Assembly: GCA_018713515.1 (NCBI GenBank)
Contig: DVOO01000029.1
Location: 57,154 to 121,153, forward strand
Length of the DNA: 64,000 bases
Reading direction: 5' to 3'
DNA from: Candidatus Scatomonas pullistercoris
GTDB taxonomy: Bacteria > Bacillota > Clostridia > Lachnospirales > Lachnospiraceae
Shown here: piece by piece, positions 1 through 64,000 of the stretch
Numbering within the stretch: the first letter of the stretch is position 1
Layout: every line of letters starts with the position of its first letter
Translations under genes and position numbers: made by a program
Notes under the pieces: model-generated
The model's database searches: none
What the model was told of the DNA's origin: nothing
What the model saw: only the letters and a program-made list of their open reading frames with translations

Positions 1-376
1 TCTGCACACCCAGCTTTTCCATCCGGCGTTCCAGTCCCCGGATAATATCAGAAGAGTGGTCGGAGGCTGGAAAAGCACGGCTGCCCCGCTCCACCTTGGT
101 GCGGACGCCCAGCTCTTCAAAAAAGTCTATGGCGTTCCGGCTGTTAAAGCCGTATACGGAGCTGTAGAGAAATTTTGCGTTGGAAACCACGTTCGGAAAA
201 AAATCTTCCTCCCGGCAGGCATTGGTAAAATTGCATCTTCCCTTGCCGGTAATAAACAGCTTCTTCCCAAGCTTTTCATTCTGTTCAAACACATGAACCA
301 GGGCTCCCCTCTCCGCCGCAAAAACGGCCAGGGCCATGCCGGCGGCTCCTCCGCCGATCACCAGAATTTTACTCAT
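1..376 (-). CDS. NAD(P)/FAD-dependent oxidoreductase, BaiN/HI0933-like family (3' end outside window)
   Basis: Manual minus-strand translation from 376: MSKILVIGGGAAGMALAVFAAERGALVHVFEQNEKLGKKLFITGKGRCNFTNAC...; Rossmann GxGxxG and the KLGKKLxITGKGRCNxTN signature; open to the window edge. Confidence 0.92.
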   Translation of the reverse strand, partial: MSKILVIGGGAAGMALAVFAAERGALVHVFEQNEKLGKKLFITGKGRCNFTNACREEDFFPNVVSNAKFLYSSVYGFNSRNAIDFFEELGVRTKVERGSRAFPASDHSSDIIRGLERRMEKLGVQ

Positions 377-377
377 C

Positions 378-1304
378 TTACGCCTCCTGCCTTGTCTCCG
401 CCAGATTCAGCTTCATCTTACTGTCCAGATAATTAATCTCATCACTGCTGTAAACCTGATATTCATCCCATATCTTTTCCATTGTGGTCAGCGTCTCCAT
501 CACCTCCGTCTGGCGCTTCATGCAGAGTGCCACCACCAGAGCGTTAATCACGCTTAAGGGTGCCGTCAGAGAGTCCACAATGGACGCCATATCACTTCTG
601 GCCACCAGGTTGCAGGAAGAGTATAGATTCATGGGGGAATGAACGCTGTCCGTCAGCGTAATCACCTTTGCGTTTCGATTGTTGGCAAATTCCATGGCTT
701 TCAGGGTCCGCATGGAATATCTCGGAAAACTGATTCCGATAATTACATCCTTCTGGCTGATCCGTATCATCTGCTCAAAAATTTCACTGGCGCTGTTGGT
801 GGTCACCAGCCTGACTCTGTCAAAAATCTGATTCAGATAAAAGCTGAGAAAGCTGGCCAGGGGGGCACAGCTCCGGATCCCCACCACATAAATCGTCTCT
901 GCCTGCAGAATGTCCTCCACCGCCGTCCGGAAGGCGTCCCGGTCAATCTGTTCCAGGGTCAGCTTGATCTTATCTATGTCTGACTGCAGAACCGTATCCA
1001 GAATCTTTTCCTCCGGCATCCGGCCATAGGTAACCTCCATGCGCTGGATGGAATTCAGCCGGTTGATCACCAGCTCTTCCAGGGCTCTGTGGAATTCCGG
1101 ATACCCGTTATATCCCAGCTGGGCGGCGAATCGCACAGTGGTGGATTCACTGACTCCCACCTCTTCTCCCAGTCTGGCTGCCGTCATAAAAACAGCTTTA
1201 TCATAGTGCTCCATTATATATGCCGCCAGACGCTTCTGACCCTTGCTGAGGGTGCCGTACTGATTTTTCAGTCTGGACAGCAGATTTTCGCTCTGTTGTG
1301 TCAT
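378..1304 (-). CDS. MurR/RpiR family transcriptional regulator (HTH + SIS domain)
   Basis: N-terminal HTH (AARLGEEVGVSESTTVRFAAQLGYNGYPEF) and SIS-like domain (YVVGIRSCAPLASFLSFYL). Confidence 0.92.
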   Translation of the reverse strand: MTQQSENLLSRLKNQYGTLSKGQKRLAAYIMEHYDKAVFMTAARLGEEVGVSESTTVRFAAQLGYNGYPEFHRALEELVINRLNSIQRMEVTYGRMPEEKILDTVLQSDIDKIKLTLEQIDRDAFRTAVEDILQAETIYVVGIRSCAPLASFLSFYLNQIFDRVRLVTTNSASEIFEQMIRISQKDVIIGISFPRYSMRTLKAMEFANNRNAKVITLTDSVHSPMNLYSSCNLVARSDMASIVDSLTAPLSVINALVVALCMKRQTEVMETLTTMEKIWDEYQVYSSDEINYLDSKMKLNLAETRQEA

Positions 1305-1394
1305 GATTCGCTACTTCACTTTCCGGCGCATATGATCCGCCTTCCGGCGCCGCCTGTCCAAGGTAGTATAGCATAAAAAACCCTCTGCCGCAAC

Positions 1395-1435
1395 AAGGCC
1401 GGCAGGGAGCGGAAGACTCCGCCTCTGCCGGCCTT
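1395..1435 (-). terminator. Stem-loop just 3' of the S66 peptidase gene
   Basis: Inverted repeat AAGGCCGGCAG...CTGCCGGCCTT; no long U-tract on the minus side. Confidence 0.55.
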
Positions 1436-1438
1436 TTC

Positions 1439-2299
1439 TCAGACTGGTTTTTCTTCTATTATATATCTTCCGCCTATCACCAGCGCTCTGGACGCCCCGC
1501 CGTGCCCCACCTCACTGGCTGCCGCCACCGGCAGGCCGGAGGGGAGCCCGCACCGGGAAAGCAGCGTCCCTACATCCGGATTGGCCGGATTCTTCGAGAG
1601 TTCCGTGAAAGTTCCAAGGAGCAGGCCGGCAATTTTCCGAAACACCCCCAACTGGGAGAGCTGGGCCAGGAGGGAAGCGATCAGCTCCGGACCTCCGCCC
1701 AGTGATTCCAGAAACAGAAGCTTTCCATCCAGATCGGGAAAATACGGCGTTCCGGCCAGCTTCAGAAAGCAGCGGAGATTTCCTCCCACCAGAATTCCTT
1801 CCATGGAATGTCCCCGGCAGAATCTCCAGTTTACAGAAAAAAGATCCCCTTTCCCGTCCATCCACCGTCCAAACCGTTCTCTCTGCAGAGCGCCCGCATC
1901 CCTGACAAGATTCCGGACCTGCCAGAGGACTCCTGAATTCCCGGTTTTTGTATAAACAGCATTCAGAATCACCGTGCAGTCGCTGTAACCCCAGAAGGGC
2001 TTGGGATGCTTCTTCACAGCTTCAAAGTCCAGCCAGGGCAGTATCTCATTGGCCCCGTTGCCCCCGGACACATCGAAAAGCGCACGGATTCTTTCATCCC
2101 GGTAACAGCGGTTCAGAATCTCCGCCTTTTCCCTGCCGCTTTTTTCCAGCGGTTTCTCCCCAAAAAGATGCGGACCCGCTGCCGGTATAAGCCCCAGCGC
2201 CTCCAGGCAGCCGCACAGTTCCTGTATCTGCGCTTCTGCTGTCCGGGGAAGAAGATCGGAACAGGCAGTCAGCGCAACCATTTCTCCTTCTTTTAACAT
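1439..2299 (-). CDS. S66 family LD-carboxypeptidase / MccF-like peptidase
   Basis: MLKEGEMVALTACSDLL..., FDVSGGNGANEILPWLDFEAVKKHPKPFWGYSDCTVILNAVYTKTG is S66-like; start moved to the internal Met at 2299 from the longer ORF. Confidence 0.85.
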   Translation of the reverse strand: MLKEGEMVALTACSDLLPRTAEAQIQELCGCLEALGLIPAAGPHLFGEKPLEKSGREKAEILNRCYRDERIRALFDVSGGNGANEILPWLDFEAVKKHPKPFWGYSDCTVILNAVYTKTGNSGVLWQVRNLVRDAGALQRERFGRWMDGKGDLFSVNWRFCRGHSMEGILVGGNLRCFLKLAGTPYFPDLDGKLLFLESLGGGPELIASLLAQLSQLGVFRKIAGLLLGTFTELSKNPANPDVGTLLSRCGLPSGLPVAAASEVGHGGASRALVIGGRYIIEEKPV

Positions 2300-2300
2300 C

Positions 2301-3434
2301 TTACAGTCCAAGCTTTCCCGCAAAATCCGCCATAGCTTCCGAAACCCGGATCTGCTGGGGACAGACCTTCTCACAGCTTCTGCAGCCGATGCAGGCGCTG
2401 GGAAGTTTTTCCTTGGGGAAAGCAGCCAGAGCCATGGGAGCGATGAACCCGCCCTCCGTGAAGCAGTGCTCATTGTACAGGGCCAGCAGCTCCGGGATAT
2501 CCAGATGCTGCGGACAATGGCTTACACAGTAATGACAGGCTGTGCAGGGCAGAACAATTTTCTTTACCATACCTTCCGCAACGGACAGAAGCGCTTCCAT
2601 CTCCTCGCCATTAAGGGGTTTATCCTCCTCAAAGGTGCGGATGTTCTCCTCCATCTGAGAAAGGCTTGACATCCCGGATAGAACCATCGTCACTTCCGGC
2701 CGGGACTGAAGGAAGCGGAATGCCCAGGCAGGAATGCTCTCCTGCGGGCGCAGGCTTCTCAGCTTCTTCTCATCCTCCGGATCCAGCGAAGCCAGGCGGC
2801 CGCCCCGCAGGGGCTCCATCACCCATACGGGAAGATGGTATTCCTTCAGCAGCTCCACCTTCTTCTCCGCTTCCTGAAAGCTCCAGTCCAGATAATTCAG
2901 CTGAATCTGGCAGAATTCCATACTCTGCCCGTATGCCTCCAGAAACCGTTTCAGCACCTGGTAACCGCCGTGGGCGGAAAAGCCCAGGTGACGGATCCTT
3001 CCGTTTTCCTTCTGCTTCAGCAGATACTCGCAGATACCGTACCCGGGATCCAGATAGGCGTCTATATTCATCTCGCAGACATTGTGAAAAAGATAAAAAT
3101 CAAAATATTCTACGCCGCATTTTTCCAGCTGCTTTTCAAAAATCTCCTCTACCTTATCCATATTGGAGAGATCGTATCCCGGAAACTTATCGGTCAGAAA
3201 AAAGCTGTCTCTGGGATAGCGGCCAAGGGCCTTTCCCAGGACCCTCTCTGAATTTCCATCGTGGTATCCCCAGGCCGTATCATAATAATTTACTCCATGC
3301 TCCATGGCGTAATCCACCATCTTTTCTGCCGCCGGCACATCGATCCTGGCGTCATCCCCCTCAAGCACCGGAAGCCGCATGGCACCCATGCCAAGGGCCG
3401 ATAATTTTAAATTCTGAAATGTTCTGTATATCAT
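2301..3434 (-). CDS. Aldo/keto reductase with C-terminal 4Fe-4S ferredoxin-type domain
   Basis: AKR N-terminus (LSALGMGAMRLP, YDTAWGYHDGNSERVLGKAL) and two Cys clusters (CTACHYCVSHCP, CIGCRSCEKVCP). Confidence 0.93.
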   Translation of the reverse strand: MIYRTFQNLKLSALGMGAMRLPVLEGDDARIDVPAAEKMVDYAMEHGVNYYDTAWGYHDGNSERVLGKALGRYPRDSFFLTDKFPGYDLSNMDKVEEIFEKQLEKCGVEYFDFYLFHNVCEMNIDAYLDPGYGICEYLLKQKENGRIRHLGFSAHGGYQVLKRFLEAYGQSMEFCQIQLNYLDWSFQEAEKKVELLKEYHLPVWVMEPLRGGRLASLDPEDEKKLRSLRPQESIPAWAFRFLQSRPEVTMVLSGMSSLSQMEENIRTFEEDKPLNGEEMEALLSVAEGMVKKIVLPCTACHYCVSHCPQHLDIPELLALYNEHCFTEGGFIAPMALAAFPKEKLPSACIGCRSCEKVCPQQIRVSEAMADFAGKLGL

Positions 3435-3529
3435 TCCCCATTCCTCCCATCTTTTCCTGCTGTCAAGTATAAATCACCCTCTCCCCAAAAGACAAATAGA
3501 AAAATCAAATGCTCTTTTATACCTGAAAG

Positions 3530-3670
3530 CTATGCATCCGGGAAGGAGCCTCTTATTCCAGCGGCTGCTCTGAAACTGTAAAGATGACGGCTCCCCCTCT
3601 TCTGGCGGCATGCGGCAAATGATAAGCTTACGGCTCCCGCCGCCAAAAACAATCCTGCTCTTTTTTTCAT
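3530..3670 (-). CDS. Small putative lipoprotein / signal-peptide ORF (46 aa)
   Basis: Manual translation MKKRAGLFLAAGAVSLSFAACRQKRGSRHLYSFRAAAGIRGSFPDA*; GGAGGGG ribosome-binding site 6 nt upstream; below the ORF-track cutoff. Confidence 0.45.
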   Translation of the reverse strand: MKKRAGLFLAAGAVSLSFAACRQKRGSRHLYSFRAAAGIRGSFPDA

Positions 3671-3737
3671 TTTCTGCCCCTCCAAAACAAATATCGCTCG
3701 ACCCTCAATGCTTCTGCTTCTACTATTATATCATGGC

Positions 3738-3787
3738 GAAGCCGGAGAGCCCAGCAAATGTTTCCATTCGCTGGGCTCTCCGGCTTC
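3738..3787 (-). terminator. Perfect 18-bp inverted repeat just 3' of leuS
   Basis: GAAGCCGGAGAGCCCAGC-N14-GCTGGGCTCTCCGGCTTC; no obvious U-tract. Confidence 0.65.
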
Positions 3788-3801
3788 ACCTGCATTTGTC
3801 T

Positions 3802-6216
3802 TTATTTCATAACAATATTGATGATCTTTCCGGGAACGTAGATTTCCTTTACGATATTTCCGGTAAGCTTCTCTTTTACTGCCTCTTTTCCGGCAGCCAG
3901 CGCGTCTTCCCTGGAGATGTCTCTGGATACGCTGACTACGGCCCTCGTCTTTCCGTTGATCTGCACGGGGATTTCCACTGTGTCGTCCTTCATGGCCTCT
4001 TCATCGTGCTCCGGCCATTTTTCATGGAAAATAGTCTCTGTATGACCGTACTGCTCCCACAGTTCCTCCGCCACATGGGGGGCGAAGGGCGCCAGAAGAC
4101 GGATAAAGGTCTCGATGGTCTCCCGGTCAATGCCGCCGGTCTTTTTGGCCAGGTCGATGAGCTTGTTGTTATACTCCATAAAGGCGGAGATCACCGTATT
4201 CAGGCTGAAGCTCTCCAGCCTCTGTGTCACATCGTGGACGAGGCGGTGGCGGATTTTTACCATCTCCTTCGTCTCTGCCACACCGGCCTCCCGGCTGTCC
4301 AGAGCCAGATTCCAGAACCGTTTCAGGAAACGGTTGACGCCGTCGATTCCCCGGTCATCCCACTCGGCATCCAGCTCCGGCGGTCCCACGAAAAGCTCGT
4401 ACATTCTCAGGGAATCACAGCCGTAATCGCGCACCAGTTCATCAGGAGAAACCACATTGCCCTTGGATTTGCTCATCTTGATGCCGTTCTTTCCGGTAAT
4501 CATTCCCTGGTTGAACAGTCTCTGGAAGGGCTCGTCAAAATCAATAACGCCGATATCGCACAGGAACTTTGTATAGAATCTGGAGTACAGAAGATGCAGC
4601 ACCGCGTGCTCCACGCCGCCGATATACATATCCACCGGCAGATATTTATCGGCCTTCTCCCGGGATACCAGTTCCTGGTCGTTATGATTATCCACATACC
4701 GCAGGAAATACCAGGAGGAGCCTGCCCACTGGGGCATGGTATTTGTCTCCCTCTTGGCGTCCGCTCCGCAGACGGGGCACTTGCAGTTCACCCACTCATC
4801 GATGGCGGCCAAGGGGGACTCTCCGGTTCCCGTAGGCTGATAACTCTTCACATCCGGAAGCATCAGAGGCAGTTCCTCCTCGGGCACCGGCACATTGCCG
4901 CAGTGGGGACAGTGGATAATCGGAATCGGCTCTCCCCAGTATCTCTGGCGGGAGAATACCCAGTCCCTGAGCTTATAGTTAACGGTCTTCCGTCCGCATC
5001 CCATCTTCTCGATCATGTGGGGAGCCTCTTTTTTCAGTACGGAGGATTCCATGCCATTCCACTCTCCGGAGTTGATCATGGTGCCGGAAGCCTCCGTATA
5101 TGCTTCCGTCATGTTCTCAATTTCTTTTCCGTCTTTAGCGATAACCTGCACAATCGGAAGTCCGAATTTCTTTGCAAACTCAAAGTCACGGTCATCATGC
5201 GCCGGCACACACATGATGGCACCGGTACCGTAGTCCGCCAGCACATAGTCGGAAAGCCAGATGGGAACCTTTTTCTGGTTCAGCGGATTAATGGCGTAGC
5301 TTCCGGTGAACACGCCTGTCTTTTCCTTTGCCTGCATCCGGTCCACATTGGACTTCATGGACGCATCGTAAATATATTTTTCCACAGCCTCCCTGTTTTC
5401 CGGCGTGGCCAGGCTCTGCGCCATATCATGCTCCGGAGACAATACCATGAAAGTGGCCCCGTGGAGGGTATCCGGCCTGGTGGTGTAGACGGTGATCTTT
5501 TCCTCCCTTCCGTCGATGGGGAAATCCACCTCGGCGCCGTAGGATTTTCCGATCCAGTCTGTCTGCATCTTCTTTACCTTTTCCGGCCAGTCCAGCTTAT
5601 CCAGATCATTCAGAAGCCTGTCCGCGTACTTGGTGATGCGGAGCATCCACTGACGCAGATTCTTCTTTGTCACCTCGGCGCCGCAGCGCTCACAGCGTCC
5701 GTTCACCACCTCTTCATTGGCCAGACCCGTCTTGCAGGAAGGACACCAGTTAATGGGAAACTCCTTCTCATAGGCAAGACCCTTCCTGAACATCTGCACA
5801 AAGATCCACTGGGTCCATTTATAAAACTTTGGATCCGTGGTATTCAGTTCCATATCCCAGTCATAGATCGCCGCGATATCCTGGATCTGTTTCTTAATGT
5901 GGGCCACATTCTCCGCCGTGGATTTGGCGGGATGCACGCCCATCTTAATGGCGTAATTTTCCGCCGGTAACCCGAAGGCATCCCATCCCATGGGATGAAT
6001 CACGTAATAGCCCTGCATCAGCTTGTAGCGGCTCCAGACATCGGAGATCACATATCCTCTCCAGTGTCCCACGTGCAGACCGTTTCCGGAAGGATAGGGG
6101 AACATATCCAGACAGTAATATTTCGGCTTTTTGCCGTCATTTACATTAATGGGATGTTTTTCCCAGTTTTCTCTCCATTTTTTCTCAATCGCCCTGTGAT
6201 TGAATGGTATTGCCAT
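3802..6216 (-). CDS. leuS: Leucyl-tRNA synthetase
   Basis: 804 aa; FPYPSGNGLHVGHWRGY (HIGH region), KMSKSKGN motif, LeuRS editing domain. Confidence 0.98.
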   Translation of the reverse strand: MAIPFNHRAIEKKWRENWEKHPINVNDGKKPKYYCLDMFPYPSGNGLHVGHWRGYVISDVWSRYKLMQGYYVIHPMGWDAFGLPAENYAIKMGVHPAKSTAENVAHIKKQIQDIAAIYDWDMELNTTDPKFYKWTQWIFVQMFRKGLAYEKEFPINWCPSCKTGLANEEVVNGRCERCGAEVTKKNLRQWMLRITKYADRLLNDLDKLDWPEKVKKMQTDWIGKSYGAEVDFPIDGREEKITVYTTRPDTLHGATFMVLSPEHDMAQSLATPENREAVEKYIYDASMKSNVDRMQAKEKTGVFTGSYAINPLNQKKVPIWLSDYVLADYGTGAIMCVPAHDDRDFEFAKKFGLPIVQVIAKDGKEIENMTEAYTEASGTMINSGEWNGMESSVLKKEAPHMIEKMGCGRKTVNYKLRDWVFSRQRYWGEPIPIIHCPHCGNVPVPEEELPLMLPDVKSYQPTGTGESPLAAIDEWVNCKCPVCGADAKRETNTMPQWAGSSWYFLRYVDNHNDQELVSREKADKYLPVDMYIGGVEHAVLHLLYSRFYTKFLCDIGVIDFDEPFQRLFNQGMITGKNGIKMSKSKGNVVSPDELVRDYGCDSLRMYELFVGPPELDAEWDDRGIDGVNRFLKRFWNLALDSREAGVAETKEMVKIRHRLVHDVTQRLESFSLNTVISAFMEYNNKLIDLAKKTGGIDRETIETFIRLLAPFAPHVAEELWEQYGHTETIFHEKWPEHDEEAMKDDTVEIPVQINGKTRAVVSVSRDISREDALAAGKEAVKEKLTGNIVKEIYVPGKIINIVMK

Positions 6217-6342
6217 TTCTGATTCTCCTCCTGTCAGATAAAATGCCCCAATCTGGGGCAGCGCTCATAAAGTCATTATATGTATCCCTTTCTTTATTGT
6301 CAAGAAAATCCTGTTTTCCCGGGGACTGGAAGGCACAATGCA

Positions 6343-6375
6343 GCAGAGGCACCGCCGGTCCGGCGATGCCTCTGC
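6343..6375 (-). terminator. Stem-loop 3' of the EF-G-like gene
   Basis: GCAGAGGCACCGCCGGTCCGGCGATGCCTCTGC, near-perfect 16-bp arms. Confidence 0.6.
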
Positions 6376-6392
6376 ATACAGCTGTTCTGCTC

Positions 6393-8483
6393 TTATTCTT
6401 CAATCTGGGTCAGCTTGCTGGCTCTGGCGGCAACCTCCCTCTCCTGTACATCGGAGGGAGCCTGCTCATAGCGGGCAAACGCATAAGAGAAATCTCCGCT
6501 TCCGCCGGTCATGGAGCGCAGGCTTGTGGAGTACCCGTAAATCTCCAGCTCCGGAACCTCCGCCTCGATCACCGTATTGCCGCCCTGTTCCGGGTTCATG
6601 CCCAGCACCCGGCCTCTTCGCTTGTTCAGGTCGCCCATGACGTCTCCCGTATACTTGTCCGGAACCGTCACCTTCATAGTCACAATGGGCTCCAGCAGCA
6701 CAGGACCTGCCTCCATAAAACCTTTCTTAAATGCCATCATGGTAGCGGTCTTGAAGGCCATCTCGGAGGAATCCACCGGATGATAGGAGCCGTCGTAGAG
6801 GATGGCCTTGACGCCCACCACCGGATAGGCAGCCAGCGGGCCCGCCTGCACCGATTCCGCCAGACCCTTTTCCACAGCCGGGAAGTAGTTTTTCGGTACA
6901 GCACCTCCTACCACCTGCTGTTCAAAGATGAAGGGTGTCTCCAGATCTCCCGAGGACTCAAATTTCATCTTTACGTGGCCGTACTGACCGTGGCCGCCGG
7001 ACTGTTTCTTATATTTGGATTCCACATCCGACTTCCTGCGGATCGTCTCCCGGAAGGCTACCTTCGGCTGGGAAAGTTCTACTTCTACTTTATATCTCTC
7101 CTGGAGCTTGCTGACAATGATATCAATGTGCTGGTCACCGATGCCGTAGATCAGCGTCTGATGATTTGCGGAATCATTGACCACTTTCATAGTCAGATCC
7201 TCGGACATCATCTTCGCGAAGGCCTGAGAGATCTTATCCACATCCCCCTTGTTTTTCGGTTTATATCTCTTGGCCGTATAGGGCTTGGAGACCATCACCG
7301 GCCCGTAGGAAATGGGGTGCGCCTTGGTGGCCAGGGAGTCTCCCGTCTTCGCATCGCCCAGCTTGGCAATGGCGCCGATATCGCCGGCGTGAAGTTCCGG
7401 CACCTCAATGGGTTTATTTCCCTGAAGCACATACAGCTTATTCAGCTTTTCCTCGGAATCCTGCGTTACATTATACAGCGTGTCATCGTTCTTCACCACG
7501 CCGGAGCATACTTTGATCAGAGAATATTTGCCCAGGAAGGGATCCGCGATGGTCTTGAAAATAAACGCGCTCTTGGCTTTCTGGAAATCGTAGTCGGCAT
7601 CGTAAACAGAACCGCTGCTCTGATCCAGCCCCGCCTTCTCTCTCTGGGAAGGATCCGGGAAATATCCCACAATATCATCCAGCAGATTGGAAACGCCCCG
7701 CAGATTCACCGGAGAGCCCATGCAGACCGGCACCAGGCTGCCGTCCCCCACGTTGGTGGCCAGAGCCGCAGAAATCTCCGCCACGGAAAACTCCTCGCCG
7801 CTGAAGTAGCGGTCCATAAATTCCTCGCTGGTCTCCGCCACGGATTCCATCAGGGCCTCCCTGTATTTCTCCAGGTACTCTCTGGAGTATTCCGGGATCT
7901 CACACTCCTCTTTGCCGGCCTTATCAATATAGCGGCGGCCCTTGTTTTTGACAATGTTGATATATCCTACAAACTTTTCATTCTCGCGGATGGGCATGTG
8001 CAGCGGCGCGATTCTCTTTCCGTACAGCTCCTGCAGCTGCTCCACCACATTCCGGTAGCTTACATTATCAATATCCATGTCTGTGACAAAAATCATCCTG
8101 GGCAGCTTGTATCTCTCGCAGAGATCCCATGCCTTCTGGGTACCCACCTGCACGCCGGACTTTCCGGACACAACTATGATTGCCGCGTCCGCTGCGGCGG
8201 CGGCCTCTTCTGCTTCTCCGATAAAATCAAAGAAGCCCGGGGTGTCCAGGATGTTTATCTTTACCTTGCCCCATTCAACAGGAACGATGGAGGTGGAAAT
8301 TGAAAATTTACGTTTGATCTCTTCTTTATCGAAATCGCTGACAGTGTTCCCATCCGCAATCTTTCCAAGACGGTTTGTAATTCCGGAAAGATATGCCATA
8401 GCCTCCACCAGCGTAGTCTTTCCTGATCCGCCGTGCCCCAGCAGCACCACGTTTCTGATTCTGTCGGTTCTGAAAACGTCCAT
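6393..8483 (-). CDS. Elongation factor G-like translational GTPase
   Basis: GHGGSGKTTLVEAMAYLSG P-loop, DTPGFFDF G3, EF-G domain IV/V; divergent from canonical FusA. Confidence 0.93.
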   Translation of the reverse strand: MDVFRTDRIRNVVLLGHGGSGKTTLVEAMAYLSGITNRLGKIADGNTVSDFDKEEIKRKFSISTSIVPVEWGKVKINILDTPGFFDFIGEAEEAAAAADAAIIVVSGKSGVQVGTQKAWDLCERYKLPRMIFVTDMDIDNVSYRNVVEQLQELYGKRIAPLHMPIRENEKFVGYINIVKNKGRRYIDKAGKEECEIPEYSREYLEKYREALMESVAETSEEFMDRYFSGEEFSVAEISAALATNVGDGSLVPVCMGSPVNLRGVSNLLDDIVGYFPDPSQREKAGLDQSSGSVYDADYDFQKAKSAFIFKTIADPFLGKYSLIKVCSGVVKNDDTLYNVTQDSEEKLNKLYVLQGNKPIEVPELHAGDIGAIAKLGDAKTGDSLATKAHPISYGPVMVSKPYTAKRYKPKNKGDVDKISQAFAKMMSEDLTMKVVNDSANHQTLIYGIGDQHIDIIVSKLQERYKVEVELSQPKVAFRETIRRKSDVESKYKKQSGGHGQYGHVKMKFESSGDLETPFIFEQQVVGGAVPKNYFPAVEKGLAESVQAGPLAAYPVVGVKAILYDGSYHPVDSSEMAFKTATMMAFKKGFMEAGPVLLEPIVTMKVTVPDKYTGDVMGDLNKRRGRVLGMNPEQGGNTVIEAEVPELEIYGYSTSLRSMTGGSGDFSYAFARYEQAPSDVQEREVAARASKLTQIEE

Positions 8484-8635
8484 ATGTATTACCTCCCAAT
8501 CTGTTAGTCAGCAATATAGTTTTGCCATGTGTATATTCTACTAAATTTTTGTGAATTTATCAATAAAAATATCCATTTTGCTAAAATAATCATGAAACTC
8601 TCTCCGTCTTCCGGTACTTTTCTCTGATAGTTTTA

Positions 8636-8662
8636 CGATTTAAAGTTTCAAACTTTAAATCG
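8636..8662. promoter_or_regulatory. 27-bp perfect palindrome (candidate operator) upstream of the aro promoter
   Basis: CGATTTAAAGTTT-C-AAACTTTAAATCG, 8 bp upstream of the -35 element. Confidence 0.75.
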
Positions 8663-8670
8663 ATAAATCG

Positions 8671-8699
8671 TTGACTTTTTCTGTCCTTTGTCTTAGAAT
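8671..8699 (+). promoter_or_regulatory. Sigma-A-type promoter for aroF-tyrA-aroA
   Basis: TTGACT-N17-TAGAAT. Confidence 0.75.
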
Positions 8700-8750
8700 G
8701 AATGCGGGAAGTTTTCCCGCAAAATGTTGTACGATTGAGAGGATAAATCA

Positions 8751-9764
8751 ATGATTATCGTAATGAAGCCCAATGCCCCGGATGAGGCGGTCCGGCAGGT
8801 TACCGGCCTGATCCAGTCCAAGGGACTGGAGACACATCTCTCCCACGGAAAAGAAGTCACGATCATCGGCGTAGTGGGAGACAAAAATAAACTTTCCAAC
8901 GAAAACCTTACCATCCTTCCCTGGGTGGATAAACTGGTGCCTATCACAGAAAGCTATAAGCTCTCCAACCGGAAATTCCACCCGGAACCTTCCAGGATTC
9001 GGGTGAAAAATCACGAAATCGGTCCCGATACTCTGACCATTATGGCCGGCCCCTGCGCCGTGGAAACAGAAGAACAGCTTATGACCATTGCCCGGGAAGT
9101 CAAGAAGGGCGGTGCCCAGTTTGTCCGCGGCGGTGCCTACAAGCCGCGTACCTCCCCCTACTCTTTCCAGGGGCTGGAGGAAGAAGGACTCCGCTATATG
9201 GCAGAAGCAGGCAAAGAGTATGATCTCTGCACCATCTGCGAGGTAATCAGCGAGGAAGCGATTGAAGCGGCTTCCAAATACGTGGATATGCTACAGATCG
9301 GGGCCCGCAATATGCAGAACTTCCAGCTGCTGCGGGAGGCCGGCCGCTCAAAAATGCCGGTGCTCTTAAAGCGCGGCCTGGCCGCCACCATTGACGAGTG
9401 GCTGAACGCGGCTGAATATATCATCGCCGAGGGCAATCCCAACGTGGTTCTCTGTGAGCGCGGAATCCGCACCTACGAGACTTCCACCCGCAACACTCTG
9501 GACTTAAGCGCCGTTCCGGTGGTCCGCCAGAAATCGCATCTGCCCATTATTGTCGATCCCAGCCACGCCACCGGCGTCTGCGCCTATGTCCCGCCGCTGG
9601 CCAAAGCCGCCGTAGCCTGCGGAGCCGACGGGCTGATGATCGAGGTACACAACGATCCGGAGCACGCGCTCTCTGACGGTCCCCAGTCTCTGACCTTTCC
9701 GGCATTTCATCAGCTGATGGAAGAACTGGAGGGATACAGAAAACTGGCCGGCCGGGAACTGTGA
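8751..9764 (+). CDS. aroF: 3-deoxy-7-phosphoheptulonate synthase
   Basis: DAHP synthase core (MAGPCAVETEEQ, RGGAYKPRTSPYSFQG, DPSHATG) with an N-terminal ferredoxin-like regulatory domain. Confidence 0.96.
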   Translation: MIIVMKPNAPDEAVRQVTGLIQSKGLETHLSHGKEVTIIGVVGDKNKLSNENLTILPWVDKLVPITESYKLSNRKFHPEPSRIRVKNHEIGPDTLTIMAGPCAVETEEQLMTIAREVKKGGAQFVRGGAYKPRTSPYSFQGLEEEGLRYMAEAGKEYDLCTICEVISEEAIEAASKYVDMLQIGARNMQNFQLLREAGRSKMPVLLKRGLAATIDEWLNAAEYIIAEGNPNVVLCERGIRTYETSTRNTLDLSAVPVVRQKSHLPIIVDPSHATGVCAYVPPLAKAAVACGADGLMIEVHNDPEHALSDGPQSLTFPAFHQLMEELEGYRKLAGREL

Positions 9765-9771
9765 GCCCGAC

Positions 9772-10863
9772 ATGAAGATTGGATTTATCGGCCTTGGCCT
9801 CATCGGCGGCTCCATTGCCAGGGCTCTCAGAAAATTTCATCCGGACTACGAACTGATGGCTTCTGCCCACTCCCGTGCCACACTGGAGGAAGCTCTGGCA
9901 GCCGGGGTGATTCAGACTGCCTGCCGGGACAGGGATCCCCGGTTCGGAGAATGCGACTGCATTTTTCTCTGCGCACCTGTACAGACAAATCTCACCTATC
10001 TTCCTTTTCTGAAAGAAATCATAAAACCTTCCTGCATTCTTACGGATGTGGGAAGCGTGAAGGGTGAAATACATAAAGCGGTGGAAGAGCTGAACCTGAC
10101 CCGGAACTTTATCGGCGGCCATCCCATGGCAGGCTCTGAAAAAACCGGGTTTTCCAGCTCCACTGATTATCTTCTGGAAAATGCTTATTATGTCATTACC
10201 CCGGCCGGTGAGGTCCCGCTGCCGCAGGTTTCCGCTTATGTGGAACTGGTATCTTCTCTCGGGGCCATTCCCCTGGTCCTGACCCCCGGAGAACACGATT
10301 ATATTGTGGCTGCGGTCAGTCACCTGCCCCATATCGCCGCCTCCTGTCTGGTGGGTGCCATCGCCCGCCTGGATACTCCCGAGGAACGCATGAAGATGCT
10401 GGCGGCCGGCGGATTCCGGGACATTACGCGGATTGCCTCCTCCTCCCCGGTCATGTGGGAACAGATCTGCCTCTCCAACAGAGAGCAGATATCCAAAGTG
10501 CTGGACGAGTATATCCGTCTGCTGTTCCAGGCCAAATATCTGGTGGAAAAGGGCGACGGCGCCGGTCTGGAAGAGCTGTTCGGCTCCGCAAAAAATTACA
10601 GGGATTCTCTCAGCGATGTGACTTCCGGCCCCACGCCGAGAGATTTCGTCCTGTACTGTGATATTTATGACGAAGCAGGCGGGATCGCAACGATCACAAC
10701 CCTGCTGGCCATGAATTCCATCAACATAAAAAACATCGGCATCCTGCATAACCGGGAATTTGAGGACGGCGTCCTACGGATTGAATTTTATGACGGAGAA
10801 GCCTGTCAGAAGGCGCTGCGCATTCTCAGTGACCGGAATTATACCGTGCACCGGCGGGATTAG
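9772..10863 (+). CDS. tyrA: Prephenate dehydrogenase with C-terminal ACT-like domain
   Basis: GLGLIGGSIARALRK, DVGSVKGEI, GGHPMAGSEKTGF. Confidence 0.95.
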   Translation: MKIGFIGLGLIGGSIARALRKFHPDYELMASAHSRATLEEALAAGVIQTACRDRDPRFGECDCIFLCAPVQTNLTYLPFLKEIIKPSCILTDVGSVKGEIHKAVEELNLTRNFIGGHPMAGSEKTGFSSSTDYLLENAYYVITPAGEVPLPQVSAYVELVSSLGAIPLVLTPGEHDYIVAAVSHLPHIAASCLVGAIARLDTPEERMKMLAAGGFRDITRIASSSPVMWEQICLSNREQISKVLDEYIRLLFQAKYLVEKGDGAGLEELFGSAKNYRDSLSDVTSGPTPRDFVLYCDIYDEAGGIATITTLLAMNSINIKNIGILHNREFEDGVLRIEFYDGEACQKALRILSDRNYTVHRRD

Positions 10864-10875
10864 AAAGGAGCAGAT

Positions 10876-12156
10876 ATGAAACTGCAGAAAGCAAACAGGC
10901 CTCTCACAGGAGAGCTGACAGTTCCCGGAGATAAATCCATCTCCCACAGGGCTGTCATGCTGGGCGCCCTGGCGGAAGGGGATACGGAAATCACCCATTT
11001 TCTGAACGGGGCAGACTGCCTGTCCACAATCGACTGTTTTCGCCGGCTCGGCATTTCCATTGAGAAGGATTCCCGGAGAATTCTGGTACACGGAAGGGGA
11101 CTGCACGGGCTGTCTGCCCCCTCCTCCGTTCTGGACTGCGGCAACAGCGGCACTACAACCCGGCTGATCTCCGGCATTCTGGCCGGACAGACATTCTCCA
11201 GCCATCTGACCGGCGATGCATCCATTCAGAAACGGCCCATGGGACGCATCATCAGCCCCCTGCGCTCTATGGGAGCTTCCATTGAAAGTCTCCGCGGAAA
11301 CGGCTGCGCGCCTCTGCGCATTGAGGGAAGGCCTCTGCAGGGAATCCACTACGATTCTCCGGTTGCCTCCGCCCAGGTAAAATCCTGCGTGCTGCTGGCC
11401 GGTCTTTATGCGAACGCAGTGACTTCCGTGACGGAGCCGGCTCTCTCCAGGAATCATACAGAACTGATGCTCCGTTATTTCGGCGGTCAGGTCACTGCGG
11501 AGGGAAAAACCGCCTCTGTCTCCCCCGAGCCGAAACTGCGGGGCGGGAAGGTAGAGGTGCCGGGCGACATCTCCTCTGCCGCTTACTTTCTGGCCGCCGC
11601 TCTTCTGGTGCCGGGCTCGGAGGTTCTCCTGAAGCACGTGGGCGTCAATCCCACCCGGGATGGGATTCTCCGGGTGATCCGGTCAATGGGCGGCGATGTG
11701 CAGCTGCTGAATAAAACCGTATCCGGCGGCGAGCCGGCGGCGGATCTCCTGATCCGATACGGTTCTCTGCACGGCACAGACATTGGCGGAGATCTGATTC
11801 CCACACTGATCGATGAACTCCCAATTCTCGCCGTTCTCGCCGCCTTCGCGGACGGCACCACAACGATCCGCGATGCCGGAGAGCTCCGGGTCAAGGAATC
11901 GGACCGCCTGTCTATTCTGGTGGAAAGCCTGACCGCCATGGGAGCTGATGTGACCGGCACGGAAGACGGCATGATTATCCGTGGCGGAAGGTCCCTTCAC
12001 GGAGCTGTTATTGACAGCCATCTGGATCACCGGATCGCCATGTCCTTCGCAGTGGGCGCCCTGGCCGCCGACGGCGAAACGGATATTCTCCATGCGGACT
12101 GTGTCCGTATCTCCTATCCGGATTTTTACAGAGATCTGGAACAGCTCCTGCAGTAG
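10876..12156 (+). CDS. aroA: 3-phosphoshikimate 1-carboxyvinyltransferase (EPSP synthase)
   Basis: PGDKSISHRAVMLGALAEG, GNSGTTTRL, DHRIAMSFAV. Confidence 0.97.
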   Translation: MKLQKANRPLTGELTVPGDKSISHRAVMLGALAEGDTEITHFLNGADCLSTIDCFRRLGISIEKDSRRILVHGRGLHGLSAPSSVLDCGNSGTTTRLISGILAGQTFSSHLTGDASIQKRPMGRIISPLRSMGASIESLRGNGCAPLRIEGRPLQGIHYDSPVASAQVKSCVLLAGLYANAVTSVTEPALSRNHTELMLRYFGGQVTAEGKTASVSPEPKLRGGKVEVPGDISSAAYFLAAALLVPGSEVLLKHVGVNPTRDGILRVIRSMGGDVQLLNKTVSGGEPAADLLIRYGSLHGTDIGGDLIPTLIDELPILAVLAAFADGTTTIRDAGELRVKESDRLSILVESLTAMGADVTGTEDGMIIRGGRSLHGAVIDSHLDHRIAMSFAVGALAADGETDILHADCVRISYPDFYRDLEQLLQ

Positions 12157-12209
12157 AGAATATACTGTGCGGCGCTTTATAGATGCCGCATTTGCGTACA
12201 TACACAAAA

Positions 12210-12253
12210 AATACGGAAATCCCATCTGAATATTCAGACAGGATTTCCGTATT
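12210..12253. terminator. Bidirectional terminator between convergent aroA and sugar permease genes
   Basis: AATACGGAAATCC-(inner palindrome TCTGAATATTCAGA)-GGATTTCCGTATT, with A-run before and T-run after. Confidence 0.88.
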
Positions 12254-12286
12254 TTTATATACAGGTAAAATACCTTTTCCTTCCTG

Positions 12287-13480
12287 TTATCTTCCGCTCT
12301 TGCGGCTGGAAACTACGTCGAAGATAACGGCTACCAGAAGCACGCCGCCCTTTACAACATACTGCCAGGAATCGCCGATACCCATAATGGACATACCCAT
12401 GTTAATTACGCCCAGAAGAAGAGCACCGATGATGACGCCGGGAATCGTACCGCTTCCGCCGTATGCGGATGCGCCGCCGATGAAGCAGGAGCCGATGGCA
12501 TCCATCTCAAAGGAGTTACCGGTCTGTCCGTTGACAGAACCTACACGGGCCAGGCAGAGCAGACCGCAGAGACCGGCCAGGAAGCCCATGTTTGCGTATG
12601 CGATGAAGTATACCTTATTGGTATTGATACCGGACAGCTGGGTAGCCTTCTCATTGCCGCCCACTGCGTAGAAGTAACGTCCGAATGCGGTTCTTGCAGT
12701 GATAAAGTTGTAGATCAGGCAGATGGCTACTACCCAGATCAGCATAACGGAAATACCTCTGTACTGGCTCAGCATCCAGCAGTAGATCATCAGGACTGCG
12801 GAAATGATGATGGTCTTTCCAAAATCCAGCAGGGCGCTGTTCTGACGGTATCCCTTCTTTGCCTTGTTGGCGCGGGAGGAAATAGTCGTATAGAACAGGA
12901 TCACAACCACTATGGCACCCACGATCAGCGGAGAAAGGATCCTTGTATCTGTATCCAGTCCGGGGATCTTGATGTAGGCAGTGAAAATATTCAGGAAAGT
13001 GGAATCCTGAACAGCAACGGTCTTATTGTCCAGTACCAGACGGCCGATACCACGGAAGATGAACATGCCGCCCAGGGTGGTGATGAAAGGAGGAATCCTC
13101 ACATAGCCGATCCAGTAGCCCTGCCAGATACCGGCTGCCAGGCCGATCAGCAGGCAGACGATGATGGCCAGAATCGGGTTCGCACCCATGTTGGTGATCA
13201 TAACGGCGCCGATACCGCCGACCATACAGATTACGGAACCAACGGAAAGATCGATGTTACCGCCGGTCAGGATACAGAGCAGCATACCACAGGCCATAAC
13301 CAGCACGTAGCCGTTCTGCAGAAGCAGGTTGGACATGTTCTGCGCGTACAGGAGACGTCCGCCCGTCAGGAAATAGAATAATATAAACACGACAATAAGA
13401 GCGATGATCATACTGTTCTTGGTCAGGAAAGCTCCCAAGTTAAACTGAGCGCCGCTCTGATTTGAATTCTTGCTTGCCAT
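12287..13480 (-). CDS. Sugar ABC transporter permease (MglC/XylH/MmsB-like)
   Basis: Multi-TM; GNIDLSVGSVICMVGGIGAVMITNMG and TARTAFGRYFYAVGGNEKATQLSGI signatures. Confidence 0.93.
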   Translation of the reverse strand: MASKNSNQSGAQFNLGAFLTKNSMIIALIVVFILFYFLTGGRLLYAQNMSNLLLQNGYVLVMACGMLLCILTGGNIDLSVGSVICMVGGIGAVMITNMGANPILAIIVCLLIGLAAGIWQGYWIGYVRIPPFITTLGGMFIFRGIGRLVLDNKTVAVQDSTFLNIFTAYIKIPGLDTDTRILSPLIVGAIVVVILFYTTISSRANKAKKGYRQNSALLDFGKTIIISAVLMIYCWMLSQYRGISVMLIWVVAICLIYNFITARTAFGRYFYAVGGNEKATQLSGINTNKVYFIAYANMGFLAGLCGLLCLARVGSVNGQTGNSFEMDAIGSCFIGGASAYGGSGTIPGVIIGALLLGVINMGMSIMGIGDSWQYVVKGGVLLVAVIFDVVSSRKSGR

Positions 13481-13500
13481 TCTTTTGAACTCCTTTCAAC

Positions 13501-15036
13501 TTAATTATCGGCGCTGATGATATAGCTCATGATGCGCTCCTGCGTTGCCTCTTTTGCATCCAGCTCGCCCTTCAGCTCGCCCTCGTTCATAACATAGATC
13601 CGGTCGCACATACCGATCAGCTCCGGCATCTCGGAGGAAATCATAATTACGGATTTGCCCTCATCCACCATCTGATTAATCAGGCAGTAGATATCGTATT
13701 TTGCGCCCACATCGATGCCACGGGTGGGCTCATCCAGGATCAGCACATCCGGTTCTGTAAACATCCATTTGCCCAGCAGCGCCTTCTGCTGGTTGCCGCC
13801 GGAAAGGTTGCCTACCTTCTGCTCAATAGAAGGAGTTTTTGTTCCCATTTCCTTCGTCATTTCCTCCGCAGCCTTCAGCTCGGCCACCGTATCCACCACG
13901 CCCTTTTCGCAGACCTTATCCAGTCTGGCCAGCGTAGTGTTGAAGCGGATGGACTCATCCAGAATCAGCCCGTTGGTTTTCCGGTCTTCCGTTACATAGG
14001 CCATCTTATGGTGGATTGCCTGCTCAGGCGTCTTCAGATCCACCTTTTTGCCGTCCAGATACAGCTCACCGCTGATATTTGTACCGTAGCTCTTCCCGAA
14101 GATGGACATGGCCAGCTCCGTACGCCCTGCACCCTGCAGTCCGGAGAAGCCGACAACCTCTCCCTTATGTACCTTGAATGAAATATTCTTGTCCACGATC
14201 TTCTCATGGTAAAGCGGATGATGTACAGTCCAGTTCTTCACTTCCAGTCCAATCTCCGGACGCACATTATGAACACGGGACGGATACCGGTCATCCATGG
14301 GACGGCCTACCATACCCTTGATGATGCGGTCCTCGCTGAACTCGTCCACACCCTTCACCAGCGTTTCAATGGTGGAACCGTCACGAATGATGGTTGCCTT
14401 GTCCGCACAGTAAATAATCTCATTCAATTTATGCGTAATAATGATGGATGTCAGGCCGTTCTTCTTAAACTCTATCAGAAGATCCAGCAGCATCTTCGCA
14501 TCCTCATCGTTCAGTGAAGAAGTGGGCTCATCCAGGATCAGCAGCTTCACGTTCTTGGAGAATGCCTTGGCAATCTCAACCAGCTGCTGCTTTCCTGTAC
14601 CGATATCCTTGATCAGGGTCTGCGCGGATTCCTTCAGGCCCACCTGCTTCATATGTTTCTCCGCTTCATTGAAGGTCATATCCCAGTCGATATGTCCAAA
14701 CTTGTTTTTCTTTTCATTGCCCAGGAACATGTTCTCGCCGATGGTCAGCAGCGGGATCAGCGCCAGCTCCTGGTGAATAATTACAATGCCCTTTTCCTCG
14801 CTGTCCTTCAGGGTTTTGAACTGGCAGAGCTCTCCGTTATAATAAATCTCTCCGGTATAGCTTCCCACCGGATACGTACCGGACAGCACATTCATCAGCG
14901 TGGACTTTCCGGCACCGTTTTCTCCGATCAGCGCATGGATCTCTCCCCGTTCTACGACCAGATTGACATTATCCAGCGCCTTGACTCCCGGGAACTCTTT
15001 GGTGATAGATTTCATTTCCAGAATAATATCAGCCAA
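13501..15036 (-). CDS. Sugar ABC transporter ATP-binding protein, tandem ATPase domains (MglA/MmsA-like)
   Basis: [16 protein letters not shown] Walker A, two LSGGNQQ/GTGKQQ-type domains; likely TTG start at 15036 behind AGGAGG; ORF track starts further upstream. Confidence 0.93.
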
Positions 15037-15086
15037 AAAATTCTTCCTCCTTTCCCTCAATTCCTGTACCATACTGTTGACCCAAG

Positions 15087-15115
15087 GAAAGGCGGGACAG
15101 ACGCCCCGCCCTTTC
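15087..15115 (-). terminator. Intercistronic stem-loop between substrate-binding protein and ATPase genes
   Basis: GAAAGGCGGG...CCCCGCCCTTTC with one bulge. Confidence 0.5.
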
Positions 15116-15150
15116 GCTCAGGTTATTTCTATACTGTATGTTCTGTTTAC

Positions 15151-16353
15151 TTACTGTACAGCGGACAGATATCCGTCGTCACCCATGGTGTACAGTCCGG
15201 TATCTACCAGATCCTGCAGATTGTCAGCGGTGATAACCGTCGGTACCAGCAGGAAGGAAGGACACGGATTTCCATCAGAGGTCTCATAGGAAGTATCATC
15301 GTAAGAGCACTCAACACCCAGGTTATCAGCCATGGAAGCGTCGATGGTCTCGCCGTTCAGGATTGCTTCTGACAGAGCCAGTGTGGCAACAGCCTCATCG
15401 CTTACGTTTTTGTAAACAGTCATGGACTGGATTCCGTCTACGATGTTCTTCAGGTTCGCCTCGTCGCCGTCCTGTCCGGTAACGATTACCGTATTAGATC
15501 CGGCATAATCAGAGGTCAATGCCTGAGATACGCCCAGGGCGGTGGAGTCGTTGGAGCAGAGCCATGCATCCAGCTGCGTTCCGTCTGCATAGTAGGATCC
15601 CAGAATATTCTGTGCTCTCTCAAGCGCGGTGTCGGTGCTCCACTGAGCAGTCGCAACCGTATCAAAGTCTGTCTGTCCGGAGGGAACTACCAGAGTGCCT
15701 GCATCGATGTACGGCTGCAGCACATCCATAGCTCCGTTGAAGAAGTACGGCGCATTGTTGTCGGCCGGATCGCCTGCGGTCAGCTCGATGTTGTAGGTCT
15801 TATCTCCTGCGTTCTCCAGATCCAGAGCATCCACAATGTACTGGCCCTGCAGGGTACCTACGCTGTAGTTATCGAAGGATACATAGTAGGAAACAGCATC
15901 GTTCAGGATCAGACGGTCATAAGCGATAACCGAAACCCCTGCGTCTGCCGCCTCGTTCATGGCGGTGTTCAGAGCCTCGCCGTCGATGGCTGCAACGATC
16001 AGCAGGTCTACATCCTCAGCCAGCATATTCTGGATATCGTTTACCTGTCTGGAAGAATCGTTGTCGGAGTAAGTAACGATGGTCTCGTAGCCGGCTGCCT
16101 GGAACTGCTCATCCAGGTAGGAGCCGTCACGGTTCCAGCGCTCCAGAGACTGGGTCGGCATGGAGATGCCAATCTTTCCGGTGCCCGTTGCTCCGCCTGT
16201 GCTTCCGGAATCAGCTGTTGTCCCGCTCTCAGAAGTCGTTGCGCTGCCGCTGTCAGCAGTACTGCTGGAATCGGAACTTGAAGATCCGCAGCCAGCCAGC
16301 ATGGTTGCCGCCATGGCACCACAAAGCAGTGCGCTAATTAATTTTCTTTTCAT
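15151..16353 (-). CDS. Sugar ABC transporter substrate-binding lipoprotein (ChvE/MglB-like)
   Basis: Lipobox MLAGCGSSSS; periplasmic-binding fold (ISMPTQSLERWNRDGSYLDEQFQAAGYET...). Confidence 0.94.
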   Translation of the reverse strand: MKRKLISALLCGAMAATMLAGCGSSSSDSSSTADSGSATTSESGTTADSGSTGGATGTGKIGISMPTQSLERWNRDGSYLDEQFQAAGYETIVTYSDNDSSRQVNDIQNMLAEDVDLLIVAAIDGEALNTAMNEAADAGVSVIAYDRLILNDAVSYYVSFDNYSVGTLQGQYIVDALDLENAGDKTYNIELTAGDPADNNAPYFFNGAMDVLQPYIDAGTLVVPSGQTDFDTVATAQWSTDTALERAQNILGSYYADGTQLDAWLCSNDSTALGVSQALTSDYAGSNTVIVTGQDGDEANLKNIVDGIQSMTVYKNVSDEAVATLALSEAILNGETIDASMADNLGVECSYDDTSYETSDGNPCPSFLLVPTVITADNLQDLVDTGLYTMGDDGYLSAVQ

Positions 16354-16463
16354 TTCGAATTCCTCCTTTTCTTGTTGCTATCAATATATCACAAAACCCG
16401 CAGGACAAAATTGTTTCATTCTGTACATTTTTTCCAGCATACCTCTGTCTCTCCCGCAAAAAG

Positions 16464-16495
16464 CAGGACAAATTTGACTTCGCAAATCTGTCCTG
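16464..16495 (-). terminator. Terminator 3' of the second binding-protein gene
   Basis: CAGGACAGATTTG...CAAATTTGTCCTG (minus) followed by CTTTTT. Confidence 0.65.
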
Positions 16496-16507
16496 TGCAA
16501 AAAAATC

Positions 16508-17545
16508 CTATTCCCGATCCCGGACATTCAGATAAATGTCGCTCTCCTCATGGTACTTTCCGGTTATCACTTCATCCATATTATCTTTCGTTACGGCCAC
16601 CGGCTCCAGACGCTCGTAGGGAACCACATATGTTCCGTCATCCGCCGTCTCCGTGGAGGTGATCATGTCTCCCTCCGCCAGAGCCACTGACAGCTCCGCC
16701 GCCCGGCGGGCCAGGCGCTCCACCGGCTTATAAACCGTCATACACTGGGTCCCCTCCACAACTCTCTGGCACGCGTCCAGATCCGCATCCTGGCCCACCA
16801 CACAGACACTTCCGGCAAGCCGCTGCTCTGACAGGGCCCGGATGGCCTGTCCTGCGATACTGTCATTGCCGCACATAATCGCGTCCGGCGCCGTGCCGGT
16901 ATCAAGATACGTATTCACAGCGCTAAAACCCGTTTCCGCCAGCCATCCCTCCGCATACTCTGTTCCCACAATCTCCAGGGCGCTTCCCTCCAGCGCATCC
17001 GAAAAGCCCGACATAACCAGCGACACATTGTTGTCGGCCAGCGGTCCGCAGATCTGGAGAACCTGCCCCGTTTCACCCAGATGCTCCCGGATATGCTCTC
17101 CCATAAGTCTTCCTACTTCTTCATTGTCAAAGGAAATATAAAGGTCCACATTCGCGTTTCGGATCAGCCGGTCATAGGCAATCACCGGGATGCCGGCCCG
17201 GTGCGCCTCCGCAACCGCCTCTGCCAGCCCGTTGGAATCAATGGCGACAATCACAATAGCATCTACATCTTTCTCAATAAAATATTCAATCTGGGAAAGC
17301 TGCTCTTCCAGATCTCCATTGGCATTCTGCACATTTACTTCCGCCCCCAGCTCCTGGGCTGCGGACACAAACACATCCCGGTCCCGCTGCCAGCGCTCAA
17401 TAATAAACGAATCAAACGTCATTCCGATCTCTATTCCCGTCTTTTCATCCTGTCCTGTTTCTTCCTGCTGTGCCGGCTCCTCCGCGCATCCGGCCAGAAG
17501 GCCGCCAGCCAGCAGCAGCGCAGACACACTATGCTTTTTCCACAT
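16508..17545 (-). CDS. Sugar-binding lipoprotein (periplasmic-binding protein 1 family), sensory type
   Basis: MWKKHSVSALLLAGGLLAGCAEEP lipobox; homologous to the 15151-16353 product; internal Met at 17545 preferred to the ORF start. Confidence 0.88.
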   Translation of the reverse strand: MWKKHSVSALLLAGGLLAGCAEEPAQQEETGQDEKTGIEIGMTFDSFIIERWQRDRDVFVSAAQELGAEVNVQNANGDLEEQLSQIEYFIEKDVDAIVIVAIDSNGLAEAVAEAHRAGIPVIAYDRLIRNANVDLYISFDNEEVGRLMGEHIREHLGETGQVLQICGPLADNNVSLVMSGFSDALEGSALEIVGTEYAEGWLAETGFSAVNTYLDTGTAPDAIMCGNDSIAGQAIRALSEQRLAGSVCVVGQDADLDACQRVVEGTQCMTVYKPVERLARRAAELSVALAEGDMITSTETADDGTYVVPYERLEPVAVTKDNMDEVITGKYHEESDIYLNVRDRE

Positions 17546-19148
17546 GTTTCTGTTCCCTTGCTCCTTCCCGGTATTCTGTCGGTGTGACGCCTGTGTTTTT
17601 CTTGAAAATCCGGCTGAAATAGTTGGGGTCGCTGTACCCCACCTCCGCACAGATTTCCTTCATGCTGCACTCCTTCCGGCTCAGCATTTCCTTTGCCCGG
17701 CTGATTCTTAAGCCAGTCACATATTCTACGAAATTGCTGCCGGTTTCCTCTTTAAACAGTTTACTGAAATAGTAAGGGCTCAGATCCAGCTGCCTGGACA
17801 CTTCATCCAGAGACAGATCTCTGTGATAATTCTCCCGGATATACTGCTCTGCCCGGATCACCATCTGATTGGCATGCTCTTCCTTCTTCGTATGCATGTT
17901 CCGGCAGGCCTCTCCGAACTTTCCCACAAACCAGTTCTTCAGATCGCTGTTCTTTTCCGCGTTCATAACCAGCGGAAGATAATTGGAACGATCCTGAAAA
18001 TGGTACGTCATGCCCCCGTCCTGGTACACAATGTGTTCTGCCCACAGTACAAATTCCAGTGTTTTCAGCTTGACACTCGTATTATTTTCACCGTAATTTT
18101 CCAGCATCCAGTCAAAGAAATGGGCGGCCTCCCGCTCGCACTCCTCGCGTTCACCACTGCGCAGCCTGGCAAAAAGCTCGTTTTCCAGATCGATGGGATA
18201 CTCTTTATCGTAACGGCACTGGATGGGCAGATCATCCACATGGGCTACGCTTCCCGTAGAATTCACCAGCGCTTTCAGCGCCTCCTCATAAGAGGCCATG
18301 CTTTCATTCAGCCTGCGTATGGACCCGATTCCTACACGGAACGAAATATCCGTGATCCGACGGAGCTTCCGCGCCAGCTCCCTGCACACATCGATCATCT
18401 CAATCCGTTCTTCATATTCGATCTTCATTTTTTCGCAGGGCAGAAATACCGGTATTTTATTGGAAATCACAGAGCCCACCACACAGTTCCAGGTTTCCTT
18501 CACAGTCTCTCTGACTTTGGCATAGTTGCTCTGAATACGGACACTGGCTCCCACCGCGTTCGTCATGTGATTGCCGTGCTGGTCATCTCCCATCACAAGC
18601 GCCAGCATGCAGCCGTAGTCCGCGTTCATATTCAGCAGTTTTTTGTAATTTTGAATGTCCTCGTCAAAGGCTTCCTGAAACATAATGGAATAGACGAAGC
18701 CGTTTTCAATAATCGGCATGACCGTTTCCATCTTTTCCCGGATCAGCAGATCATCGCTGCGCTTTTTCCGCTTTGCTTCGATCCGGCCCATGGCTTTCTG
18801 AAGCACTTCCACGATTCCATGGGCACTGAAGGGTTTATTGATATAGTCCATAACGCCCAGATTAATGGCCTCTCTGGCATAGTCAAACCGGTCGTAGGCT
18901 GAAACAATGATAAATTCCACACCCGGATTATTTTTCTTAATCTCCCGGATTGCCTCGATCCCGTTAATTCCGGGCATCTGTATATCCATAAAGGCAATAT
19001 CCGGACGGAAGCGTTCAGCCAGTTCAATGACATCCCTTCCTGTTCTGGCCGTTTCCACCTGACACTGATCCGGAAAATGTTTTTCTATGATCATCTTCAG
19101 AGAATCCCTTACAATCCCCTCGTCATCCGCCAGCATAATCCGATACAT
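17529..19148 (-). CDS. AraC-type response regulator (YesN-like)
   Basis: REC domain (MLADDEGIVRDSLKMII... FMDIQMPGINGIEAI) and C-terminal AraC HTH (ISRAKEMLSRKECSMKEICAEVGYSDPNYFSRIFKKNTGVTPTEYRE). Confidence 0.95.
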   Translation of the reverse strand: MYRIMLADDEGIVRDSLKMIIEKHFPDQCQVETARTGRDVIELAERFRPDIAFMDIQMPGINGIEAIREIKKNNPGVEFIIVSAYDRFDYAREAINLGVMDYINKPFSAHGIVEVLQKAMGRIEAKRKKRSDDLLIREKMETVMPIIENGFVYSIMFQEAFDEDIQNYKKLLNMNADYGCMLALVMGDDQHGNHMTNAVGASVRIQSNYAKVRETVKETWNCVVGSVISNKIPVFLPCEKMKIEYEERIEMIDVCRELARKLRRITDISFRVGIGSIRRLNESMASYEEALKALVNSTGSVAHVDDLPIQCRYDKEYPIDLENELFARLRSGEREECEREAAHFFDWMLENYGENNTSVKLKTLEFVLWAEHIVYQDGGMTYHFQDRSNYLPLVMNAEKNSDLKNWFVGKFGEACRNMHTKKEEHANQMVIRAEQYIRENYHRDLSLDEVSRQLDLSPYYFSKLFKEETGSNFVEYVTGLRISRAKEMLSRKECSMKEICAEVGYSDPNYFSRIFKKNTGVTPTEYREGAREQKHVEKA

Positions 19149-20665
19149 TATTTATCCTCCTGTCCGTCGGGAATGAGTATCTGCACCTCTGTTCCCCTGT
19201 TTTTCCCTTCACTCCATATGGTAAGCACCGCCCTGCCGTGAAAATACAGCTTCAGTCTCTCCATTACATTCCAGATACCCACGCCGTTTGAGCCCGAAGC
19301 CCGTTCATCCTCCCTGGCTTCTCCCGCGAGTACCTGGCGGATTCTCTCCTGTTCCATGCCCGCTCCGTTATCCCAGATACTGATGCTGATCTGCTTCTCC
19401 CTCCGACAGACGGAAAGCTCAATCCTTCCTTCCCAGTCAATTCCCCGGATGCCGTAGTTGACCGCATTTTCCACCAGAGGCTGGAGGATCATGCTGGGGA
19501 CCCTGACATCCATCAGCGATTCATCCACATCCTTCGTAAAATGTATTTCTCCGGCAAAACGCACGTTCAGGATATACACGTAGTTGTCGACCAGATGGAT
19601 TTCCTCCTCCAGGGAGGCGTCCTGGTCGTGCTTGCGCACATTGTACCGGAAAAAACCCGCCACGTTTTCGAGGAACTCTCCCGTCCGGTCCGCGTCCTCC
19701 ATCATGGCCAGCTGTGCTCCCGCGTTCAGAGTGTTAAACAGAAAGTGGGGATTGATCTGCGCCTGCAGGTATTTGAGCTGCGCATCCTTAAGATGGCTCT
19801 GCATCATCAGCTCCCTCTCCTTCAGCTGATTTTCCCGCTCCATAGTCTCACGGAGCTGCTCAATATAATCCCGGATGCTTTCCACCATCTGATTAAAAGC
19901 TCCCGTTACCACGCCCACCTCGTCCATACTCTGGACAGGTATTTTCTCAATTTCAAAATTTCCTCTTGCCACTTCGTCCGCAGATTCAGCCAGCCGGTGC
20001 AGCGGCTGCGTCACCATTCTGGTACTGACCACAATCAGGCTGATGTTTCCCAGAAAGACAACCAGAAGCACCGCGACCGTGACCAGCTCCGTGTAATTCA
20101 GGGAATCCATCAGAATCTGATACGTTTCAGAATTATCCTTAAACTGTTCGTTATTCAGGCTGTAGATATACGTATGGATCTCCTCATACAGAACCGTGGC
20201 CTCGTCAAACAGTTCACTGTACCGCTCCACATTTCTGCCCCTTTTGGCCTGGATGCTGTCCGCGGCCAGGGAAAGATAATCCTCTGATAATCCGCGGATA
20301 TTCTTCTCTGCCAGAAGCATTTCATTGTCCGTAATTTCCGTATTCAGCATATCTATTTTTTCACGGAAATCCTGCTCGCTCCGGTAATACTCTTCCATAG
20401 ATTCCGAACTTCTGGTATTCAGATAATCTTCCGTGCTTTCCTGCACCCGATCCAGGGCCGTTGAAAGCTCATTCATCCGGACATTGCTGGCGTAAACCTC
20501 TTCCACTCTCCCTGTCATTCCATTTACCACCGCGTATGTGTAAAGATTGACAGCCAGGATAATAAAAGAGGTCAGCAGAAAAATTCCCGTCAGCTTCTGC
20601 TGCAGAGACATATTCTTCCATCTTCTCAGAAAACGGTTTCTGCTGTATTGACTCTTAGCCTTCAT
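19148..20665 (-). CDS. Sensor histidine kinase (YesM-like, HAMP + His_kinase)
   Basis: TM segments, HAMP, LKYLQAQINPHFLFNTLNA, ISIWDNGAGM. Confidence 0.95.
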   Translation of the reverse strand: MKAKSQYSRNRFLRRWKNMSLQQKLTGIFLLTSFIILAVNLYTYAVVNGMTGRVEEVYASNVRMNELSTALDRVQESTEDYLNTRSSESMEEYYRSEQDFREKIDMLNTEITDNEMLLAEKNIRGLSEDYLSLAADSIQAKRGRNVERYSELFDEATVLYEEIHTYIYSLNNEQFKDNSETYQILMDSLNYTELVTVAVLLVVFLGNISLIVVSTRMVTQPLHRLAESADEVARGNFEIEKIPVQSMDEVGVVTGAFNQMVESIRDYIEQLRETMERENQLKERELMMQSHLKDAQLKYLQAQINPHFLFNTLNAGAQLAMMEDADRTGEFLENVAGFFRYNVRKHDQDASLEEEIHLVDNYVYILNVRFAGEIHFTKDVDESLMDVRVPSMILQPLVENAVNYGIRGIDWEGRIELSVCRREKQISISIWDNGAGMEQERIRQVLAGEAREDERASGSNGVGIWNVMERLKLYFHGRAVLTIWSEGKNRGTEVQILIPDGQEDK

Positions 20666-21654
20666 CCTTCTTTCATCAGCTCCTCTGCCTCTTCCGGGGT
20701 AATCACGTAGATATCCACTGCCATATAACCATTGGTATATCCGGTCTCCACATATTCATCCAGTGCATCCACGCACAGCTCGCCCAGCTGCGCGCTGTCC
20801 AGGCCCACTGTGGCCTGCACAATATTTTTAGACACAGCATCCAGGGTTGCATCTGAATTATAGTAGCCCAGGATCTGCACATTGCCCACCTGGTTATAGT
20901 CCACCGCGGCCGTATAGGCGCATCTGGTGTATACCGCGTTTACACACACCAGCACATCCGGCAGATCGTCCCCCAGAAAAATATCACGAATGGATTCTTC
21001 CGCGCTGAAGCTTCTGCTTCCATCTATGGATCTTGTTTCCACAGACACCGCGTTGTCATCGCCCAAGGTTTCCGCCAGCGTCTCACGGATCGCCAGCAGG
21101 ATCAGATTCTGACTGCTGTCTGTCCGGCTTTCATCCGTCAGAACCATCACCGTCCCCTCTCCCTCCGGAAGCATCTGGAGGATCTGCCTTCCATATTCCT
21201 GTCCGATATTGTAGCTGTTGCTTCCGACAAAGCACTGTCTGCGGCTCTCAATGCAGTCATTGAGCACCGTCACCACAGGGATTCCCTGCTCCACGGCGCT
21301 GTCAATGAGAGAGACCGTTTCTTCCTCATCGTCTCCCTCAACGATGATTCCATCCACAGAAGCCCGGATCGCCATATCCAGAAGATCGTTCCTGTCATAG
21401 TCAACAGCCAGATTTTTCCCAAAGCGCTCCACGTATACGCCCCTCTCTTTTCCCTTTTCCAGAGCGCTCTCATAGACGTCATTCCAGAAATCCTCATCTC
21501 CCTCGTCCGTAATCAGGGCATAGTGACGGCTGTACGTTGCATATTCTCCGGTCTCTCCTCCGCGTCTGCGGCTCCCGCTCCTGTAAAATATGAGAAGGAC
21601 CGCCATGGCGATCAGAGGCAGCGAGATCAGGATCCAGGTCTTTTTGCTTTTCAT
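20662..21654 (-). CDS. Membrane-anchored periplasmic-binding-type protein coupled to the kinase
   Basis: N-terminal TM and sugar-binding fold (YALITDEGDEDFWNDVYESALEKGKERGV...); stop overlaps the kinase start. Confidence 0.88.
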   Translation of the reverse strand: MKSKKTWILISLPLIAMAVLLIFYRSGSRRRGGETGEYATYSRHYALITDEGDEDFWNDVYESALEKGKERGVYVERFGKNLAVDYDRNDLLDMAIRASVDGIIVEGDDEEETVSLIDSAVEQGIPVVTVLNDCIESRRQCFVGSNSYNIGQEYGRQILQMLPEGEGTVMVLTDESRTDSSQNLILLAIRETLAETLGDDNAVSVETRSIDGSRSFSAEESIRDIFLGDDLPDVLVCVNAVYTRCAYTAAVDYNQVGNVQILGYYNSDATLDAVSKNIVQATVGLDSAQLGELCVDALDEYVETGYTNGYMAVDIYVITPEEAEELMKEG

Positions 21655-21790
21655 ACTTTTCTCCTTCAGCGGGGCACCGGCGGCTGTCCGGATCCGGACG
21701 GCGCAAGGTATACCGCAATATATAATAAATTTTAGCGCACATCCCGGATATTGACAAGTTTTAAATATCCATCCCTCCCCAAAACGCAGA

Positions 21791-21836
21791 AAAACTCCCG
21801 GCGCAGCAGGAAATTCCGCTGTCTGCCGGGAGTTTT
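21791..21836 (-). terminator. Terminator of the butyrate-synthesis operon
   Basis: AAAACTCCCGGC...GCCGGGAGTTTT, A/T-run on both sides. Confidence 0.85.
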
Positions 21837-21866
21837 CTTTAATAAAGGGCGGCCCCTGTTATCTGG

Positions 21867-22910
21867 TTATTCCGCAGCCTTTGCTTCTTTGATCATAGCG
21901 GTCAGCTTCGGAACAATCTTGTTCAGATCGCCGACCACGCCGTAGTCAGCCACCTCAAAGATGGGTGCAGACTCATCCTTGTTGATGGCGATAATGATAT
22001 CTGACTCTTCCATTCCGGCCACATGCTGAATGGCTCCGGAAATACCGATGGCGAAGTATACCTGGGGACGTACAGTCTTTCCGGTCTGTCCTACCTGCAT
22101 ATCCTTCGGCATCCATCCTGCATCCACCACCGCACGGGAGCAGCTTACCTCGCCGCCCAGAGCATCTGCCAGATCACGCAGCATCTGGAAGTTCTCGGGG
22201 CTGCCCACTCCACGTCCGCCGGATACCAGAATCTTGGCATCCATAATATCCACGGTCTCGGATACGGATTTTACGATATCCAGGATCTCCACGTACTTGT
22301 CATTGGGAGTAAATCCGGGATTATATTCTACCACATTTGCCTTGGCTCCCTGGATGGGCTCAATTTTCTGCATAACGCCGGGGCGAACCGTAGCCATCTG
22401 CGGACGGTTGTCCGGGCATGCGATGGTCGCGATGGTATTTCCTCCGAAGGCCGGACGGGTCATCAGCAACTGATTGTGCTTCTGCTCCTGGCCTTCTCTG
22501 GCCACCAGCGGGAAATCTCCGATATCCAGCTGTGTACAGTCTGCCGTCAGGCCGGTGGCTACTCTTGCGGAAACCCTCGGTCCCAGATCACGGCCGATGG
22601 CAGTTGCTCCCACCAGCATGATCTCCGGCTTAAACTCATTAATTACAGAAGCCAGGGCGTGGGTATAGGGCTCTGTCCGGTAATCCTTCAGTTCCGGATC
22701 ATCCACAACGATTACTTTATCCGCGCCGTAAGCTGCCAGCTCATCTGCCAGTCCCTTTACGTCCGAACCGATCAGAACCGCCGTCACATCGGTGTCCAAA
22801 TCCTTTGCCAGGTCTTTCGCCTTGCCCAGCAGCTCGAAGGCAATGTTATCCAGCTTATTGTCAACCTGCTGCGCGTAGACATATACGCCTTTATATTCTT
22901 CCAAATTCAT
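21867..22910 (-). CDS. etfA: Electron transfer flavoprotein alpha subunit
   Basis: MNLEEYKGVYVYAQQVDNKLDNIAFELLGKAKDLA..., VSGGRGVGSPENFQMLRDLADALGGEVSCSRAVVDAGW. Confidence 0.96.
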   Translation of the reverse strand: MNLEEYKGVYVYAQQVDNKLDNIAFELLGKAKDLAKDLDTDVTAVLIGSDVKGLADELAAYGADKVIVVDDPELKDYRTEPYTHALASVINEFKPEIMLVGATAIGRDLGPRVSARVATGLTADCTQLDIGDFPLVAREGQEQKHNQLLMTRPAFGGNTIATIACPDNRPQMATVRPGVMQKIEPIQGAKANVVEYNPGFTPNDKYVEILDIVKSVSETVDIMDAKILVSGGRGVGSPENFQMLRDLADALGGEVSCSRAVVDAGWMPKDMQVGQTGKTVRPQVYFAIGISGAIQHVAGMEESDIIIAINKDESAPIFEVADYGVVGDLNKIVPKLTAMIKEAKAAE

Positions 22911-22928
22911 CCTGTTCACCACCTTATA

Positions 22929-23711
22929 TTAAATGATATGTTTTTCTTTCAGTTTTTCAGTAATGTATGCCGCTCCGGCTTCCGGATCCAGAACAAAATG
23001 CTCGCCGGCACCCTTTCTTACCTTATCAGAAGCCTTGGCAATCTTGGTCGGAGAGCCTTTCAGACCCAGATTGGAATCATCCACATCCTTCAGATCAGCT
23101 CTTCCCCAGGTGGTGATCTCCGCATCGCAGGCATCGAAAATTCCGCCCGGTGTCATGTAACGCGGCTCATTCAGTTCGGAAAGCGCGGTAATCAGACAGG
23201 GCATTTTCGCCTTCAGCACATGGTATCTGTCCTCAAACTGACGCTGTACAACCACATAGTCCCCGTCAATCTTAATGTCCTGCGCGTAGGAGATAACCGG
23301 AAGGCCCAGATGCTCGGAGATCTGCGGACCTACCTGCGCGGTATCGCCGTCGATAGCCTGGCGTCCGGTAATGATCAGGTCGTACTCCAGATTTCTCAGC
23401 GCGCCCGCAAGTGTAGTGGAGGTAGCCCAGGTATCGGCGCCTCCCAGTACGCGGTCCGTTACAAGGATTCCCTTATCGGCTCCCATGGCCAGTGCCTCGC
23501 GGAGCACATCGGCAGCCTTGGGCAGACCCATGGTCACAACGGTTACTTCTGCGCCGTACTGATCTTTCAGTCTCAGGGCAGCTTCCAGTCCGGCCTTGTC
23601 ATCCGGATTCATGATTGCCAGCATCGCGGCTCTGTTCAATGTGCCGTCCGGGTTGAACTGTACGCCACCCTTGGTATCCGGCACCTGTTTTACACAAACA
23701 ACTATCTTCAC
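22929..23711 (-). CDS. etfB: Electron transfer flavoprotein beta subunit
   Basis: MKIVVCVKQVPDTKGGVQFNPDGTLNRAAMLAIMNPDDKAGLEAALRLKD, GRQAIDGDTAQVGPQISEHLG. Confidence 0.97.
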   Translation of the reverse strand: MKIVVCVKQVPDTKGGVQFNPDGTLNRAAMLAIMNPDDKAGLEAALRLKDQYGAEVTVVTMGLPKAADVLREALAMGADKGILVTDRVLGGADTWATSTTLAGALRNLEYDLIITGRQAIDGDTAQVGPQISEHLGLPVISYAQDIKIDGDYVVVQRQFEDRYHVLKAKMPCLITALSELNEPRYMTPGGIFDACDAEITTWGRADLKDVDDSNLGLKGSPTKIAKASDKVRKGAGEHFVLDPEAGAAYITEKLKEKHII

Positions 23712-23727
23712 GGTTCGTATCCTCCTG

Positions 23728-24879
23728 TTATTTCAATAAGCTTCCAGAAATTACCATGCGCTGAACTTCAGAAGTTCCCTCATAGATCTCAGTGATCTTT
23801 GCATCACGCATCATGCGCTCCACATCATACTCTCTGATGTAGCCGTATCCGCCGTGAAGCTGAACAGCCTTGGTGGTCACTTCCATAGCTACTTCCGCGG
23901 CGTACAGTTTTGCCTTGGCAGCCTCCACGCTGTACGACTTCTGGGTGGCCTTTGCCATGGCAGCCTTATAAACCAGAAGCTGGGCAGCCTCTACCTTGGT
24001 GGCCATATCCGCCAGCTGGAACTGCGTGTTCTGGAACTGGGAGATAGAACGTCCGAACTGTTTTCTCTCTTTTACGTACTTGATGGTCGTCTCCAGCGCG
24101 CCCTCCGCGGGGCCCAGAGCCTGGGCAGCGATACCGATACGGCCGCCGTCCAGCGTGTGCATGGCGATATTGAAGCCTTTACCCTGCTGGCCCAGCAGAT
24201 TCTCTTTCGGAATACGGCAGTCGGTAAAGATCAGCTCGTAGGTAGAGGAGCCGCGGATACCCATCTTCTTCTCCTTGGTTCCGAAGGTAAATCCAGGTGT
24301 TCCCTTCTCCACGATGAAAGCGGAAATCTCTTTTACTTTTCTTCCACGCTTCTCAATCGTTCCGGTTACAGCAATAATGATGTACACATCTGCTTCCTTG
24401 CCGTTGGTGATAAAGCATTTGGAGCCGTTCAGCACCCACTCATCGCCCTCCAGCACCGCCTTGGTCTGCTGTCCCTGGGCATCGGTGCCGGCACCCGGCT
24501 CGGTCAGTCCGAAAGCGCCCAGCTTCTCGCCCCTGGCCAGAGCCGGAACGTATTTCTGCTTCTGCTCCTCCGTTCCGTAAGTAAGAATCGGATCAATGCA
24601 GAGGGAGGTGTGGGCGGATACGATAACCGCAGTGGTACCGCAGACCTTAGCCAGCTCTTCCACACACATTGCATAGGTCAGGGGATCGCAGCCCTGTCCG
24701 CCGTACTCCTTGGGAACCGGAATTCCCAGGAACCCGTACTTAGCCAATTTCTCTACGGTAGCTCTCGGGAATGTTTCCGTCTCGTCTACCTCCTGTGCCA
24801 GAGGCTTTACTTCTTTCTCGGCGAACTCTCTGAACAGAGTTCTGGCCATTTCATGTTTCTTATCTAATGCGAAATCCAT
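23728..24879 (-). CDS. bcd: Butyryl-CoA / short-chain acyl-CoA dehydrogenase
   Basis: FGLTEPGAGTDAQGQQT, GGYGYIREYDVERMMRDAKITEIYEGTSEVQRMVI. Confidence 0.95.
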   Translation of the reverse strand: MDFALDKKHEMARTLFREFAEKEVKPLAQEVDETETFPRATVEKLAKYGFLGIPVPKEYGGQGCDPLTYAMCVEELAKVCGTTAVIVSAHTSLCIDPILTYGTEEQKQKYVPALARGEKLGAFGLTEPGAGTDAQGQQTKAVLEGDEWVLNGSKCFITNGKEADVYIIIAVTGTIEKRGRKVKEISAFIVEKGTPGFTFGTKEKKMGIRGSSTYELIFTDCRIPKENLLGQQGKGFNIAMHTLDGGRIGIAAQALGPAEGALETTIKYVKERKQFGRSISQFQNTQFQLADMATKVEAAQLLVYKAAMAKATQKSYSVEAAKAKLYAAEVAMEVTTKAVQLHGGYGYIREYDVERMMRDAKITEIYEGTSEVQRMVISGSLLK

Positions 24880-24899
24880 GTCTCTTCCTCCATTATCCC

Positions 24900-25754
24900 T
24901 TACTTGCTGTAATCATAGAAACCGATGCCGGTCTTGCGTCCCAGCTTGCCGCCGCGGACCATCTTTCTCAGAAGCGGATGCGGACGGTACTTGGAATCTC
25001 CGGTCTCATTGTACAGGACTTCCATGATTGCCAGGCAGATGTCCAGGCCGATCAGATCACCCAGCTCCAGCGGGCCCATGGGATGGTTTGCGCCCAGCTT
25101 CATAGCTGCGTCAATACCCTCTACAGAGGCTACACCGTCTGCGTAGATGCCCACCGCCTCATTGATCATGGGAACCAGAATACGGTTTACAACGAAGCCT
25201 GCGGCCTCCTCCACCTGAACCGGAGTCTTGCCGATCTCCGTTGCGATGGCTTTGATCTTGTCAACCATCTCTGCCGGAGTATTCAGACCGGCAATTACCT
25301 CCACCAGCTTCATAACGGGAGCCGGGTTGAAGAAATGCATGCCGATCACCGGACGGTCCAGGCCGGCGCCGATCTCTGTAATGGACAGAGAGGAGGTGTT
25401 GGTGGCAAACATACAGTCAGCCTTGCAGATGGCCTGCAGTTCTTTGAAGGTCTGCTTTTTGATCTCCATGTTCTCCAGGGCAGCTTCCACGACCAGATCG
25501 CAGTCCGTGCAGATGTCCTTAACGCCTGTGGTGATCTTGGCCAGGATGGCGTCCGCAGCAGCCTGCTCCATCTTTCCCTTGGCAATTCTCTTCTCAAAGC
25601 CCTTGGCGATCTTATTCTTGCCATTGGCGGCCAGCTCTTCGTTGATATCACAGAGGCATACCTCGTAGCCTTCTGTCTGAGCAAAAGCCTGAGCAATTCC
25701 GGAACCCATGGTTCCCGCGCCGATAATACCTACTTTCATCTTCTTATCCTCCAT
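24900..25754 (-). CDS. hbd: 3-hydroxybutyryl-CoA dehydrogenase
   Basis: [48 protein letters not shown]. Confidence 0.97.
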
Positions 25755-25799
25755 TGTTTATGTTTTATATGATTTTACTGAAAGATGCCGGTGAAAAAA

Positions 25800-26576
25800 T
25801 CACTTGTTTAAAAAGGCCTCTACCTTTCTCTTCTCCAGAAATGCAGCCATACCCTCCTTCTGGTCATAGGACTCGAAGCAGTCGCCGAACAGCTTTTCCT
25901 CAATGACAATGGCCTGATCCATATCCACCTGCAGGCCCTCGTTGATGGCCTTCTTGCAGTTGCGCACGGCGATGGGGGCGTTCTTGGCGATGCCTGCAGC
26001 CATTTTCTTCGCTGCGGGGATAAGCTCCTCCAGCGGATATACATGATTGACGAGACCGATTCTGTAAGCGTCATCCGCCTTGATATTTCTGGCTCCGTAG
26101 ATCATCTCCTTGGCGCGGCCCACGCCGACAATCCTGGCCAGTCTCTGGGTGCCGCCGAAGCCCGGAGTAATTCCCAGGCCCACCTCCGGCTGTCCAAACA
26201 CCGCGTTCTCAGAGCAAAGACGGATGTCACAGCTCATGGCGATCTCACAGCCGCCGCCCAGGGCAAAGCCGTTAATGGCTGCGATCACAGGAATCGGGAA
26301 GGTCTCGATTTTTCTGAAGATATCATTTCCCTTCTTTCCGAAGGCTTCTCCCTCTGCCTTGGTCAGGCTGCTCATCTCTCCGATGTCCGCGCCGGCCACG
26401 AAAGACTTCTCTCCCGCTCCGGTCAGGATCAGGGCACGGATCTCCCCCAGATCCACAGAGTCAAATGCCTCGTTCAGATCATCCAGAACCTGGCTGTTCA
26501 GCGCGTTCAGCGCCTTGGGGCGGTTGATGGTGATAATGCCCACCGCACCTTCTGTTTCATAGGTTACGAACTCCAT
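25800..26576 (-). CDS. crt: 3-hydroxybutyryl-CoA dehydratase (crotonase)
   Basis: GEKSFVAGADIGEM, NGFALGGGCEIAMSCDIR, PEVGLGITPGFGGTQRLAR. Confidence 0.96.
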   Translation of the reverse strand: MEFVTYETEGAVGIITINRPKALNALNSQVLDDLNEAFDSVDLGEIRALILTGAGEKSFVAGADIGEMSSLTKAEGEAFGKKGNDIFRKIETFPIPVIAAINGFALGGGCEIAMSCDIRLCSENAVFGQPEVGLGITPGFGGTQRLARIVGVGRAKEMIYGARNIKADDAYRIGLVNHVYPLEELIPAAKKMAAGIAKNAPIAVRNCKKAINEGLQVDMDQAIVIEEKLFGDCFESYDQKEGMAAFLEKRKVEAFLNK

Positions 26577-26659
26577 AAGTACTCTCCCTTCTTATCTTTA
26601 TACATACAGACAGCTGCGGATTTCTCCGCAGTCATCTGTCCTTGTCTGTATCTCTTTGA

Positions 26660-27841
26660 TCAGTCTCTCTCCACGATGGTCGCACAGCCCATACCGCCGC
26701 CGATGCACAGGGTAGCCAAGCCCTTTTTGGCATCTCGTTTCTCCATCTCGTGCAGCAGGGTAACCAGGATACGGCAGCCGGAAGCTCCTACCGGATGGCC
26801 CAGAGCGATGGCTCCGCCGTTTACGTTTACCTTGCTCATATCAAATTCCAGGTCGTGGGCTACTGCCAGAGACTGCGCGGCAAATGCCTCATTGGCTTCA
26901 ATCAGATCCATATCGGAAACTTTAAGGCCTGCCTTCTCCATAGCCTTTCTGGTGGCCGGAACCGGTCCAACGCCCATGATTGACGGATCTACGCCGCCGA
27001 GAGCGCCTGCTACCCAGGTGGCCATGGGTTTTACGCCCAGCTCTTTTGCCTTTTCTTCACTCATAACAACCACAGCTGCGGCTCCGTCGTTGATGCCGGA
27101 AGCATTTCCTGCGGTCACGATACCGTCCTTCTTAAATGCCGGACGCAGCTTCGCAATGCTCTCCGCTGTGGTTCCGGGACGGGGACCCTCATCCGTATCA
27201 AATACAACCGTGGTCTTCTTCTGTTTTACTTCCACCGGCACAATTTCATCTTTAAAGCGGCCGCTCTCAATGGCTGCGCATGCCTTCTGCTGGCTGGCCG
27301 CCGCAAACTCATCCAGCTGCTCTCTTGTCAGGCCCCACTTCTCAGCCACATTCTCAGCGGTGATTCCCATATGGTAATCGTTGAATACATCCCACAGAGC
27401 GTCATTCACCATGGTGTCCACCATGGGCGCGTTGCCCATGCGATAGCCGTAACGGGCGTTTTTCAGGGCATAGGGAGCCATGGACATATTCTCCATACCT
27501 CCGGCTACAACGATATCCGCCTCGCCGGCCTGGATCATTGCCGCCGCCATATTCACACAGTTCAGTCCGGAACCGCAGACAATATTAATTGTCATAGCCG
27601 GGGCTTCAACCGGAATTCCGGCCTTGATGGAAGCCTGCCTTGCCACGTTCTGTCCCAGTCCTGCCTGGATTACACATCCCATGTAAACCTGGTCAACCTT
27701 GTCTGCGGGAACCCCTGCCCGGTTCAGCGCTTCCCGGATCACCACCGCGCCCAGATCCGCTGCCGGAGTCGTACTTAAGGTACCTCCCATTTTACCGATT
27801 GCCGTACGGCATGCGCCGGCCAAAACAACTTTTTTTGCCAT
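26660..27841 (-). CDS. thl: Acetyl-CoA C-acetyltransferase (thiolase)
   Basis: [64 protein letters not shown]. Confidence 0.97.
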
Positions 27842-27918
27842 TTTTTACCTCCTTGAACCTTCTAATCCATTATGCACAAGAAAAGCAGAAAAACACAGCC
27901 TTTCTTTTACTGATTTCT

Positions 27919-27947
27919 ACTATACTCCTGATTTTCCTATATGTCAA
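27919..27947 (-). promoter_or_regulatory. Promoter of thl-crt-hbd-bcd-etfBA operon
   Basis: Minus strand TTGACA-N17-TATAGT. Confidence 0.75.
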
Positions 27948-27958
27948 ATATTTATCAA
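27941..27958 (-). promoter_or_regulatory. Candidate Rex (redox-sensing repressor) operator overlapping the thl -35
   Basis: Minus strand TTGATAAATATTTGACAT vs recalled consensus TTGTTAANNNNTTAACAA, 11 of 14 defined positions. Confidence 0.45.
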
Positions 27959-28072
27959 TCATTTTTTGCAATTTTTTCTCCCGAAAAAAATCCGTTAAAT
28001 TCACAATTTTTTGCAGTCCTGAACTTTTTCCTTTTGTACAAATTGTTTTGAAAATTCTCCTGCGATTTTATA

Positions 28073-28101
28073 TTGACCTTGGCTGAAATCAGTGATAGAC
28101 T
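28073..28101 (+). promoter_or_regulatory. Promoter of ptb
   Basis: TTGACC-N17-TAGACT. Confidence 0.65.
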
Positions 28102-28153
28102 AGCCTTGTTAAATAAATAATTATCAATGAAGTAATTTGAGAGGTGCAGACAA

Positions 28154-29065
28154 ATGATTAAGAATTTTGATGACATCATTTCCCGAGCCAGCTCCGGCAA
28201 ACTGAAAACCATTTCTGTGGCAGTCGCTCAGGATGATGCGGTTCTTGAGGCAGTAAAAATTGCCAAGGAGCGCGGAATCGCGGACGCAATCCTGGTGGGC
28301 GATGAGGAACAGATCCGTAAAATCGCGGATTCTCTGCAGATGGATCTCACGGATTTCCGCATCGTCAATGAGCCGGATGTGGCTGCGGCGGCGCTGAAAG
28401 CGGTAGAGCTGGTACATAATAAAGAAGCGGATATTCTTCTGAAGGGCTTCCTGGACACCAAGCTGTTTCTGAAAAGTGTCCTGAATAAAGATGTGGGGCT
28501 TCGGGCAGGCAAGATGATGTCGCATGTCTGCGTATTTGAAGTAGAGGGCTTTGACCGTCTTCTTTATCTGACAGATGTGGCCTTCAATACATATCCAACG
28601 CTGGAGGAGAAGGCTCAGATTATCGAGAATGCCGTGGAGGTGGCTCAGGCCTGCGGCGTGGAGTGCCCGAAGGTGGCTCCCATCTGTGCTGTGGAGGTTG
28701 TGAATCCCAAGATGCAGCCCACGGTGGACGCGGATGAACTGACGAAGATGTGTGAGCGCGGCGAGCTGAAAAACTGCCAGGTATACGGCCCGCTCTCCAT
28801 GGATCTCGCCATCGATGAAGAGGCTGCCAAGCATAAAAAGGTAGATAATCCGGTGGCCGGTCATGCGGATATTCTCCTGTTTCCGAACATTGACGCAGGC
28901 AATATCACCTACAAGATCATGGTCCGCACGGCAAAGGTCAGAAATGGAAATGTGCTGGTCGGAACAAGCGCACCTGTCATCTTAACTTCCCGTTCCGATG
29001 ATTTTGAGACCAAAATCAATTCCATCGCATTTGCAGCTGTCATTTCCAAGGCCTTGACTGAATAA
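28154..29065 (+). CDS. ptb: Phosphate butyryltransferase
   Basis: PTA/PTB family (ADILLKGFLDTKLFLKSVLNK, HVCVFEVEGFDRLLYLTDVAFNTYPTLEEK, GHADILLFPNIDAGNITYKIM); next to buk. Confidence 0.94.
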   Translation: MIKNFDDIISRASSGKLKTISVAVAQDDAVLEAVKIAKERGIADAILVGDEEQIRKIADSLQMDLTDFRIVNEPDVAAAALKAVELVHNKEADILLKGFLDTKLFLKSVLNKDVGLRAGKMMSHVCVFEVEGFDRLLYLTDVAFNTYPTLEEKAQIIENAVEVAQACGVECPKVAPICAVEVVNPKMQPTVDADELTKMCERGELKNCQVYGPLSMDLAIDEEAAKHKKVDNPVAGHADILLFPNIDAGNITYKIMVRTAKVRNGNVLVGTSAPVILTSRSDDFETKINSIAFAAVISKALTE

Positions 29066-29072
29066 AAGAGAT

Positions 29073-29097
29073 GCCGCCCTTGGGCGGCTTTCTTTTT
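29073..29097 (+). terminator. Terminator/attenuator between ptb and buk
   Basis: GCCGCCCTTGGGCGGC followed by TTTCTTTTT. Confidence 0.8.
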
Positions 29098-29138
29098 AAA
29101 ATAAGAAACAACGCAAACAGAAAGGATGGTATATCATT

Positions 29139-30209
29139 ATGGGGTACAAACTTCTGGTCATTAATCCGGGGTCCACGTCAACGAAAATCGGAATTTTTGA
29201 GGATGAGACGCTGCTCTTCGATGAGACCCTGCGTCATCCCACCGAAGAAATTTCAAAATATAATCTGATCGTTGACCAGATGGATTTCCGCAAGCAGCTG
29301 ATTCTTGATTTTCTCAAAGAAAAAAACTTTGATATTCATGAGCTGTCCGCAGTCATCGGCCGCGGCGGCCTCCTGAAGCCCATCCCCGGCGGCACCTACA
29401 AGGTTTCCGAGGCGCTGCTGCAGGATCTGCGCATCGGACGTCAGGGCCAGCACGCTTCCAATCTCGGCGGCCTCCTTGCCAATGAAATCGCCGGCCCCCT
29501 GGGGATCCCCGCCTACATTGTTGACCCGGTGGTGGTGGATGAACTGGCTCCGGTGGCGCGTTATTCCGGCCTCCCCGAGCTGCCGAGGATCAGCATCTTC
29601 CACGCGCTGAATCAGAAGGCCGTGGCAAAACGGTACGCCAGAGAGCAGGGTGTTCCCTACAATTCACTGAATCTGGTAGTGGCACATATGGGCGGCGGCG
29701 TATCGGTGGGCGCACACTCCGGCGGACGTGTGATCGACGTTAACAATACGCTGGACGGTGACGGACCCTTCTCTCCGGAGCGGACCGGCTCACTTCCGGT
29801 GGGCGCGCTTGTAAAGCTCTGCTTCTCCGGAAAATATACCCAGGCGGAAATCGCCAAAATGATCAACGGGAAGGGCGGCCTGAACGCATATCTGGGTACC
29901 AACGACATGCGGACGGTGACAAAAATGGCCTTTGAAGAAGGAAATGAGGAAGCGGAAAACGTCTTCCACGCTTTCACCTACCAGGTCTCCAAGGATATCG
30001 GTGCCATGGCTGCGGTACTCTGCGGCAAGGTGGACCAGATCATCCTGACCGGCGGTATTGCCTACGGCGAACGGGTAATCAGCGAAATCCGCGAACGTGT
30101 AAGCTTTATCAGCGACATCACCGTGTATGCCGGCGAGGATGAGCTCCTGGCCCTGGCCCAGGGCGGTCTCCGGGTGCTGAACGGCGAAGAGCAGGCTCTT
30201 GATTATTAA
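29139..30209 (+). CDS. buk: Butyrate kinase
   Basis: [51 protein letters not shown]. Confidence 0.97.
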
Positions 30210-30225
30210 ATACACAGAAATCGAG

Positions 30226-30266
30226 CAGGAGGGAGATGGTCCGTTATAAGGACCGTCTCCCTCCTG
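30226..30266 (+). terminator. Terminator 3' of buk
   Basis: CAGGAGGGAGATGGTCC-GTTATAA-GGACCGTCTCCCTCCTG. Confidence 0.75.
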
Positions 30267-30297
30267 TTTGCAAAATGCCGGCCCCCGGCACTCTGTC

Positions 30298-30960
30298 TCA
30301 GAGACTCTCCATAAATTCCCGCAGGATTTCTGCGATTTTCGTCTGATGTACAATATAGCTCCCGTGATCTTCACCTTTCAGAATCCGCATCCGGCCATCC
30401 GGCAGGGCGCGGGCAATCTTCTCTGTCTCTCTCCGTCTGATCATATCCCGGCTCCCGGCCGTCACCAGCACAGGAATCCGGATTCCGGACAGTTCCTTCT
30501 CCGTCAAATGCGGCTCCTGCAGCATAAGCTTCAGCTTCGCGTCTTTTGTCTTCCTGTATTCCCCGGCAAAAAGACGTCTCCAGCAGGTCTTGATCCCTCC
30601 CGGTGATGTATTCGCTCCGCTGACCGCCAGCGCGGAAAGAAGCCCCGGACAGCGGATAGCTGTCAGAAGGCCGACGATTCCCCCGTCACTGAACCCGTAC
30701 AGGACAGGTTTCTCCAGCCCCAGAGCCGCAATCAGCCCGCAGATGTCCTCCGCCATATCCGCGTAGTGGTACTCTTCCACAGCGCCGCTCTTTCCATGGC
30801 CCCGGGTATCCGGCAGATATACCGTGCACTGTTCCGCCAGCACTTCCGCCGCCTCCCGGAAAATCCCGTGGTCCTCGCCGTTTCCGTGGAGCAGGATAAG
30901 CGGCCTGCCGCTCCCCGTCTGCTCATAAAAAATCTTCATTCCGTTCACTGTAATTTCCAT
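30298..30960 (-). CDS. Alpha/beta hydrolase
   Basis: MEITVNGMKIFYEQTGSGRPLILLHGNGEDHGIF; nucleophile elbow YGFSDGG; catalytic His in GEDHGSYI. Confidence 0.9.
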   Translation of the reverse strand: MEITVNGMKIFYEQTGSGRPLILLHGNGEDHGIFREAAEVLAEQCTVYLPDTRGHGKSGAVEEYHYADMAEDICGLIAALGLEKPVLYGFSDGGIVGLLTAIRCPGLLSALAVSGANTSPGGIKTCWRRLFAGEYRKTKDAKLKLMLQEPHLTEKELSGIRIPVLVTAGSRDMIRRRETEKIARALPDGRMRILKGEDHGSYIVHQTKIAEILREFMESL

Positions 30961-30962
30961 AC

Positions 30963-31247
30963 TCAGCACATCCTCGAAAAATGCTCAATGGCCTTGGCAA
31001 ACTCGGCAATCGTCTTGTCCGCGTCCCCGTGTTCGATGCCGTCCCGTACACAGTGATTCAGATGGCCCTCCAAAACGATCTGTCCCACCTTGTGAAGAGC
31101 TCCCTTGGCCGCGTTGATCTGGATCAAAATATCCTCGCAGGGTACATCCGTATCGATCATTTTATCAATCGCATTTAATTGTCCCATGATTTTTTTCAGC
31201 CTTCTGTGAAGGTTTTCAGAATCCATGCACTGTTTCATTTTTTTCAC
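30963..31247 (-). CDS. CsoR/FrmR-family metal-sensing transcriptional repressor
   Basis: DUF156 fold with C-X24-H-X3-C spacing (PCED...EGHLNHC), the Cu-type CsoR ligand pattern. Confidence 0.9.
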   Translation of the reverse strand: MKKMKQCMDSENLHRRLKKIMGQLNAIDKMIDTDVPCEDILIQINAAKGALHKVGQIVLEGHLNHCVRDGIEHGDADKTIAEFAKAIEHFSRMC

Positions 31248-31341
31248 CCGTTTTCTGAAATAATCTTTCCCTGCTCATGATACCACAGTACAGTGCAAAA
31301 AGTAAGACTTTTTCTTGCAGCCAGGCGCCCTTTTCCCGCTC

Positions 31342-31422
31342 TTATTTATGTTTGTATCCGGTATACATTACCATAAAAAAGCAGAACAGCGCAGCCCACG
31401 CCCAGAATTTATGTTTCTTCAT
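31342..31422 (-). CDS. 26-aa single-TM microprotein
   Basis: Manual translation MKKHKFWAWAALFCFFMVMYTGYKHK*; AGGAGG ribosome-binding site upstream of ATG; below the ORF-track cutoff. Confidence 0.7.
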   Translation of the reverse strand: MKKHKFWAWAALFCFFMVMYTGYKHK

Positions 31423-31525
31423 ACCTTCGCATCCTCCTCTCAGCACACGTCTGTGATCGCATTTCTGTTAGTTGTATTTAACCACTTACAGCTTAACATC
31501 CCATGACAGTCATGTCAATCTTCTT

Positions 31526-31984
31526 TTACAGGCGCAGTCCCTTGACATCCTTGATCCGGCTGAGGATCACATGACTTTCCAGTTTCGTGACGCCGGGAAG
31601 CACATCCATTTCGTCCCGGATCAGGCGCTCCATCTCTTCCTGCCCCGGAGCCACCGCATGGACATGAAGACGGCAGTTTCCGGTCATCCGGTAGATCTGT
31701 GTCACGGCACTGTTCCCGCAGAGCCGCCGCACCACATCCTCCAGGGCGGCCGGCTCCGTCTCTATATCAAAATAGCAGGACACCGCGCCGCTGATCTTCT
31801 GGGGATTAATCACCGCCGTATACATTTCAATAATTCCTTTTTCTTCCATTCCCTGAATTCTCGTCTTTACCGCAACCCTGGAAAGTCCGACCCTCTCCCC
31901 GATTTCCGAGTAGGATAGCCGGGCGTTTCCAATCAAAAGCTCAAGAATTTTCCGGTCCACTTCATTCAGACCATCCAGAAACAT
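31526..31984 (-). CDS. Lrp/AsnC family transcriptional regulator
   Basis: VDRKILELLIGNARLSYSEIGERVGLSRVAVKTRIQGMEEKGII and RAM-like C-terminus. Confidence 0.94.
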   Translation of the reverse strand: MFLDGLNEVDRKILELLIGNARLSYSEIGERVGLSRVAVKTRIQGMEEKGIIEMYTAVINPQKISGAVSCYFDIETEPAALEDVVRRLCGNSAVTQIYRMTGNCRLHVHAVAPGQEEMERLIRDEMDVLPGVTKLESHVILSRIKDVKGLRL

Positions 31985-32013
31985 CCCTCTCCCTCCATTT
32001 CGTATCCATTATA

Positions 32014-32040
32014 TTGACATTTGTTTGTTTTAATTATAAA
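32014..32040 (+). promoter_or_regulatory. Promoter upstream of the MATE gene in the lrp-MATE divergent region
   Basis: TTGACA followed 15-17 nt later by an A/T-rich -10 (TATAAA/TAAAAT). Confidence 0.5.
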
Positions 32041-32092
32041 ATATTTACGTTTCGTTATTTCATTCTACCATATCGAAAGAAAGGTGGCAATT

Positions 32093-33439
32093 ATGCATAT
32101 TACCTTAACCCGGGGACCAATCTTCCGGAATCTGATCCGGTTTGCTCTTCCTCTGATGCTCGGAAATCTTCTGCAGCAGCTCTATAATGTGGCCGACACC
32201 CTGATTGTGGGGCGTTTTGTGGGTTCCCGGGCGCTGGCCGCCGTGGGTAGCGCCTACACGCTTATGACCTTCCTCACTTCTGTTCTTCTGGGGCTTTCCA
32301 TGGGCAGCGGCGCTGTATTTTCCATCCGTTATGGGGAGGGAAAATCGGATGAACTCAAATCCGGCGTTTTCCATTCCTTTCTTCTGATTGCGGCTGTCAC
32401 CGCCGTGATGAATACTGCTGTTTTTCTTTTTATTGATCCCATTATGCGCCTGCTCCAGGTACCTTTGGAGGTCTATCCCCTTATGCGGGAATATCTGTGG
32501 ATCATATTTGCCGGTATTGCCGCCACGTTTTTCTATAATTTTTTTGCTTCCCTGCTCCGGGCTGTGGGCAATTCCCTGACTCCCCTGCTTTTCCTGGCCC
32601 TGTCCGCCCTGCTGAATATCGGTCTGGACCTTCTGTTTGTGGCCGGCTTTCACTGGGGCGTGGGCGGCGCTGCCCTGGCCACAGTCATCTCCCAGTACGC
32701 ATCCGGCGCAGGCATTTTCCTGTTTACCCTGCTCCGTTTTCCGGAATTGCGGCTGCAGAGGCGCCATCTCTGCTTCCGCCCTTCGGTCATGAAGGAAATC
32801 GCCAATCTTTCCTTCCTCACCTGCATCCAGCAGTCGGTCATGAACTTTGGAATCCTGATGGTGCAGGGGCTGGTCAACAGCTTCGGCCCGGCGGTCATGG
32901 CTGCATTTGCGGCGGCCGTAAAGATTGATTCCTTTGCCTACCTGCCCGTACAGGATTTTGGGAATGCCTTTTCCACCTACGTGGCGCAGAATTACGGAGC
33001 CGGAAAAAAAGATCGGGTATCCGCCGGCTTCCGCTGCGCCATTCTTACCTCTGTCGTGTTCTGTCTGGTAATCAGTACGGCGGTATTTATATTTGCCCGG
33101 CCCCTGATGCAGATATTTGTAGATCCCTCAGAAACAGAGATCGCCGCCATCGGCGTACAGTACCTTCGGATAGAAGGAAGCTTCTACTGCGGCATTGGCC
33201 TCCTGTTCCTGCTGTACGGCTTTTACCGGGCAGTAAAAAAACCGGGCATGTCCATTATCCTCACGGTGATCTCCCTGGGCACAAGGGTACTTCTGGCCTA
33301 CATTCTGTCCGCCATCCCCGCCTTAAATGTTGCCGGAATCTGGATGGCTGTTCCCATCGGATGGTTTCTCGCGGATCTGACCGGATTTCTCTATTACCGC
33401 CGCTGCAGGAAAATGCTCTCCGGCCAGAGCTCCTGCTAG
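32093..33439 (+). CDS. MATE family efflux transporter
   Basis: NLLQQLYNVADTLIVGRFVGSRALAAVGSAYTLMTFLTSVLLGLSMGSG; start set at MHITLTRGPIFRN. Confidence 0.94.
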   Translation: MHITLTRGPIFRNLIRFALPLMLGNLLQQLYNVADTLIVGRFVGSRALAAVGSAYTLMTFLTSVLLGLSMGSGAVFSIRYGEGKSDELKSGVFHSFLLIAAVTAVMNTAVFLFIDPIMRLLQVPLEVYPLMREYLWIIFAGIAATFFYNFFASLLRAVGNSLTPLLFLALSALLNIGLDLLFVAGFHWGVGGAALATVISQYASGAGIFLFTLLRFPELRLQRRHLCFRPSVMKEIANLSFLTCIQQSVMNFGILMVQGLVNSFGPAVMAAFAAAVKIDSFAYLPVQDFGNAFSTYVAQNYGAGKKDRVSAGFRCAILTSVVFCLVISTAVFIFARPLMQIFVDPSETEIAAIGVQYLRIEGSFYCGIGLLFLLYGFYRAVKKPGMSIILTVISLGTRVLLAYILSAIPALNVAGIWMAVPIGWFLADLTGFLYYRRCRKMLSGQSSC

Positions 33440-35016
33440 CTCCGTAGACGGAATGTCCTTCCTGCCATCCGATAAACCAGAATACATGCTATCCCAGAGT
33501 AAACCAGAGAAAATACCAGAGAGAGTATTCCGAACAGAAGGGCCGGCACCTGAAACTGCAGCAGCAAAAAGCAGACAAGATACGTGGCCCAGACTGCCAG
33601 CTTATACGTTCCGCTTTTGAGTTCTGTGCTGGCTGTATAGGGCTGGAGCAGATAGTAAAGGGTCAGATAATGAACGGAGAAAAAAATACTCATAGCCAGG
33701 ATTGATGCGGGATACAAAATGTAATAGAAAAAATTCTCCGTTCCCCCCGACATCCACAGAAGCAGCGGCAGGCCGGCGGCCAGCACGGCCGCCGGCATCA
33801 GATTCAGCCGGATGATCTCCAAAAGCCTCAGCCGGAATAATTCCAGGATGCAGGCAGGCCGTTTGTAGAAAGAATACGTAAGCATGCTGTGATCACAGTT
33901 CATAAATAACGCCTGGGTAAAAACCGTCCCCCGGTTAAGCAGATACATAAGAAAAGCAATGTAAGGAAACTGCTCCAGCAAAAGGCTCCTGATCGCCGGG
34001 GCCAGGCGCGGACTTGACAGAACAGCGGCAAGCAGGGCCGCAGTTCCGGCCAGAAGCACTGCCGTCAGACGTTTTACCGATTTCCACAGAATTTTTTTGT
34101 GCCGTTTTACAAACAGATCATGGAAACCGGCAAATCCGCTGCGATTTGTACCCGTTCCCGCTGCCCGGCTGATATTTCCGAGACTCTGCTCTGCCACGGC
34201 TTTCCGGACAGTCTGCCGTACATCCATGCCGGTACGCTTTTCCGCCAGCAGGATCTGATACATCTCTCTGTAATGTCTGAAACCAGAAATTTTCACGGCC
34301 GCGCGGACACCCGGAATCAGAGAAATAAAAACTGCGGCCGTGTATACAGAAATCGGAAGGCAGATGCCAAAAGCCGGCAGTACGTACGCTGCCCCGAGAA
34401 ATACTGCCGTCAGGATCCAGAAGGTTCTGGATGGAAGATTTTCATTGCTGCAGCTTCCTGTCTTTTCATAACGGCGCAGGAAATACCAGGCTCCAGACAG
34501 CTTCACCGCCAGAATCAGCAGCGGACTCAGAAAACAGGGCCAGAGAGGTATTCCGGCCAGCGAGCCTGTCAGGATCAGAAAAGGAAGAAAGGCGGCAGCG
34601 GAGCGTATCAGCTGATACCAGTAATTGGAGAGCGTATATTGCCGTGCATCCATGCCCATCAGAATCATGGCATAGTATTTGTCATTCGTCGGGTTGAACA
34701 TATAGGTATTCATGTAGGCGCCGATGAGCGTCAGGAAAAAAAACATATGACAATACAGCTCCGGGTGCCCCTTCCCTCCGTACAGCAGAAGCGGCCAGAA
34801 AACCATGCAGAAAAGATACAGCGCCTTTCCTGCCAGCGCGCCGGCTACCTCCCAGAATACCGACAGTATCAGCGCAAACTTTTTCAGTCCTCTGCTCTGG
34901 TACAGGGCCTCAGGCAGAAGTCTCTTCAGCAGCGGAATCTGTTTCAGAGAAAAAAGGATTGTATTTACCCGGTATGTATTTTTCAGAGAAAAGGAAATAC
35001 AGAATGTTCTAAACAT
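33436..35016 (-). CDS. ABC-2 type exporter membrane subunit
   Basis: Many TM segments; directly downstream of and overlapping an ABC ATPase gene. Confidence 0.75.
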   Translation of the reverse strand: MFRTFCISFSLKNTYRVNTILFSLKQIPLLKRLLPEALYQSRGLKKFALILSVFWEVAGALAGKALYLFCMVFWPLLLYGGKGHPELYCHMFFFLTLIGAYMNTYMFNPTNDKYYAMILMGMDARQYTLSNYWYQLIRSAAAFLPFLILTGSLAGIPLWPCFLSPLLILAVKLSGAWYFLRRYEKTGSCSNENLPSRTFWILTAVFLGAAYVLPAFGICLPISVYTAAVFISLIPGVRAAVKISGFRHYREMYQILLAEKRTGMDVRQTVRKAVAEQSLGNISRAAGTGTNRSGFAGFHDLFVKRHKKILWKSVKRLTAVLLAGTAALLAAVLSSPRLAPAIRSLLLEQFPYIAFLMYLLNRGTVFTQALFMNCDHSMLTYSFYKRPACILELFRLRLLEIIRLNLMPAAVLAAGLPLLLWMSGGTENFFYYILYPASILAMSIFFSVHYLTLYYLLQPYTASTELKSGTYKLAVWATYLVCFLLLQFQVPALLFGILSLVFSLVYSGIACILVYRMAGRTFRLRS

Positions 35017-35716
35017 GGCCGTCCTCCCTGAGCATTTCAATAATTCTGTCCTTCAGCCCTCCCTGATCCAGATTTTCCCGGTTAATGGCTTCCAGCGTTC
35101 CCTGATTCAGTATCACGATCTCATCACAAAGATCCAGTGCCAGTTCCAGAATATGCGTGGAAAAGATCAGTATGCGGTCCTCCTTCTGGGTCCGGAGCAG
35201 CTGCTTCATTTCCTCTGCCGCCACCACATCCAGAGAGGTCAGGGGCTCATCCAGAAGAAGGATTTTCGGCTTCGCGATGATCTGGATCAGCATCTGCATT
35301 TTATTCTTCATGCCGTGGGAATAATCCTTCAAAAGCTTATCCCTGTCCTCCTCCTCAATAAAAACCATATCAAAATATTCGTCCTGGCTCTTCGGCTCCT
35401 CGATCCTGTCCCGGTTAATCTCCATAAAGAATTTCAGGAATTCTCTCCCCGTAAGGAATTCAGGAACAGCAGGAACAGAAAGCACGTATCCGATCTCTTC
35501 CGCCGCGGCTTCCCGCTCTTCTTCCCCGCTTCGCAGGAAAAAGCGGCCTCCGTCCGCCTTCAGATCCCGGTTCAGGCAATTAAAAAGTGTCGTCTTGCCT
35601 GCCCCGTTGCGTCCCAGGAGGCCGTAAATTTTCCCGCTCTGAAATACAAAATTGATATCTTTCAGAACCTTTTTCTGTTCAAACTGTTTTTTCAGGTGCT
35701 CAACAACAAATTCCAC
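35009..35716 (-). CDS. ABC transporter ATP-binding protein
   Basis: GRNGAGKTTLFNCLNRD Walker A, KILLLDEPLTSLD Walker B. Confidence 0.94.
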   Translation of the reverse strand: MEFVVEHLKKQFEQKKVLKDINFVFQSGKIYGLLGRNGAGKTTLFNCLNRDLKADGGRFFLRSGEEEREAAAEEIGYVLSVPAVPEFLTGREFLKFFMEINRDRIEEPKSQDEYFDMVFIEEEDRDKLLKDYSHGMKNKMQMLIQIIAKPKILLLDEPLTSLDVVAAEEMKQLLRTQKEDRILIFSTHILELALDLCDEIVILNQGTLEAINRENLDQGGLKDRIIEMLREDGHV

Positions 35717-35793
35717 GGACAGCTCTCCCCTCTGTTTTATTTTTTCTGATTATAGCGGAGCTGCCCCGGGAAGTCAAACAAAATACCCGTCTT

Positions 35794-36420
35794 TCAGAAA
35801 TTCAGCGGTTCTTTTTTCTCCATGGCTTTGTCAAATTCCGGATTAAAATAATAATAATTCCGGCTGTCCAGCTTTTCCTTTACCTTCTCCAGGGCCTCCC
35901 CAAATCGCTGAAAATGCACGATTTCCCGGCTTCTCAGGAACTTCAGGGGCGCTCTGACATCCGGGTCCTCTATGACCCGCAGAAGATTGTCATAGACCGT
36001 TCTGGCTTTCTGTTCCGCAGCCAGATCTTCTGTAAGATCTGTAATGGCGTCTCCCTTTGACTGGAGCTCCAATGCGGAAAAAGGAAGGGCAGAAGCCGCC
36101 TGGGGCCACAGCCCGGCCGTGTGATCAATATAATACGCGTCAAAACCTGCCGTCCTCAGCTGCTCCGGCGTAAGATTCCGGGTAAGCTGAAAGACCATGG
36201 CGCAGATCATCTCCATATGGGCCATCTCCTCGGTGCCGATATCGGTCAGAAGACCTCCCACGGTCTTTACCGGCATGGAATACCGCTGGGCCAGATAGCG
36301 CACGGAGGCCGACAGCTCACCGTCCGGCCCTCCGTACTGGCTGATAATCAGCTGTGCCGTTTTCGGACAGGTTTTCGTGATTTTCACCGGAAACTGAAGC
36401 CTTTTTTCATAATTCCACAT
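35794..36420 (-). CDS. cotJC: Spore coat protein CotJC (manganese catalase family)
   Basis: YGGPDGELSASVRYLAQRYSMP, LLTDIGTEEMAHMEMICAMV, REIVHFQRFGEAL. Confidence 0.94.
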   Translation of the reverse strand: MWNYEKRLQFPVKITKTCPKTAQLIISQYGGPDGELSASVRYLAQRYSMPVKTVGGLLTDIGTEEMAHMEMICAMVFQLTRNLTPEQLRTAGFDAYYIDHTAGLWPQAASALPFSALELQSKGDAITDLTEDLAAEQKARTVYDNLLRVIEDPDVRAPLKFLRSREIVHFQRFGEALEKVKEKLDSRNYYYFNPEFDKAMEKKEPLNF

Positions 36421-36850
36421 GACCGCACTCTCCTTCCCAGGGCAGGCTTCCCCCCGCCCAGCAAAAGTCTTCCGCCCCTCTCTGACCGTTTAAAATGCAG
36501 CAGCGGCTCAGGGGATAAAACTGTTCCGCGAACCTGCGGGACAGCTCTTCCTTTTCCTGCAGCTTTTCCCTGTACAGGGACAGAGCCTCCGGATCCTGCG
36601 CATGGGTATCCAGATACAGAGTCAGATCATCCAGGACAAAGGCTGTCTCCCCGATGCGCGCCAGCAGCTTCTCTCTTTCCGTCTGCTCCCGGCCCGGGCA
36701 CTGCAGAGTCTCCGTCTGCTCTTCTGCCGCGAAAAACGGCTTGTACAGTTCCCTGAAAATGGTTCCCTTCCGCATTGCCTCCTCATCGCAAAAAAGCGCT
36801 CCCCAGGACTGAACCGGGACGGAGGAAATGGCCAGTGTTTGTCTCTCCAT
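36407..36850 (-). CDS. Fused CotJA-CotJB spore coat-associated protein
   Basis: N-part LAISSVPVQSWGALFCDEEAMRKGTIFRELYKPF resembles CotJA (GTIFPELxKPF); C-part KLLARIGETAFVLDDLTLYLDTHAQDPEAL...RFAEQFYPLS resembles CotJB; one uninterrupted frame overlapping cotJC. Confidence 0.85.
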   Translation of the reverse strand: MERQTLAISSVPVQSWGALFCDEEAMRKGTIFRELYKPFFAAEEQTETLQCPGREQTEREKLLARIGETAFVLDDLTLYLDTHAQDPEALSLYREKLQEKEELSRRFAEQFYPLSRCCILNGQRGAEDFCWAGGSLPWEGECGHVEL

Positions 36851-36861
36851 AATAAAACTCC

Positions 36862-36891
36862 TTTCGACAGATCTGCCGAAACACACGTTCG
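36862..36891. promoter_or_regulatory. Overlapping dyads in the cotJ leader, including a LexA-box-like sequence
   Basis: 36862-36881 TTTCG-A-CAGATCTG-C-CGAAA; 36878-36891 minus strand CGAACGTGTGTTTC fits CGAACRNRYGTTYC exactly. Confidence 0.5.
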
Positions 36892-36971
36892 TATTTCGGT
36901 AAATATAGTATCTGTCAAAAGGAGTTTTCTAGACGAAGCAAATCCAGCCAGCCGTTCCAGTATTTTCAGCT

Positions 36972-39134
36972 TTACAGAAATCCTTTCCATCTGAAATAAA
37001 TTTTTTTCCAGAAGGGCAGCTTTTCATAAAGGGCTTTTACTGCTTTTCTGTAAAGCATCCTTGCCTCTTTTCCTTTTTCCGCGGAATGTCCGCTGTAGGC
37101 CTCTTCCCGCACAATTTCCAGCAGGTTCTCTACTTCCTTTCCGTCAAGTCCCGGGACAGCCTCATCCGGGCACATGAGAAACTCCCGCCCGTCTCCGCCG
37201 GCTTTTTTCAGCTTTCCGGCTGCCCGAAGCGCCTGGCGCAGCAGAGTAAATATCTCCCGGGCATCCATATGGCTGACGGCCGGTCTCTGAAATTCTCCCT
37301 TCAGAAAGAGAAGGGCGGCCAGCACCACAAGCCCCAGCAGAAAGAGCTCCGCCAGAATCAGAAAATCCGCTGTCCCTCCATCTCCCGCTCCGGAGAAGGC
37401 TTTCGTCGGGGCCGCTTCCGCCGGCTGGGCGGAAAGGGCCCCGGTCCGGAAACGGCCGGGCTTGGAAAACTGTTCCAGCAGGCTCAGATCCAGACCCGCG
37501 TAGGAGGGCGTGCCCCCATCCCCGGAGGGCGAAACTTCCACCGGCATCCAGCCGTAATCTTCCATAAAAATCTCCGGCCAGGCATGTGCCTCTTCATCCG
37601 TCACAGACGCCGACCAGCTTCCATCCGCCTCCTGTTCGAAATCCGAAGCCGGAACCGCGTAGCCGGCCGCATAGCGGGCCGGAATCCCGTAAAACCGGTA
37701 GATCAGGACGGCCGCGGAAGCAAAATGCTGGCAGTATCCCTCCCGTCCTTCAAAAAGAAAGTACTCCGCAGGGTCCTGATTCAGCGGAAAAAGGCCCGGC
37801 GTCCTGGTATAGTGCATTTCTCCCAGAATCTGCAGTATAAAGGCCGTAATTTCCTCCAGGCTCTCCAGCGGATTCTCCCGGCACAGACTGGACAGGCGCT
37901 CTGTCCCCGCTTCCGGGACTCTTGTATATTCCTGCTGTATTTCCTTTTCATAGGCCTGCTGGGCTTCCCGGTACCATTCTGCGTACATCCGGTAGCTTTC
38001 CGGAATCGCGTCCCAGTCTACTTCCATTTCCGATCTGGGCTGATAAAAGTACAGGCTGACTCCCTCTCCCAGATTCGTCATGCGGCCTCTCATGGAGAGG
38101 TAGGGCACATACGTATTGTCATCGGAAGAATCCAGATTCCGGATCTGCAGAGCCGCAGCATGCTGCACCTCCTCCCAGCGGATATCAAGGCTCAGCATAA
38201 AATACATATTTTCCAGCATCCCGGGAATCCAGCTTTCATATTCTCCCCAGTGCAGCGTATTGTCCTCCATCCGCTCGTACACTTCCTCCTCCTGGGCCGG
38301 CTGCCATACACCGTTTTCATAGGCGCCGCCGCTGAAGGATTTCAGATAAACCGTTTCTTCCGGACGTGTCGCACTGCTGATCTCCAGCTTCTCCTCACCG
38401 GTGGGATACAGATTGCCGCGGCTTACGGTACCGTCATTCACCTGAACGGGGGAGCCCTGCATCCGCTTCACCGTCCTCTGTACGTATCCCTCCGCCGCAA
38501 AGGCGGCCTGGTAAAACCACTCCGGATTAAGCTGCACCAGAAGCAGCGCCGCCGCGAACAGAAGAGAAAGAAGGCCGGCCATGGACAGCCGCGGCCCTCC
38601 CTGCAGAACCCAGAAAGAAATCTGAAAAATACAGAACAGGAACACCGTTGCCATTCCCGGGAAGATGCCCAGGAAAGGGGCCAGCAGCAGATACGCGGTG
38701 GTCAGCACGTACAGCGGCCAGTGCAGGCCGGCTCTGATCTCCAGCAGAAACACGAGTGCCGCAAAAAGGAGGCTCAAATACAGCACCGCTCCGTCAGCTG
38801 CCGCCCCGGTGCCCGGGCGCCCCCGCAGCTGCTCCAGAACCATCCGCAGCTGCTCCCGGAGCGCCGGCACAAGAACCGGCAGCAGGCAGGCAGCCGCCCC
38901 GGCACACCCGGCAGCCAGCCGCCTTCTCTTCCGCTCCATACGCCCGATCCGCGCCAGGATCCAGGGACAGAGCAGAACCGGCGGCAGGCAGAGCCACAGC
39001 TGAAAATGAAGCCCCTCTAAAGAACGAAAGAACAGAAGGAAGCCGCCTGCCGCGGCAGAGATAAGAAACAGCTCCGCGGCCCGGAATTTTTTTTCTTTAT
39101 TCTGTTTTGACCAAATTACAGCCGTTTTTTCCAC
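36972..39134 (-). CDS. Transglutaminase-like membrane protein
   Basis: Multi-TM N-terminus; core EGREGYCQHFASAAVLIYRFYGIPARYAAGYAVP...HAWPEIFMEDYGWMPVEVSPS; probable GTG start at 39134 behind GGAGGAAG. Confidence 0.92.
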   Translation of the reverse strand: MEKTAVIWSKQNKEKKFRAAELFLISAAAGGFLLFFRSLEGLHFQLWLCLPPVLLCPWILARIGRMERKRRRLAAGCAGAAACLLPVLVPALREQLRMVLEQLRGRPGTGAAADGAVLYLSLLFAALVFLLEIRAGLHWPLYVLTTAYLLLAPFLGIFPGMATVFLFCIFQISFWVLQGGPRLSMAGLLSLLFAAALLLVQLNPEWFYQAAFAAEGYVQRTVKRMQGSPVQVNDGTVSRGNLYPTGEEKLEISSATRPEETVYLKSFSGGAYENGVWQPAQEEEVYERMEDNTLHWGEYESWIPGMLENMYFMLSLDIRWEEVQHAAALQIRNLDSSDDNTYVPYLSMRGRMTNLGEGVSLYFYQPRSEMEVDWDAIPESYRMYAEWYREAQQAYEKEIQQEYTRVPEAGTERLSSLCRENPLESLEEITAFILQILGEMHYTRTPGLFPLNQDPAEYFLFEGREGYCQHFASAAVLIYRFYGIPARYAAGYAVPASDFEQEADGSWSASVTDEEAHAWPEIFMEDYGWMPVEVSPSGDGGTPSYAGLDLSLLEQFSKPGRFRTGALSAQPAEAAPTKAFSGAGDGGTADFLILAELFLLGLVVLAALLFLKGEFQRPAVSHMDAREIFTLLRQALRAAGKLKKAGGDGREFLMCPDEAVPGLDGKEVENLLEIVREEAYSGHSAEKGKEARMLYRKAVKALYEKLPFWKKIYFRWKGFL

Positions 39135-39148
39135 GGTCTTCCTCCCTG

Positions 39149-40195
39149 CTACAGACACAGTACCAAACGTTCCAGTTCTTCTGCGTAACCTTCCTCCGAA
39201 AAGGCAAACAATTCCTTTCCATTCAAAGTAAGCCGAAGATCCAGCCCCAGCCATAATCCCTGGCCGCAGAGCGCCGGAGCGCCGGAGATTTCTTTTATAT
39301 CCTCTTCTCTCCCGCACAGCCACAGCAGAATCTCCTGTACAGCTTCCCGGTTATCCGCCCTCTGGCTGTATGCTTCCTTCCGCCCCTTTTTCCATACCAG
39401 CTGTACCGAAGCCTGCCCCTCTATCAGCCCGTTCAGCACTGCGGACAAAATCTCCATAAATGCATCCAGACGCCTGGCTGTCACATGCTCTCCGCTCTGC
39501 AGATCCAGATGCAGCAGCACCGTTTTTTCCTCCTCCGGCTGGCATTCACGCACCAGCAGCCTGTCATTTCTGGCGGACTGCTTCCAGTGGATCCGCCGGC
39601 TGGGATCTCCCGGCGCGTATTCCCGGATCTGACGAAATTCCCCCTCCCCGTTTTTCTGTGCGGGAAGCAGAATTCCTTCCGCTCCCGGCCGCTCCGGAAA
39701 ACTGCCGGCCGCCTCCACCCGCACAGCTCTCGGCGGCGGAAGCACAGCAATCCGGAGCTCCCCGCCGGTCCGGATCCGTGACCGGAACAGATCCAGGGGA
39801 TCCGTAACCGTTCCCCGCAAAAGCCGCAGATGCAGCATCCCGCACCAGGCGGCCTGAAGGGACAGTCTCTCTTCCGCCTTTCCCACCGGGACCTTCCTAA
39901 GCTGCGGCTCCTCCTGCCAGTAGCGGCACTCCACCCGGAGCCGGCAGCGGCCCGGGGGAAAACGTCCTGTGTATTCCGTCTTCACCGGGCACTCCGCTTC
40001 CCGTCCCTTTTCCGCCACAAGAAATTCTCTGGAAAATCTTGCTCTGAACCTGCGCCCAAGAAAACGGGAAACCACAAACATGGCTGCCAGAATCAGCAGT
40101 TCCGTTACCGCAAGGGCCATCAGAGAAAACAGATGGTACATCCCCGCCAGGTACCAGGTAAAGCCGGCGGCCGCCAGAAGCAGAAGGCCTTTCAT
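39149..40195 (-). CDS. DUF58 domain-containing protein
   Basis: REYAPGDPSRRIHWKQSARNDRLLVRECQPEEEKTVLLHLD. Confidence 0.92.
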   Translation of the reverse strand: MKGLLLLAAAGFTWYLAGMYHLFSLMALAVTELLILAAMFVVSRFLGRRFRARFSREFLVAEKGREAECPVKTEYTGRFPPGRCRLRVECRYWQEEPQLRKVPVGKAEERLSLQAAWCGMLHLRLLRGTVTDPLDLFRSRIRTGGELRIAVLPPPRAVRVEAAGSFPERPGAEGILLPAQKNGEGEFRQIREYAPGDPSRRIHWKQSARNDRLLVRECQPEEEKTVLLHLDLQSGEHVTARRLDAFMEILSAVLNGLIEGQASVQLVWKKGRKEAYSQRADNREAVQEILLWLCGREEDIKEISGAPALCGQGLWLGLDLRLTLNGKELFAFSEEGYAEELERLVLCL

Positions 40196-41142
40196 ATTGC
40201 CTTCTCCAGGGGGGGCTTTTTCACGGATTTCCGTATTTTTTCCACGATATCTGAAGGCCGCAGCCCCTCATATCCCGCTTCGGGGCTCAGCCGGATCCGG
40301 TGCTGGATAATATAGGGAAACTGCTCCTCCACATCCTCCGGTATTACGTAGGACCGTCCCTCCAGCCATGCCGCGGCCCGGGCCATCTGCACCAGGGCGA
40401 TCGTGGCCCGGGGGCTTCCGCCTCTCTCCAGATATTCATTTTCTCTTGTCTTTCTGACCAGCTCCAACAGATAGCGGCAGACAGATTCTTCCACATGTAC
40501 CCGGCAGATTTCCCGCTGAATCTCTTCCAGCCCCTCTCTTTCCATAACAGGGCAAAGCCTGTCCACGGCCTTTTCCTTCTGGATGCCCATGGCCATGGCC
40601 AGCTCGCTCTCAAAATCCGGGTATCCGATGGTCAGGCTTATCATAAAACGGTCCATCTGCGCCTCCGGCAAGGGCTGCGTCCCTGCGCTGCCCGCCGGAT
40701 TCTGCGTAGCCACCACCAGAAAAGGGGATGGCACCTGTCTGGTAACTCCCTCCACGGTGACGCGTCTCTCCTCCATCACCTCCAGAAGCGCCGACTGGGT
40801 TTTCGGAGAGGTGCGGTTTATCTCATCGGCCAGCAGAAGATTACAGAACACGCTTCCCTCCTGATATACGAATTTTTCCTGATCTCTCCGGTAGATGGAA
40901 AAGCCTGTGAGATCTGAAGGGAGGACATCCGGCGTAAACTGGATTCTCCGGTAGTCCAGCTCCATGGCCCGTGAAAACGCCAGGGCCAGCGTTGTCTTTC
41001 CCACCCCCGGTATATCCTCCAGAAGGATATGGCCGTTGGCCAGAAAAGCCAGCATGATCTCCCGGACCTCCGTACTTTTACCCAGGATCACCCGGTTTAC
41101 CTGCTCCATCACCTTTTGAACCTGCATCTGTCTGCTTCCCAA
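40192..41142 (-). CDS. MoxR family AAA+ ATPase
   Basis: GHILLEDIPGVGKTTLALAFSRAM, QEGSVFCNLLLADEINRTSPKTQSALLEVMEE; probable TTG start at 41142 behind AGGAGG. Confidence 0.95.
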   Translation of the reverse strand: MGSRQMQVQKVMEQVNRVILGKSTEVREIMLAFLANGHILLEDIPGVGKTTLALAFSRAMELDYRRIQFTPDVLPSDLTGFSIYRRDQEKFVYQEGSVFCNLLLADEINRTSPKTQSALLEVMEERRVTVEGVTRQVPSPFLVVATQNPAGSAGTQPLPEAQMDRFMISLTIGYPDFESELAMAMGIQKEKAVDRLCPVMEREGLEEIQREICRVHVEESVCRYLLELVRKTRENEYLERGGSPRATIALVQMARAAAWLEGRSYVIPEDVEEQFPYIIQHRIRLSPEAGYEGLRPSDIVEKIRKSVKKPPLEKAI

Positions 41143-41200
41143 GAATTTTCCTCCTTTATCTTCTGACTGCCCCGGCCGGAACAACCGCGCGCCGGGAAAA

Positions 41201-41818
41201 CTAACGGATAAAATTTGTAGGTTCAAAGGCTTCCTTCTCCGGAAGTCCGTACTTTTCCCTGCCCAGCGCGATGGCCTTCATCAGAAAAACCATATTTCTG
41301 GCCAGCGTTCTCATGGTCTGAAGCCCTTCCGCATCTCTGGACGCTTCTTCCGGTTCCCGTCCGTGCACTCCGTTCCAGTACTGGCTGGAAACTATGGGCA
41401 TGCCCGAGATTGTAAAATATTTGTTCAGCTCATCGAAGGTTGCCGTCAGTCCTCCTCTCCTGGCCACAACCACGCTGGCTCCGGCCTTCATGGTCTTATC
41501 AAAGGAGGTGCTGAAAAACAGCCGGTCCAGGAAAGAGACCAGGGTGCCGTTGGCGGAGGCAAAGTAAACGGGGCTGGCGATAACCAGCCCGTCACAGGCT
41601 TCAAACTTCGGGGCAATCTCATTCACACAGTCATCGAAAACGCATTTTCCCTTCTCCGCGCAGCTCCTGCAGGCAATACAGCCTCTGACCGGCTTGTTCC
41701 CCACCTGGATAATCTCCGACTCCACTTCCTCCTGCCGGAAAATCTTCTCCATTTCATGGAGCGCGATATACGTATTGCCCTCTCTGTGGGGGCTTCCATT
41801 GATCATTAATACCTTCAT
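41201..41818 (-). CDS. Flavodoxin-fold NAD(P)H-dependent oxidoreductase
   Basis: MKVLMINGSPHREGNTYIAL, CxxCxxC-type segment, ASPVYFASANGTLVSFLDRLF. Confidence 0.92.
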   Translation of the reverse strand: MKVLMINGSPHREGNTYIALHEMEKIFRQEEVESEIIQVGNKPVRGCIACRSCAEKGKCVFDDCVNEIAPKFEACDGLVIASPVYFASANGTLVSFLDRLFFSTSFDKTMKAGASVVVARRGGLTATFDELNKYFTISGMPIVSSQYWNGVHGREPEEASRDAEGLQTMRTLARNMVFLMKAIALGREKYGLPEKEAFEPTNFIR

Positions 41819-41865
41819 TTCGTTCCTCCTCGGTGATACAGTCTATATAACTTCATTGTCATGAT

Positions 41866-41936
41866 GTTGGGGACAAAAGTCCCCAACCAGGATGCCTGCG
41901 GATTGTTCCGTGCTGCGCACTCCCACAATCCCTGGT
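41866..41936. repeat. Compound multi-hairpin intergenic element
   Basis: GTTGGGGAC-AAAA-GTCCCCAAC (41866-41887), then ACCAGG[...GGATTGT..GTGC TGC GCAC..ACAATCC]CCTGGT nested dyads. Confidence 0.6.
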
Positions 41937-42081
41937 ATTATTGTTTATTATAGCAGGAAAAAATAAGTTTATGAAGATTCCATCCGTTATGGAGATATAA
42001 CCCTCCGGTTTACAGGCGCACAGAAAAAAAGGCCGTCGGATCTGTTCAATCTGACAGTCTTTTTTGTACTCTTTTCTGTAA

Positions 42082-43524
42082 TTATCCTCTTTTCTTCCAG
42101 GTGGAAGGACAGAACAGCAGCAGCAGGGGAAACAGCTCCAGTCTTCCCGCCAGCATGTCAAAGACCATCACGGCCTTGGACAGCGGACTGTAAATGCCGA
42201 AATTTCCCATGGGCCCCACATCTCCCAGACCCGGCCCGATGTTGTTCAGCGTAGCCGCCACCGCCGTAAAATTCGTCTCGAAGGGGAATTCATCTATGCT
42301 GAGAATCAGCACGGAAACCGCGAAAATCACCGCGTATGTAATAAAAAATACGTTGATGGAGCGCAGGGTTTCATGATCCACGGGATGGCCGTCCATCTTA
42401 ATCTTGCTGACGCTTCTGGGATGGGCGATGGACTGCAGCTCCTTGCGGATAGTCCGCAGAAGGATCAGGATCCGGGATACCTTAATGCCGCCTCCGGTGC
42501 TTCCCGCGCAGGCACCGGTAAACATCAGCATCACCAGAATATACTTCGACAGCTCCGGCCACAGATTAAAATCCGTGGTGGCATAGCCTGTGGTGGTGAT
42601 AATGCTTCCCACCTGAAACGCGGACTCCCGCAGGGATTCCGAAAACGAGGAATACATGCCGCTGATATTCCAGGTGATAACAGCCACCGATACCGCAATA
42701 ATCAGCACATACGCCCGCACCTCCTGCATCCCGAAGGCTGCCCCCGCTTTTTTGCAGAGGATCAGATAATAGAAAGAGAAATTGACGCCGAACAGAAACA
42801 CAAAAACAGTGATGATCCACTGCTGCAGCGGCGTGTATGTGGCACACCCGGAATTCAGCACCGAGAAGCCTCCCGTTCCGGCGCTTCCGAAGGAAATGCA
42901 GAGGGCATCGAAGCACTGCATGCCCGCCAGCATCAGAAGCACGATCTGAAGGACCGTCATCATAATATAGATCTTATACAGAAGGATTGCCGTATTTCTG
43001 ACCCTCGGCACAAATTTGGACACAGAGGGCCCCGGGCTCTCCGCCCGCATCAGGTTCATCTGAGAACCGTTTTTTACGGGAATCAGCATAAGGATAAACA
43101 CCAGGACCCCCATCCCGCCGATCCAGTGGGAAAAGCTCCGCCAGAACAGGCTTGTGTGGGAAAGAGCCTCCACATCGGACAGTATGGAGGAGCCTGTGGT
43201 CGTAAAGCCCGAAACAATTTCAAAGAGGGCGTCAATAAAAGAGGGAATTTCTCCCGTCAGCATAAAGGGAACCGCGCCAAAAACGCTCATCACAATCCAG
43301 GAAAGAGCCGCGGCCGCAAAGCCGTCTTTCTGGTAAATTTCCGTGTTTTCCGGTTTTCTGAAGGTACCCGCAAAACCCAGGGCCAGGCAGACCGCCATCC
43401 AGAACAGGTACCAGAGTCCCTCCCGTTCCCCATAAATCACCGCAGTCAGACAGGGGAGCGCGAGGATCGCTCCCTCCACCTTCAGAACCCAGGACAGAAC
43501 ATAGCGGATCATTGGAAAGTTCAT
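42082..43524 (-). CDS. trkH: TrkH-family potassium uptake protein
   Basis: ALFEIVSGFTTTGSSILSDVEALSHTSLFWRSFSHWIGGMGVLVFILMLIPV, GSAGTGGFSVLNSG, TGACAGSTGGGIKVSR. Confidence 0.95.
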   Translation of the reverse strand: MNFPMIRYVLSWVLKVEGAILALPCLTAVIYGEREGLWYLFWMAVCLALGFAGTFRKPENTEIYQKDGFAAAALSWIVMSVFGAVPFMLTGEIPSFIDALFEIVSGFTTTGSSILSDVEALSHTSLFWRSFSHWIGGMGVLVFILMLIPVKNGSQMNLMRAESPGPSVSKFVPRVRNTAILLYKIYIMMTVLQIVLLMLAGMQCFDALCISFGSAGTGGFSVLNSGCATYTPLQQWIITVFVFLFGVNFSFYYLILCKKAGAAFGMQEVRAYVLIIAVSVAVITWNISGMYSSFSESLRESAFQVGSIITTTGYATTDFNLWPELSKYILVMLMFTGACAGSTGGGIKVSRILILLRTIRKELQSIAHPRSVSKIKMDGHPVDHETLRSINVFFITYAVIFAVSVLILSIDEFPFETNFTAVAATLNNIGPGLGDVGPMGNFGIYSPLSKAVMVFDMLAGRLELFPLLLLFCPSTWKKRG

Positions 43525-43527
43525 TGC

Positions 43528-44895
43528 CTATGCCCCCTTCTTCTCCAGGATATCATGGATATCCCCAAATCCGCTGTTTGTGGTCACAACAATCACCGAG
43601 TCACCCGGCAAAAATTCATCCTGGCCTCCCGGCATGATCAATTTTCCGTTTCTTCCAATTCCCGCGATCAGCAGATTCTTCTTCAGACGCATATCCTGCA
43701 GCCTGATGCCTATCAGATCAGAATCCTTCCGTATCAGGAATTCCAGCGCCTCCACGCGGCCGTCCATGAGCTTGTAGAGGGTTTCCACATTGCTTCCCAC
43801 ACTGTTGCCGATGGCCCGTACGTACCGCAGAATATATTCCGCGGCAATGTTCTTGGGATAGATCAGACTGTCCAGATTCAGGCTGTGAATCACATCGTTA
43901 AAATCCAGATGGTTCAGCTTTGTTACCACCTTTGCCTTTACCCGGTCCCGGGCATACAGAGAAAGGATGATATTCTCCTCATCCATATCCGTGCCGGCCA
44001 CCAGCGCATCCATATGCTCCAGGTGCTCTTCCTGCAGCAGTTCACGGTCGCTGCCGTCTCCGCAGATGATCGTGGCCTTCGGCAGAAGCTCACAGAGCTC
44101 CTCGCAGCGCTCTCTGTTTTTTTCTATGATTTTTACCTTTATACCTGTGCTGAGGAGAAACCTGGACAGATAGTAGGTAATTTCTCCTCCCCCGATGATC
44201 ATGGCATTTTTTACCTGGTTCATCCGGATTCCGATTTTCTGGAAGAAGGTTCCCGCATTTCCCGGGATTGAGATCATGGAGAGCAGATCTCCTGCGCAGA
44301 TCTTGAAATTTCCGTCCGGAATCATCACTTCCTGACGCCGCTCCGCGATACAGATCAGCACATCCGCCTGCAGCTTCTGGGGCAGATCCCGAAGCGCCAG
44401 CCCCTCCAGCGGGGAATGCGCAGGTACCCGGAAGCGGAGCAGCTCAATTCTGCCCTTGGAAAAGCTGTCTATATCTATGGCTGATGGGAACCGCAGCAGA
44501 CGGGCGATTTCCACGGCCGCCGCGAACTCCGGATTGATGATCATGGACAACCCCAGCTCTTTCCGGATGAAGGCCCGTTCCGCCGAATAAACGGGGTTGC
44601 GCACCCTGGCTATGGTATGACAGTTAGCCGCCTTTCTGGCCACAACACAGCAGAGAAGATTCACCTCATCGCTGTGGGTCACAGCGATCAGCACATCGGC
44701 GTGCTCAATATCCGCCTCTGCCAGCACGCTGTAGCTGGCCCCGTTTCCGGTCACTCCCATGACATCGTAATAATTGGCCAGCCCCTTCACAAGCTCGCCG
44801 TTGGTATCCACCACGGTCACATTGTTATTCTCACCCGATAACTGAGCGGTCAGGGTTCTTCCCACTTTCCCGCATCCCACAATGATTATCTGCAT
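43528..44895 (-). CDS. trkA: Trk system potassium transporter TrkA (two RCK domains)
   Basis: MQIIIVGCGKVGRTLTAQLSGENNNVTVVDTN; second Rossmann domain AMIIGGGEITYYLSRFLL. Confidence 0.95.
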   Translation of the reverse strand: MQIIIVGCGKVGRTLTAQLSGENNNVTVVDTNGELVKGLANYYDVMGVTGNGASYSVLAEADIEHADVLIAVTHSDEVNLLCCVVARKAANCHTIARVRNPVYSAERAFIRKELGLSMIINPEFAAAVEIARLLRFPSAIDIDSFSKGRIELLRFRVPAHSPLEGLALRDLPQKLQADVLICIAERRQEVMIPDGNFKICAGDLLSMISIPGNAGTFFQKIGIRMNQVKNAMIIGGGEITYYLSRFLLSTGIKVKIIEKNRERCEELCELLPKATIICGDGSDRELLQEEHLEHMDALVAGTDMDEENIILSLYARDRVKAKVVTKLNHLDFNDVIHSLNLDSLIYPKNIAAEYILRYVRAIGNSVGSNVETLYKLMDGRVEALEFLIRKDSDLIGIRLQDMRLKKNLLIAGIGRNGKLIMPGGQDEFLPGDSVIVVTTNSGFGDIHDILEKKGA

Positions 44896-45014
44896 GTCTT
44901 TCTCCCGCCGGCCTCTGCCGGCTCTTATCTGCTTTCTGTTGATTTATGCACGCCTGCACACTGAATGCAATCATACTCCCATTTCTTCCGGAAGACAATA
45001 CCTGTTTTTACATA

Positions 45015-46238
45015 TTATGATGAAAATACGTATTGATCCAGACGGTGGAAGGCCTCCTCCACCTGACTGCGCGGCAGCGCCAGATTCATCCGGATGGAAC
45101 AGGGGCCGTAGAAGGGGCGTCCGTCCTGCCAGATGACTCCCACCTGAATGCCGGCCGCCTCCAGCTCCTCCAGCGTCCTGCCGTGTTCCCGGCACCATCC
45201 GGAGCAGTCCAGAAACAGCATGTAGGTTCCTTCCGGCTCTGCCAGTTCCACGCCGGAAAAATGCTCCCGTATATAGCCGCAGGCAAAACGGACATTTTCC
45301 GTCAGCACCCGGCACAGCTCGTCCACCCAGACATGACCCTCCGGCTGATAGGCGCCGATCAGGGCGTGCATGCTCAGCACATTCATACTGTTGTAATGGG
45401 TGGCCGCTCCCGTCCGCTCCATCCGGTCACGCAGCCAGGTATTATAAACAATATGGTAGCTTCCCACCAGTCCCGCCAGATTGAAAGTTTTGGAGGGGGC
45501 ATACAGGGCAACCGTCCTCTGCCTGGCATCCTCGCTGATCATCTGGGTGGGGATATGCCTGTGACCCTCCAGAATCAGATCGGACCATATTTCATCGGAA
45601 ATTACGTAAACATCGTACTTCCGGAACAGCTCCATGGCCCGCTCCAGCTCCCATCTTTCCCATACCCGTCCGCAGGGGTTGTGGGGCGAACAGAGGATCG
45701 CCGCATGGATTTTTTTCTTTTTGAGTCTCTCCTCCATGTCTTCATAATCCATCCGCCAGACACCCTTTTCATCCCGCTTCAGTCCCGACAGCTCCAGGTG
45801 AAACCCATTGTCCTCCAGGCTGTGGGTAAAGCCTATATAGGCGGGGGCATGCAGCAGAACCGAATCACCCGGAGCGCACATCACTTTCAGGGCGCTGACC
45901 AGGCCGCCCAGAACTCCGTTTTCGTAGCCAATATGCTCCGGCGCCAGGCCGGTGACGCCGTTGCGCCTGGCCTGCCAGTCCATAATACTCTGATAGTACT
46001 CCCCGGTGGGCTGAAAATATCCGAAGGCCGGATGCTTCACCCGTTCCTGGATGTGCTCCTGGATTGTGGGAACCGTTGGAAAATTCATGTCCGCCACCCA
46101 CATGGGGATCACGGAAAATCCGTCCCTTATCTTCAGTCCCTTTACTCCCAGCATTCCCGCCTCCATGGCCCGCTCCGGCTCCAGGGCAATGGCATCCTTT
46201 CCCCGGCGGTCCATCAGCGATGTAAAATCATATTTCAT
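45015..46238 (-). CDS. MalY/PatB family aminotransferase (PLP-dependent C-S lyase-like)
   Basis: VIPMWVADMNFPTVPTIQEHIQERVKHPAFGY, LCSPHNPCGRVW, YAPSKTFNLAGL. Confidence 0.94.
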   Translation of the reverse strand: MKYDFTSLMDRRGKDAIALEPERAMEAGMLGVKGLKIRDGFSVIPMWVADMNFPTVPTIQEHIQERVKHPAFGYFQPTGEYYQSIMDWQARRNGVTGLAPEHIGYENGVLGGLVSALKVMCAPGDSVLLHAPAYIGFTHSLEDNGFHLELSGLKRDEKGVWRMDYEDMEERLKKKKIHAAILCSPHNPCGRVWERWELERAMELFRKYDVYVISDEIWSDLILEGHRHIPTQMISEDARQRTVALYAPSKTFNLAGLVGSYHIVYNTWLRDRMERTGAATHYNSMNVLSMHALIGAYQPEGHVWVDELCRVLTENVRFACGYIREHFSGVELAEPEGTYMLFLDCSGWCREHGRTLEELEAAGIQVGVIWQDGRPFYGPCSIRMNLALPRSQVEEAFHRLDQYVFSS

Positions 46239-46472
46239 GTCTGTCTGTTTTCCCTCCTTCGCAAATTCCCTTCCCGCATATTCTCTGAACCTGTATATCT
46301 GCTTAAAGTATAATATGAAATTCTGCGGCAGGCAATCGTATTCATAAGAACAGGCCTCCTATGATTTAGATTTTATCATAAAAGACCTGGTTCAAATGGT
46401 TATTGATAAAAGAAATTTCACGCTGTCTTTCATTTTATGACAGTCTATTTGTTTCCAGTACCCTCTGATCTG

Positions 46473-48344
46473 TCAGGCCGCGAAATTTCCCGTATACAGC
46501 TGGTAATATTTTCCTCTGGCCGCGATCAGTTCTTCATGGCTTCCCCGCTCAATGATCCGTCCCTGCTCCATGACCATGATGCAGTCAGCATTGCGGATGG
46601 TGGAAAGCCGGTGGGCGATGACGAAAGTGGTTCTTCCCTTCATCAGAGCGTCCATCCCGGCCTGGACCAGCCCCTCCGTCCTGGTATCAATGGAAGAGGT
46701 GGCCTCGTCCAGAATCAGCACCGGCGGGTCCGCCACTGCGGCCCGGGCAATAGCCAGCAGCTGCCTCTGTCCCTGGCTCAGGTTGCTTCCGTCTCCCGTC
46801 AGCACCGTCTGATAACCGTCCGGCAGACGCCGTATAAAGCTGTCCGCATTGGCCAGTCTGGCCGCCGCGATACACTCCTCGTCTGTGGCCTGCAGCTTGC
46901 CGTATCGTATATTCTCCATCACCGTACCAGTAAACAGATGGGTGTCCTGGAGCACCATGCCCAGAGATTTCCGCAGGGCCGGCTTCTTGATCTTTTCTAT
47001 ATTAATGCCGTCGTAGCGGATCTTGCCCTTCTGAATGCTGTAAAACCGGTTAATCAGGTTGGTGATGGTTGTCTTGCCCGCCCCTGTGGAGCCCACCAGG
47101 GCGATCTTCTGTCCCGGCTTCGCGTACATGGTAATGTCGTGGAGCACTGTCTTGTCATCGCTGTATCCAAAATCTACATGCTCAAATTCGATGCCTCCCT
47201 CCATCTTCTGATAGGTAACTGTGCCGTCCGCCCTGTGGGGATGCTTCCAGGCCCGTACGCCGGTGCGCTCTTCCGTTTCCGTCAGCGTTCCGTCGGGAAG
47301 CTCCCGGGCGTTGACAAACTCCACATAGCCCTGATCTTCCTCCGGTTTTTCATCCAGAAGGTCGAAGACCCTCTCCGCTCCTGCCGTGGCCATGACCACC
47401 GAGTTCATCTGCTGGCTGATCTGGGTGATGGGCTGATTAAAGTTTTTATTCAGCCCCACAAAGGCAATGATGGTTCCCACCGTAATGCCGCCGATTCCGT
47501 TCAGGGCCAGCAGGGCTCCCACCACAGCGCAGAGCACGTAGCTCAGGTTGCCGATATTGGCATTGATGGGCATCAGCAGATTGGCGTACCGGTTGGCCTT
47601 GTCCGCGCTGTCCCGCAGCCGGTTGTTCAGGACTTTAAAATCCTCAATGGCCTGTTCCTCGTGGCAGAATACCTTCACCACCTTCTGCCCGTCCATCATC
47701 TCCTCAATATAGCCGTCCACCTGACCCAGATCTTTCTGCTGGCTCTGGAAATATTTTCCGGACAGCCGGGAGAACACGGATGTAACCTTCAGCATCACCA
47801 GGGCCAGGGCCAGGGTAATCAGCGTCATGGGAATATTCAGCATGACCATGGAAACCAGGGTGGCAACCAGGGTGGCCGCCGCATTTATGATCTGGGGAAT
47901 GCTCTGGCTGAACAGCTGCCGCAGAGTATCCACATCGTTGGTGTAGACGGACATAATGTCTCCGTGGGCGTGGGTATCGAAATACTTGATGGGAAGGGAT
48001 TCCATGTTGGCAAAAAGCTCGTCCCGGAGCTTTTTCATGGTTCCCTGCCCCACGTTGACCATGATCCGGTTATAGGCGTAGGCGGCCAGCACGCCCACCG
48101 CGTAAAAGACCACCATGCCGGCCAGCGCCCCGGCCAGAGGACCAAAATCCGGAGATTCCTGCTGCAGCAGCGGCACAATGTAATCGTCCACAAGGGCCTG
48201 GACGAACAGCATTCCTTTCATGGTGGCCACTGCTCCCACAATAATGCAGATGACTACCAGTAAAAATGAAAATTTATAATTGCGGATCATATAGCCGATC
48301 ATTCTTTTTAAGACAGCGGCCGATGTTATTCTGCTTCTTTTCAA
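46473..48344 (-). CDS. ABC exporter, permease-ATPase fusion (intact heterodimer half)
   Basis: GSTGAGKTTITNLINRFY, LSQGQRQLLAIARAAVADPPVLILDEATSSID; probable TTG start at 48344 behind AAAGGAG; ORF track extends to 48416. Confidence 0.93.
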   Translation of the reverse strand: MKRSRITSAAVLKRMIGYMIRNYKFSFLLVVICIIVGAVATMKGMLFVQALVDDYIVPLLQQESPDFGPLAGALAGMVVFYAVGVLAAYAYNRIMVNVGQGTMKKLRDELFANMESLPIKYFDTHAHGDIMSVYTNDVDTLRQLFSQSIPQIINAAATLVATLVSMVMLNIPMTLITLALALVMLKVTSVFSRLSGKYFQSQQKDLGQVDGYIEEMMDGQKVVKVFCHEEQAIEDFKVLNNRLRDSADKANRYANLLMPINANIGNLSYVLCAVVGALLALNGIGGITVGTIIAFVGLNKNFNQPITQISQQMNSVVMATAGAERVFDLLDEKPEEDQGYVEFVNARELPDGTLTETEERTGVRAWKHPHRADGTVTYQKMEGGIEFEHVDFGYSDDKTVLHDITMYAKPGQKIALVGSTGAGKTTITNLINRFYSIQKGKIRYDGINIEKIKKPALRKSLGMVLQDTHLFTGTVMENIRYGKLQATDEECIAAARLANADSFIRRLPDGYQTVLTGDGSNLSQGQRQLLAIARAAVADPPVLILDEATSSIDTRTEGLVQAGMDALMKGRTTFVIAHRLSTIRNADCIMVMEQGRIIERGSHEELIAARGKYYQLYTGNFAA

Positions 48345-48369
48345 AACTGACTCACTCCTTTCTCCCATA

Positions 48370-49783
48370 TCAGGCCGGCATATCAAAATCGCCGCCGCCC
48401 CGGGTCTGCGATTCATAGATATCCCGGTATATTACATTGGTCTTCAGAAGATTTTCGTGGGTGTCGAATCCATTAATCCGTCCCCCTTCCAGCACCAGGA
48501 TCCGGTCCGCATCCTGCACGCTGGAAATTCTCTGGGCAATGATAATTTTTGTGGTCCCGGGAATGACGGTGCGGAGGGCGGAACGGATCTTCGCGTCCGT
48601 GGCCGTATCCACGGCGCTGGTGGAATCGTCCAGGATCAGTACTTTCGGCTTTTTCAGCAGAGCCCTGGCGATGCACAGCCGCTGCTTCTGTCCGCCGGAT
48701 ACATTGGTGCCGCCCCGCTCGATCCAGGTATGGTACCCCTCCGGAAATTTTTCAATAAATTCATCGGCGCAGGCGGCACGGCAGGCCTCCCGGCATTCCT
48801 CCTCGGTGGCTCCCGGGTTCCCCCAGCGCAGATTATCGAGAATGGTCCCGGAAAACAGTACATTTTTCTGCAGCACTACGGACACCTGTTCCCGGAGGGC
48901 CTCCATATCGTATTCCCGCACATCCCGGCCGCCTACCCGGACGCTTCCTGATGAAACATCATACAGGCGGCTGATCAGATTGACGAGGCTGGACTTTCCG
49001 CATCCCGTTCCGCCGATAACGCCGATGGTTTCCCCGGAGCGGATATGCAGATCCAGGTCTGTCAGGGTTTCCTCCCCCTTCCCCTGCCTGTAGGCAAAGG
49101 TTACATGATCAAAATCAATGCTGCCGTCCGCCACTTCTTTCACGGGGCTGTCCGGGTCGTGCAGCTCCGGCTGTTCCCGCAGCACTTCGGAAATTCTCCG
49201 CACACTGGCGGTGCTCATGGTGATCATGACGAAGATCATGGACAGCATCATCAGAGACATCATGACCGACATGATATAGCTGAACAGGGATGTGATGTCT
49301 CCCGTGCTCATGGTCCCCAGCACAATGTAATGGGCGCCGAACCAGGAAACGGCGATGATGCAGGCGTAGACCACCAGCATCATGGCCGGGTTGTTGAGAG
49401 CCAGGATCCCCTCCGCCTTCACGGACAGGCGGTACAGCAGCTCCGCGGCCTTTCCGAACTTTTTATTTTCATATTTTTCCCGCACGTAGGCCTTGACCAC
49501 CCGGATGGCCGTGACATTTTCCTGTACGCTGGCATTCAGCCCGTCGTACTGGTCAAAGACCCGCCTGAAAATCCGGGTGGTCAGCCGGGTGATCACCGCC
49601 ACAATGACGGCCAGGAAGCAGAGCCCTCCCAGAAAGATCAGGCTTAAGGACCGGTTAATCAGGAAACACATGACCATGCTGCAGATCATCATAAGCGGCG
49701 CCCGCACCGCGATCCGGATCAGCATCTGGAAGGCATTCTGCACATTCGTCACATCCGTGGTCATACGGGTCACCAGACCGGCC
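48370..49783 (-). pseudogene. ABC exporter half-subunit truncated at its N-terminus
   Basis: First recognisable residues TAGLVTRMTTDVTNVQNAFQML align internally with TSTLITRMTSDINQVQNGVNMF of the 52961-54706 product, so about 115 N-terminal residues are missing; in-frame TGA just upstream; ATPase domain intact. Confidence 0.8.
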
Positions 49784-50566
49784 GTCAGCCATCAGATACG
49801 TTCCCTGGAGGAGGAGCTGGGCGTAAAGCTTTTCCGCCGCACCAGCAAAAGCGTCTCTCTGACACCGGAGGGTATTTTATTTCTCCCGGACGCCAACATG
49901 ATCCTGAAAACCGCCATGTCCGCCAAAGAACGGCTGGGCAGCCGGGAACGTCCCATGCCCTTCGATATCGGCTGCCACAGCCAGGCAGAGCTTCGTCTGC
50001 TTCCCCCGGTGCTGAAGGAATTATGCCGGGAGCTGCCGGCCCTCCGCCCCCAGCTCCACATTGTGCCCTTTGAGTCTCTGTTCGGCATGGTGGAGAACCG
50101 GCAGCTCCACATCGCCTTCGGCCTTGCTTCAGACAGCAAAAAAACAGTCCTCTCTTACAGAGAACTGTTTTCCTGTCCTGTCGTATGTATCTGCGCTCCC
50201 GATCATCCCCTGGCCTCTTCCGGCCCTCTGACCCGGGATCTCCTGCGGGGCGCTCTCATTACGAGTCCTCCCCACCGGATTTCGGAGGCAGTGCTGGGCA
50301 TCCACGCTCAGATTTCCGCCTCCCTCTCCTACCGGGGACGCTATTTCTGTGAAAATATTGAGGGCATCCTGACACTGGTCAAGGCGGGACTCGGGTATAC
50401 CCTTTATCCGGATATTCCCCGGATGCGGGAAGCCGGCCTGCGCTATATTCCGGTGGCGGATCTTCCGGCCCTGTCCTTCGGCGTGTACTACCGCCCGGAT
50501 AATGACCACCCGGCCCTGCGGCGCTTTCTCCGGCTGCTCCTTGATCAGAGCAGGAGCCACGCCTAA
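49778..50566 (+). pseudogene. LysR family regulator lacking its N-terminus
   Basis: Begins mid-HTH at PAVSHQIRSLEEELGVKLFRRTSKSVSLTPEG; upstream codons are antisense ABC gene; LysR effector domain intact to stop. Confidence 0.85.
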
Positions 50567-50778
50567 TATTCCGTAAGGATTTCCTCCTCCGCGATTCCGT
50601 ACTGCTTCCTGAACGCGTCCAGATCCTTCTGCCCCCGTATCAGCATGACCTCGGTAAATCTGCCGGTGCGGATATTTTTAAAACCCGCCACCTTTTCTCC
50701 CGTACAGATGCTGGCGCGTATGACCGGCCGTTCGCTCTCCCGGTCAAAAAAGTCTGTTTTTCTTTTCCGGCGGAACAT
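50563..50778 (-). CDS. Conserved-looking hypothetical protein (71 aa)
   Basis: MFRRKRKTDFFDRESERPVIRASICTGEKVAGFKNIRTGRFTEVMLIRGQKDLDAFRKQYGIAEEEILTEY; compact gene convergent with the LysR remnant. Confidence 0.6.
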   Translation of the reverse strand: MFRRKRKTDFFDRESERPVIRASICTGEKVAGFKNIRTGRFTEVMLIRGQKDLDAFRKQYGIAEEEILTEY

Positions 50779-50799
50779 GGAACCTCTCTCCTTCCGGGT

Positions 50800-52461
50800 T
50801 TACATATTATTGACAGCCGTCAGCAGCGCATCGATGCTGGCCCGGATAATATCGGGATCCACACCGGCTCCCCAGGAAAGCGTTCCGTCCGGCTTCTTCA
50901 GCCCCACATAAGCGATGGCCTTGGAACTGGAGCTCTGGCTCAGGGCGTGCTCCTGATAGGTCATCAGGTCAAACTTCAGATTGTGAGCCTTCTTGATGGC
51001 ATTGCTGACCGCGTTCAGACGGCCGTTTCCTTCTGCGTAAACCTTCCGGAATTCTCCATCTTTATATTTGGTATTAATCTCCGCCTCAATGCGCCCTTCC
51101 TCCAGCTGTCTGAAATGAACGCCGTTTATGGTGTAAGGCTGGTTGATATTCTCAAAGGTCTGTTTGAAGAGACTGTAAATCTCATCGGGATGCAGCTCCT
51201 TATGCAGATGATCGGAAAGATCCTTGGCCGCGTAGCCCATGGCTTCCCGCATCTTGGGAGGAAGATTCAGGCCGAAATTCTTCTCCAGAATATATCCCAC
51301 GCCTCCCTTTCCGGACTGGCTGTTGATCCGGATCACATCCGCGTCATAGTTCCGTCCCACATCCGTGGGATCAATAGGAAGATAGGGAACCGTCCAGTGA
51401 TCCATATCATTTTCCACTCTCCAGTGCATTCCCTTTGCGATCGCGTCCTGATGGGAGCCGGAGAAAGCCGCGAATACCAGAGCTCCGCTGTAGGGGCTTC
51501 GCGCATCGATCTGCATTCCCGTATACTTTTCATACTGCTCGCAGATGTCCGGCATATCCGAGAAATCCAGCCGGGGATCTACGCCCTGGGAATACATGTT
51601 CATGGCCAGCGTCACAATATCTACGTTGCCGGTACGCTCTCCATTTCCAAAAAGCGTGCCCTCGATCCGGTCGGCGCCTGCCAGAAGGCCCAGCTCCGCG
51701 TCGCTCACGCCGCTGCCCCGGTCGTTGTGGGGATGCAGAGAGAGCACAACATTCTCCCGGTATTTCATATTTTTGCTCATATACTCAATCTGGCTGGCAT
51801 ACACGTGGGGCATGGAAAGCTGCACGGTGCTGGGCAGATTGATGATGGCCTTGCGGTCGGCCGTGGGCTGCCATACATCCAGAACCGCGTTGCATACTTC
51901 CAGGGCATACTCCGGCTCCGTGCCGGTAAAGCTCTCCGGGCTGTACTCAAAGCGGTACTTTTCTCCGCACGCGTCCGTAAGCTCCTTCAGAAGTCTGGCT
52001 CCTTCCACGGCTATTTTCAGTATCTCTTTCTTAGATTTGCGGAAAACCTGCTGCCTCTGGGCAAAAGAGGTGGAGTTATACACGTGGACAATGGCGTTTT
52101 TGCAGCCCTCCAGGGCGTCAAAGGTCTTCCGGATAATATGTTCTCTGGCCTGGGTCAGCACCTGAATGGTCACATCCTCCGGAATCAGATCCTGCTCGAT
52201 CAGCGCTCTTAAAAACTCGTATTCCGTCTCGGAAGCAGCCGGAAATCCCACCTCGATTTCCTTAAAGCCGATCTTTACCAGAAGCTTGAAAAAGTCGATT
52301 TTCTGCTCCAGCGACATGGGTATCACCAGCGCCTGATTGCCGTCCCTGAGATCCACGCTGCACCACACCGGCGCCTGATCCACAGAATCCTTTTTCGCCC
52401 AGTCCAGGCATTCCACAGGCGGCATGTAATACTGTTTGTGATACTTTTTAACATTCATCAT
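50800..52461 (-). CDS. leuA: 2-isopropylmalate synthase
   Basis: VDLRDGNQALVIPMSLEQKIDFF, SLHPHNDRGSGVSDAELGLLAGADRIEGTLFGNGERTGNVD. Confidence 0.97.
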   Translation of the reverse strand: MMNVKKYHKQYYMPPVECLDWAKKDSVDQAPVWCSVDLRDGNQALVIPMSLEQKIDFFKLLVKIGFKEIEVGFPAASETEYEFLRALIEQDLIPEDVTIQVLTQAREHIIRKTFDALEGCKNAIVHVYNSTSFAQRQQVFRKSKKEILKIAVEGARLLKELTDACGEKYRFEYSPESFTGTEPEYALEVCNAVLDVWQPTADRKAIINLPSTVQLSMPHVYASQIEYMSKNMKYRENVVLSLHPHNDRGSGVSDAELGLLAGADRIEGTLFGNGERTGNVDIVTLAMNMYSQGVDPRLDFSDMPDICEQYEKYTGMQIDARSPYSGALVFAAFSGSHQDAIAKGMHWRVENDMDHWTVPYLPIDPTDVGRNYDADVIRINSQSGKGGVGYILEKNFGLNLPPKMREAMGYAAKDLSDHLHKELHPDEIYSLFKQTFENINQPYTINGVHFRQLEEGRIEAEINTKYKDGEFRKVYAEGNGRLNAVSNAIKKAHNLKFDLMTYQEHALSQSSSSKAIAYVGLKKPDGTLSWGAGVDPDIIRASIDALLTAVNNM

Positions 52462-52544
52462 AGTCCTGTTTCCTCCTTCAGATTCACATATAAAACAGAG
52501 TTACCGCACTCTCCCGGGTATCGAAAGCTCCGGTTCTGCTTTCC

Positions 52545-52845
52545 GGTAAAACAAAAAACCCTCCGCCCACTGCAACTGCTGCAGGAGACGAAAGGCTGCC
52601 TGTACAAACCTACGCGGTACCACTCCTTTTCACGGCTTGCGCCGCACACTCACCGGATACGGATCCTTCGACCTTATATCCTCTCCCCTGTAACGGTGGG
52701 ATTCCGTCTGCGCCTACTCTCCTTCGATTTCGGGCAGCCGCTCGGAGGGCAGTTCCACCTCTTCCCTCCGCTGCTTCTCACCGGCCAGCAGCTCTCTGAT
52801 GTCAGAAATGAAGTGTACTCTTCCTCGTCAACGCATTTGTGATTT
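52545..52845 (-). ncRNA. T-box leader upstream of leuA, specifier CUG (Leu)
   Basis: Minus strand GGAGTGGTACCGCG T-box; AGTA/GAA specifier-loop pair flanked by CACTTC/GAGGTG and GAGG/CCTC stems with CTG in specifier position (52750-52752); terminator stem then GGGTTTTTTG. Confidence 0.92.
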
Positions 52846-52855
52846 TCTGTATATA

Positions 52856-52885
52856 AAGATAGCATCCGCCAAGGGGGATTGTCAA
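52856..52885 (-). promoter_or_regulatory. Promoter of the leuA T-box transcript
   Basis: Minus strand TTGACA-N18-TATCTT. Confidence 0.7.
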
Positions 52886-52960
52886 CTGTTTTTTAGCCTT
52901 TTCCTCTTTTTCCGTCTGTGCTATAATGGCCGGTGAACGAATGAATTTCGGAGGACACTT

Positions 52961-54706
52961 ATGAAACGACTGCTGCATTATCTGAAAAAGAACCGAAAAG
53001 AAGCCATCCTGGCGCCCCTCTTTAAAATGCTGGAGGCCAGCTTTGAGCTGATCATTCCTCTGGTGGTGGCGCGGATCATCGATGTGGGCATCAACAGCCG
53101 GGACTTCGGCTACATTCTCCGGATGGGCGGCCTGATGATCCTGCTGGGCGTTGTCGGCCTGGCCAGTTCTGTAACCGCCCAGTTTTTCGCGGCCAAGGCC
53201 GCTACCTGCGCCGGAACCGCCATGCGGAACGATCTGTTCGCCCATATCCAGTCTTTCTCCTATCAGGAAATCGACAGGCTTGGCACTTCTACCCTGATCA
53301 CCCGCATGACCAGCGATATCAACCAGGTACAGAACGGGGTGAACATGTTTCTGCGCCTGTTTCTGCGCTCGCCCTTCGTGGTGATCGGCGCCATGATCAT
53401 GGCTTTCGCGGTGGACGCCCATACAGCTTCTGCCTTCGGCGTATCCATTCCGGTGCTCTTCGCCGTCGTCTTCGCAATTCTCCTGGTCAGCATGCCCCTT
53501 TACAGGAAGGTACAGCAGCAGCTGGACCGTCTGCTGCTCTCCACCCGGGAAAATCTTCTGGGCGTCCGGGTGGTCCGCGCCTTCAACCGGCAGAAAAGCG
53601 AGATGCAGCAGTTTGGGGATGACAGCCGGGAGCTGTACCGGCGCCAGATCTATGTAGGAAAAATTTCTGCCCTTCTGAATCCGGTCACCTACGTGATCAT
53701 CAATCTGGGCATCATCGCGATTCTCTGGATCGGAGGAGGCCGGGTAAATATCGGCATGTTATCCCAGGGACAGGTTATCGCGCTGATCAACTATATGTCC
53801 CAGATCCTGGTGGAGCTGATCAAGCTGGCCAACCTGATTATTCTTCTGTCCCGGGCCAGCGCCAGCCTGAACCGGGTCAACAGCATCTTCGACATCCGCT
53901 CCAGCCTGCAGGAGGGGAGCCGGATTCTGAATACCTCTCCCGGAAGCGTCTCCGGGCCCATGGTCGCTTTCCGGAACGTGACCTTCTGCTACGGCGGTTC
54001 CCGGGAGCCTTCCCTTACGGATATTACCTTTGAGGCCGCGGCCGGGGAGACCATCGGCGTCATCGGCGGCACCGGCTCGGGAAAAACGACTCTGGTCAAT
54101 CTGATCCCGCGGTTCTACGATGCGACCTCCGGTTCCGTGGAGATCGCCGGACAGAACGTCCGGGAACTGGATTCCACCAGCCTGCGGGCAGCCATCGGCA
54201 TTGTGCCCCAGCGGGCGGCCCTGTTCCGCGGAACACTTCGGGACAACATGCGCTGGGGAAAAAAAGACGCCTCCGATGAGGAAATCTGGCGGGCGCTGGA
54301 AATCGCCCAGGCCAGAGAATTTGTGGACAGCAGGGAGATGGGGCTTGCTCTTCCCATCGAACAGGGAGGACGCAATCTCTCCGGCGGCCAGAAGCAGAGG
54401 CTTACCATAGCCAGAGCCCTGGTGCGGAATCCCCGGATCCTGATCCTGGATGACAGCGCCTCCGCCCTGGACTTTGCCACAGATGCCCGGCTGCGGAAGG
54501 CCATTCACGAGCACACGGAGGGAACCACCGTATTTCTGGTGTCCCAGCGGGTTGCCACCGTAAAAAACGCAGACCGTATTCTTGTGCTGGATGACGGACA
54601 CCTGGCCGCCTGCGGCACACATACGGAGCTTCTGAAGAGCAGTGAAATATACCGGGAAATCTGCGAGTCCCAGTTGACAAGAGAGGAGATGGAAAAAGAT
54701 GGCTGA
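52961..54706 (+). CDS. ABC exporter half-subunit A
   Basis: TM domain; GGTGSGKTTLVNLIPRFY, LSGGQKQRLTIARALVRNPRILILDDSASALD. Confidence 0.95.
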   Translation: MKRLLHYLKKNRKEAILAPLFKMLEASFELIIPLVVARIIDVGINSRDFGYILRMGGLMILLGVVGLASSVTAQFFAAKAATCAGTAMRNDLFAHIQSFSYQEIDRLGTSTLITRMTSDINQVQNGVNMFLRLFLRSPFVVIGAMIMAFAVDAHTASAFGVSIPVLFAVVFAILLVSMPLYRKVQQQLDRLLLSTRENLLGVRVVRAFNRQKSEMQQFGDDSRELYRRQIYVGKISALLNPVTYVIINLGIIAILWIGGGRVNIGMLSQGQVIALINYMSQILVELIKLANLIILLSRASASLNRVNSIFDIRSSLQEGSRILNTSPGSVSGPMVAFRNVTFCYGGSREPSLTDITFEAAAGETIGVIGGTGSGKTTLVNLIPRFYDATSGSVEIAGQNVRELDSTSLRAAIGIVPQRAALFRGTLRDNMRWGKKDASDEEIWRALEIAQAREFVDSREMGLALPIEQGGRNLSGGQKQRLTIARALVRNPRILILDDSASALDFATDARLRKAIHEHTEGTTVFLVSQRVATVKNADRILVLDDGHLAACGTHTELLKSSEIYREICESQLTREEMEKDG

Positions 54707-56477
54707 AAAATCCAGTTCAAATCAACAGAAGGGTACCGGCCCGGATACCCGCGGCACTCTCAGGAGAATTCTGCAGAGCATACGGCCCTACCGTTTTCTG
54801 GTAGTCCTGTCTCTCCTTCTGTCTGTTGCGTCCGTTCTCCTGACCCTTTACATTCCCATTCTCACCGGGGACGCGGTGGATCTGATCATTGACCGGGGGC
54901 TTGTGGATTTCGCGGGGCTGCTCCGCATTATCCGGAATATTCTGATCTGTATTCTCTTAACCGCTGTTTTCCAGTGGCTGATGAACCATATCAACAACAA
55001 GATTACCTACCACATTGTCCAGGATCTCCGCACCAGAGCCTTCTGTCATCTGCAGAAGCTTCCCCTTTCCTTTATTGATTCGCACCCTTCCGGAGATCTG
55101 ATCAGCCGGGTCATCACGGATATCGAACAGTTTTCCGATGGCCTGCTGATGGGCTTTACCCAGCTTTTTTCAGGTGTCGTAACCATCGTCGGCACGATCC
55201 TGTTCATGCTGTCCATCCATCCCCTGATCACGCTGGTGGTGGTGGTCTTAAGCCCCATGTCCTTCTTTATCGCCGGATTTATCTCCAGGAAGACCTTTCT
55301 CATGTTCCAGAAGCAGTCGGAGACCCGGGGAGATCTCACGGCTCTGACGGATGAAATGCTGGGAAATTTAAAGACGGTCATTGCCTTCGACCACCAGGAG
55401 GAGGCCCAGGAGGAGTTCCGAAAAATCAATGAAGAACTGGCCGGCTACAGCCTGAAGGCCACCTTCTTCTCCTCCCTGACCAATCCGACAACCCGTTTTA
55501 TGTATGCCGCCATCTATGCCGGCGTAACTATTGCGGGCTGCTTTACCGTAATTCACGGAGGACTGTCCGTGGGACAGCTGTCCAGCTTCCTCTCCTATAC
55601 CAATCAGTACACAAAACCCTTCAACGAGATTACCGGGGTCATCACGGAATTCCAGAATTCCCTGGCCTCTGCCGGCCGGGTCTTCACCCTGCTGGATCAG
55701 GAAGCTCTTCCAGACGATGAAACCGGGAACGTTCTGACGAACGTAAAGGGTCAGGTGGACCTGGAACACGTTTTCTTCTCCTATACGCCTGAGAAAAAGC
55801 TGATTGAGGATTTCAGCCTGCAGGTACGGCCGGGCCAGCGGATCGCCATTGTGGGCCCCACCGGCTGCGGCAAAACGACGCTGATCAATCTCCTGATGCG
55901 GTTTTACGATACGGACAGCGGCACCATCCGGGTTGACGGACAGGATATCCGCGGCGTAAGCCGGAGCAGCCTCCGGGCCAATTACGGCATGGTACTCCAG
56001 GAAACCTGGCTGAAGTCCGCCACCATCCGGGAAAATATCACCTACGGCTGTCCGGACGCCACGGAAGAAGAGATGATCCGGGCCGCGAAGGAGGCCCACG
56101 CCCACAGCTTTATCATGCGTATGCCCCAGGGCTATGACACCGTCATCGGCGAGGACGGCGGCAGCCTGTCCCAGGGACAGAAGCAGCTGCTCTGCATCGC
56201 GCGGGTCATGCTGCGTCTTCCGCCCATGCTGATCCTGGACGAGGCGACCTCCTCCATCGATACCATGACGGAAATCCGTATCCAGAAAGCCTTTTCCCGG
56301 ATGATGACCGGCCGCACCAGCTTTATTGTGGCCCACCGGCTCTCCACCATCCGGGAAGCCGACGTAATCCTTGTGATGCGGGACGGACACATTCTGGAGC
56401 AGGGGGATCACGAAACACTGCTGAAAAAAGGCGGATTTTACGCGGAGCTGTACAACAGCCAGTTCGCCCCCGTCTGA
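54699..56477 (+). CDS. ABC exporter half-subunit B
   Basis: TM domain; GPTGCGKTTLINLLMRFYDTDSG, LSQGQKQLLCIARVMLRLPPMLILDEATSSID; start overlaps subunit A stop. Confidence 0.95.
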   Translation: MAEKSSSNQQKGTGPDTRGTLRRILQSIRPYRFLVVLSLLLSVASVLLTLYIPILTGDAVDLIIDRGLVDFAGLLRIIRNILICILLTAVFQWLMNHINNKITYHIVQDLRTRAFCHLQKLPLSFIDSHPSGDLISRVITDIEQFSDGLLMGFTQLFSGVVTIVGTILFMLSIHPLITLVVVVLSPMSFFIAGFISRKTFLMFQKQSETRGDLTALTDEMLGNLKTVIAFDHQEEAQEEFRKINEELAGYSLKATFFSSLTNPTTRFMYAAIYAGVTIAGCFTVIHGGLSVGQLSSFLSYTNQYTKPFNEITGVITEFQNSLASAGRVFTLLDQEALPDDETGNVLTNVKGQVDLEHVFFSYTPEKKLIEDFSLQVRPGQRIAIVGPTGCGKTTLINLLMRFYDTDSGTIRVDGQDIRGVSRSSLRANYGMVLQETWLKSATIRENITYGCPDATEEEMIRAAKEAHAHSFIMRMPQGYDTVIGEDGGSLSQGQKQLLCIARVMLRLPPMLILDEATSSIDTMTEIRIQKAFSRMMTGRTSFIVAHRLSTIREADVILVMRDGHILEQGDHETLLKKGGFYAELYNSQFAPV

Positions 56478-56499
56478 ATTCATCATTCCCCGCAGCGCA

Positions 56500-56554
56500 G
56501 AACAGGAACCGGGAGAAGCAGCTGTACGCCGCGCTTCCCGGTTCCTGTTCTTTT
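56500..56554 (+). terminator. Terminator after the ABC exporter pair
   Basis: GAACAGGAACCGGGA...TCCCGGTTCCTGTTC followed by TTTT. Confidence 0.85.
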
Positions 56555-57169
56555 CTATACGTCCTCAAGATTCACCATTTCCTGTCCCTGTCTGTTCTCT
56601 GGATTCCCGCGGGTTCCCGCGTAGATCCCGATTCCCAGCAGTACCGCCAGAACCAGCAGCGCCGCGCCGGAAATGCATGCTTTCCGGAACTTTCTTCTGG
56701 AGGAACGCTGCTCTCTCTTTCCCAGCCGGTCCAGTCCCTCTTCTACCGCTTCCGAAAGTTCCTCCGGAATGTCAATAGCCGTTACTCGCCTTACCTCTTT
56801 TCCGATCTCCGCCGTATCCTGGCGCATATTTGCCTTTGCCCGGTCCAGATAAGCCTTCACAGAGCCCTCCGGAATATCCATGGCGTAAGCGATCTCCCCA
56901 ATCTCCATCTTCTGCATATGGCGGAGATACAGGGCGGTGAGATATCGGTTGGGCTTCTGATTAATAGTACTCTCCGCCAGCAGGCCTCTGGTAATCTGCA
57001 GCTTAAAGCTCTGCCCGTCATCCAGATCTCTGATTCTCCGAAAGCCTTCACAGGCAGCCGTGCGTACCGCCTCCAGCGCCGGCTGCTTATCCCCCAGATA
57101 GAAGAAAGCAATCCGGTACAGATACTCGCTCTGCTCCCTGAAAAGGTTCGCGTATACTTTTAACTTCAC
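56555..57169 (-). CDS. Sigma-70-family-like protein with C-terminal membrane anchor
   Basis: N-terminal sigma2/sigma4-like region (MEIGEIAYAMDIPEGSVKAYLDRAKANMRQ), then IPEELSEAVEEGLDRL...RRKFRKACISGAALLVLAVLLGIGIYAGTRG single TM. Confidence 0.8.
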   Translation of the reverse strand: MKLKVYANLFREQSEYLYRIAFFYLGDKQPALEAVRTAACEGFRRIRDLDDGQSFKLQITRGLLAESTINQKPNRYLTALYLRHMQKMEIGEIAYAMDIPEGSVKAYLDRAKANMRQDTAEIGKEVRRVTAIDIPEELSEAVEEGLDRLGKREQRSSRRKFRKACISGAALLVLAVLLGIGIYAGTRGNPENRQGQEMVNLEDV

Positions 57170-57337
57170 TTTGCTACCCCTTTACTGACTCCATATAAAA
57201 TTCAGTCCCCTTCATCTGAACTGTCTGCATTTCTGTGCATTATCATACCATATTTTTTTCTATATTTCTTTAACATTTTATGAACTTTGTAAAAAATATG
57301 CAACATTTTCCTCTTTTTTCGACAGGCTCCGGGGCGG

Positions 57338-57697
57338 TCACTTTTTCCGGAAAACCTTCTTTTCAGTGCCGCCGGCGATCCGCGCCAGCCCCCGGTAATG
57401 GCGGCTCAGCATCAGAATGGCCCCGATTCCCGCATACCAGACCGTTATCCGCGGCTCTCCCCCGGAAAGCAGCCAGGCAAGTCCCATGGCCGCGGCTGTT
57501 TTTAGTATATCTCCGGCCAGCACAAAAAAGCCGGCCTTCTTCCCTACATTCGCCATAACATTTGCCATGCCCGGATTGCCCGTCCCGATCTTTCCGATCG
57601 GTTTTTTCGCAAAAACTTTCGCGGCAATTTCCGCTGTCAGAATGCCGCCCAGCAGATATCCCACCGCCAGGCTGCAAAGCCTCACTTTCAGTTCCAT
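57338..57697 (-). CDS. Short PlsY-like (glycerol-3-phosphate acyltransferase family) protein, possibly a remnant
   Basis: GYLLGGILTAEIAAKVFAKKPIGKIGTGNPGMANVMANVGKKAGFFVLAGDILKT resembles PlsY N-half; only 119 aa, C-terminal half absent. Confidence 0.7.
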   Translation of the reverse strand: MELKVRLCSLAVGYLLGGILTAEIAAKVFAKKPIGKIGTGNPGMANVMANVGKKAGFFVLAGDILKTAAAMGLAWLLSGGEPRITVWYAGIGAILMLSRHYRGLARIAGGTEKKVFRKK

Positions 57698-57794
57698 CCT
57701 TACGGCTCCTTAACTAAACATTTTTTTCAAAAAATTTCAAAAAACTCTTTACAATCTCCAGATCCTGTTGTATAATCTTTTTCGTTGAGTGCTT

Positions 57795-57869
57795 CGGGGT
57801 ATGGCTCAGTTTGGCTAGAGCGCACGGCTGGGGGCCGTGAGGTCGCAGGTTCGAATCCTGTTACCCCGA
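57795..57869 (+). tRNA. tRNA-Pro (anticodon GGG)
   Basis: Acceptor CGGGGTA/TACCCCG; anticodon arm CACGG-CTGGGGG-CCGTG; T-arm GCAGGTTCGAATCCTGT; CCA not encoded. Confidence 0.93.
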
Positions 57870-57879
57870 TTTCTGTAGG

Positions 57880-57922
57880 CTTTGCACAGTTTTCAATCAG
57901 GAAATCTGTGCAAAGTTTTTTT
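57880..57922 (+). terminator. Terminator after tRNA-Pro
   Basis: CTTTGCACAG-N16-CTGTGCAAAG-TTTTTTT. Confidence 0.9.
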
Positions 57923-58254
57923 ATTATCTTCCATATCTTTCTGTATCTCAAAAATACCATTCCTGTCATATCTCTTCCTTCGCATCTCCGTACATTTATT
58001 TTCTCTGCCCCATCAGTTTCAGTTTATCACATAATTCCCGATTGTCCATAGCAGCCGGCCCTTGCCGCAGTTAACATACTGCTTACATTTAATTTACATA
58101 TATTTGATTGTGAATTTTCCTGCGGCCTGTTACCATACAATCACTATATTCAAAGGGTATATTCTTGCCTTCTTTTCAGGTCCGCCGCGCCGCGGCCCCG
58201 AAAATTCCCAATTCTTTTCGTACTCTATATAACAGGAGGGGTGGAGCACAGAAG

Positions 58255-58992
58255 ATGGTAAATACAGAACATGAAATTGTGGAAAAAGTTTACGCCGCCA
58301 AAACGGATTCCCGGGCGGCTGATGCGCTGATTCAGCAGTATCTCGGATTCATCCGGAAGGAGGCGGCCCGCACTGTTTACCGGACCGGCAGCAGCCGGGA
58401 GGACGAAGAAAGCATCGCCATGTTTGCCTTTTATGAAGCCATATTAAGCTATGAAAAGGACCGGGGCGCTTTTCTCTCCTACGCCGCAAGGGCGATCCGG
58501 AACCGCCTTATCGACTATTACCGGAAAGAAAAAAGGCACCGGAAAATCATTTCCCTGGATACGCCTTTCCAGGCGGAGGACGAGGGGATCCGTCTGATGG
58601 ATACGCTGGCCGACGATACCGACCACTTTGACGGCTATGCACACCGGGAGGCAAGTCAGCAGGAAATCCGGGAATTTGAAAAAAAGCTGGAGGAATTCGG
58701 AATTTCCTTTTCCGATGTGGCGGACAACTGCCCCCGGCAAAAACGCACTTTTACCGCCTGTATCCGGGCACTGGAATACGCCAGAGAGCATCCGGAGCTC
58801 CTGGAGCAGCTCCTTCGCAGCAGAAAATTACCCGTCAGTGAGCTCTCCGCCGGTTCCGGCACTGACCGGAAGACCATGGAGAGACACCGGAAATATCTCG
58901 TGGCTATCCTGCTGGCATTCACCAACGGCTATGAAATCATCCGGGGACATCTCTGTCAGATCGGAAAAGGAAAGGAGGAAGCTGCCATATGA
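58255..58992 (+). CDS. sigI: RNA polymerase sigma factor SigI
   Basis: QYLGFIRKEAARTV...DEESIAMFAFYEAILSYEKDRGAFLSYAARAIRNRLIDYYRKEKRH; C-terminal SigI-type HTH; followed by rsgI with ATGA overlap. Confidence 0.92.
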   Translation: MVNTEHEIVEKVYAAKTDSRAADALIQQYLGFIRKEAARTVYRTGSSREDEESIAMFAFYEAILSYEKDRGAFLSYAARAIRNRLIDYYRKEKRHRKIISLDTPFQAEDEGIRLMDTLADDTDHFDGYAHREASQQEIREFEKKLEEFGISFSDVADNCPRQKRTFTACIRALEYAREHPELLEQLLRSRKLPVSELSAGSGTDRKTMERHRKYLVAILLAFTNGYEIIRGHLCQIGKGKEEAAI

Positions 58993-59870
58993 AATATCTG
59001 GTTATGGAAACTCATCCGTCCTATGCAGTGCTTCTGGACCAGTCCGGCCGTTTCCTGAAAGCAGCAAATCTGAACTACCATGTGGGCGATACCGTAACGG
59101 ATATTATAGAACTGTCGCCTGTACCAGACACCGGCCAGAAGCAGCTCCGTCTGCTACGCAGAATAACGGGAAGCCTGACGGCCGCCGCAGCCTGCTTCCT
59201 TCTGCTGTTCTTCGGCGTATACCGGCCAAACTTCACGCCATACGGAACCGTACGTCTTCAGATCAATCCCGATATTCAGATGACGTTAAGCAAGACGGAA
59301 CGGGTCCTGGATCTGGACGCGCTGAATCCGGACGGGGAGGCCCTGCTGGAAGGGTACGAGTACCGTGGGAAAGACCGCGAACAGGCTTCCGAAGAACTGG
59401 TCAGCCGCGCTATGGATATGGGATATCTGGGCGAAGGCGGCATTGTCTCTATTACCGTGGAAAGCGATGACAGCAGCTGGCGGCAGGAGGAGGAAGAAAA
59501 GTCCCTGTCCCAGATGCGGGAAAAATACGGCAGAACTATTATCATCCGCACAGGCATTATGGAGGGAGAAACAGAAGAACCTCCGCTGCAGACAGAATCG
59601 GACGTGGAAATTATTATTGATCTGCCCACGCCTACCCCTGCACCCCAGACAGTAACGCCTACACCCGCCCCTGTCATCATACCTTCAGATGACGATGACG
59701 ACGATAATGAGGGTGTCATCCAGCCGGGCGATGACGATGATAATGGCGATGACTGGGAGGAGGTTCCCGGGGATAATAGCGGCAATGTTCCGGATGATGA
59801 CAGCGAGGACGGGGATGACGATGACAGGGATGACGATGATGACGGTGACGGCGATGATGACGATGATTAA
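58989..59870 (+). CDS. rsgI: RsgI-like anti-sigma factor with Asp-rich extracytoplasmic tail
   Basis: Short cytoplasmic RsgI-N-like region, one TM (AAAACFLLLFFGVY), periplasmic module VRLQINPDIQMTLSKTERVLDLDALNPDGEALL, Thr/Pro linker, poly-Asp tail. Confidence 0.88.
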   Translation: MKYLVMETHPSYAVLLDQSGRFLKAANLNYHVGDTVTDIIELSPVPDTGQKQLRLLRRITGSLTAAAACFLLLFFGVYRPNFTPYGTVRLQINPDIQMTLSKTERVLDLDALNPDGEALLEGYEYRGKDREQASEELVSRAMDMGYLGEGGIVSITVESDDSSWRQEEEEKSLSQMREKYGRTIIIRTGIMEGETEEPPLQTESDVEIIIDLPTPTPAPQTVTPTPAPVIIPSDDDDDDNEGVIQPGDDDDNGDDWEEVPGDNSGNVPDDDSEDGDDDDRDDDDDGDGDDDDD

Positions 59871-59975
59871 AATTTTTTCAGTTTTTTTCCTTCCAACCCC
59901 GGTTTTGGGAAAAGGGCCCCGTATTCTTCTGACATAAAAGCAAAAAAATTTTGGAAATGGAAAGGAGATCAAACT

Positions 59976-61058
59976 ATGACGAGGAAAGTAAACTTTAAAA
60001 AAACATGTATCGCATTAACTTCCGGTATTCTTTTGGCAGGTATGACGGCCTGCGGTTCCAGCCAGGAGACCGCGCAGGTCAGCACGCAGCCCAGCCGCCC
60101 CGCCTCTGTTACTCCCGAAACAGACAGCAATGAACCCGCCGGCACACTCCTGCTGAGTGTCAACCCGGAGATTGAAATTGCCTATGACAGGACAGGTGAT
60201 GTACTTTCTCTGGAAGGACTGAATGAAGACGGTAAAGCTGTAGTTTCCTCCTGCACCGGCTATGAAGGCCAGCCCTGCCGGGAAGTGGCGGGGGAACTCG
60301 TAACAGCAATAAATGAAGGGGGATATTTTGACACCACCATAGCCGGTCATGAGAAAAACATTATCCTGAAGCTGGCAAAGGGCTCTGAATATCCCCACGC
60401 GGAATTTCTGGATGAAATAGCCGATGAGATCCGGATCACTGTGGAAACGAATCAGATCGGTTCTCAGGCTGTAGCCCTTGACGATGATGATTATGACGAT
60501 GTTCTGGGCGAAAAAGGCTATATCGGTGAGCAGGCGGCGCAGGAAATTATCTCCGCGCAGCTGGGCCGCGATGATCTGCAGTTCACCGTAAAGGAATATG
60601 AGCTGGATGACGGGATTTATGAGATTGAATTTATCATGGACGGTGTGGAATATGAGTACGAAGTAGACGCCGTTACCGGAAAGGTCCATGAGGCAGAGCG
60701 GGATGACGATGGCGGAGCACAGATTCCTGCTGCCGGTACACCGGCCCCTGCTGCTCCCTCCCCCACTGTTCCCCCGCAGACAGGCAATTTTGATGACGAC
60801 TGGGATGACATTTACGAGGATGACCGGGATGACGATGACATTGACGATGATGACTGGGATGACGGGCCGGATGATTCATACGACGATGATTACGATGATG
60901 ACTGGGACGATTATTATGACGATGACAGCGATGATGACCGGGATGATGATGACATTGACGATAATGACTGGGATGACGATAATGAAGATGATGACCGCGA
61001 TGATGATTGGGACGATATGGATGATGATCAGAATGATGACGACGACGATGACGACTGA
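59976..61058 (+). CDS. Secreted lipoprotein with RsgI-like periplasmic module, PepSY-like region and Asp/Trp-rich tail
   Basis: Lipobox LLAGMTAC; LLLSVNPEIEIAYDRTGDVLSLEGLNEDGKAVV resembles the RsgI periplasmic module; ELDDGIYEIEFIMDGVEYEYEVDAVTGKV PepSY-like; tail DDDWDD... Confidence 0.85.
   Translation: MTRKVNFKKTCIALTSGILLAGMTACGSSQETAQVSTQPSRPASVTPETDSNEPAGTLLLSVNPEIEIAYDRTGDVLSLEGLNEDGKAVVSSCTGYEGQPCREVAGELVTAINEGGYFDTTIAGHEKNIILKLAKGSEYPHAEFLDEIADEIRITVETNQIGSQAVALDDDDYDDVLGEKGYIGEQAAQEIISAQLGRDDLQFTVKEYELDDGIYEIEFIMDGVEYEYEVDAVTGKVHEAERDDDGGAQIPAAGTPAPAAPSPTVPPQTGNFDDDWDDIYEDDRDDDDIDDDDWDDGPDDSYDDDYDDDWDDYYDDDSDDDRDDDDIDDNDWDDDNEDDDRDDDWDDMDDDQNDDDDDDD
60819..60977 (+). repeat. Imperfect 45-bp coding repeats (two copies, 60819-60863 and 60933-60977)
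   Basis: GATGACCGGGATGACGATGACATTGACGATGATGACTGGGATGAC vs GATGACCGGGATGATGATGACATTGACGATAATGACTGGGATGAC. Confidence 0.85.
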
Positions 61059-61178
61059 TTTCCAGCTTCTGAGAGCTGATTATTAAAAAATACGCATCCG
61101 GTTTACGCTATCGGGAAGATGGCATCTGATTTCAGGGAGGACAGCTGACAGGCCGTCCTCCCTGATTCGGGTTCGTAT

Positions 61179-61562
61179 TCAGTTCTTTTTCAGTTCTGCT
61201 CCGCATTTTGTGCAGAAAGCGCTGCCGGGTTTTACCGCAGCGCCACATTTTGTGCAAAAAGCACCGGCTTGCGTGGCAGTTGGCTGAGAAGGCACGGAAG
61301 CTTGAAAACGGTCTGCCAGGTTGCCGGACGCAGGCTCATTCTTTTGGCTTCTTTTTGCGAATTGATTGGCCACCGCATCGGTCGCCTTATCGATGCCCTT
61401 GCCCAGCATATTCTCAAGAAAACGAATGACCAGGAAACAAACTACGCTTCCAAGGATCGCAACGATCACGCCAATTGGGATGCTTTCCGTATAGGCTCCA
61501 GCAGCCATACCAAACAAAATACCTAAGATGATGCCGTTATACGCATAAGTTCTACTTCTCAT
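61179..61562 (-). CDS. TM protein with C-terminal zinc ribbon
   Basis: Two TM segments; FCTKCGAAVKPGSAFCTKCGAEL. Confidence 0.85.
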   Translation of the reverse strand: MRSRTYAYNGIILGILFGMAAGAYTESIPIGVIVAILGSVVCFLVIRFLENMLGKGIDKATDAVANQFAKRSQKNEPASGNLADRFQASVPSQPTATQAGAFCTKCGAAVKPGSAFCTKCGAELKKN

Positions 61563-61575
61563 TTTTATTCCTCCA

Positions 61576-61755
61576 TTATTTGAATCGGTCTGCTAAATTC
61601 TGCTTTTCGGATTCCTTATAGGCACCCGATGCTCTGTCTTTCCGATCTTTGTTCTTATCTGCTGCTTTTGCAATTGTGTTATAGACAAGTTTACAAATCA
61701 CCATAAGCGCAGCTACAATTGCAGCAAAAATCGCAAATATTACATAATCGTTCAT
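61576..61755 (-). CDS. Small single-TM protein (59 aa)
   Basis: Manual translation MNDYVIFAIFAAIVAALMVICKLVYNTIAKAADKNKDRKDRASGAYKESEKQNLADRF K*; just below the ORF-track cutoff. Confidence 0.7.
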   Translation of the reverse strand: MNDYVIFAIFAAIVAALMVICKLVYNTIAKAADKNKDRKDRASGAYKESEKQNLADRFK

Positions 61756-61773
61756 AGAATTCCTCCTGTTTCC

Positions 61774-62241
61774 TCACAAAATGCCGCGTTTTGTTTTGAT
61801 TTCATTCTTAACCGTAGACACCTGTGCATTCGGATCAAGCTGGACGAACATTTTCTCCACCATGGTAAGGAGCATATTCATTTCATTTTCAAAAGAAGGG
61901 CTTCCGTACTTTACTTTCCAGCTATCAAACTCAAATCGATGCACACTGTTTGCTTCGGTCTGTTCTACACAGTGAATACTTGCACTGAAATATATACCAC
62001 TGAATTTGACAGCCTTTGTGTTACCCTCCAGTGAAACGCCGGTTTTCTTTAAATCCAATGCTTTTAAGGCTGCGACATACTCCTCGTTTACAATCGGTCG
62101 AGTTGTAAAAATCTCTGCATATTCCACAAAGTCTTTTGCACGCTGGATGATTTTTCCCTGACCAATCAAGCGCCCTTTCCACCATGCCGAGAAGCCAATA
62201 GCTACAACAATCAAAACGACCGCTGCAATAATTCCACCCAT
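61774..62241 (-). CDS. Hypothetical membrane-anchored protein
   Basis: N-terminal TM (GGIIAAVVLIVVAIGFSAWW) then soluble alpha/beta-looking domain; same strand as neighbours. Confidence 0.7.
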   Translation of the reverse strand: MGGIIAAVVLIVVAIGFSAWWKGRLIGQGKIIQRAKDFVEYAEIFTTRPIVNEEYVAALKALDLKKTGVSLEGNTKAVKFSGIYFSASIHCVEQTEANSVHRFEFDSWKVKYGSPSFENEMNMLLTMVEKMFVQLDPNAQVSTVKNEIKTKRGIL

Positions 62242-62321
62242 AATTTTTTCCTCCTTGTTTTTCCTTTCGTATTTCTATTTCTGTACCGCCATTACGAAAG
62301 CTGTGGTATCAGTGCCCATTT

Positions 62322-62717
62322 TTACGATTTTGGTGAGAAGACGGCGGACGGATCTCCGTAGTAGATATATCCGCTCTTTGCTTTCAAATACACCGTAAGC
62401 GTTCCGTCATCATTGGGTTCAACGGTAATCTTGTAGGCATCGTTTTTCTCTTTTGCCAGCAGACCGGAAACTGAACTCTGCCCGCCGGTGATCTCAAGCA
62501 CATAGCCATCGCCTTTTGCTTTGTATGTACCCGTATAATTCCAGTCCATGTAAAGCGTTGCAGTTCCGTCCGATTCAAATTCCAGGGCGCTGATGTCAAA
62601 GGCATAGCTCTCACATTCATAGTACCCGGACAAGGACGGCAAATCACTGCCGCCTCCGCAGGCGGTCAGCGACAATAGCGCGGCAATCGCCAGCAGCAAT
62701 GCAATCCACTTTTTCAT
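62322..62717 (-). CDS. Small lipoprotein
   Basis: MKKWIALLLAIAALLSLTACGGGSDLPSLSGYYECES; lipobox LTAC. Confidence 0.8.
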   Translation of the reverse strand: MKKWIALLLAIAALLSLTACGGGSDLPSLSGYYECESYAFDISALEFESDGTATLYMDWNYTGTYKAKGDGYVLEITGGQSSVSGLLAKEKNDAYKITVEPNDDGTLTVYLKAKSGYIYYGDPSAVFSPKS

Positions 62718-62737
62718 GAAAATCTTCTCCTTTATGT

Positions 62738-63055
62738 TTATTTTTTGAATTCGGTGCCACCAATGTTAATCACATTTCCCGACTGCGAAAAAGATTGCTC
62801 CCAAGTGTATTCCTGTCCAAACAGGGAATATGTGATGATGATTTGATCACCCTCGATCCGATACGTGCCGCTGGCATTGACGCCGAAAGCAGACATGGTC
62901 ACCTGGTCTCCGTCAAAAGTAAACGATTGGGAAATAAGACCTTGAGAGTGATATGTGCCATCGAGCTTTGAGCCTCCGCAGGCGGTCAACATTGTGGCAC
63001 ATAGGACGACGGCCAGTAGTACGGATAATAGACGTAATTTTACATTTGTTCTCAT
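62738..63055 (-). CDS. Small lipoprotein
   Basis: MRTNVKLRLLSVLLAVVLCATMLTACGGSKLDGTYHSQG; lipobox LTAC; internal Met at 63055 preferred. Confidence 0.8.
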   Translation of the reverse strand: MRTNVKLRLLSVLLAVVLCATMLTACGGSKLDGTYHSQGLISQSFTFDGDQVTMSAFGVNASGTYRIEGDQIIITYSLFGQEYTWEQSFSQSGNVINIGGTEFKK

Positions 63056-63121
63056 AATTCCCTCCTGATTTTTTGTAAAAGTCTTTTTATTTGTCACTAT
63101 AAAAAGCGATGTGCCCGGTTA

Positions 63122-63508
63122 TCATACCGGATCGTTTTTCAATCTTGCACCGCATTTCGTGCAGAACATGGAATGGCTGTCCATAGCAGCGCCGCACTGT
63201 GTGCAGTAAATTGTTTCCTTCGCAAAAGACGGGGTCTGTGCCTCCTCCGGTATAGCGGAAGGCTGCTTCTGCTGCAGTGCGGTTGTTTGCGGCTGCTAGG
63301 GCGAATAATACGACATCTGTGGATTGATGGAATTTATACCGCTATTGACTCTCTGCACGAAGGTTTGACGTTGCGGGGCGTTTTTTCGATAAAGCGCGAA
63401 AACCTGTATGGCAAATACGGCAATAAAACCGGTCCATGCCAAACCGTACAGGGCAACAATAATAATCAAAACATGAAAAGACTTGCTTTCATAATAGATT
63501 CCTCCCAT
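63122..63508 (-). pseudogene. TM + zinc-ribbon protein interrupted by an in-frame TAG
   Basis: 63296-63508 encodes MGGIYYESKSFHVLIIIVALYGLAW...MSYYSP*; same frame continues QPQTTALQQKQPSAIPEEAQTPSFAKETIYCTQCGAAMDSHSMFCTKCGARLKNDPV* to 63122. Confidence 0.8.
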
Positions 63509-63552
63509 TCTCTCTCTTTTAAACGTCTTCTTCCAGTATCAATAACATTATT

Positions 63553-63987
63553 TTACAGGTCGATATGACCGCCGTGCTCTGTATGCCCACTTGCTTTATC
63601 TACAGGGCGCTTTGTCCCGCAGGCACCGCAAAAATCCTCATCCGGCGGAAGCTCCCTGCCGCAGCCGGAGCAGAACACCTTTTGTTCTGCATGATCCGGT
63701 TCAGCCCGAAGCTGTTCTGGACGTCTGGTACCGCAGCCTGCACAAAACAGCTCATCCGACAGCAGTTCCCGGCCGCAGTTGATGCAGATTACTTTCTGAG
63801 CAGCATCAAAAGTGCCAACGCTCTGATAGACCGGCTGTCCATAAGGCTGTGCTATGGGCATTTGATAGACCGGTTTCTCCTTTTTATAAGGATGTGTCAG
63901 CCACCAGCCCAGAAGGAACGCCATAGGAATCAGAAACAGGATAGACAAACAGTATAATTCGCTGCGCATAAAATAGATGTTTCCCAC
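63553..63987 (-). CDS. TM protein with two zinc ribbons
   Basis: N-terminal TM (YCLSILFLIPMAFLLGWWL); ICINCGRELLSDELFCAGCGTRRP and FCSGCGRELPPDEDFCGACGTKRP. Confidence 0.82.
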   Translation of the reverse strand: MGNIYFMRSELYCLSILFLIPMAFLLGWWLTHPYKKEKPVYQMPIAQPYGQPVYQSVGTFDAAQKVICINCGRELLSDELFCAGCGTRRPEQLRAEPDHAEQKVFCSGCGRELPPDEDFCGACGTKRPVDKASGHTEHGGHIDL

Positions 63988-64000
63988 AAGATGCGCAAAG

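Follow-up and report, generated by a model that had tools for sequence, protein, structure and literature searches.

A candidate three-gene sigma-I circuit with a lipid-anchored copy of the RsgI periplasmic module

SigI and RsgI constitute a cell-wall and polysaccharide sensing system that is known mainly from Bacillus and from cellulosome clostridia. In the Lachnospiraceae genome considered here, the sigI-rsgI pair is followed by the gene of a lipoprotein, and a preliminary description of the locus held that this lipoprotein carries a second copy of the RsgI periplasmic module. The locus raises the question of what a lipid-anchored copy of a sensor domain might do beside the sensor itself, and how closely its gene is tied to SigI.

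The three genes lie on the forward strand in the order sigI, rsgI, lipoprotein gene, at positions 58255–61058 of the window, i.e., of the whole stretch of 64,000 nucleotides that was analysed. The first (58255–58992, +) encodes a sigma-I family sigma factor of 245 amino acids, assigned from NCBIfam SigI models (best model E = 1e-49; TIGR02895, E = 2e-47) with every score below the curated cut-off, and it is the single sigI match in this genome. Its stop codon is overlapped by the start of rsgI (58989–59870, +), which encodes the anti-sigma-I factor of 293 amino acids with a sub-threshold RsgI_N match (18.8 bits vs. a cut-off of 25), one transmembrane helix by hydropathy (about residues 59–77; 59163–59219, +), a periplasmic module (residues 85–180; 59241–59528, +) and an acidic, low-complexity C-terminal tail (59688–59867, +). 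The initial reading of this gene, as an rsgI with one transmembrane helix and the RsgI periplasmic module, was borne out, the module matching Pfam RsgI_M (PF23750) at E = 2e-21 and 77 bits (cut-off 25.3). The lipoprotein of 360 amino acids (59976–61058, +) comprises a signal peptide (59976–60053, +) with the lipobox GMTA-C, Cys26 (PS51257), an RsgI_M module (residues 60–171; 60153–60488, +), a PepSY domain core (residues 205–237; 60588–60686, +; PF03413, 3e-7) and a poly-Asp C-terminal tail (60768–61055, +). As had been stated from the letters, the protein matches the lipoprotein pattern and is devoid of the anti-sigma parts: a profile search of it for RsgI_N gave no match, and it has no transmembrane segment besides the signal peptide, the lipobox standing in its place. 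The lipoprotein thus differs from RsgI anti-sigma-I factors in lacking the cytoplasmic SigI-binding domain and the transmembrane helix, without which it fails as such a factor, and in having a lipid anchor, PepSY and a predicted SigI promoter of its own. Elsewhere in the window, an ECF-like sigma factor (56555–57169, − strand; region 4 match) carries in the same polypeptide a C-terminal hydrophobic segment that is probably transmembrane.

The second module was recovered by the profile search (RsgI_M, PF23750; E = 8.2e-15, 56 bits, cut-off 25.3), in agreement with the original claim, and alignment of RsgI with the lipoprotein gave 35% identity over 65 amino acids (E = 1e-9). A comparison of AlphaFold2 models, as suggested in the preliminary description, returned the same order of structural elements in both modules (pLDDT 92.8 for the lipoprotein, 88.8 for RsgI), with Asn-Pro in the turn that joins strand 1 to strand 2, and Foldseek placed both on solved RsgI periplasmic domains. 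For the lipoprotein module, the top structures were those of B. subtilis RsgI (8t9n_B, E = 7e-7, TMt 0.75, prob 1.00) and C. thermocellum RsgI2 and RsgI6, with 8hdj likewise at prob 1.00, and the closest structures (8t9n, 8hdj, 8heq, and 8her) are all RsgI anti-sigma-I factors. For the RsgI module they were B. subtilis RsgI (8t9n, prob 1.00) and C. thermocellum RsgI2, RsgI6, RsgI1, and RsgI9. As modelled, the lipoprotein module has the RsgI periplasmic-domain fold.

The likeness extends to the Asn-Pro pair, which the lipoprotein module shares with the RsgI_M domains of B. subtilis RsgI and C. thermocellum RsgI1–9. The pairs fall at exactly the codons first reported, namely Asn93-Pro94 of RsgI, the expected self-cleavage bond (AAT CCC; 59265–59270, +), and Asn63-Pro64 of the lipoprotein (AAC CCG; 60162–60167, +). 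Self-cleavage of the periplasmic domain is the first cut in C. thermocellum RsgI, and is followed by RseP and ClpXP (PMC12203970). B. subtilis RsgI is reported to be constitutively cut, with halves that remain joined while the wall is intact; a disordered region has been proposed as the sensor of gaps in the wall, and RasP then releases SigI (PMC10202637, PMC13059805). Further, the PDB chains 8her_B, 8hep_B, and 8u9o_B, all from related RsgI, begin with the aligned Pro, i.e., are in the post-cleavage state. The lipoprotein module probably self-cleaves at Asn-Pro too, in which case strand beta-1, on the lipid anchor, would be all that retains its body. If this is the case, the RsgI_M domain would have a use other than in anti-sigma factors, namely that of a tether that can be released. 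The genome studied here encodes a third RsgI_M protein (G000:C26:128589-128960; L043 3452–4177, − strand) of 242 amino acids, with one transmembrane helix and no RsgI_N, which is unlinked to sigI and has lost Asn-Pro, the site reading SIDGASSLEL; the DNA directly upstream of it codes for a stretch resembling sigma region 4, which may belong to a truncated sigma factor.

How widely the arrangement occurs was addressed by a survey of sigI-rsgI loci for a third lipoprotein gene, another step that had been proposed at the outset, and at least 74 such triads were found. Among 150 family genomes searched by profile, 49 have RsgI_M, and in eight, the genome studied here included, the lipoprotein lies near sigI-rsgI. 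A search of a one-genome-per-species collection yielded 159 relatives. Its best 80 loci were inspected, and the triads among them, plus the window and the loci from the family genomes, make up the de-duplicated set of 74, most of which stem from that collection. They span two phyla, occurring in Lachnospiraceae, Oscillospiraceae, other Clostridia, and Coriobacteriia (e.g., Olsenella and Thermophilibacter), with the genes on the same strand in 73/74 and a median gap of 107 nt. The lipobox pattern PS51257 is matched in 73 of the 74 orthologues, that of the window among them. Asn-Pro is retained in every one of the lipoproteins (74/74) and RsgIs (74/74), although these counts may be biased upward since NP was contained in one of the two retrieval peptides; lipoproteins that came out of an independent search of 392 class genomes by profile have it as well. 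In a tree, the modules of the lipoproteins group in a single clade (SH-aLRT 99.8, from only 87 alignment columns). RsgI-like membrane proteins that combine RsgI_M with two or three PepSY stretches per chain (L013, L014, L016, and L021) have the same ectodomain layout as the lipoprotein, RsgI_M then PepSY, but are single membrane-anchored chains, whereas the lipoprotein is such an ectodomain alone beside a separate RsgI.

The preliminary description had placed the lipoprotein gene in a SigI operon. The tie to SigI stands, both in genomic position and in promoter sequence, but a single third gene of one operon is too narrow a picture, since the gene has a sigma-I promoter of its own, is divergent at L042, and occurs elsewhere as lone copies. 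Sites of the form CCCC-N19-CGTA precede both sigI (CCCCGAAAATTCCCAATTCTTTTCGTA; 58196–58222, +; −35 CCCC, 19 nt, −10 CGTA) and the lipoprotein gene (CCCCGGTTTTGGGAAAAGGGCCCCGTA; 59897–59923, +). Their geometry matches the published sigma-I consensus, which is ACCCCC--AA-15N-CGAA in Bacillales with CGWA in C. thermocellum (PMC4711584), and the CGTA form of the −10 element is bound by SigI3 (PMC10575876). When the loci were scanned with CGHA allowed 13–15 nt after the A/T run, a sigma-I site was found upstream of the lipoprotein gene in 71/74 loci and upstream of sigI in 60/74, compared with means of 0.37 and 0.31, respectively, in shuffled sequence. A first impression that Coriobacteriia have no lipoprotein promoter was ruled out, as their −10 element is CGCA rather than CGTA at the same 19-nt spacing (e.g., L072, L074–L077, and L104). 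Two to four tandem sites precede the lipoprotein gene at L219, L215, L146/L156, L149/L158, and L179/L194, and at the first of these (genome G398) the stretch from rsgI to the lipoprotein gene holds four, all in the orientation of the latter. With its own and sometimes tandem promoter, the lipoprotein gene is therefore a predicted SigI target.

At lone copies of the gene, the promoter mostly accompanies sigI. The promoter is retained at the lone lipoproteins L098, L112, L115, and L220, where sigI is elsewhere in the genome, and is absent at L124 and L225, whose genomes gave no sigI match. Two loci do not fit: L078 has the promoter although no sigI was detected in its 1.0-Mb assembly, and the promoter is missing at L224 despite the presence of sigI. 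Genome-wide, pattern searches with the strict promoter matched 27 times in 20 cassette genomes and 32 times in 31 additional genomes, with all but a few of the matches at sigI or a lipoprotein gene, a tally in which weaker SigI targets may be overlooked; the same pattern had 0 matches in 20 same-family genomes without RsgI_M. Two off-cassette matches (G160:C73 and G175:C4) were set aside as chance because they lie inside long reading frames, and six other relaxed matches in the present genome were rejected, being near the reversed-pattern control (8 vs. 4) and without the T-run. Promoter patterns thus point to an apparently small SigI regulon in cassette genomes, in which the lipoprotein is probably the main SigI output besides sigI-rsgI itself. 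One strict promoter away from the cassette (G003, L140 928–1446, − strand) precedes a secreted protein of 172 amino acids with a PepSY-like domain and a poly-Asp/Trp/Arg tail, without RsgI_M, i.e., a second SigI-linked acidic-tail protein.

The two membrane-side proteins also resemble each other in their C-terminal ends. The median net charge of the tails in the family is −34 for RsgI and −34.5 for the lipoprotein, and tails of the same locus are more alike in 3-mers (cosine 0.41) than tails of relatives (0.33 and 0.35; p = 0.002 and 0.013). The difference between same-locus and relative comparisons is weak when plain amino-acid composition is used instead (p = 0.03 and 0.11), and local low-complexity drift could therefore account for part of the match. 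The ends of lipoprotein-partnered RsgIs have a net acidic fraction of 0.48, compared with 0.14 in unpartnered RsgI_M proteins of Lachnospiraceae (p = 9e-10), two sets that differ in subfamily as well. Distances among RsgI modules correlate with those among lipoprotein modules (r = 0.88; partial 0.62 given SigI distance), which fits co-evolution and is no demonstration of contact.

Taken together, the lipoprotein keeps the module and tail of RsgI without the signal-relaying parts, and its gene has a SigI promoter. We propose, with confidence evenly divided, that the three genes form a sigma-I circuit: a lipoprotein that is expressed under SigI and mimics the ectodomain of RsgI would act as both effector and brake of the response. 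An envelope stimulus would pull the periplasmic module of RsgI apart, whereupon site-2 and Clp proteolysis would release SigI, and the freed SigI would transcribe sigI-rsgI and, strongly, the lipoprotein gene. The lipoprotein would then occupy the same membrane-to-wall space as RsgI with a like polyanionic tail, and would remove or compete for the stimulus that RsgI senses; because it would be placed where the sensor is, damping of the stimulus is the simplest reading. A more specific version, which we regard as doubtful, is that of a dedicated circuit with a breakaway lipoprotein as the main SigI output, in which a self-cleaved module of the kind that fires the sensor, with its parts joined non-covalently, would also tether the effector, the stress that activates SigI would shed the polyanionic body from its lipid anchor, and new copies would reset the sensor.

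Alternatively, the lipoprotein may be purely regulatory, engaging RsgI directly as a decoy or partner (e.g., by exchange of strand beta-1 between cleaved modules) and only tuning SigI, while protection comes from other genes under SigI control. The fold and Asn-Pro common to both proteins, module distances that correlate beyond SigI, and the feedback that the SigI promoter would supply are all consistent with this. However, the strict pattern reveals almost no other SigI targets, leaving little to regulate, second lipoproteins are located away from rsgI (L115, L220), and the consensus around Asn-Pro differs between the lipoprotein (LSVNPEI..Y) and RsgI (INP.V) modules. We consider a purely regulatory role unlikely, and favor an effector over it because of the small apparent regulon, in which a loop made of a brake alone would be purposeless.

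The opposite extreme, to which we give the same low probability, is an effector without signalling feedback, i.e., a SigI-induced acidic surface lipoprotein that binds cations or cationic peptides or acts as a wall spacer, with RsgI_M as a structural anchor. The standing of the lipoprotein as the apparent main SigI target would agree with this, as would the poly-Asp PepSY-like protein of G003 (L140), which is behind a strict sigma-I promoter without having RsgI_M, and the occurrence of RsgI_M in other lipoproteins without a nearby sigI (L047). Such a role, however, leaves unexplained the strict retention of Asn-Pro, as well as the likeness of tails within pairs and the tight linkage to rsgI. 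It is less probable by far that the lipoprotein acts upstream, sensing the stimulus and promoting cleavage or dissociation of RsgI in positive feedback; SigI control is compatible with positive as well as negative feedback, but RsgI has a module and tail of its own, and it is common for RsgI-like proteins to have no lipoprotein neighbour. Finally, a neutral by-product, i.e., a duplicated RsgI ectodomain hitch-hiking in the operon, has a possible source in the RsgI_M and PepSY membrane proteins described above, but is highly improbable given the conservation of one clade with lipobox, Asn-Pro, and its own promoter across Clostridia and Coriobacteriia.

The proposed effector-and-brake circuit shares with the sigma-I regulons of B. 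subtilis SigI and C. thermocellum SigI3 and SigI6 the ACCCC...CGWA geometry and the autoregulation of sigI-rsgI (PMC4711584). The described targets of C. thermocellum SigI factors are cellulosome genes (PMC4711584), whereas here nearly all strict sites belong to the cassette and its lipoprotein. A search of the literature, covering open-licence papers, found none in which RsgI is linked to a lipoprotein partner, to PepSY or to Lachnospiraceae, and within that literature the initial statement that the arrangement is undescribed holds. The modules, the promoter type, and the sigma system are already known; it is the three-part, SigI-driven arrangement that appears to be new. The lipoprotein, as a third component that is conserved in gut Clostridia and Coriobacteriia and preceded by its own predicted SigI promoter, would be a candidate output and feedback arm of SigI signalling, and the cassette offers a simple, testable loop.

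RsgI_M also occurs in further settings. Lipoproteins with RsgI_M and Asn-Pro are encoded at L047 (3073–4350), where the protein has a C-terminal DnaJ-type CXXCXGXG domain, and similarly at L048 and L050, with no sigI match in the stretch read. At L040 and L041, likewise with no sigI match in the stretch read, RsgI_M proteins are encoded in pairs in which one member has an internal transmembrane helix and the other an N-terminal one only; both members are acidic-ended, and the pairs may represent a comparable two-copy arrangement that involves a different sigma factor.

Follow-up and report, generated by a model that had tools for sequence, protein, structure and literature searches.

By its predicted domain content, the lipoprotein encoded next to rsgI in the window, the 64,000-nucleotide stretch of DNA analysed here, is a partial copy of RsgI: it combines a lipobox and a PepSY domain with an RsgI_M/SEAL domain that carries an Asn-Pro motif. 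As far as the literature covered shows, the sigI-rsgI-lipoprotein unit is a conserved and previously undescribed variant of sigma-I/RsgI signalling. We tentatively propose, at somewhat less than even confidence, that within a self-contained sigma-I circuit RsgI is a sentinel, a copy of the lipoprotein under its control, and the lipoprotein is probably the regulated product of this circuit rather than a bystander. The features of the locus are as follows.

58196..58226, + strand: sigma-I-type promoter motif CCCCGAAAATTCCCAATTCTTTTCGTACTCT, 5' of sigI (CCCC-N19-CGTA)
58255..58992, + strand: sigI, sigma-I-type sigma factor, 245 aa (NCBIfam and PDB profile matches)
58989..59870, + strand: rsgI, membrane anti-sigma factor, 293 aa (PF23750 RsgI_M, 2e-21)
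59172..59222, + strand: single transmembrane segment of RsgI, SLTAAAACFLLLFFGVY, read by eye from the sequence
59241..59528, + strand: SEAL / RsgI_M periplasmic domain of RsgI (PF23750, 2e-21)
59688..59867, + strand: acidic tail of RsgI, aa 234-293, 60 aa, 53% Asp, ends DD
59897..59927, + strand: sigma-I-type promoter motif CCCCGGTTTTGGGAAAAGGGCCCCGTATTCT, 5' of the lipoprotein gene (CCCY-N19-CGYR)
59976..61058, + strand: lipoprotein gene, 360 aa, with lipobox, SEAL, PepSY and acidic tail
60051..60053, + strand: predicted lipobox Cys26 (LLAGMTAC), invariant in 10 aligned relatives
60153..60488, + strand: SEAL / RsgI_M domain of the lipoprotein (PF23750, 8e-15)
60522..60701, + strand: PepSY domain of the lipoprotein (PF03413, 3e-7)
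60792..61055, + strand: acidic tail of the lipoprotein, aa 273-360, 88 aa, 69% Asp, ends DD

SigI and RsgI

The stop codon of sigI overlaps the start of rsgI (58992 versus 58989). A tRNA-Pro (GGG) gene lies just 5' of the sigI operon (57794-57870, + strand), and an ECF-like sigma factor with a weak region 2 and an apparent C-terminal transmembrane helix (GAALLVLAVLLGIGIYAG) is encoded at 56555-57169 on the - strand. The NCBIfam SigI models are the best matches of SigI (1e-49 to 1e-27), yet these scores fall under the curated cut-offs. Its PDB matches cover both the N- and the C-terminal domain, with 8i24 (SigI6) at 1e-23 and 8i23 (SigI1) at 4e-22, and the weakest of the matches to 8i24, 8i23 and 6ivu stands at 4e-13. 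The resemblance spans the whole protein, which places it among the sigma-I factors.

RsgI has the architecture of its family, one transmembrane helix followed by a SEAL/RsgI_M domain with an Asn-Pro motif (Asn93-Pro94, nt 59265-59270). The N-terminal RsgI_N domain (PF12791) is weak in the window protein (19.7 bits against a cut-off of 25) and is detected in 7 of 9 relatives at E<=0.01, the best at 7e-6. PDB profile matches of the SEAL domain include 8t9n (4e-10), 8hep (1e-8), 8her and 8u9o, and the first residue of the deposited B chains of 8hep, 8her, 8u9o, 8heq and 8hdj aligns with the Pro of the RsgI motif. The C-terminus holds no carbohydrate-binding or hydrolase sensor and consists instead of an acidic tail that lacks a Pfam match; the sequence-only reading, which saw an RsgI-type anti-sigma factor with an acidic end and no carbohydrate-binding module, is thus borne out. 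The B. subtilis subtype is not defined by such a sensor, so its absence rules out only the cellulolytic RsgI subtype. The window's own genome encodes another RsgI_M protein, of the ECF anti-sigma type, in L025 (G000:C26, reverse strand, 1363-2124), whose SEAL-like domain is probably not self-cleaving since its Asn-Pro is replaced (the sequence reads SSLELE).

Domain structure of the lipoprotein

The predicted N-terminal signal with its lipobox Cys marks the third protein as a putative bacterial lipoprotein. Its Asn63-Pro64 (SVNPE, nt 60162-60167) belongs to a VNPE motif present in all 60 of 60 lipoproteins compared. A profile built from ten relatives matched B. subtilis RsgI (8t9n, 1e-7) and a PepSY chain (9vy3, 3.5e-6) in the PDB. 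AlphaFold2 modelled the lipoprotein core at a mean pLDDT of 81, and a Foldseek search with this model ranked 8t9n first (E 1.6e-6, TM 0.73 on the target) and RsgI2 (8heq) next, with a weak fold match to the PepSY lipoprotein 4exr. In this model Asn63-Pro64 separates strand 1 (residues 56-61) from strand 2 (residues 65-70), and the combination of a modelled SEAL fold with Asn-Pro between the first two strands places the lipoprotein among the SEAL-domain proteins. Because Asn-Pro marks the start of the deposited, cleaved RsgI B chains, RsgI and the lipoprotein each contain a putative cleavage site, and we infer that both may cleave themselves at this point. In the lipoproteins of L017, L018 and L019 the SEAL domain is kept and PepSY is replaced by DTDYGPNNDGVTDY repeats.

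Acidic tails in the window

As first noted from the sequence, RsgI ends in a long Asp-rich stretch after a Thr/Pro linker: 60 residues in frame, 32 of them Asp, with a net charge of -35. The lipoprotein had been credited with a tail of about 90 mostly Asp residues and regularly spaced Trp, Tyr and Ile. Its length and composition are confirmed (88 residues, 61 Asp, net charge -60); the regular spacing is not, the steps between successive Trp/Tyr/Ile/Met residues being 3,1,9,5,8,4,4,3,1,13,5,13,3. In their densest 40-residue stretches the lipoprotein has 29 Asp and RsgI 22, and no other open frame of the window has a comparable density, the next best reaching 9 Asp in 40 residues. In the whole genome, the DNA pattern for DD-x-DDD-x-DD is found three times in the window lipoprotein and otherwise in one place only. 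The Asp codons of the lipoprotein tail are mixed (GAT/GAC 35/26, longest pure run three codons), which rules out simple one-codon slippage.

Promoter motifs and predicted regulon

The published sigma-I consensus is ACCCCC--AA N15 CGAA for Bacillales and CCCYYAAA N13-14 CGWA for C. thermocellum (PMC4711584). The motifs of the window agree with it, giving sigI a candidate autoregulatory promoter of the kind that pairs a C-rich/A-tract -35 with a CGWA -10, and we infer that this sigma factor uses both promoters. CCCY-N19-CGYR is present in 55 of 59 rsgI-lipoprotein intergenic regions, against a mean of 1.0 and a maximum of 5 in shuffled sequences, and usually lies about 50 nt 5' of the lipoprotein start codon. 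The consensus of these sites reads ACCCCGgTTTT-N13-CG[TC]Aa[TC]CT, and its terminal CT occurs in 54 of 54 sites although it was no criterion in site picking. Most related loci also have a similar element in front of sigI.

In the window's own genome (2.35 Mb, 97% complete), the motif CCCCNNWWWN{13,15}CGTANNCT, which is strict and can miss weaker targets, occurs exactly twice, at 58196 (sigI) and 59897 (lipoprotein). A slightly looser motif also occurs exactly twice, both times inside the operon, in each of G299, G300 and G305 (a Thermophilibacter, an Olsenella and an Oscillibacter). Across 20 genomes, a hand count puts about 42 of 91 looser sites at the system, the other 49 comparing with 34 for a reversed-pattern control. 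Judged by these predicted sites, the sigma factor appears to activate little besides the lipoprotein.

Conservation of the unit

When GTDB contigs were scanned, 184 relatives were obtained, of which 80 loci were retained, and nearly all of these have sigI, rsgI and the lipoprotein gene in that order. The hosts, mainly gut Clostridia, include Lachnospiraceae, Oscillospiraceae, Christensenella, Traorella and Coriobacteriia. The last group includes Olsenella, Collinsella and Thermophilibacter provencensis, isolates included (L041, L043-L046, L048-L053, L056, L058, L059, L062, L064, L066-L069, L071, L072 and L077-L080). Within the window's family, the RsgI subtype, defined at E<1e-25, is found in 14 of 299 genomes; 13 of these encode the lipoprotein and the 14th ends at a contig edge. 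No full-domain lipoprotein was detected outside those 13 genomes among the 299. The other RsgI_M proteins of the family end in an extra PepSY domain or in Pro/Gln- or Lys/Glu-rich sequence, with a few Asp-rich stretches as well.

Tail types across relatives

Three tail types are found among the relatives: poly-Asp with Trp, Arg and Tyr; tandem 15-residue DTDYGPNNDGVTDYN repeats; and DSGYDDGN. Over 60 complete pairs, 54 lipoproteins and 47 RsgI proteins carry DD at the tail end. Comparison across the RsgI-lipoprotein pairs shows that tail type tends to agree within an operon, so the tail style first remarked upon in the window is shared recurrently. The k-mer similarity between RsgI and lipoprotein tails is 0.099 within an operon and 0.028 with others, a difference reached in 0 of 5000 permutations. 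Against the lipoprotein tails of the nearest relatives, an RsgI's own partner wins 27:13 in 40 informative cases (p=0.04), most poly-Asp pairs being uninformative in this test. With phylogenetic contrasts, Tyr content remains correlated between the two tails (r=0.60, p=4e-6), Trp content holds by t-test and fails under sign-flip, and Asp content, which we had considered as proof of tail co-evolution, loses its correlation (PIC r=0.21, p=0.13). Tail type therefore co-varies within operons, and the match in bulk Asp is mostly shared ancestry.

The repeat tails bear on how this agreement is maintained. The 15-residue units are nearly identical as protein, and their codons differ by 11-34% within one lipoprotein (62% in a two-unit case) and by 28-65% between lipoprotein and RsgI. 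Retention of the peptide while codons drift suggests that selection acts at the protein level and speaks against gene conversion in recent times, and an origin of the tails by chance or slippage was rejected on the codon mixing and the codon drift of the repeats. The matching is not absolute, since a locus in the closest relative, Candidatus Scatomonas merdavium, has a repeat-type tail though the RsgI of that genome is of the poly-Asp type. This locus (L176, G304:C100, reverse strand), reached through a promoter motif outside the operon, encodes a second SEAL-PepSY lipoprotein with DTDYGPNNDGVTDY (DTDYGP) repeats and its own sigma-I-type motif, followed by VTC, DUF4956 and CotH genes.

AlphaFold2 predicts a regular beta-solenoid for the DTDYGPNNDGVTDYN repeats (pLDDT 88.6), which we treat as a lead only because the program can over-predict perfect repeats. 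The repeats have no match in Pfam up to E 10 and none among PDB sequences, and the solenoid model has no match among PDB folds (best E 0.45). Membership in the TSP3, EF-hand or RTX families was rejected, as neither profiles nor structures matched and only a resemblance is left.

A downstream VTC-DUF4956-CotH module

VTC-DUF4956-CotH genes, checked by Pfam, follow the lipoprotein gene in 23 of 23 loci with repeat-tailed lipoproteins and in 0 of 37 with other lipoproteins, the poly-Asp type included. The nominal p=4e-17 is not to be taken at face value, because on the SigI tree the VTC label switches only about four times, so that the association reflects a handful of matching changes, together with the additional copy in L176, rather than 60 independent ones. 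VTC and CotH are both absent from the window genome and hence lie outside the basic system; there, the predicted targets of sigma-I are its own operon and the lipoprotein. In the repeat-type species the module probably shares a transcript with the lipoprotein, which is then not the only product. The same three families are known from Gram-positive pel loci (PMC7112168). A link to a pel exopolysaccharide cluster was discarded, as no pel genes were seen 3' of CotH in the ORF listings, read by eye, of eight extended loci.

Discussion

According to PMC12203970, the periplasmic domain of RsgI cleaves itself, strand 1 holds the two halves together, and their separation lets RseP and ClpP-type proteases release sigma-I; SEAL signalling is also treated in Brunet 2022, as cited in PMC10202637. 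Building on this, our sentinel model would run as follows. RsgI and the lipoprotein would both be anchored in the membrane, both with a SEAL domain containing Asn-Pro and with an acidic tail reaching outward. A tail ligand (a polycation, divalent ions or a surface polymer), or the stripping of SEAL ectodomains, would act on both proteins alike. Loss of the ectodomain of RsgI would expose the protein to destruction by site-2 and Clp proteases and so free sigma-I, which would transcribe sigI-rsgI and, from a separate promoter, the lipoprotein gene; newly made lipoprotein would then restore the acidic coat. That one ligand is common to both tails, and the direction of the response, are suppositions of the model. 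We regard as doubtful its broader form, in which gut Clostridia and Coriobacteriia share an effector-mimic homeostat whose anti-sigma factor stands in for the product of the sigma factor, and in which the sigma factor of several species serves a single lipoprotein.

A rather unlikely alternative is that the system senses wall integrity as in B. subtilis, the RsgI tail threading the peptidoglycan unstructured, its acidity keeping it extended and soluble near anionic polymers, and the lipoprotein serving envelope repair. The disordered region of B. subtilis RsgI has been proposed as a wall-defect sensor as reported in PMC13059805 and PMC10202637, and the tails described here vary in length and follow Thr/Pro/Ser linkers. 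This account leaves unexplained the matching of the tails, the conserved 15-residue repeat and the SEAL domain of the lipoprotein, and the window's own genome has no further strict-motif site that could drive a wall gene. That the tails are alike through repeat slippage and gene conversion in adjacent genes, with no function behind the likeness, seems very improbable. The tails are internally repetitive and their length shifts fast among close relatives (L001 versus L061), but the repeat protein is kept while 11-65% of its codons differ, GAT and GAC are mixed, and the DD tail ends recur in both partners (54/60 and 47/60).

Two further readings concern what the tails might bind, and both can be taken as choices of ligand inside the sentinel model; the sequence-only reading had suggested Ca2+/Mg2+, cationic peptides or cell-wall charge as candidates. 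It is improbable, in our estimate, that the lipoprotein works as a polycation trap, with cationic host peptides, lysozyme or a cationic exopolysaccharide as the molecules caught and RsgI sensing the same polycation. The net charges of -35 and -60 would suit this role, many of the loci come from animal-gut genomes (going by record titles alone), and the repeat-tailed lipoproteins adjoin the VTC-DUF4956-CotH module, which PMC7112168 places beside clusters for Pel, a cationic polymer. Against it, no pel genes were seen by eye within the flanks read, and the window genome has neither VTC nor CotH. We rate as quite improbable a divalent-cation sensor or buffer, with tails binding Ca2+ or Mg2+, ions setting the stability of RsgI, and the lipoprotein storing or scavenging them. 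The Asp density is very high, the NNDGVTDYND repeat resembles, by eye, the DxDxDGxxDxxD loops that bind calcium, and the repeats are modelled as a beta-solenoid (pLDDT 88.6); the same repeats match nothing in Pfam, the PDB or known folds (best E 0.45), and perfect repeats can lead AlphaFold2 to produce spurious solenoids.

The closest described counterparts of the sentinel arrangement are other sigma-I systems. With Clostridium thermocellum SigI/RsgI, which regulates the cellulosome, the unit shares SigI, a one-pass RsgI (RsgI_N, transmembrane segment, self-cleaving periplasmic domain) and a sigma-I-type autoregulated promoter. It differs in having an acidic tail and no carbohydrate sensor, in its third gene, a lipoprotein with the periplasmic domain of RsgI, and in that the strict motif reveals no cellulosome-like regulon. 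Like Bacillus subtilis SigI/RsgI, which acts in wall homeostasis, it has a SEAL domain followed by a long, low-complexity and probably disordered extracytoplasmic region; unlike there, the region is a tail of extreme acidity, built in the manner of the tail on the adjoining lipoprotein.

The E. coli sigma-E/RseA/RseB system offers a functional analogy, in that the third gene of the operon also supplies an extracytoplasmic partner in anti-sigma control. RseB, unlike the lipoprotein described here, does not duplicate the periplasmic domain of RseA and lacks a tail shared with it. CD1622 (PDB 4exr) is likewise a lipoprotein with a PepSY fold, the fold match being weak, and we know of no SEAL domain, acidic tail or sigma-I promoter in PepSY lipoproteins of its type. 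The module that follows repeat-tailed lipoproteins in the relatives consists of the same three families as the accessory module of Gram-positive pel loci (PMC7112168); unlike those loci, the window genome lacks VTC and CotH, and no pel genes were seen in the flanks read. A text search returned no paper containing both RsgI and PepSY, and the SEAL-domain paper, which lay outside its coverage, may mention such lipoproteins.

How RsgI senses plant polysaccharides is understood, and its sensing of wall defects is understood in outline. Sigma-I is widespread among Bacilli and Clostridia according to PMC10575876, and the present system extends it to isolates of Coriobacteriia. Since domain and tail are common to the sensor and to the main product predicted for the circuit, the arrangement yields an idea of what is sensed, and for what reason, that can be put directly to the test, and the tiny predicted regulon means that sigma-I function can be tested by removing one or two genes. 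If the model is true, loss or occupation of a surface lipoprotein would be read out through the parallel loss of the anti-sigma ectodomain.

Two minor observations concern promoter motifs in relatives. In L174 (G003:C21, reverse strand), a motif outside the operon precedes the gene for a small, secreted-looking PepSY protein with a DDDDRWDD-type repeat tail (DDDDDDRWDD). In L177 (G303:C2), four near-identical promoter motifs stand in tandem 5' of the lipoprotein gene, about 105-115 nt apart.
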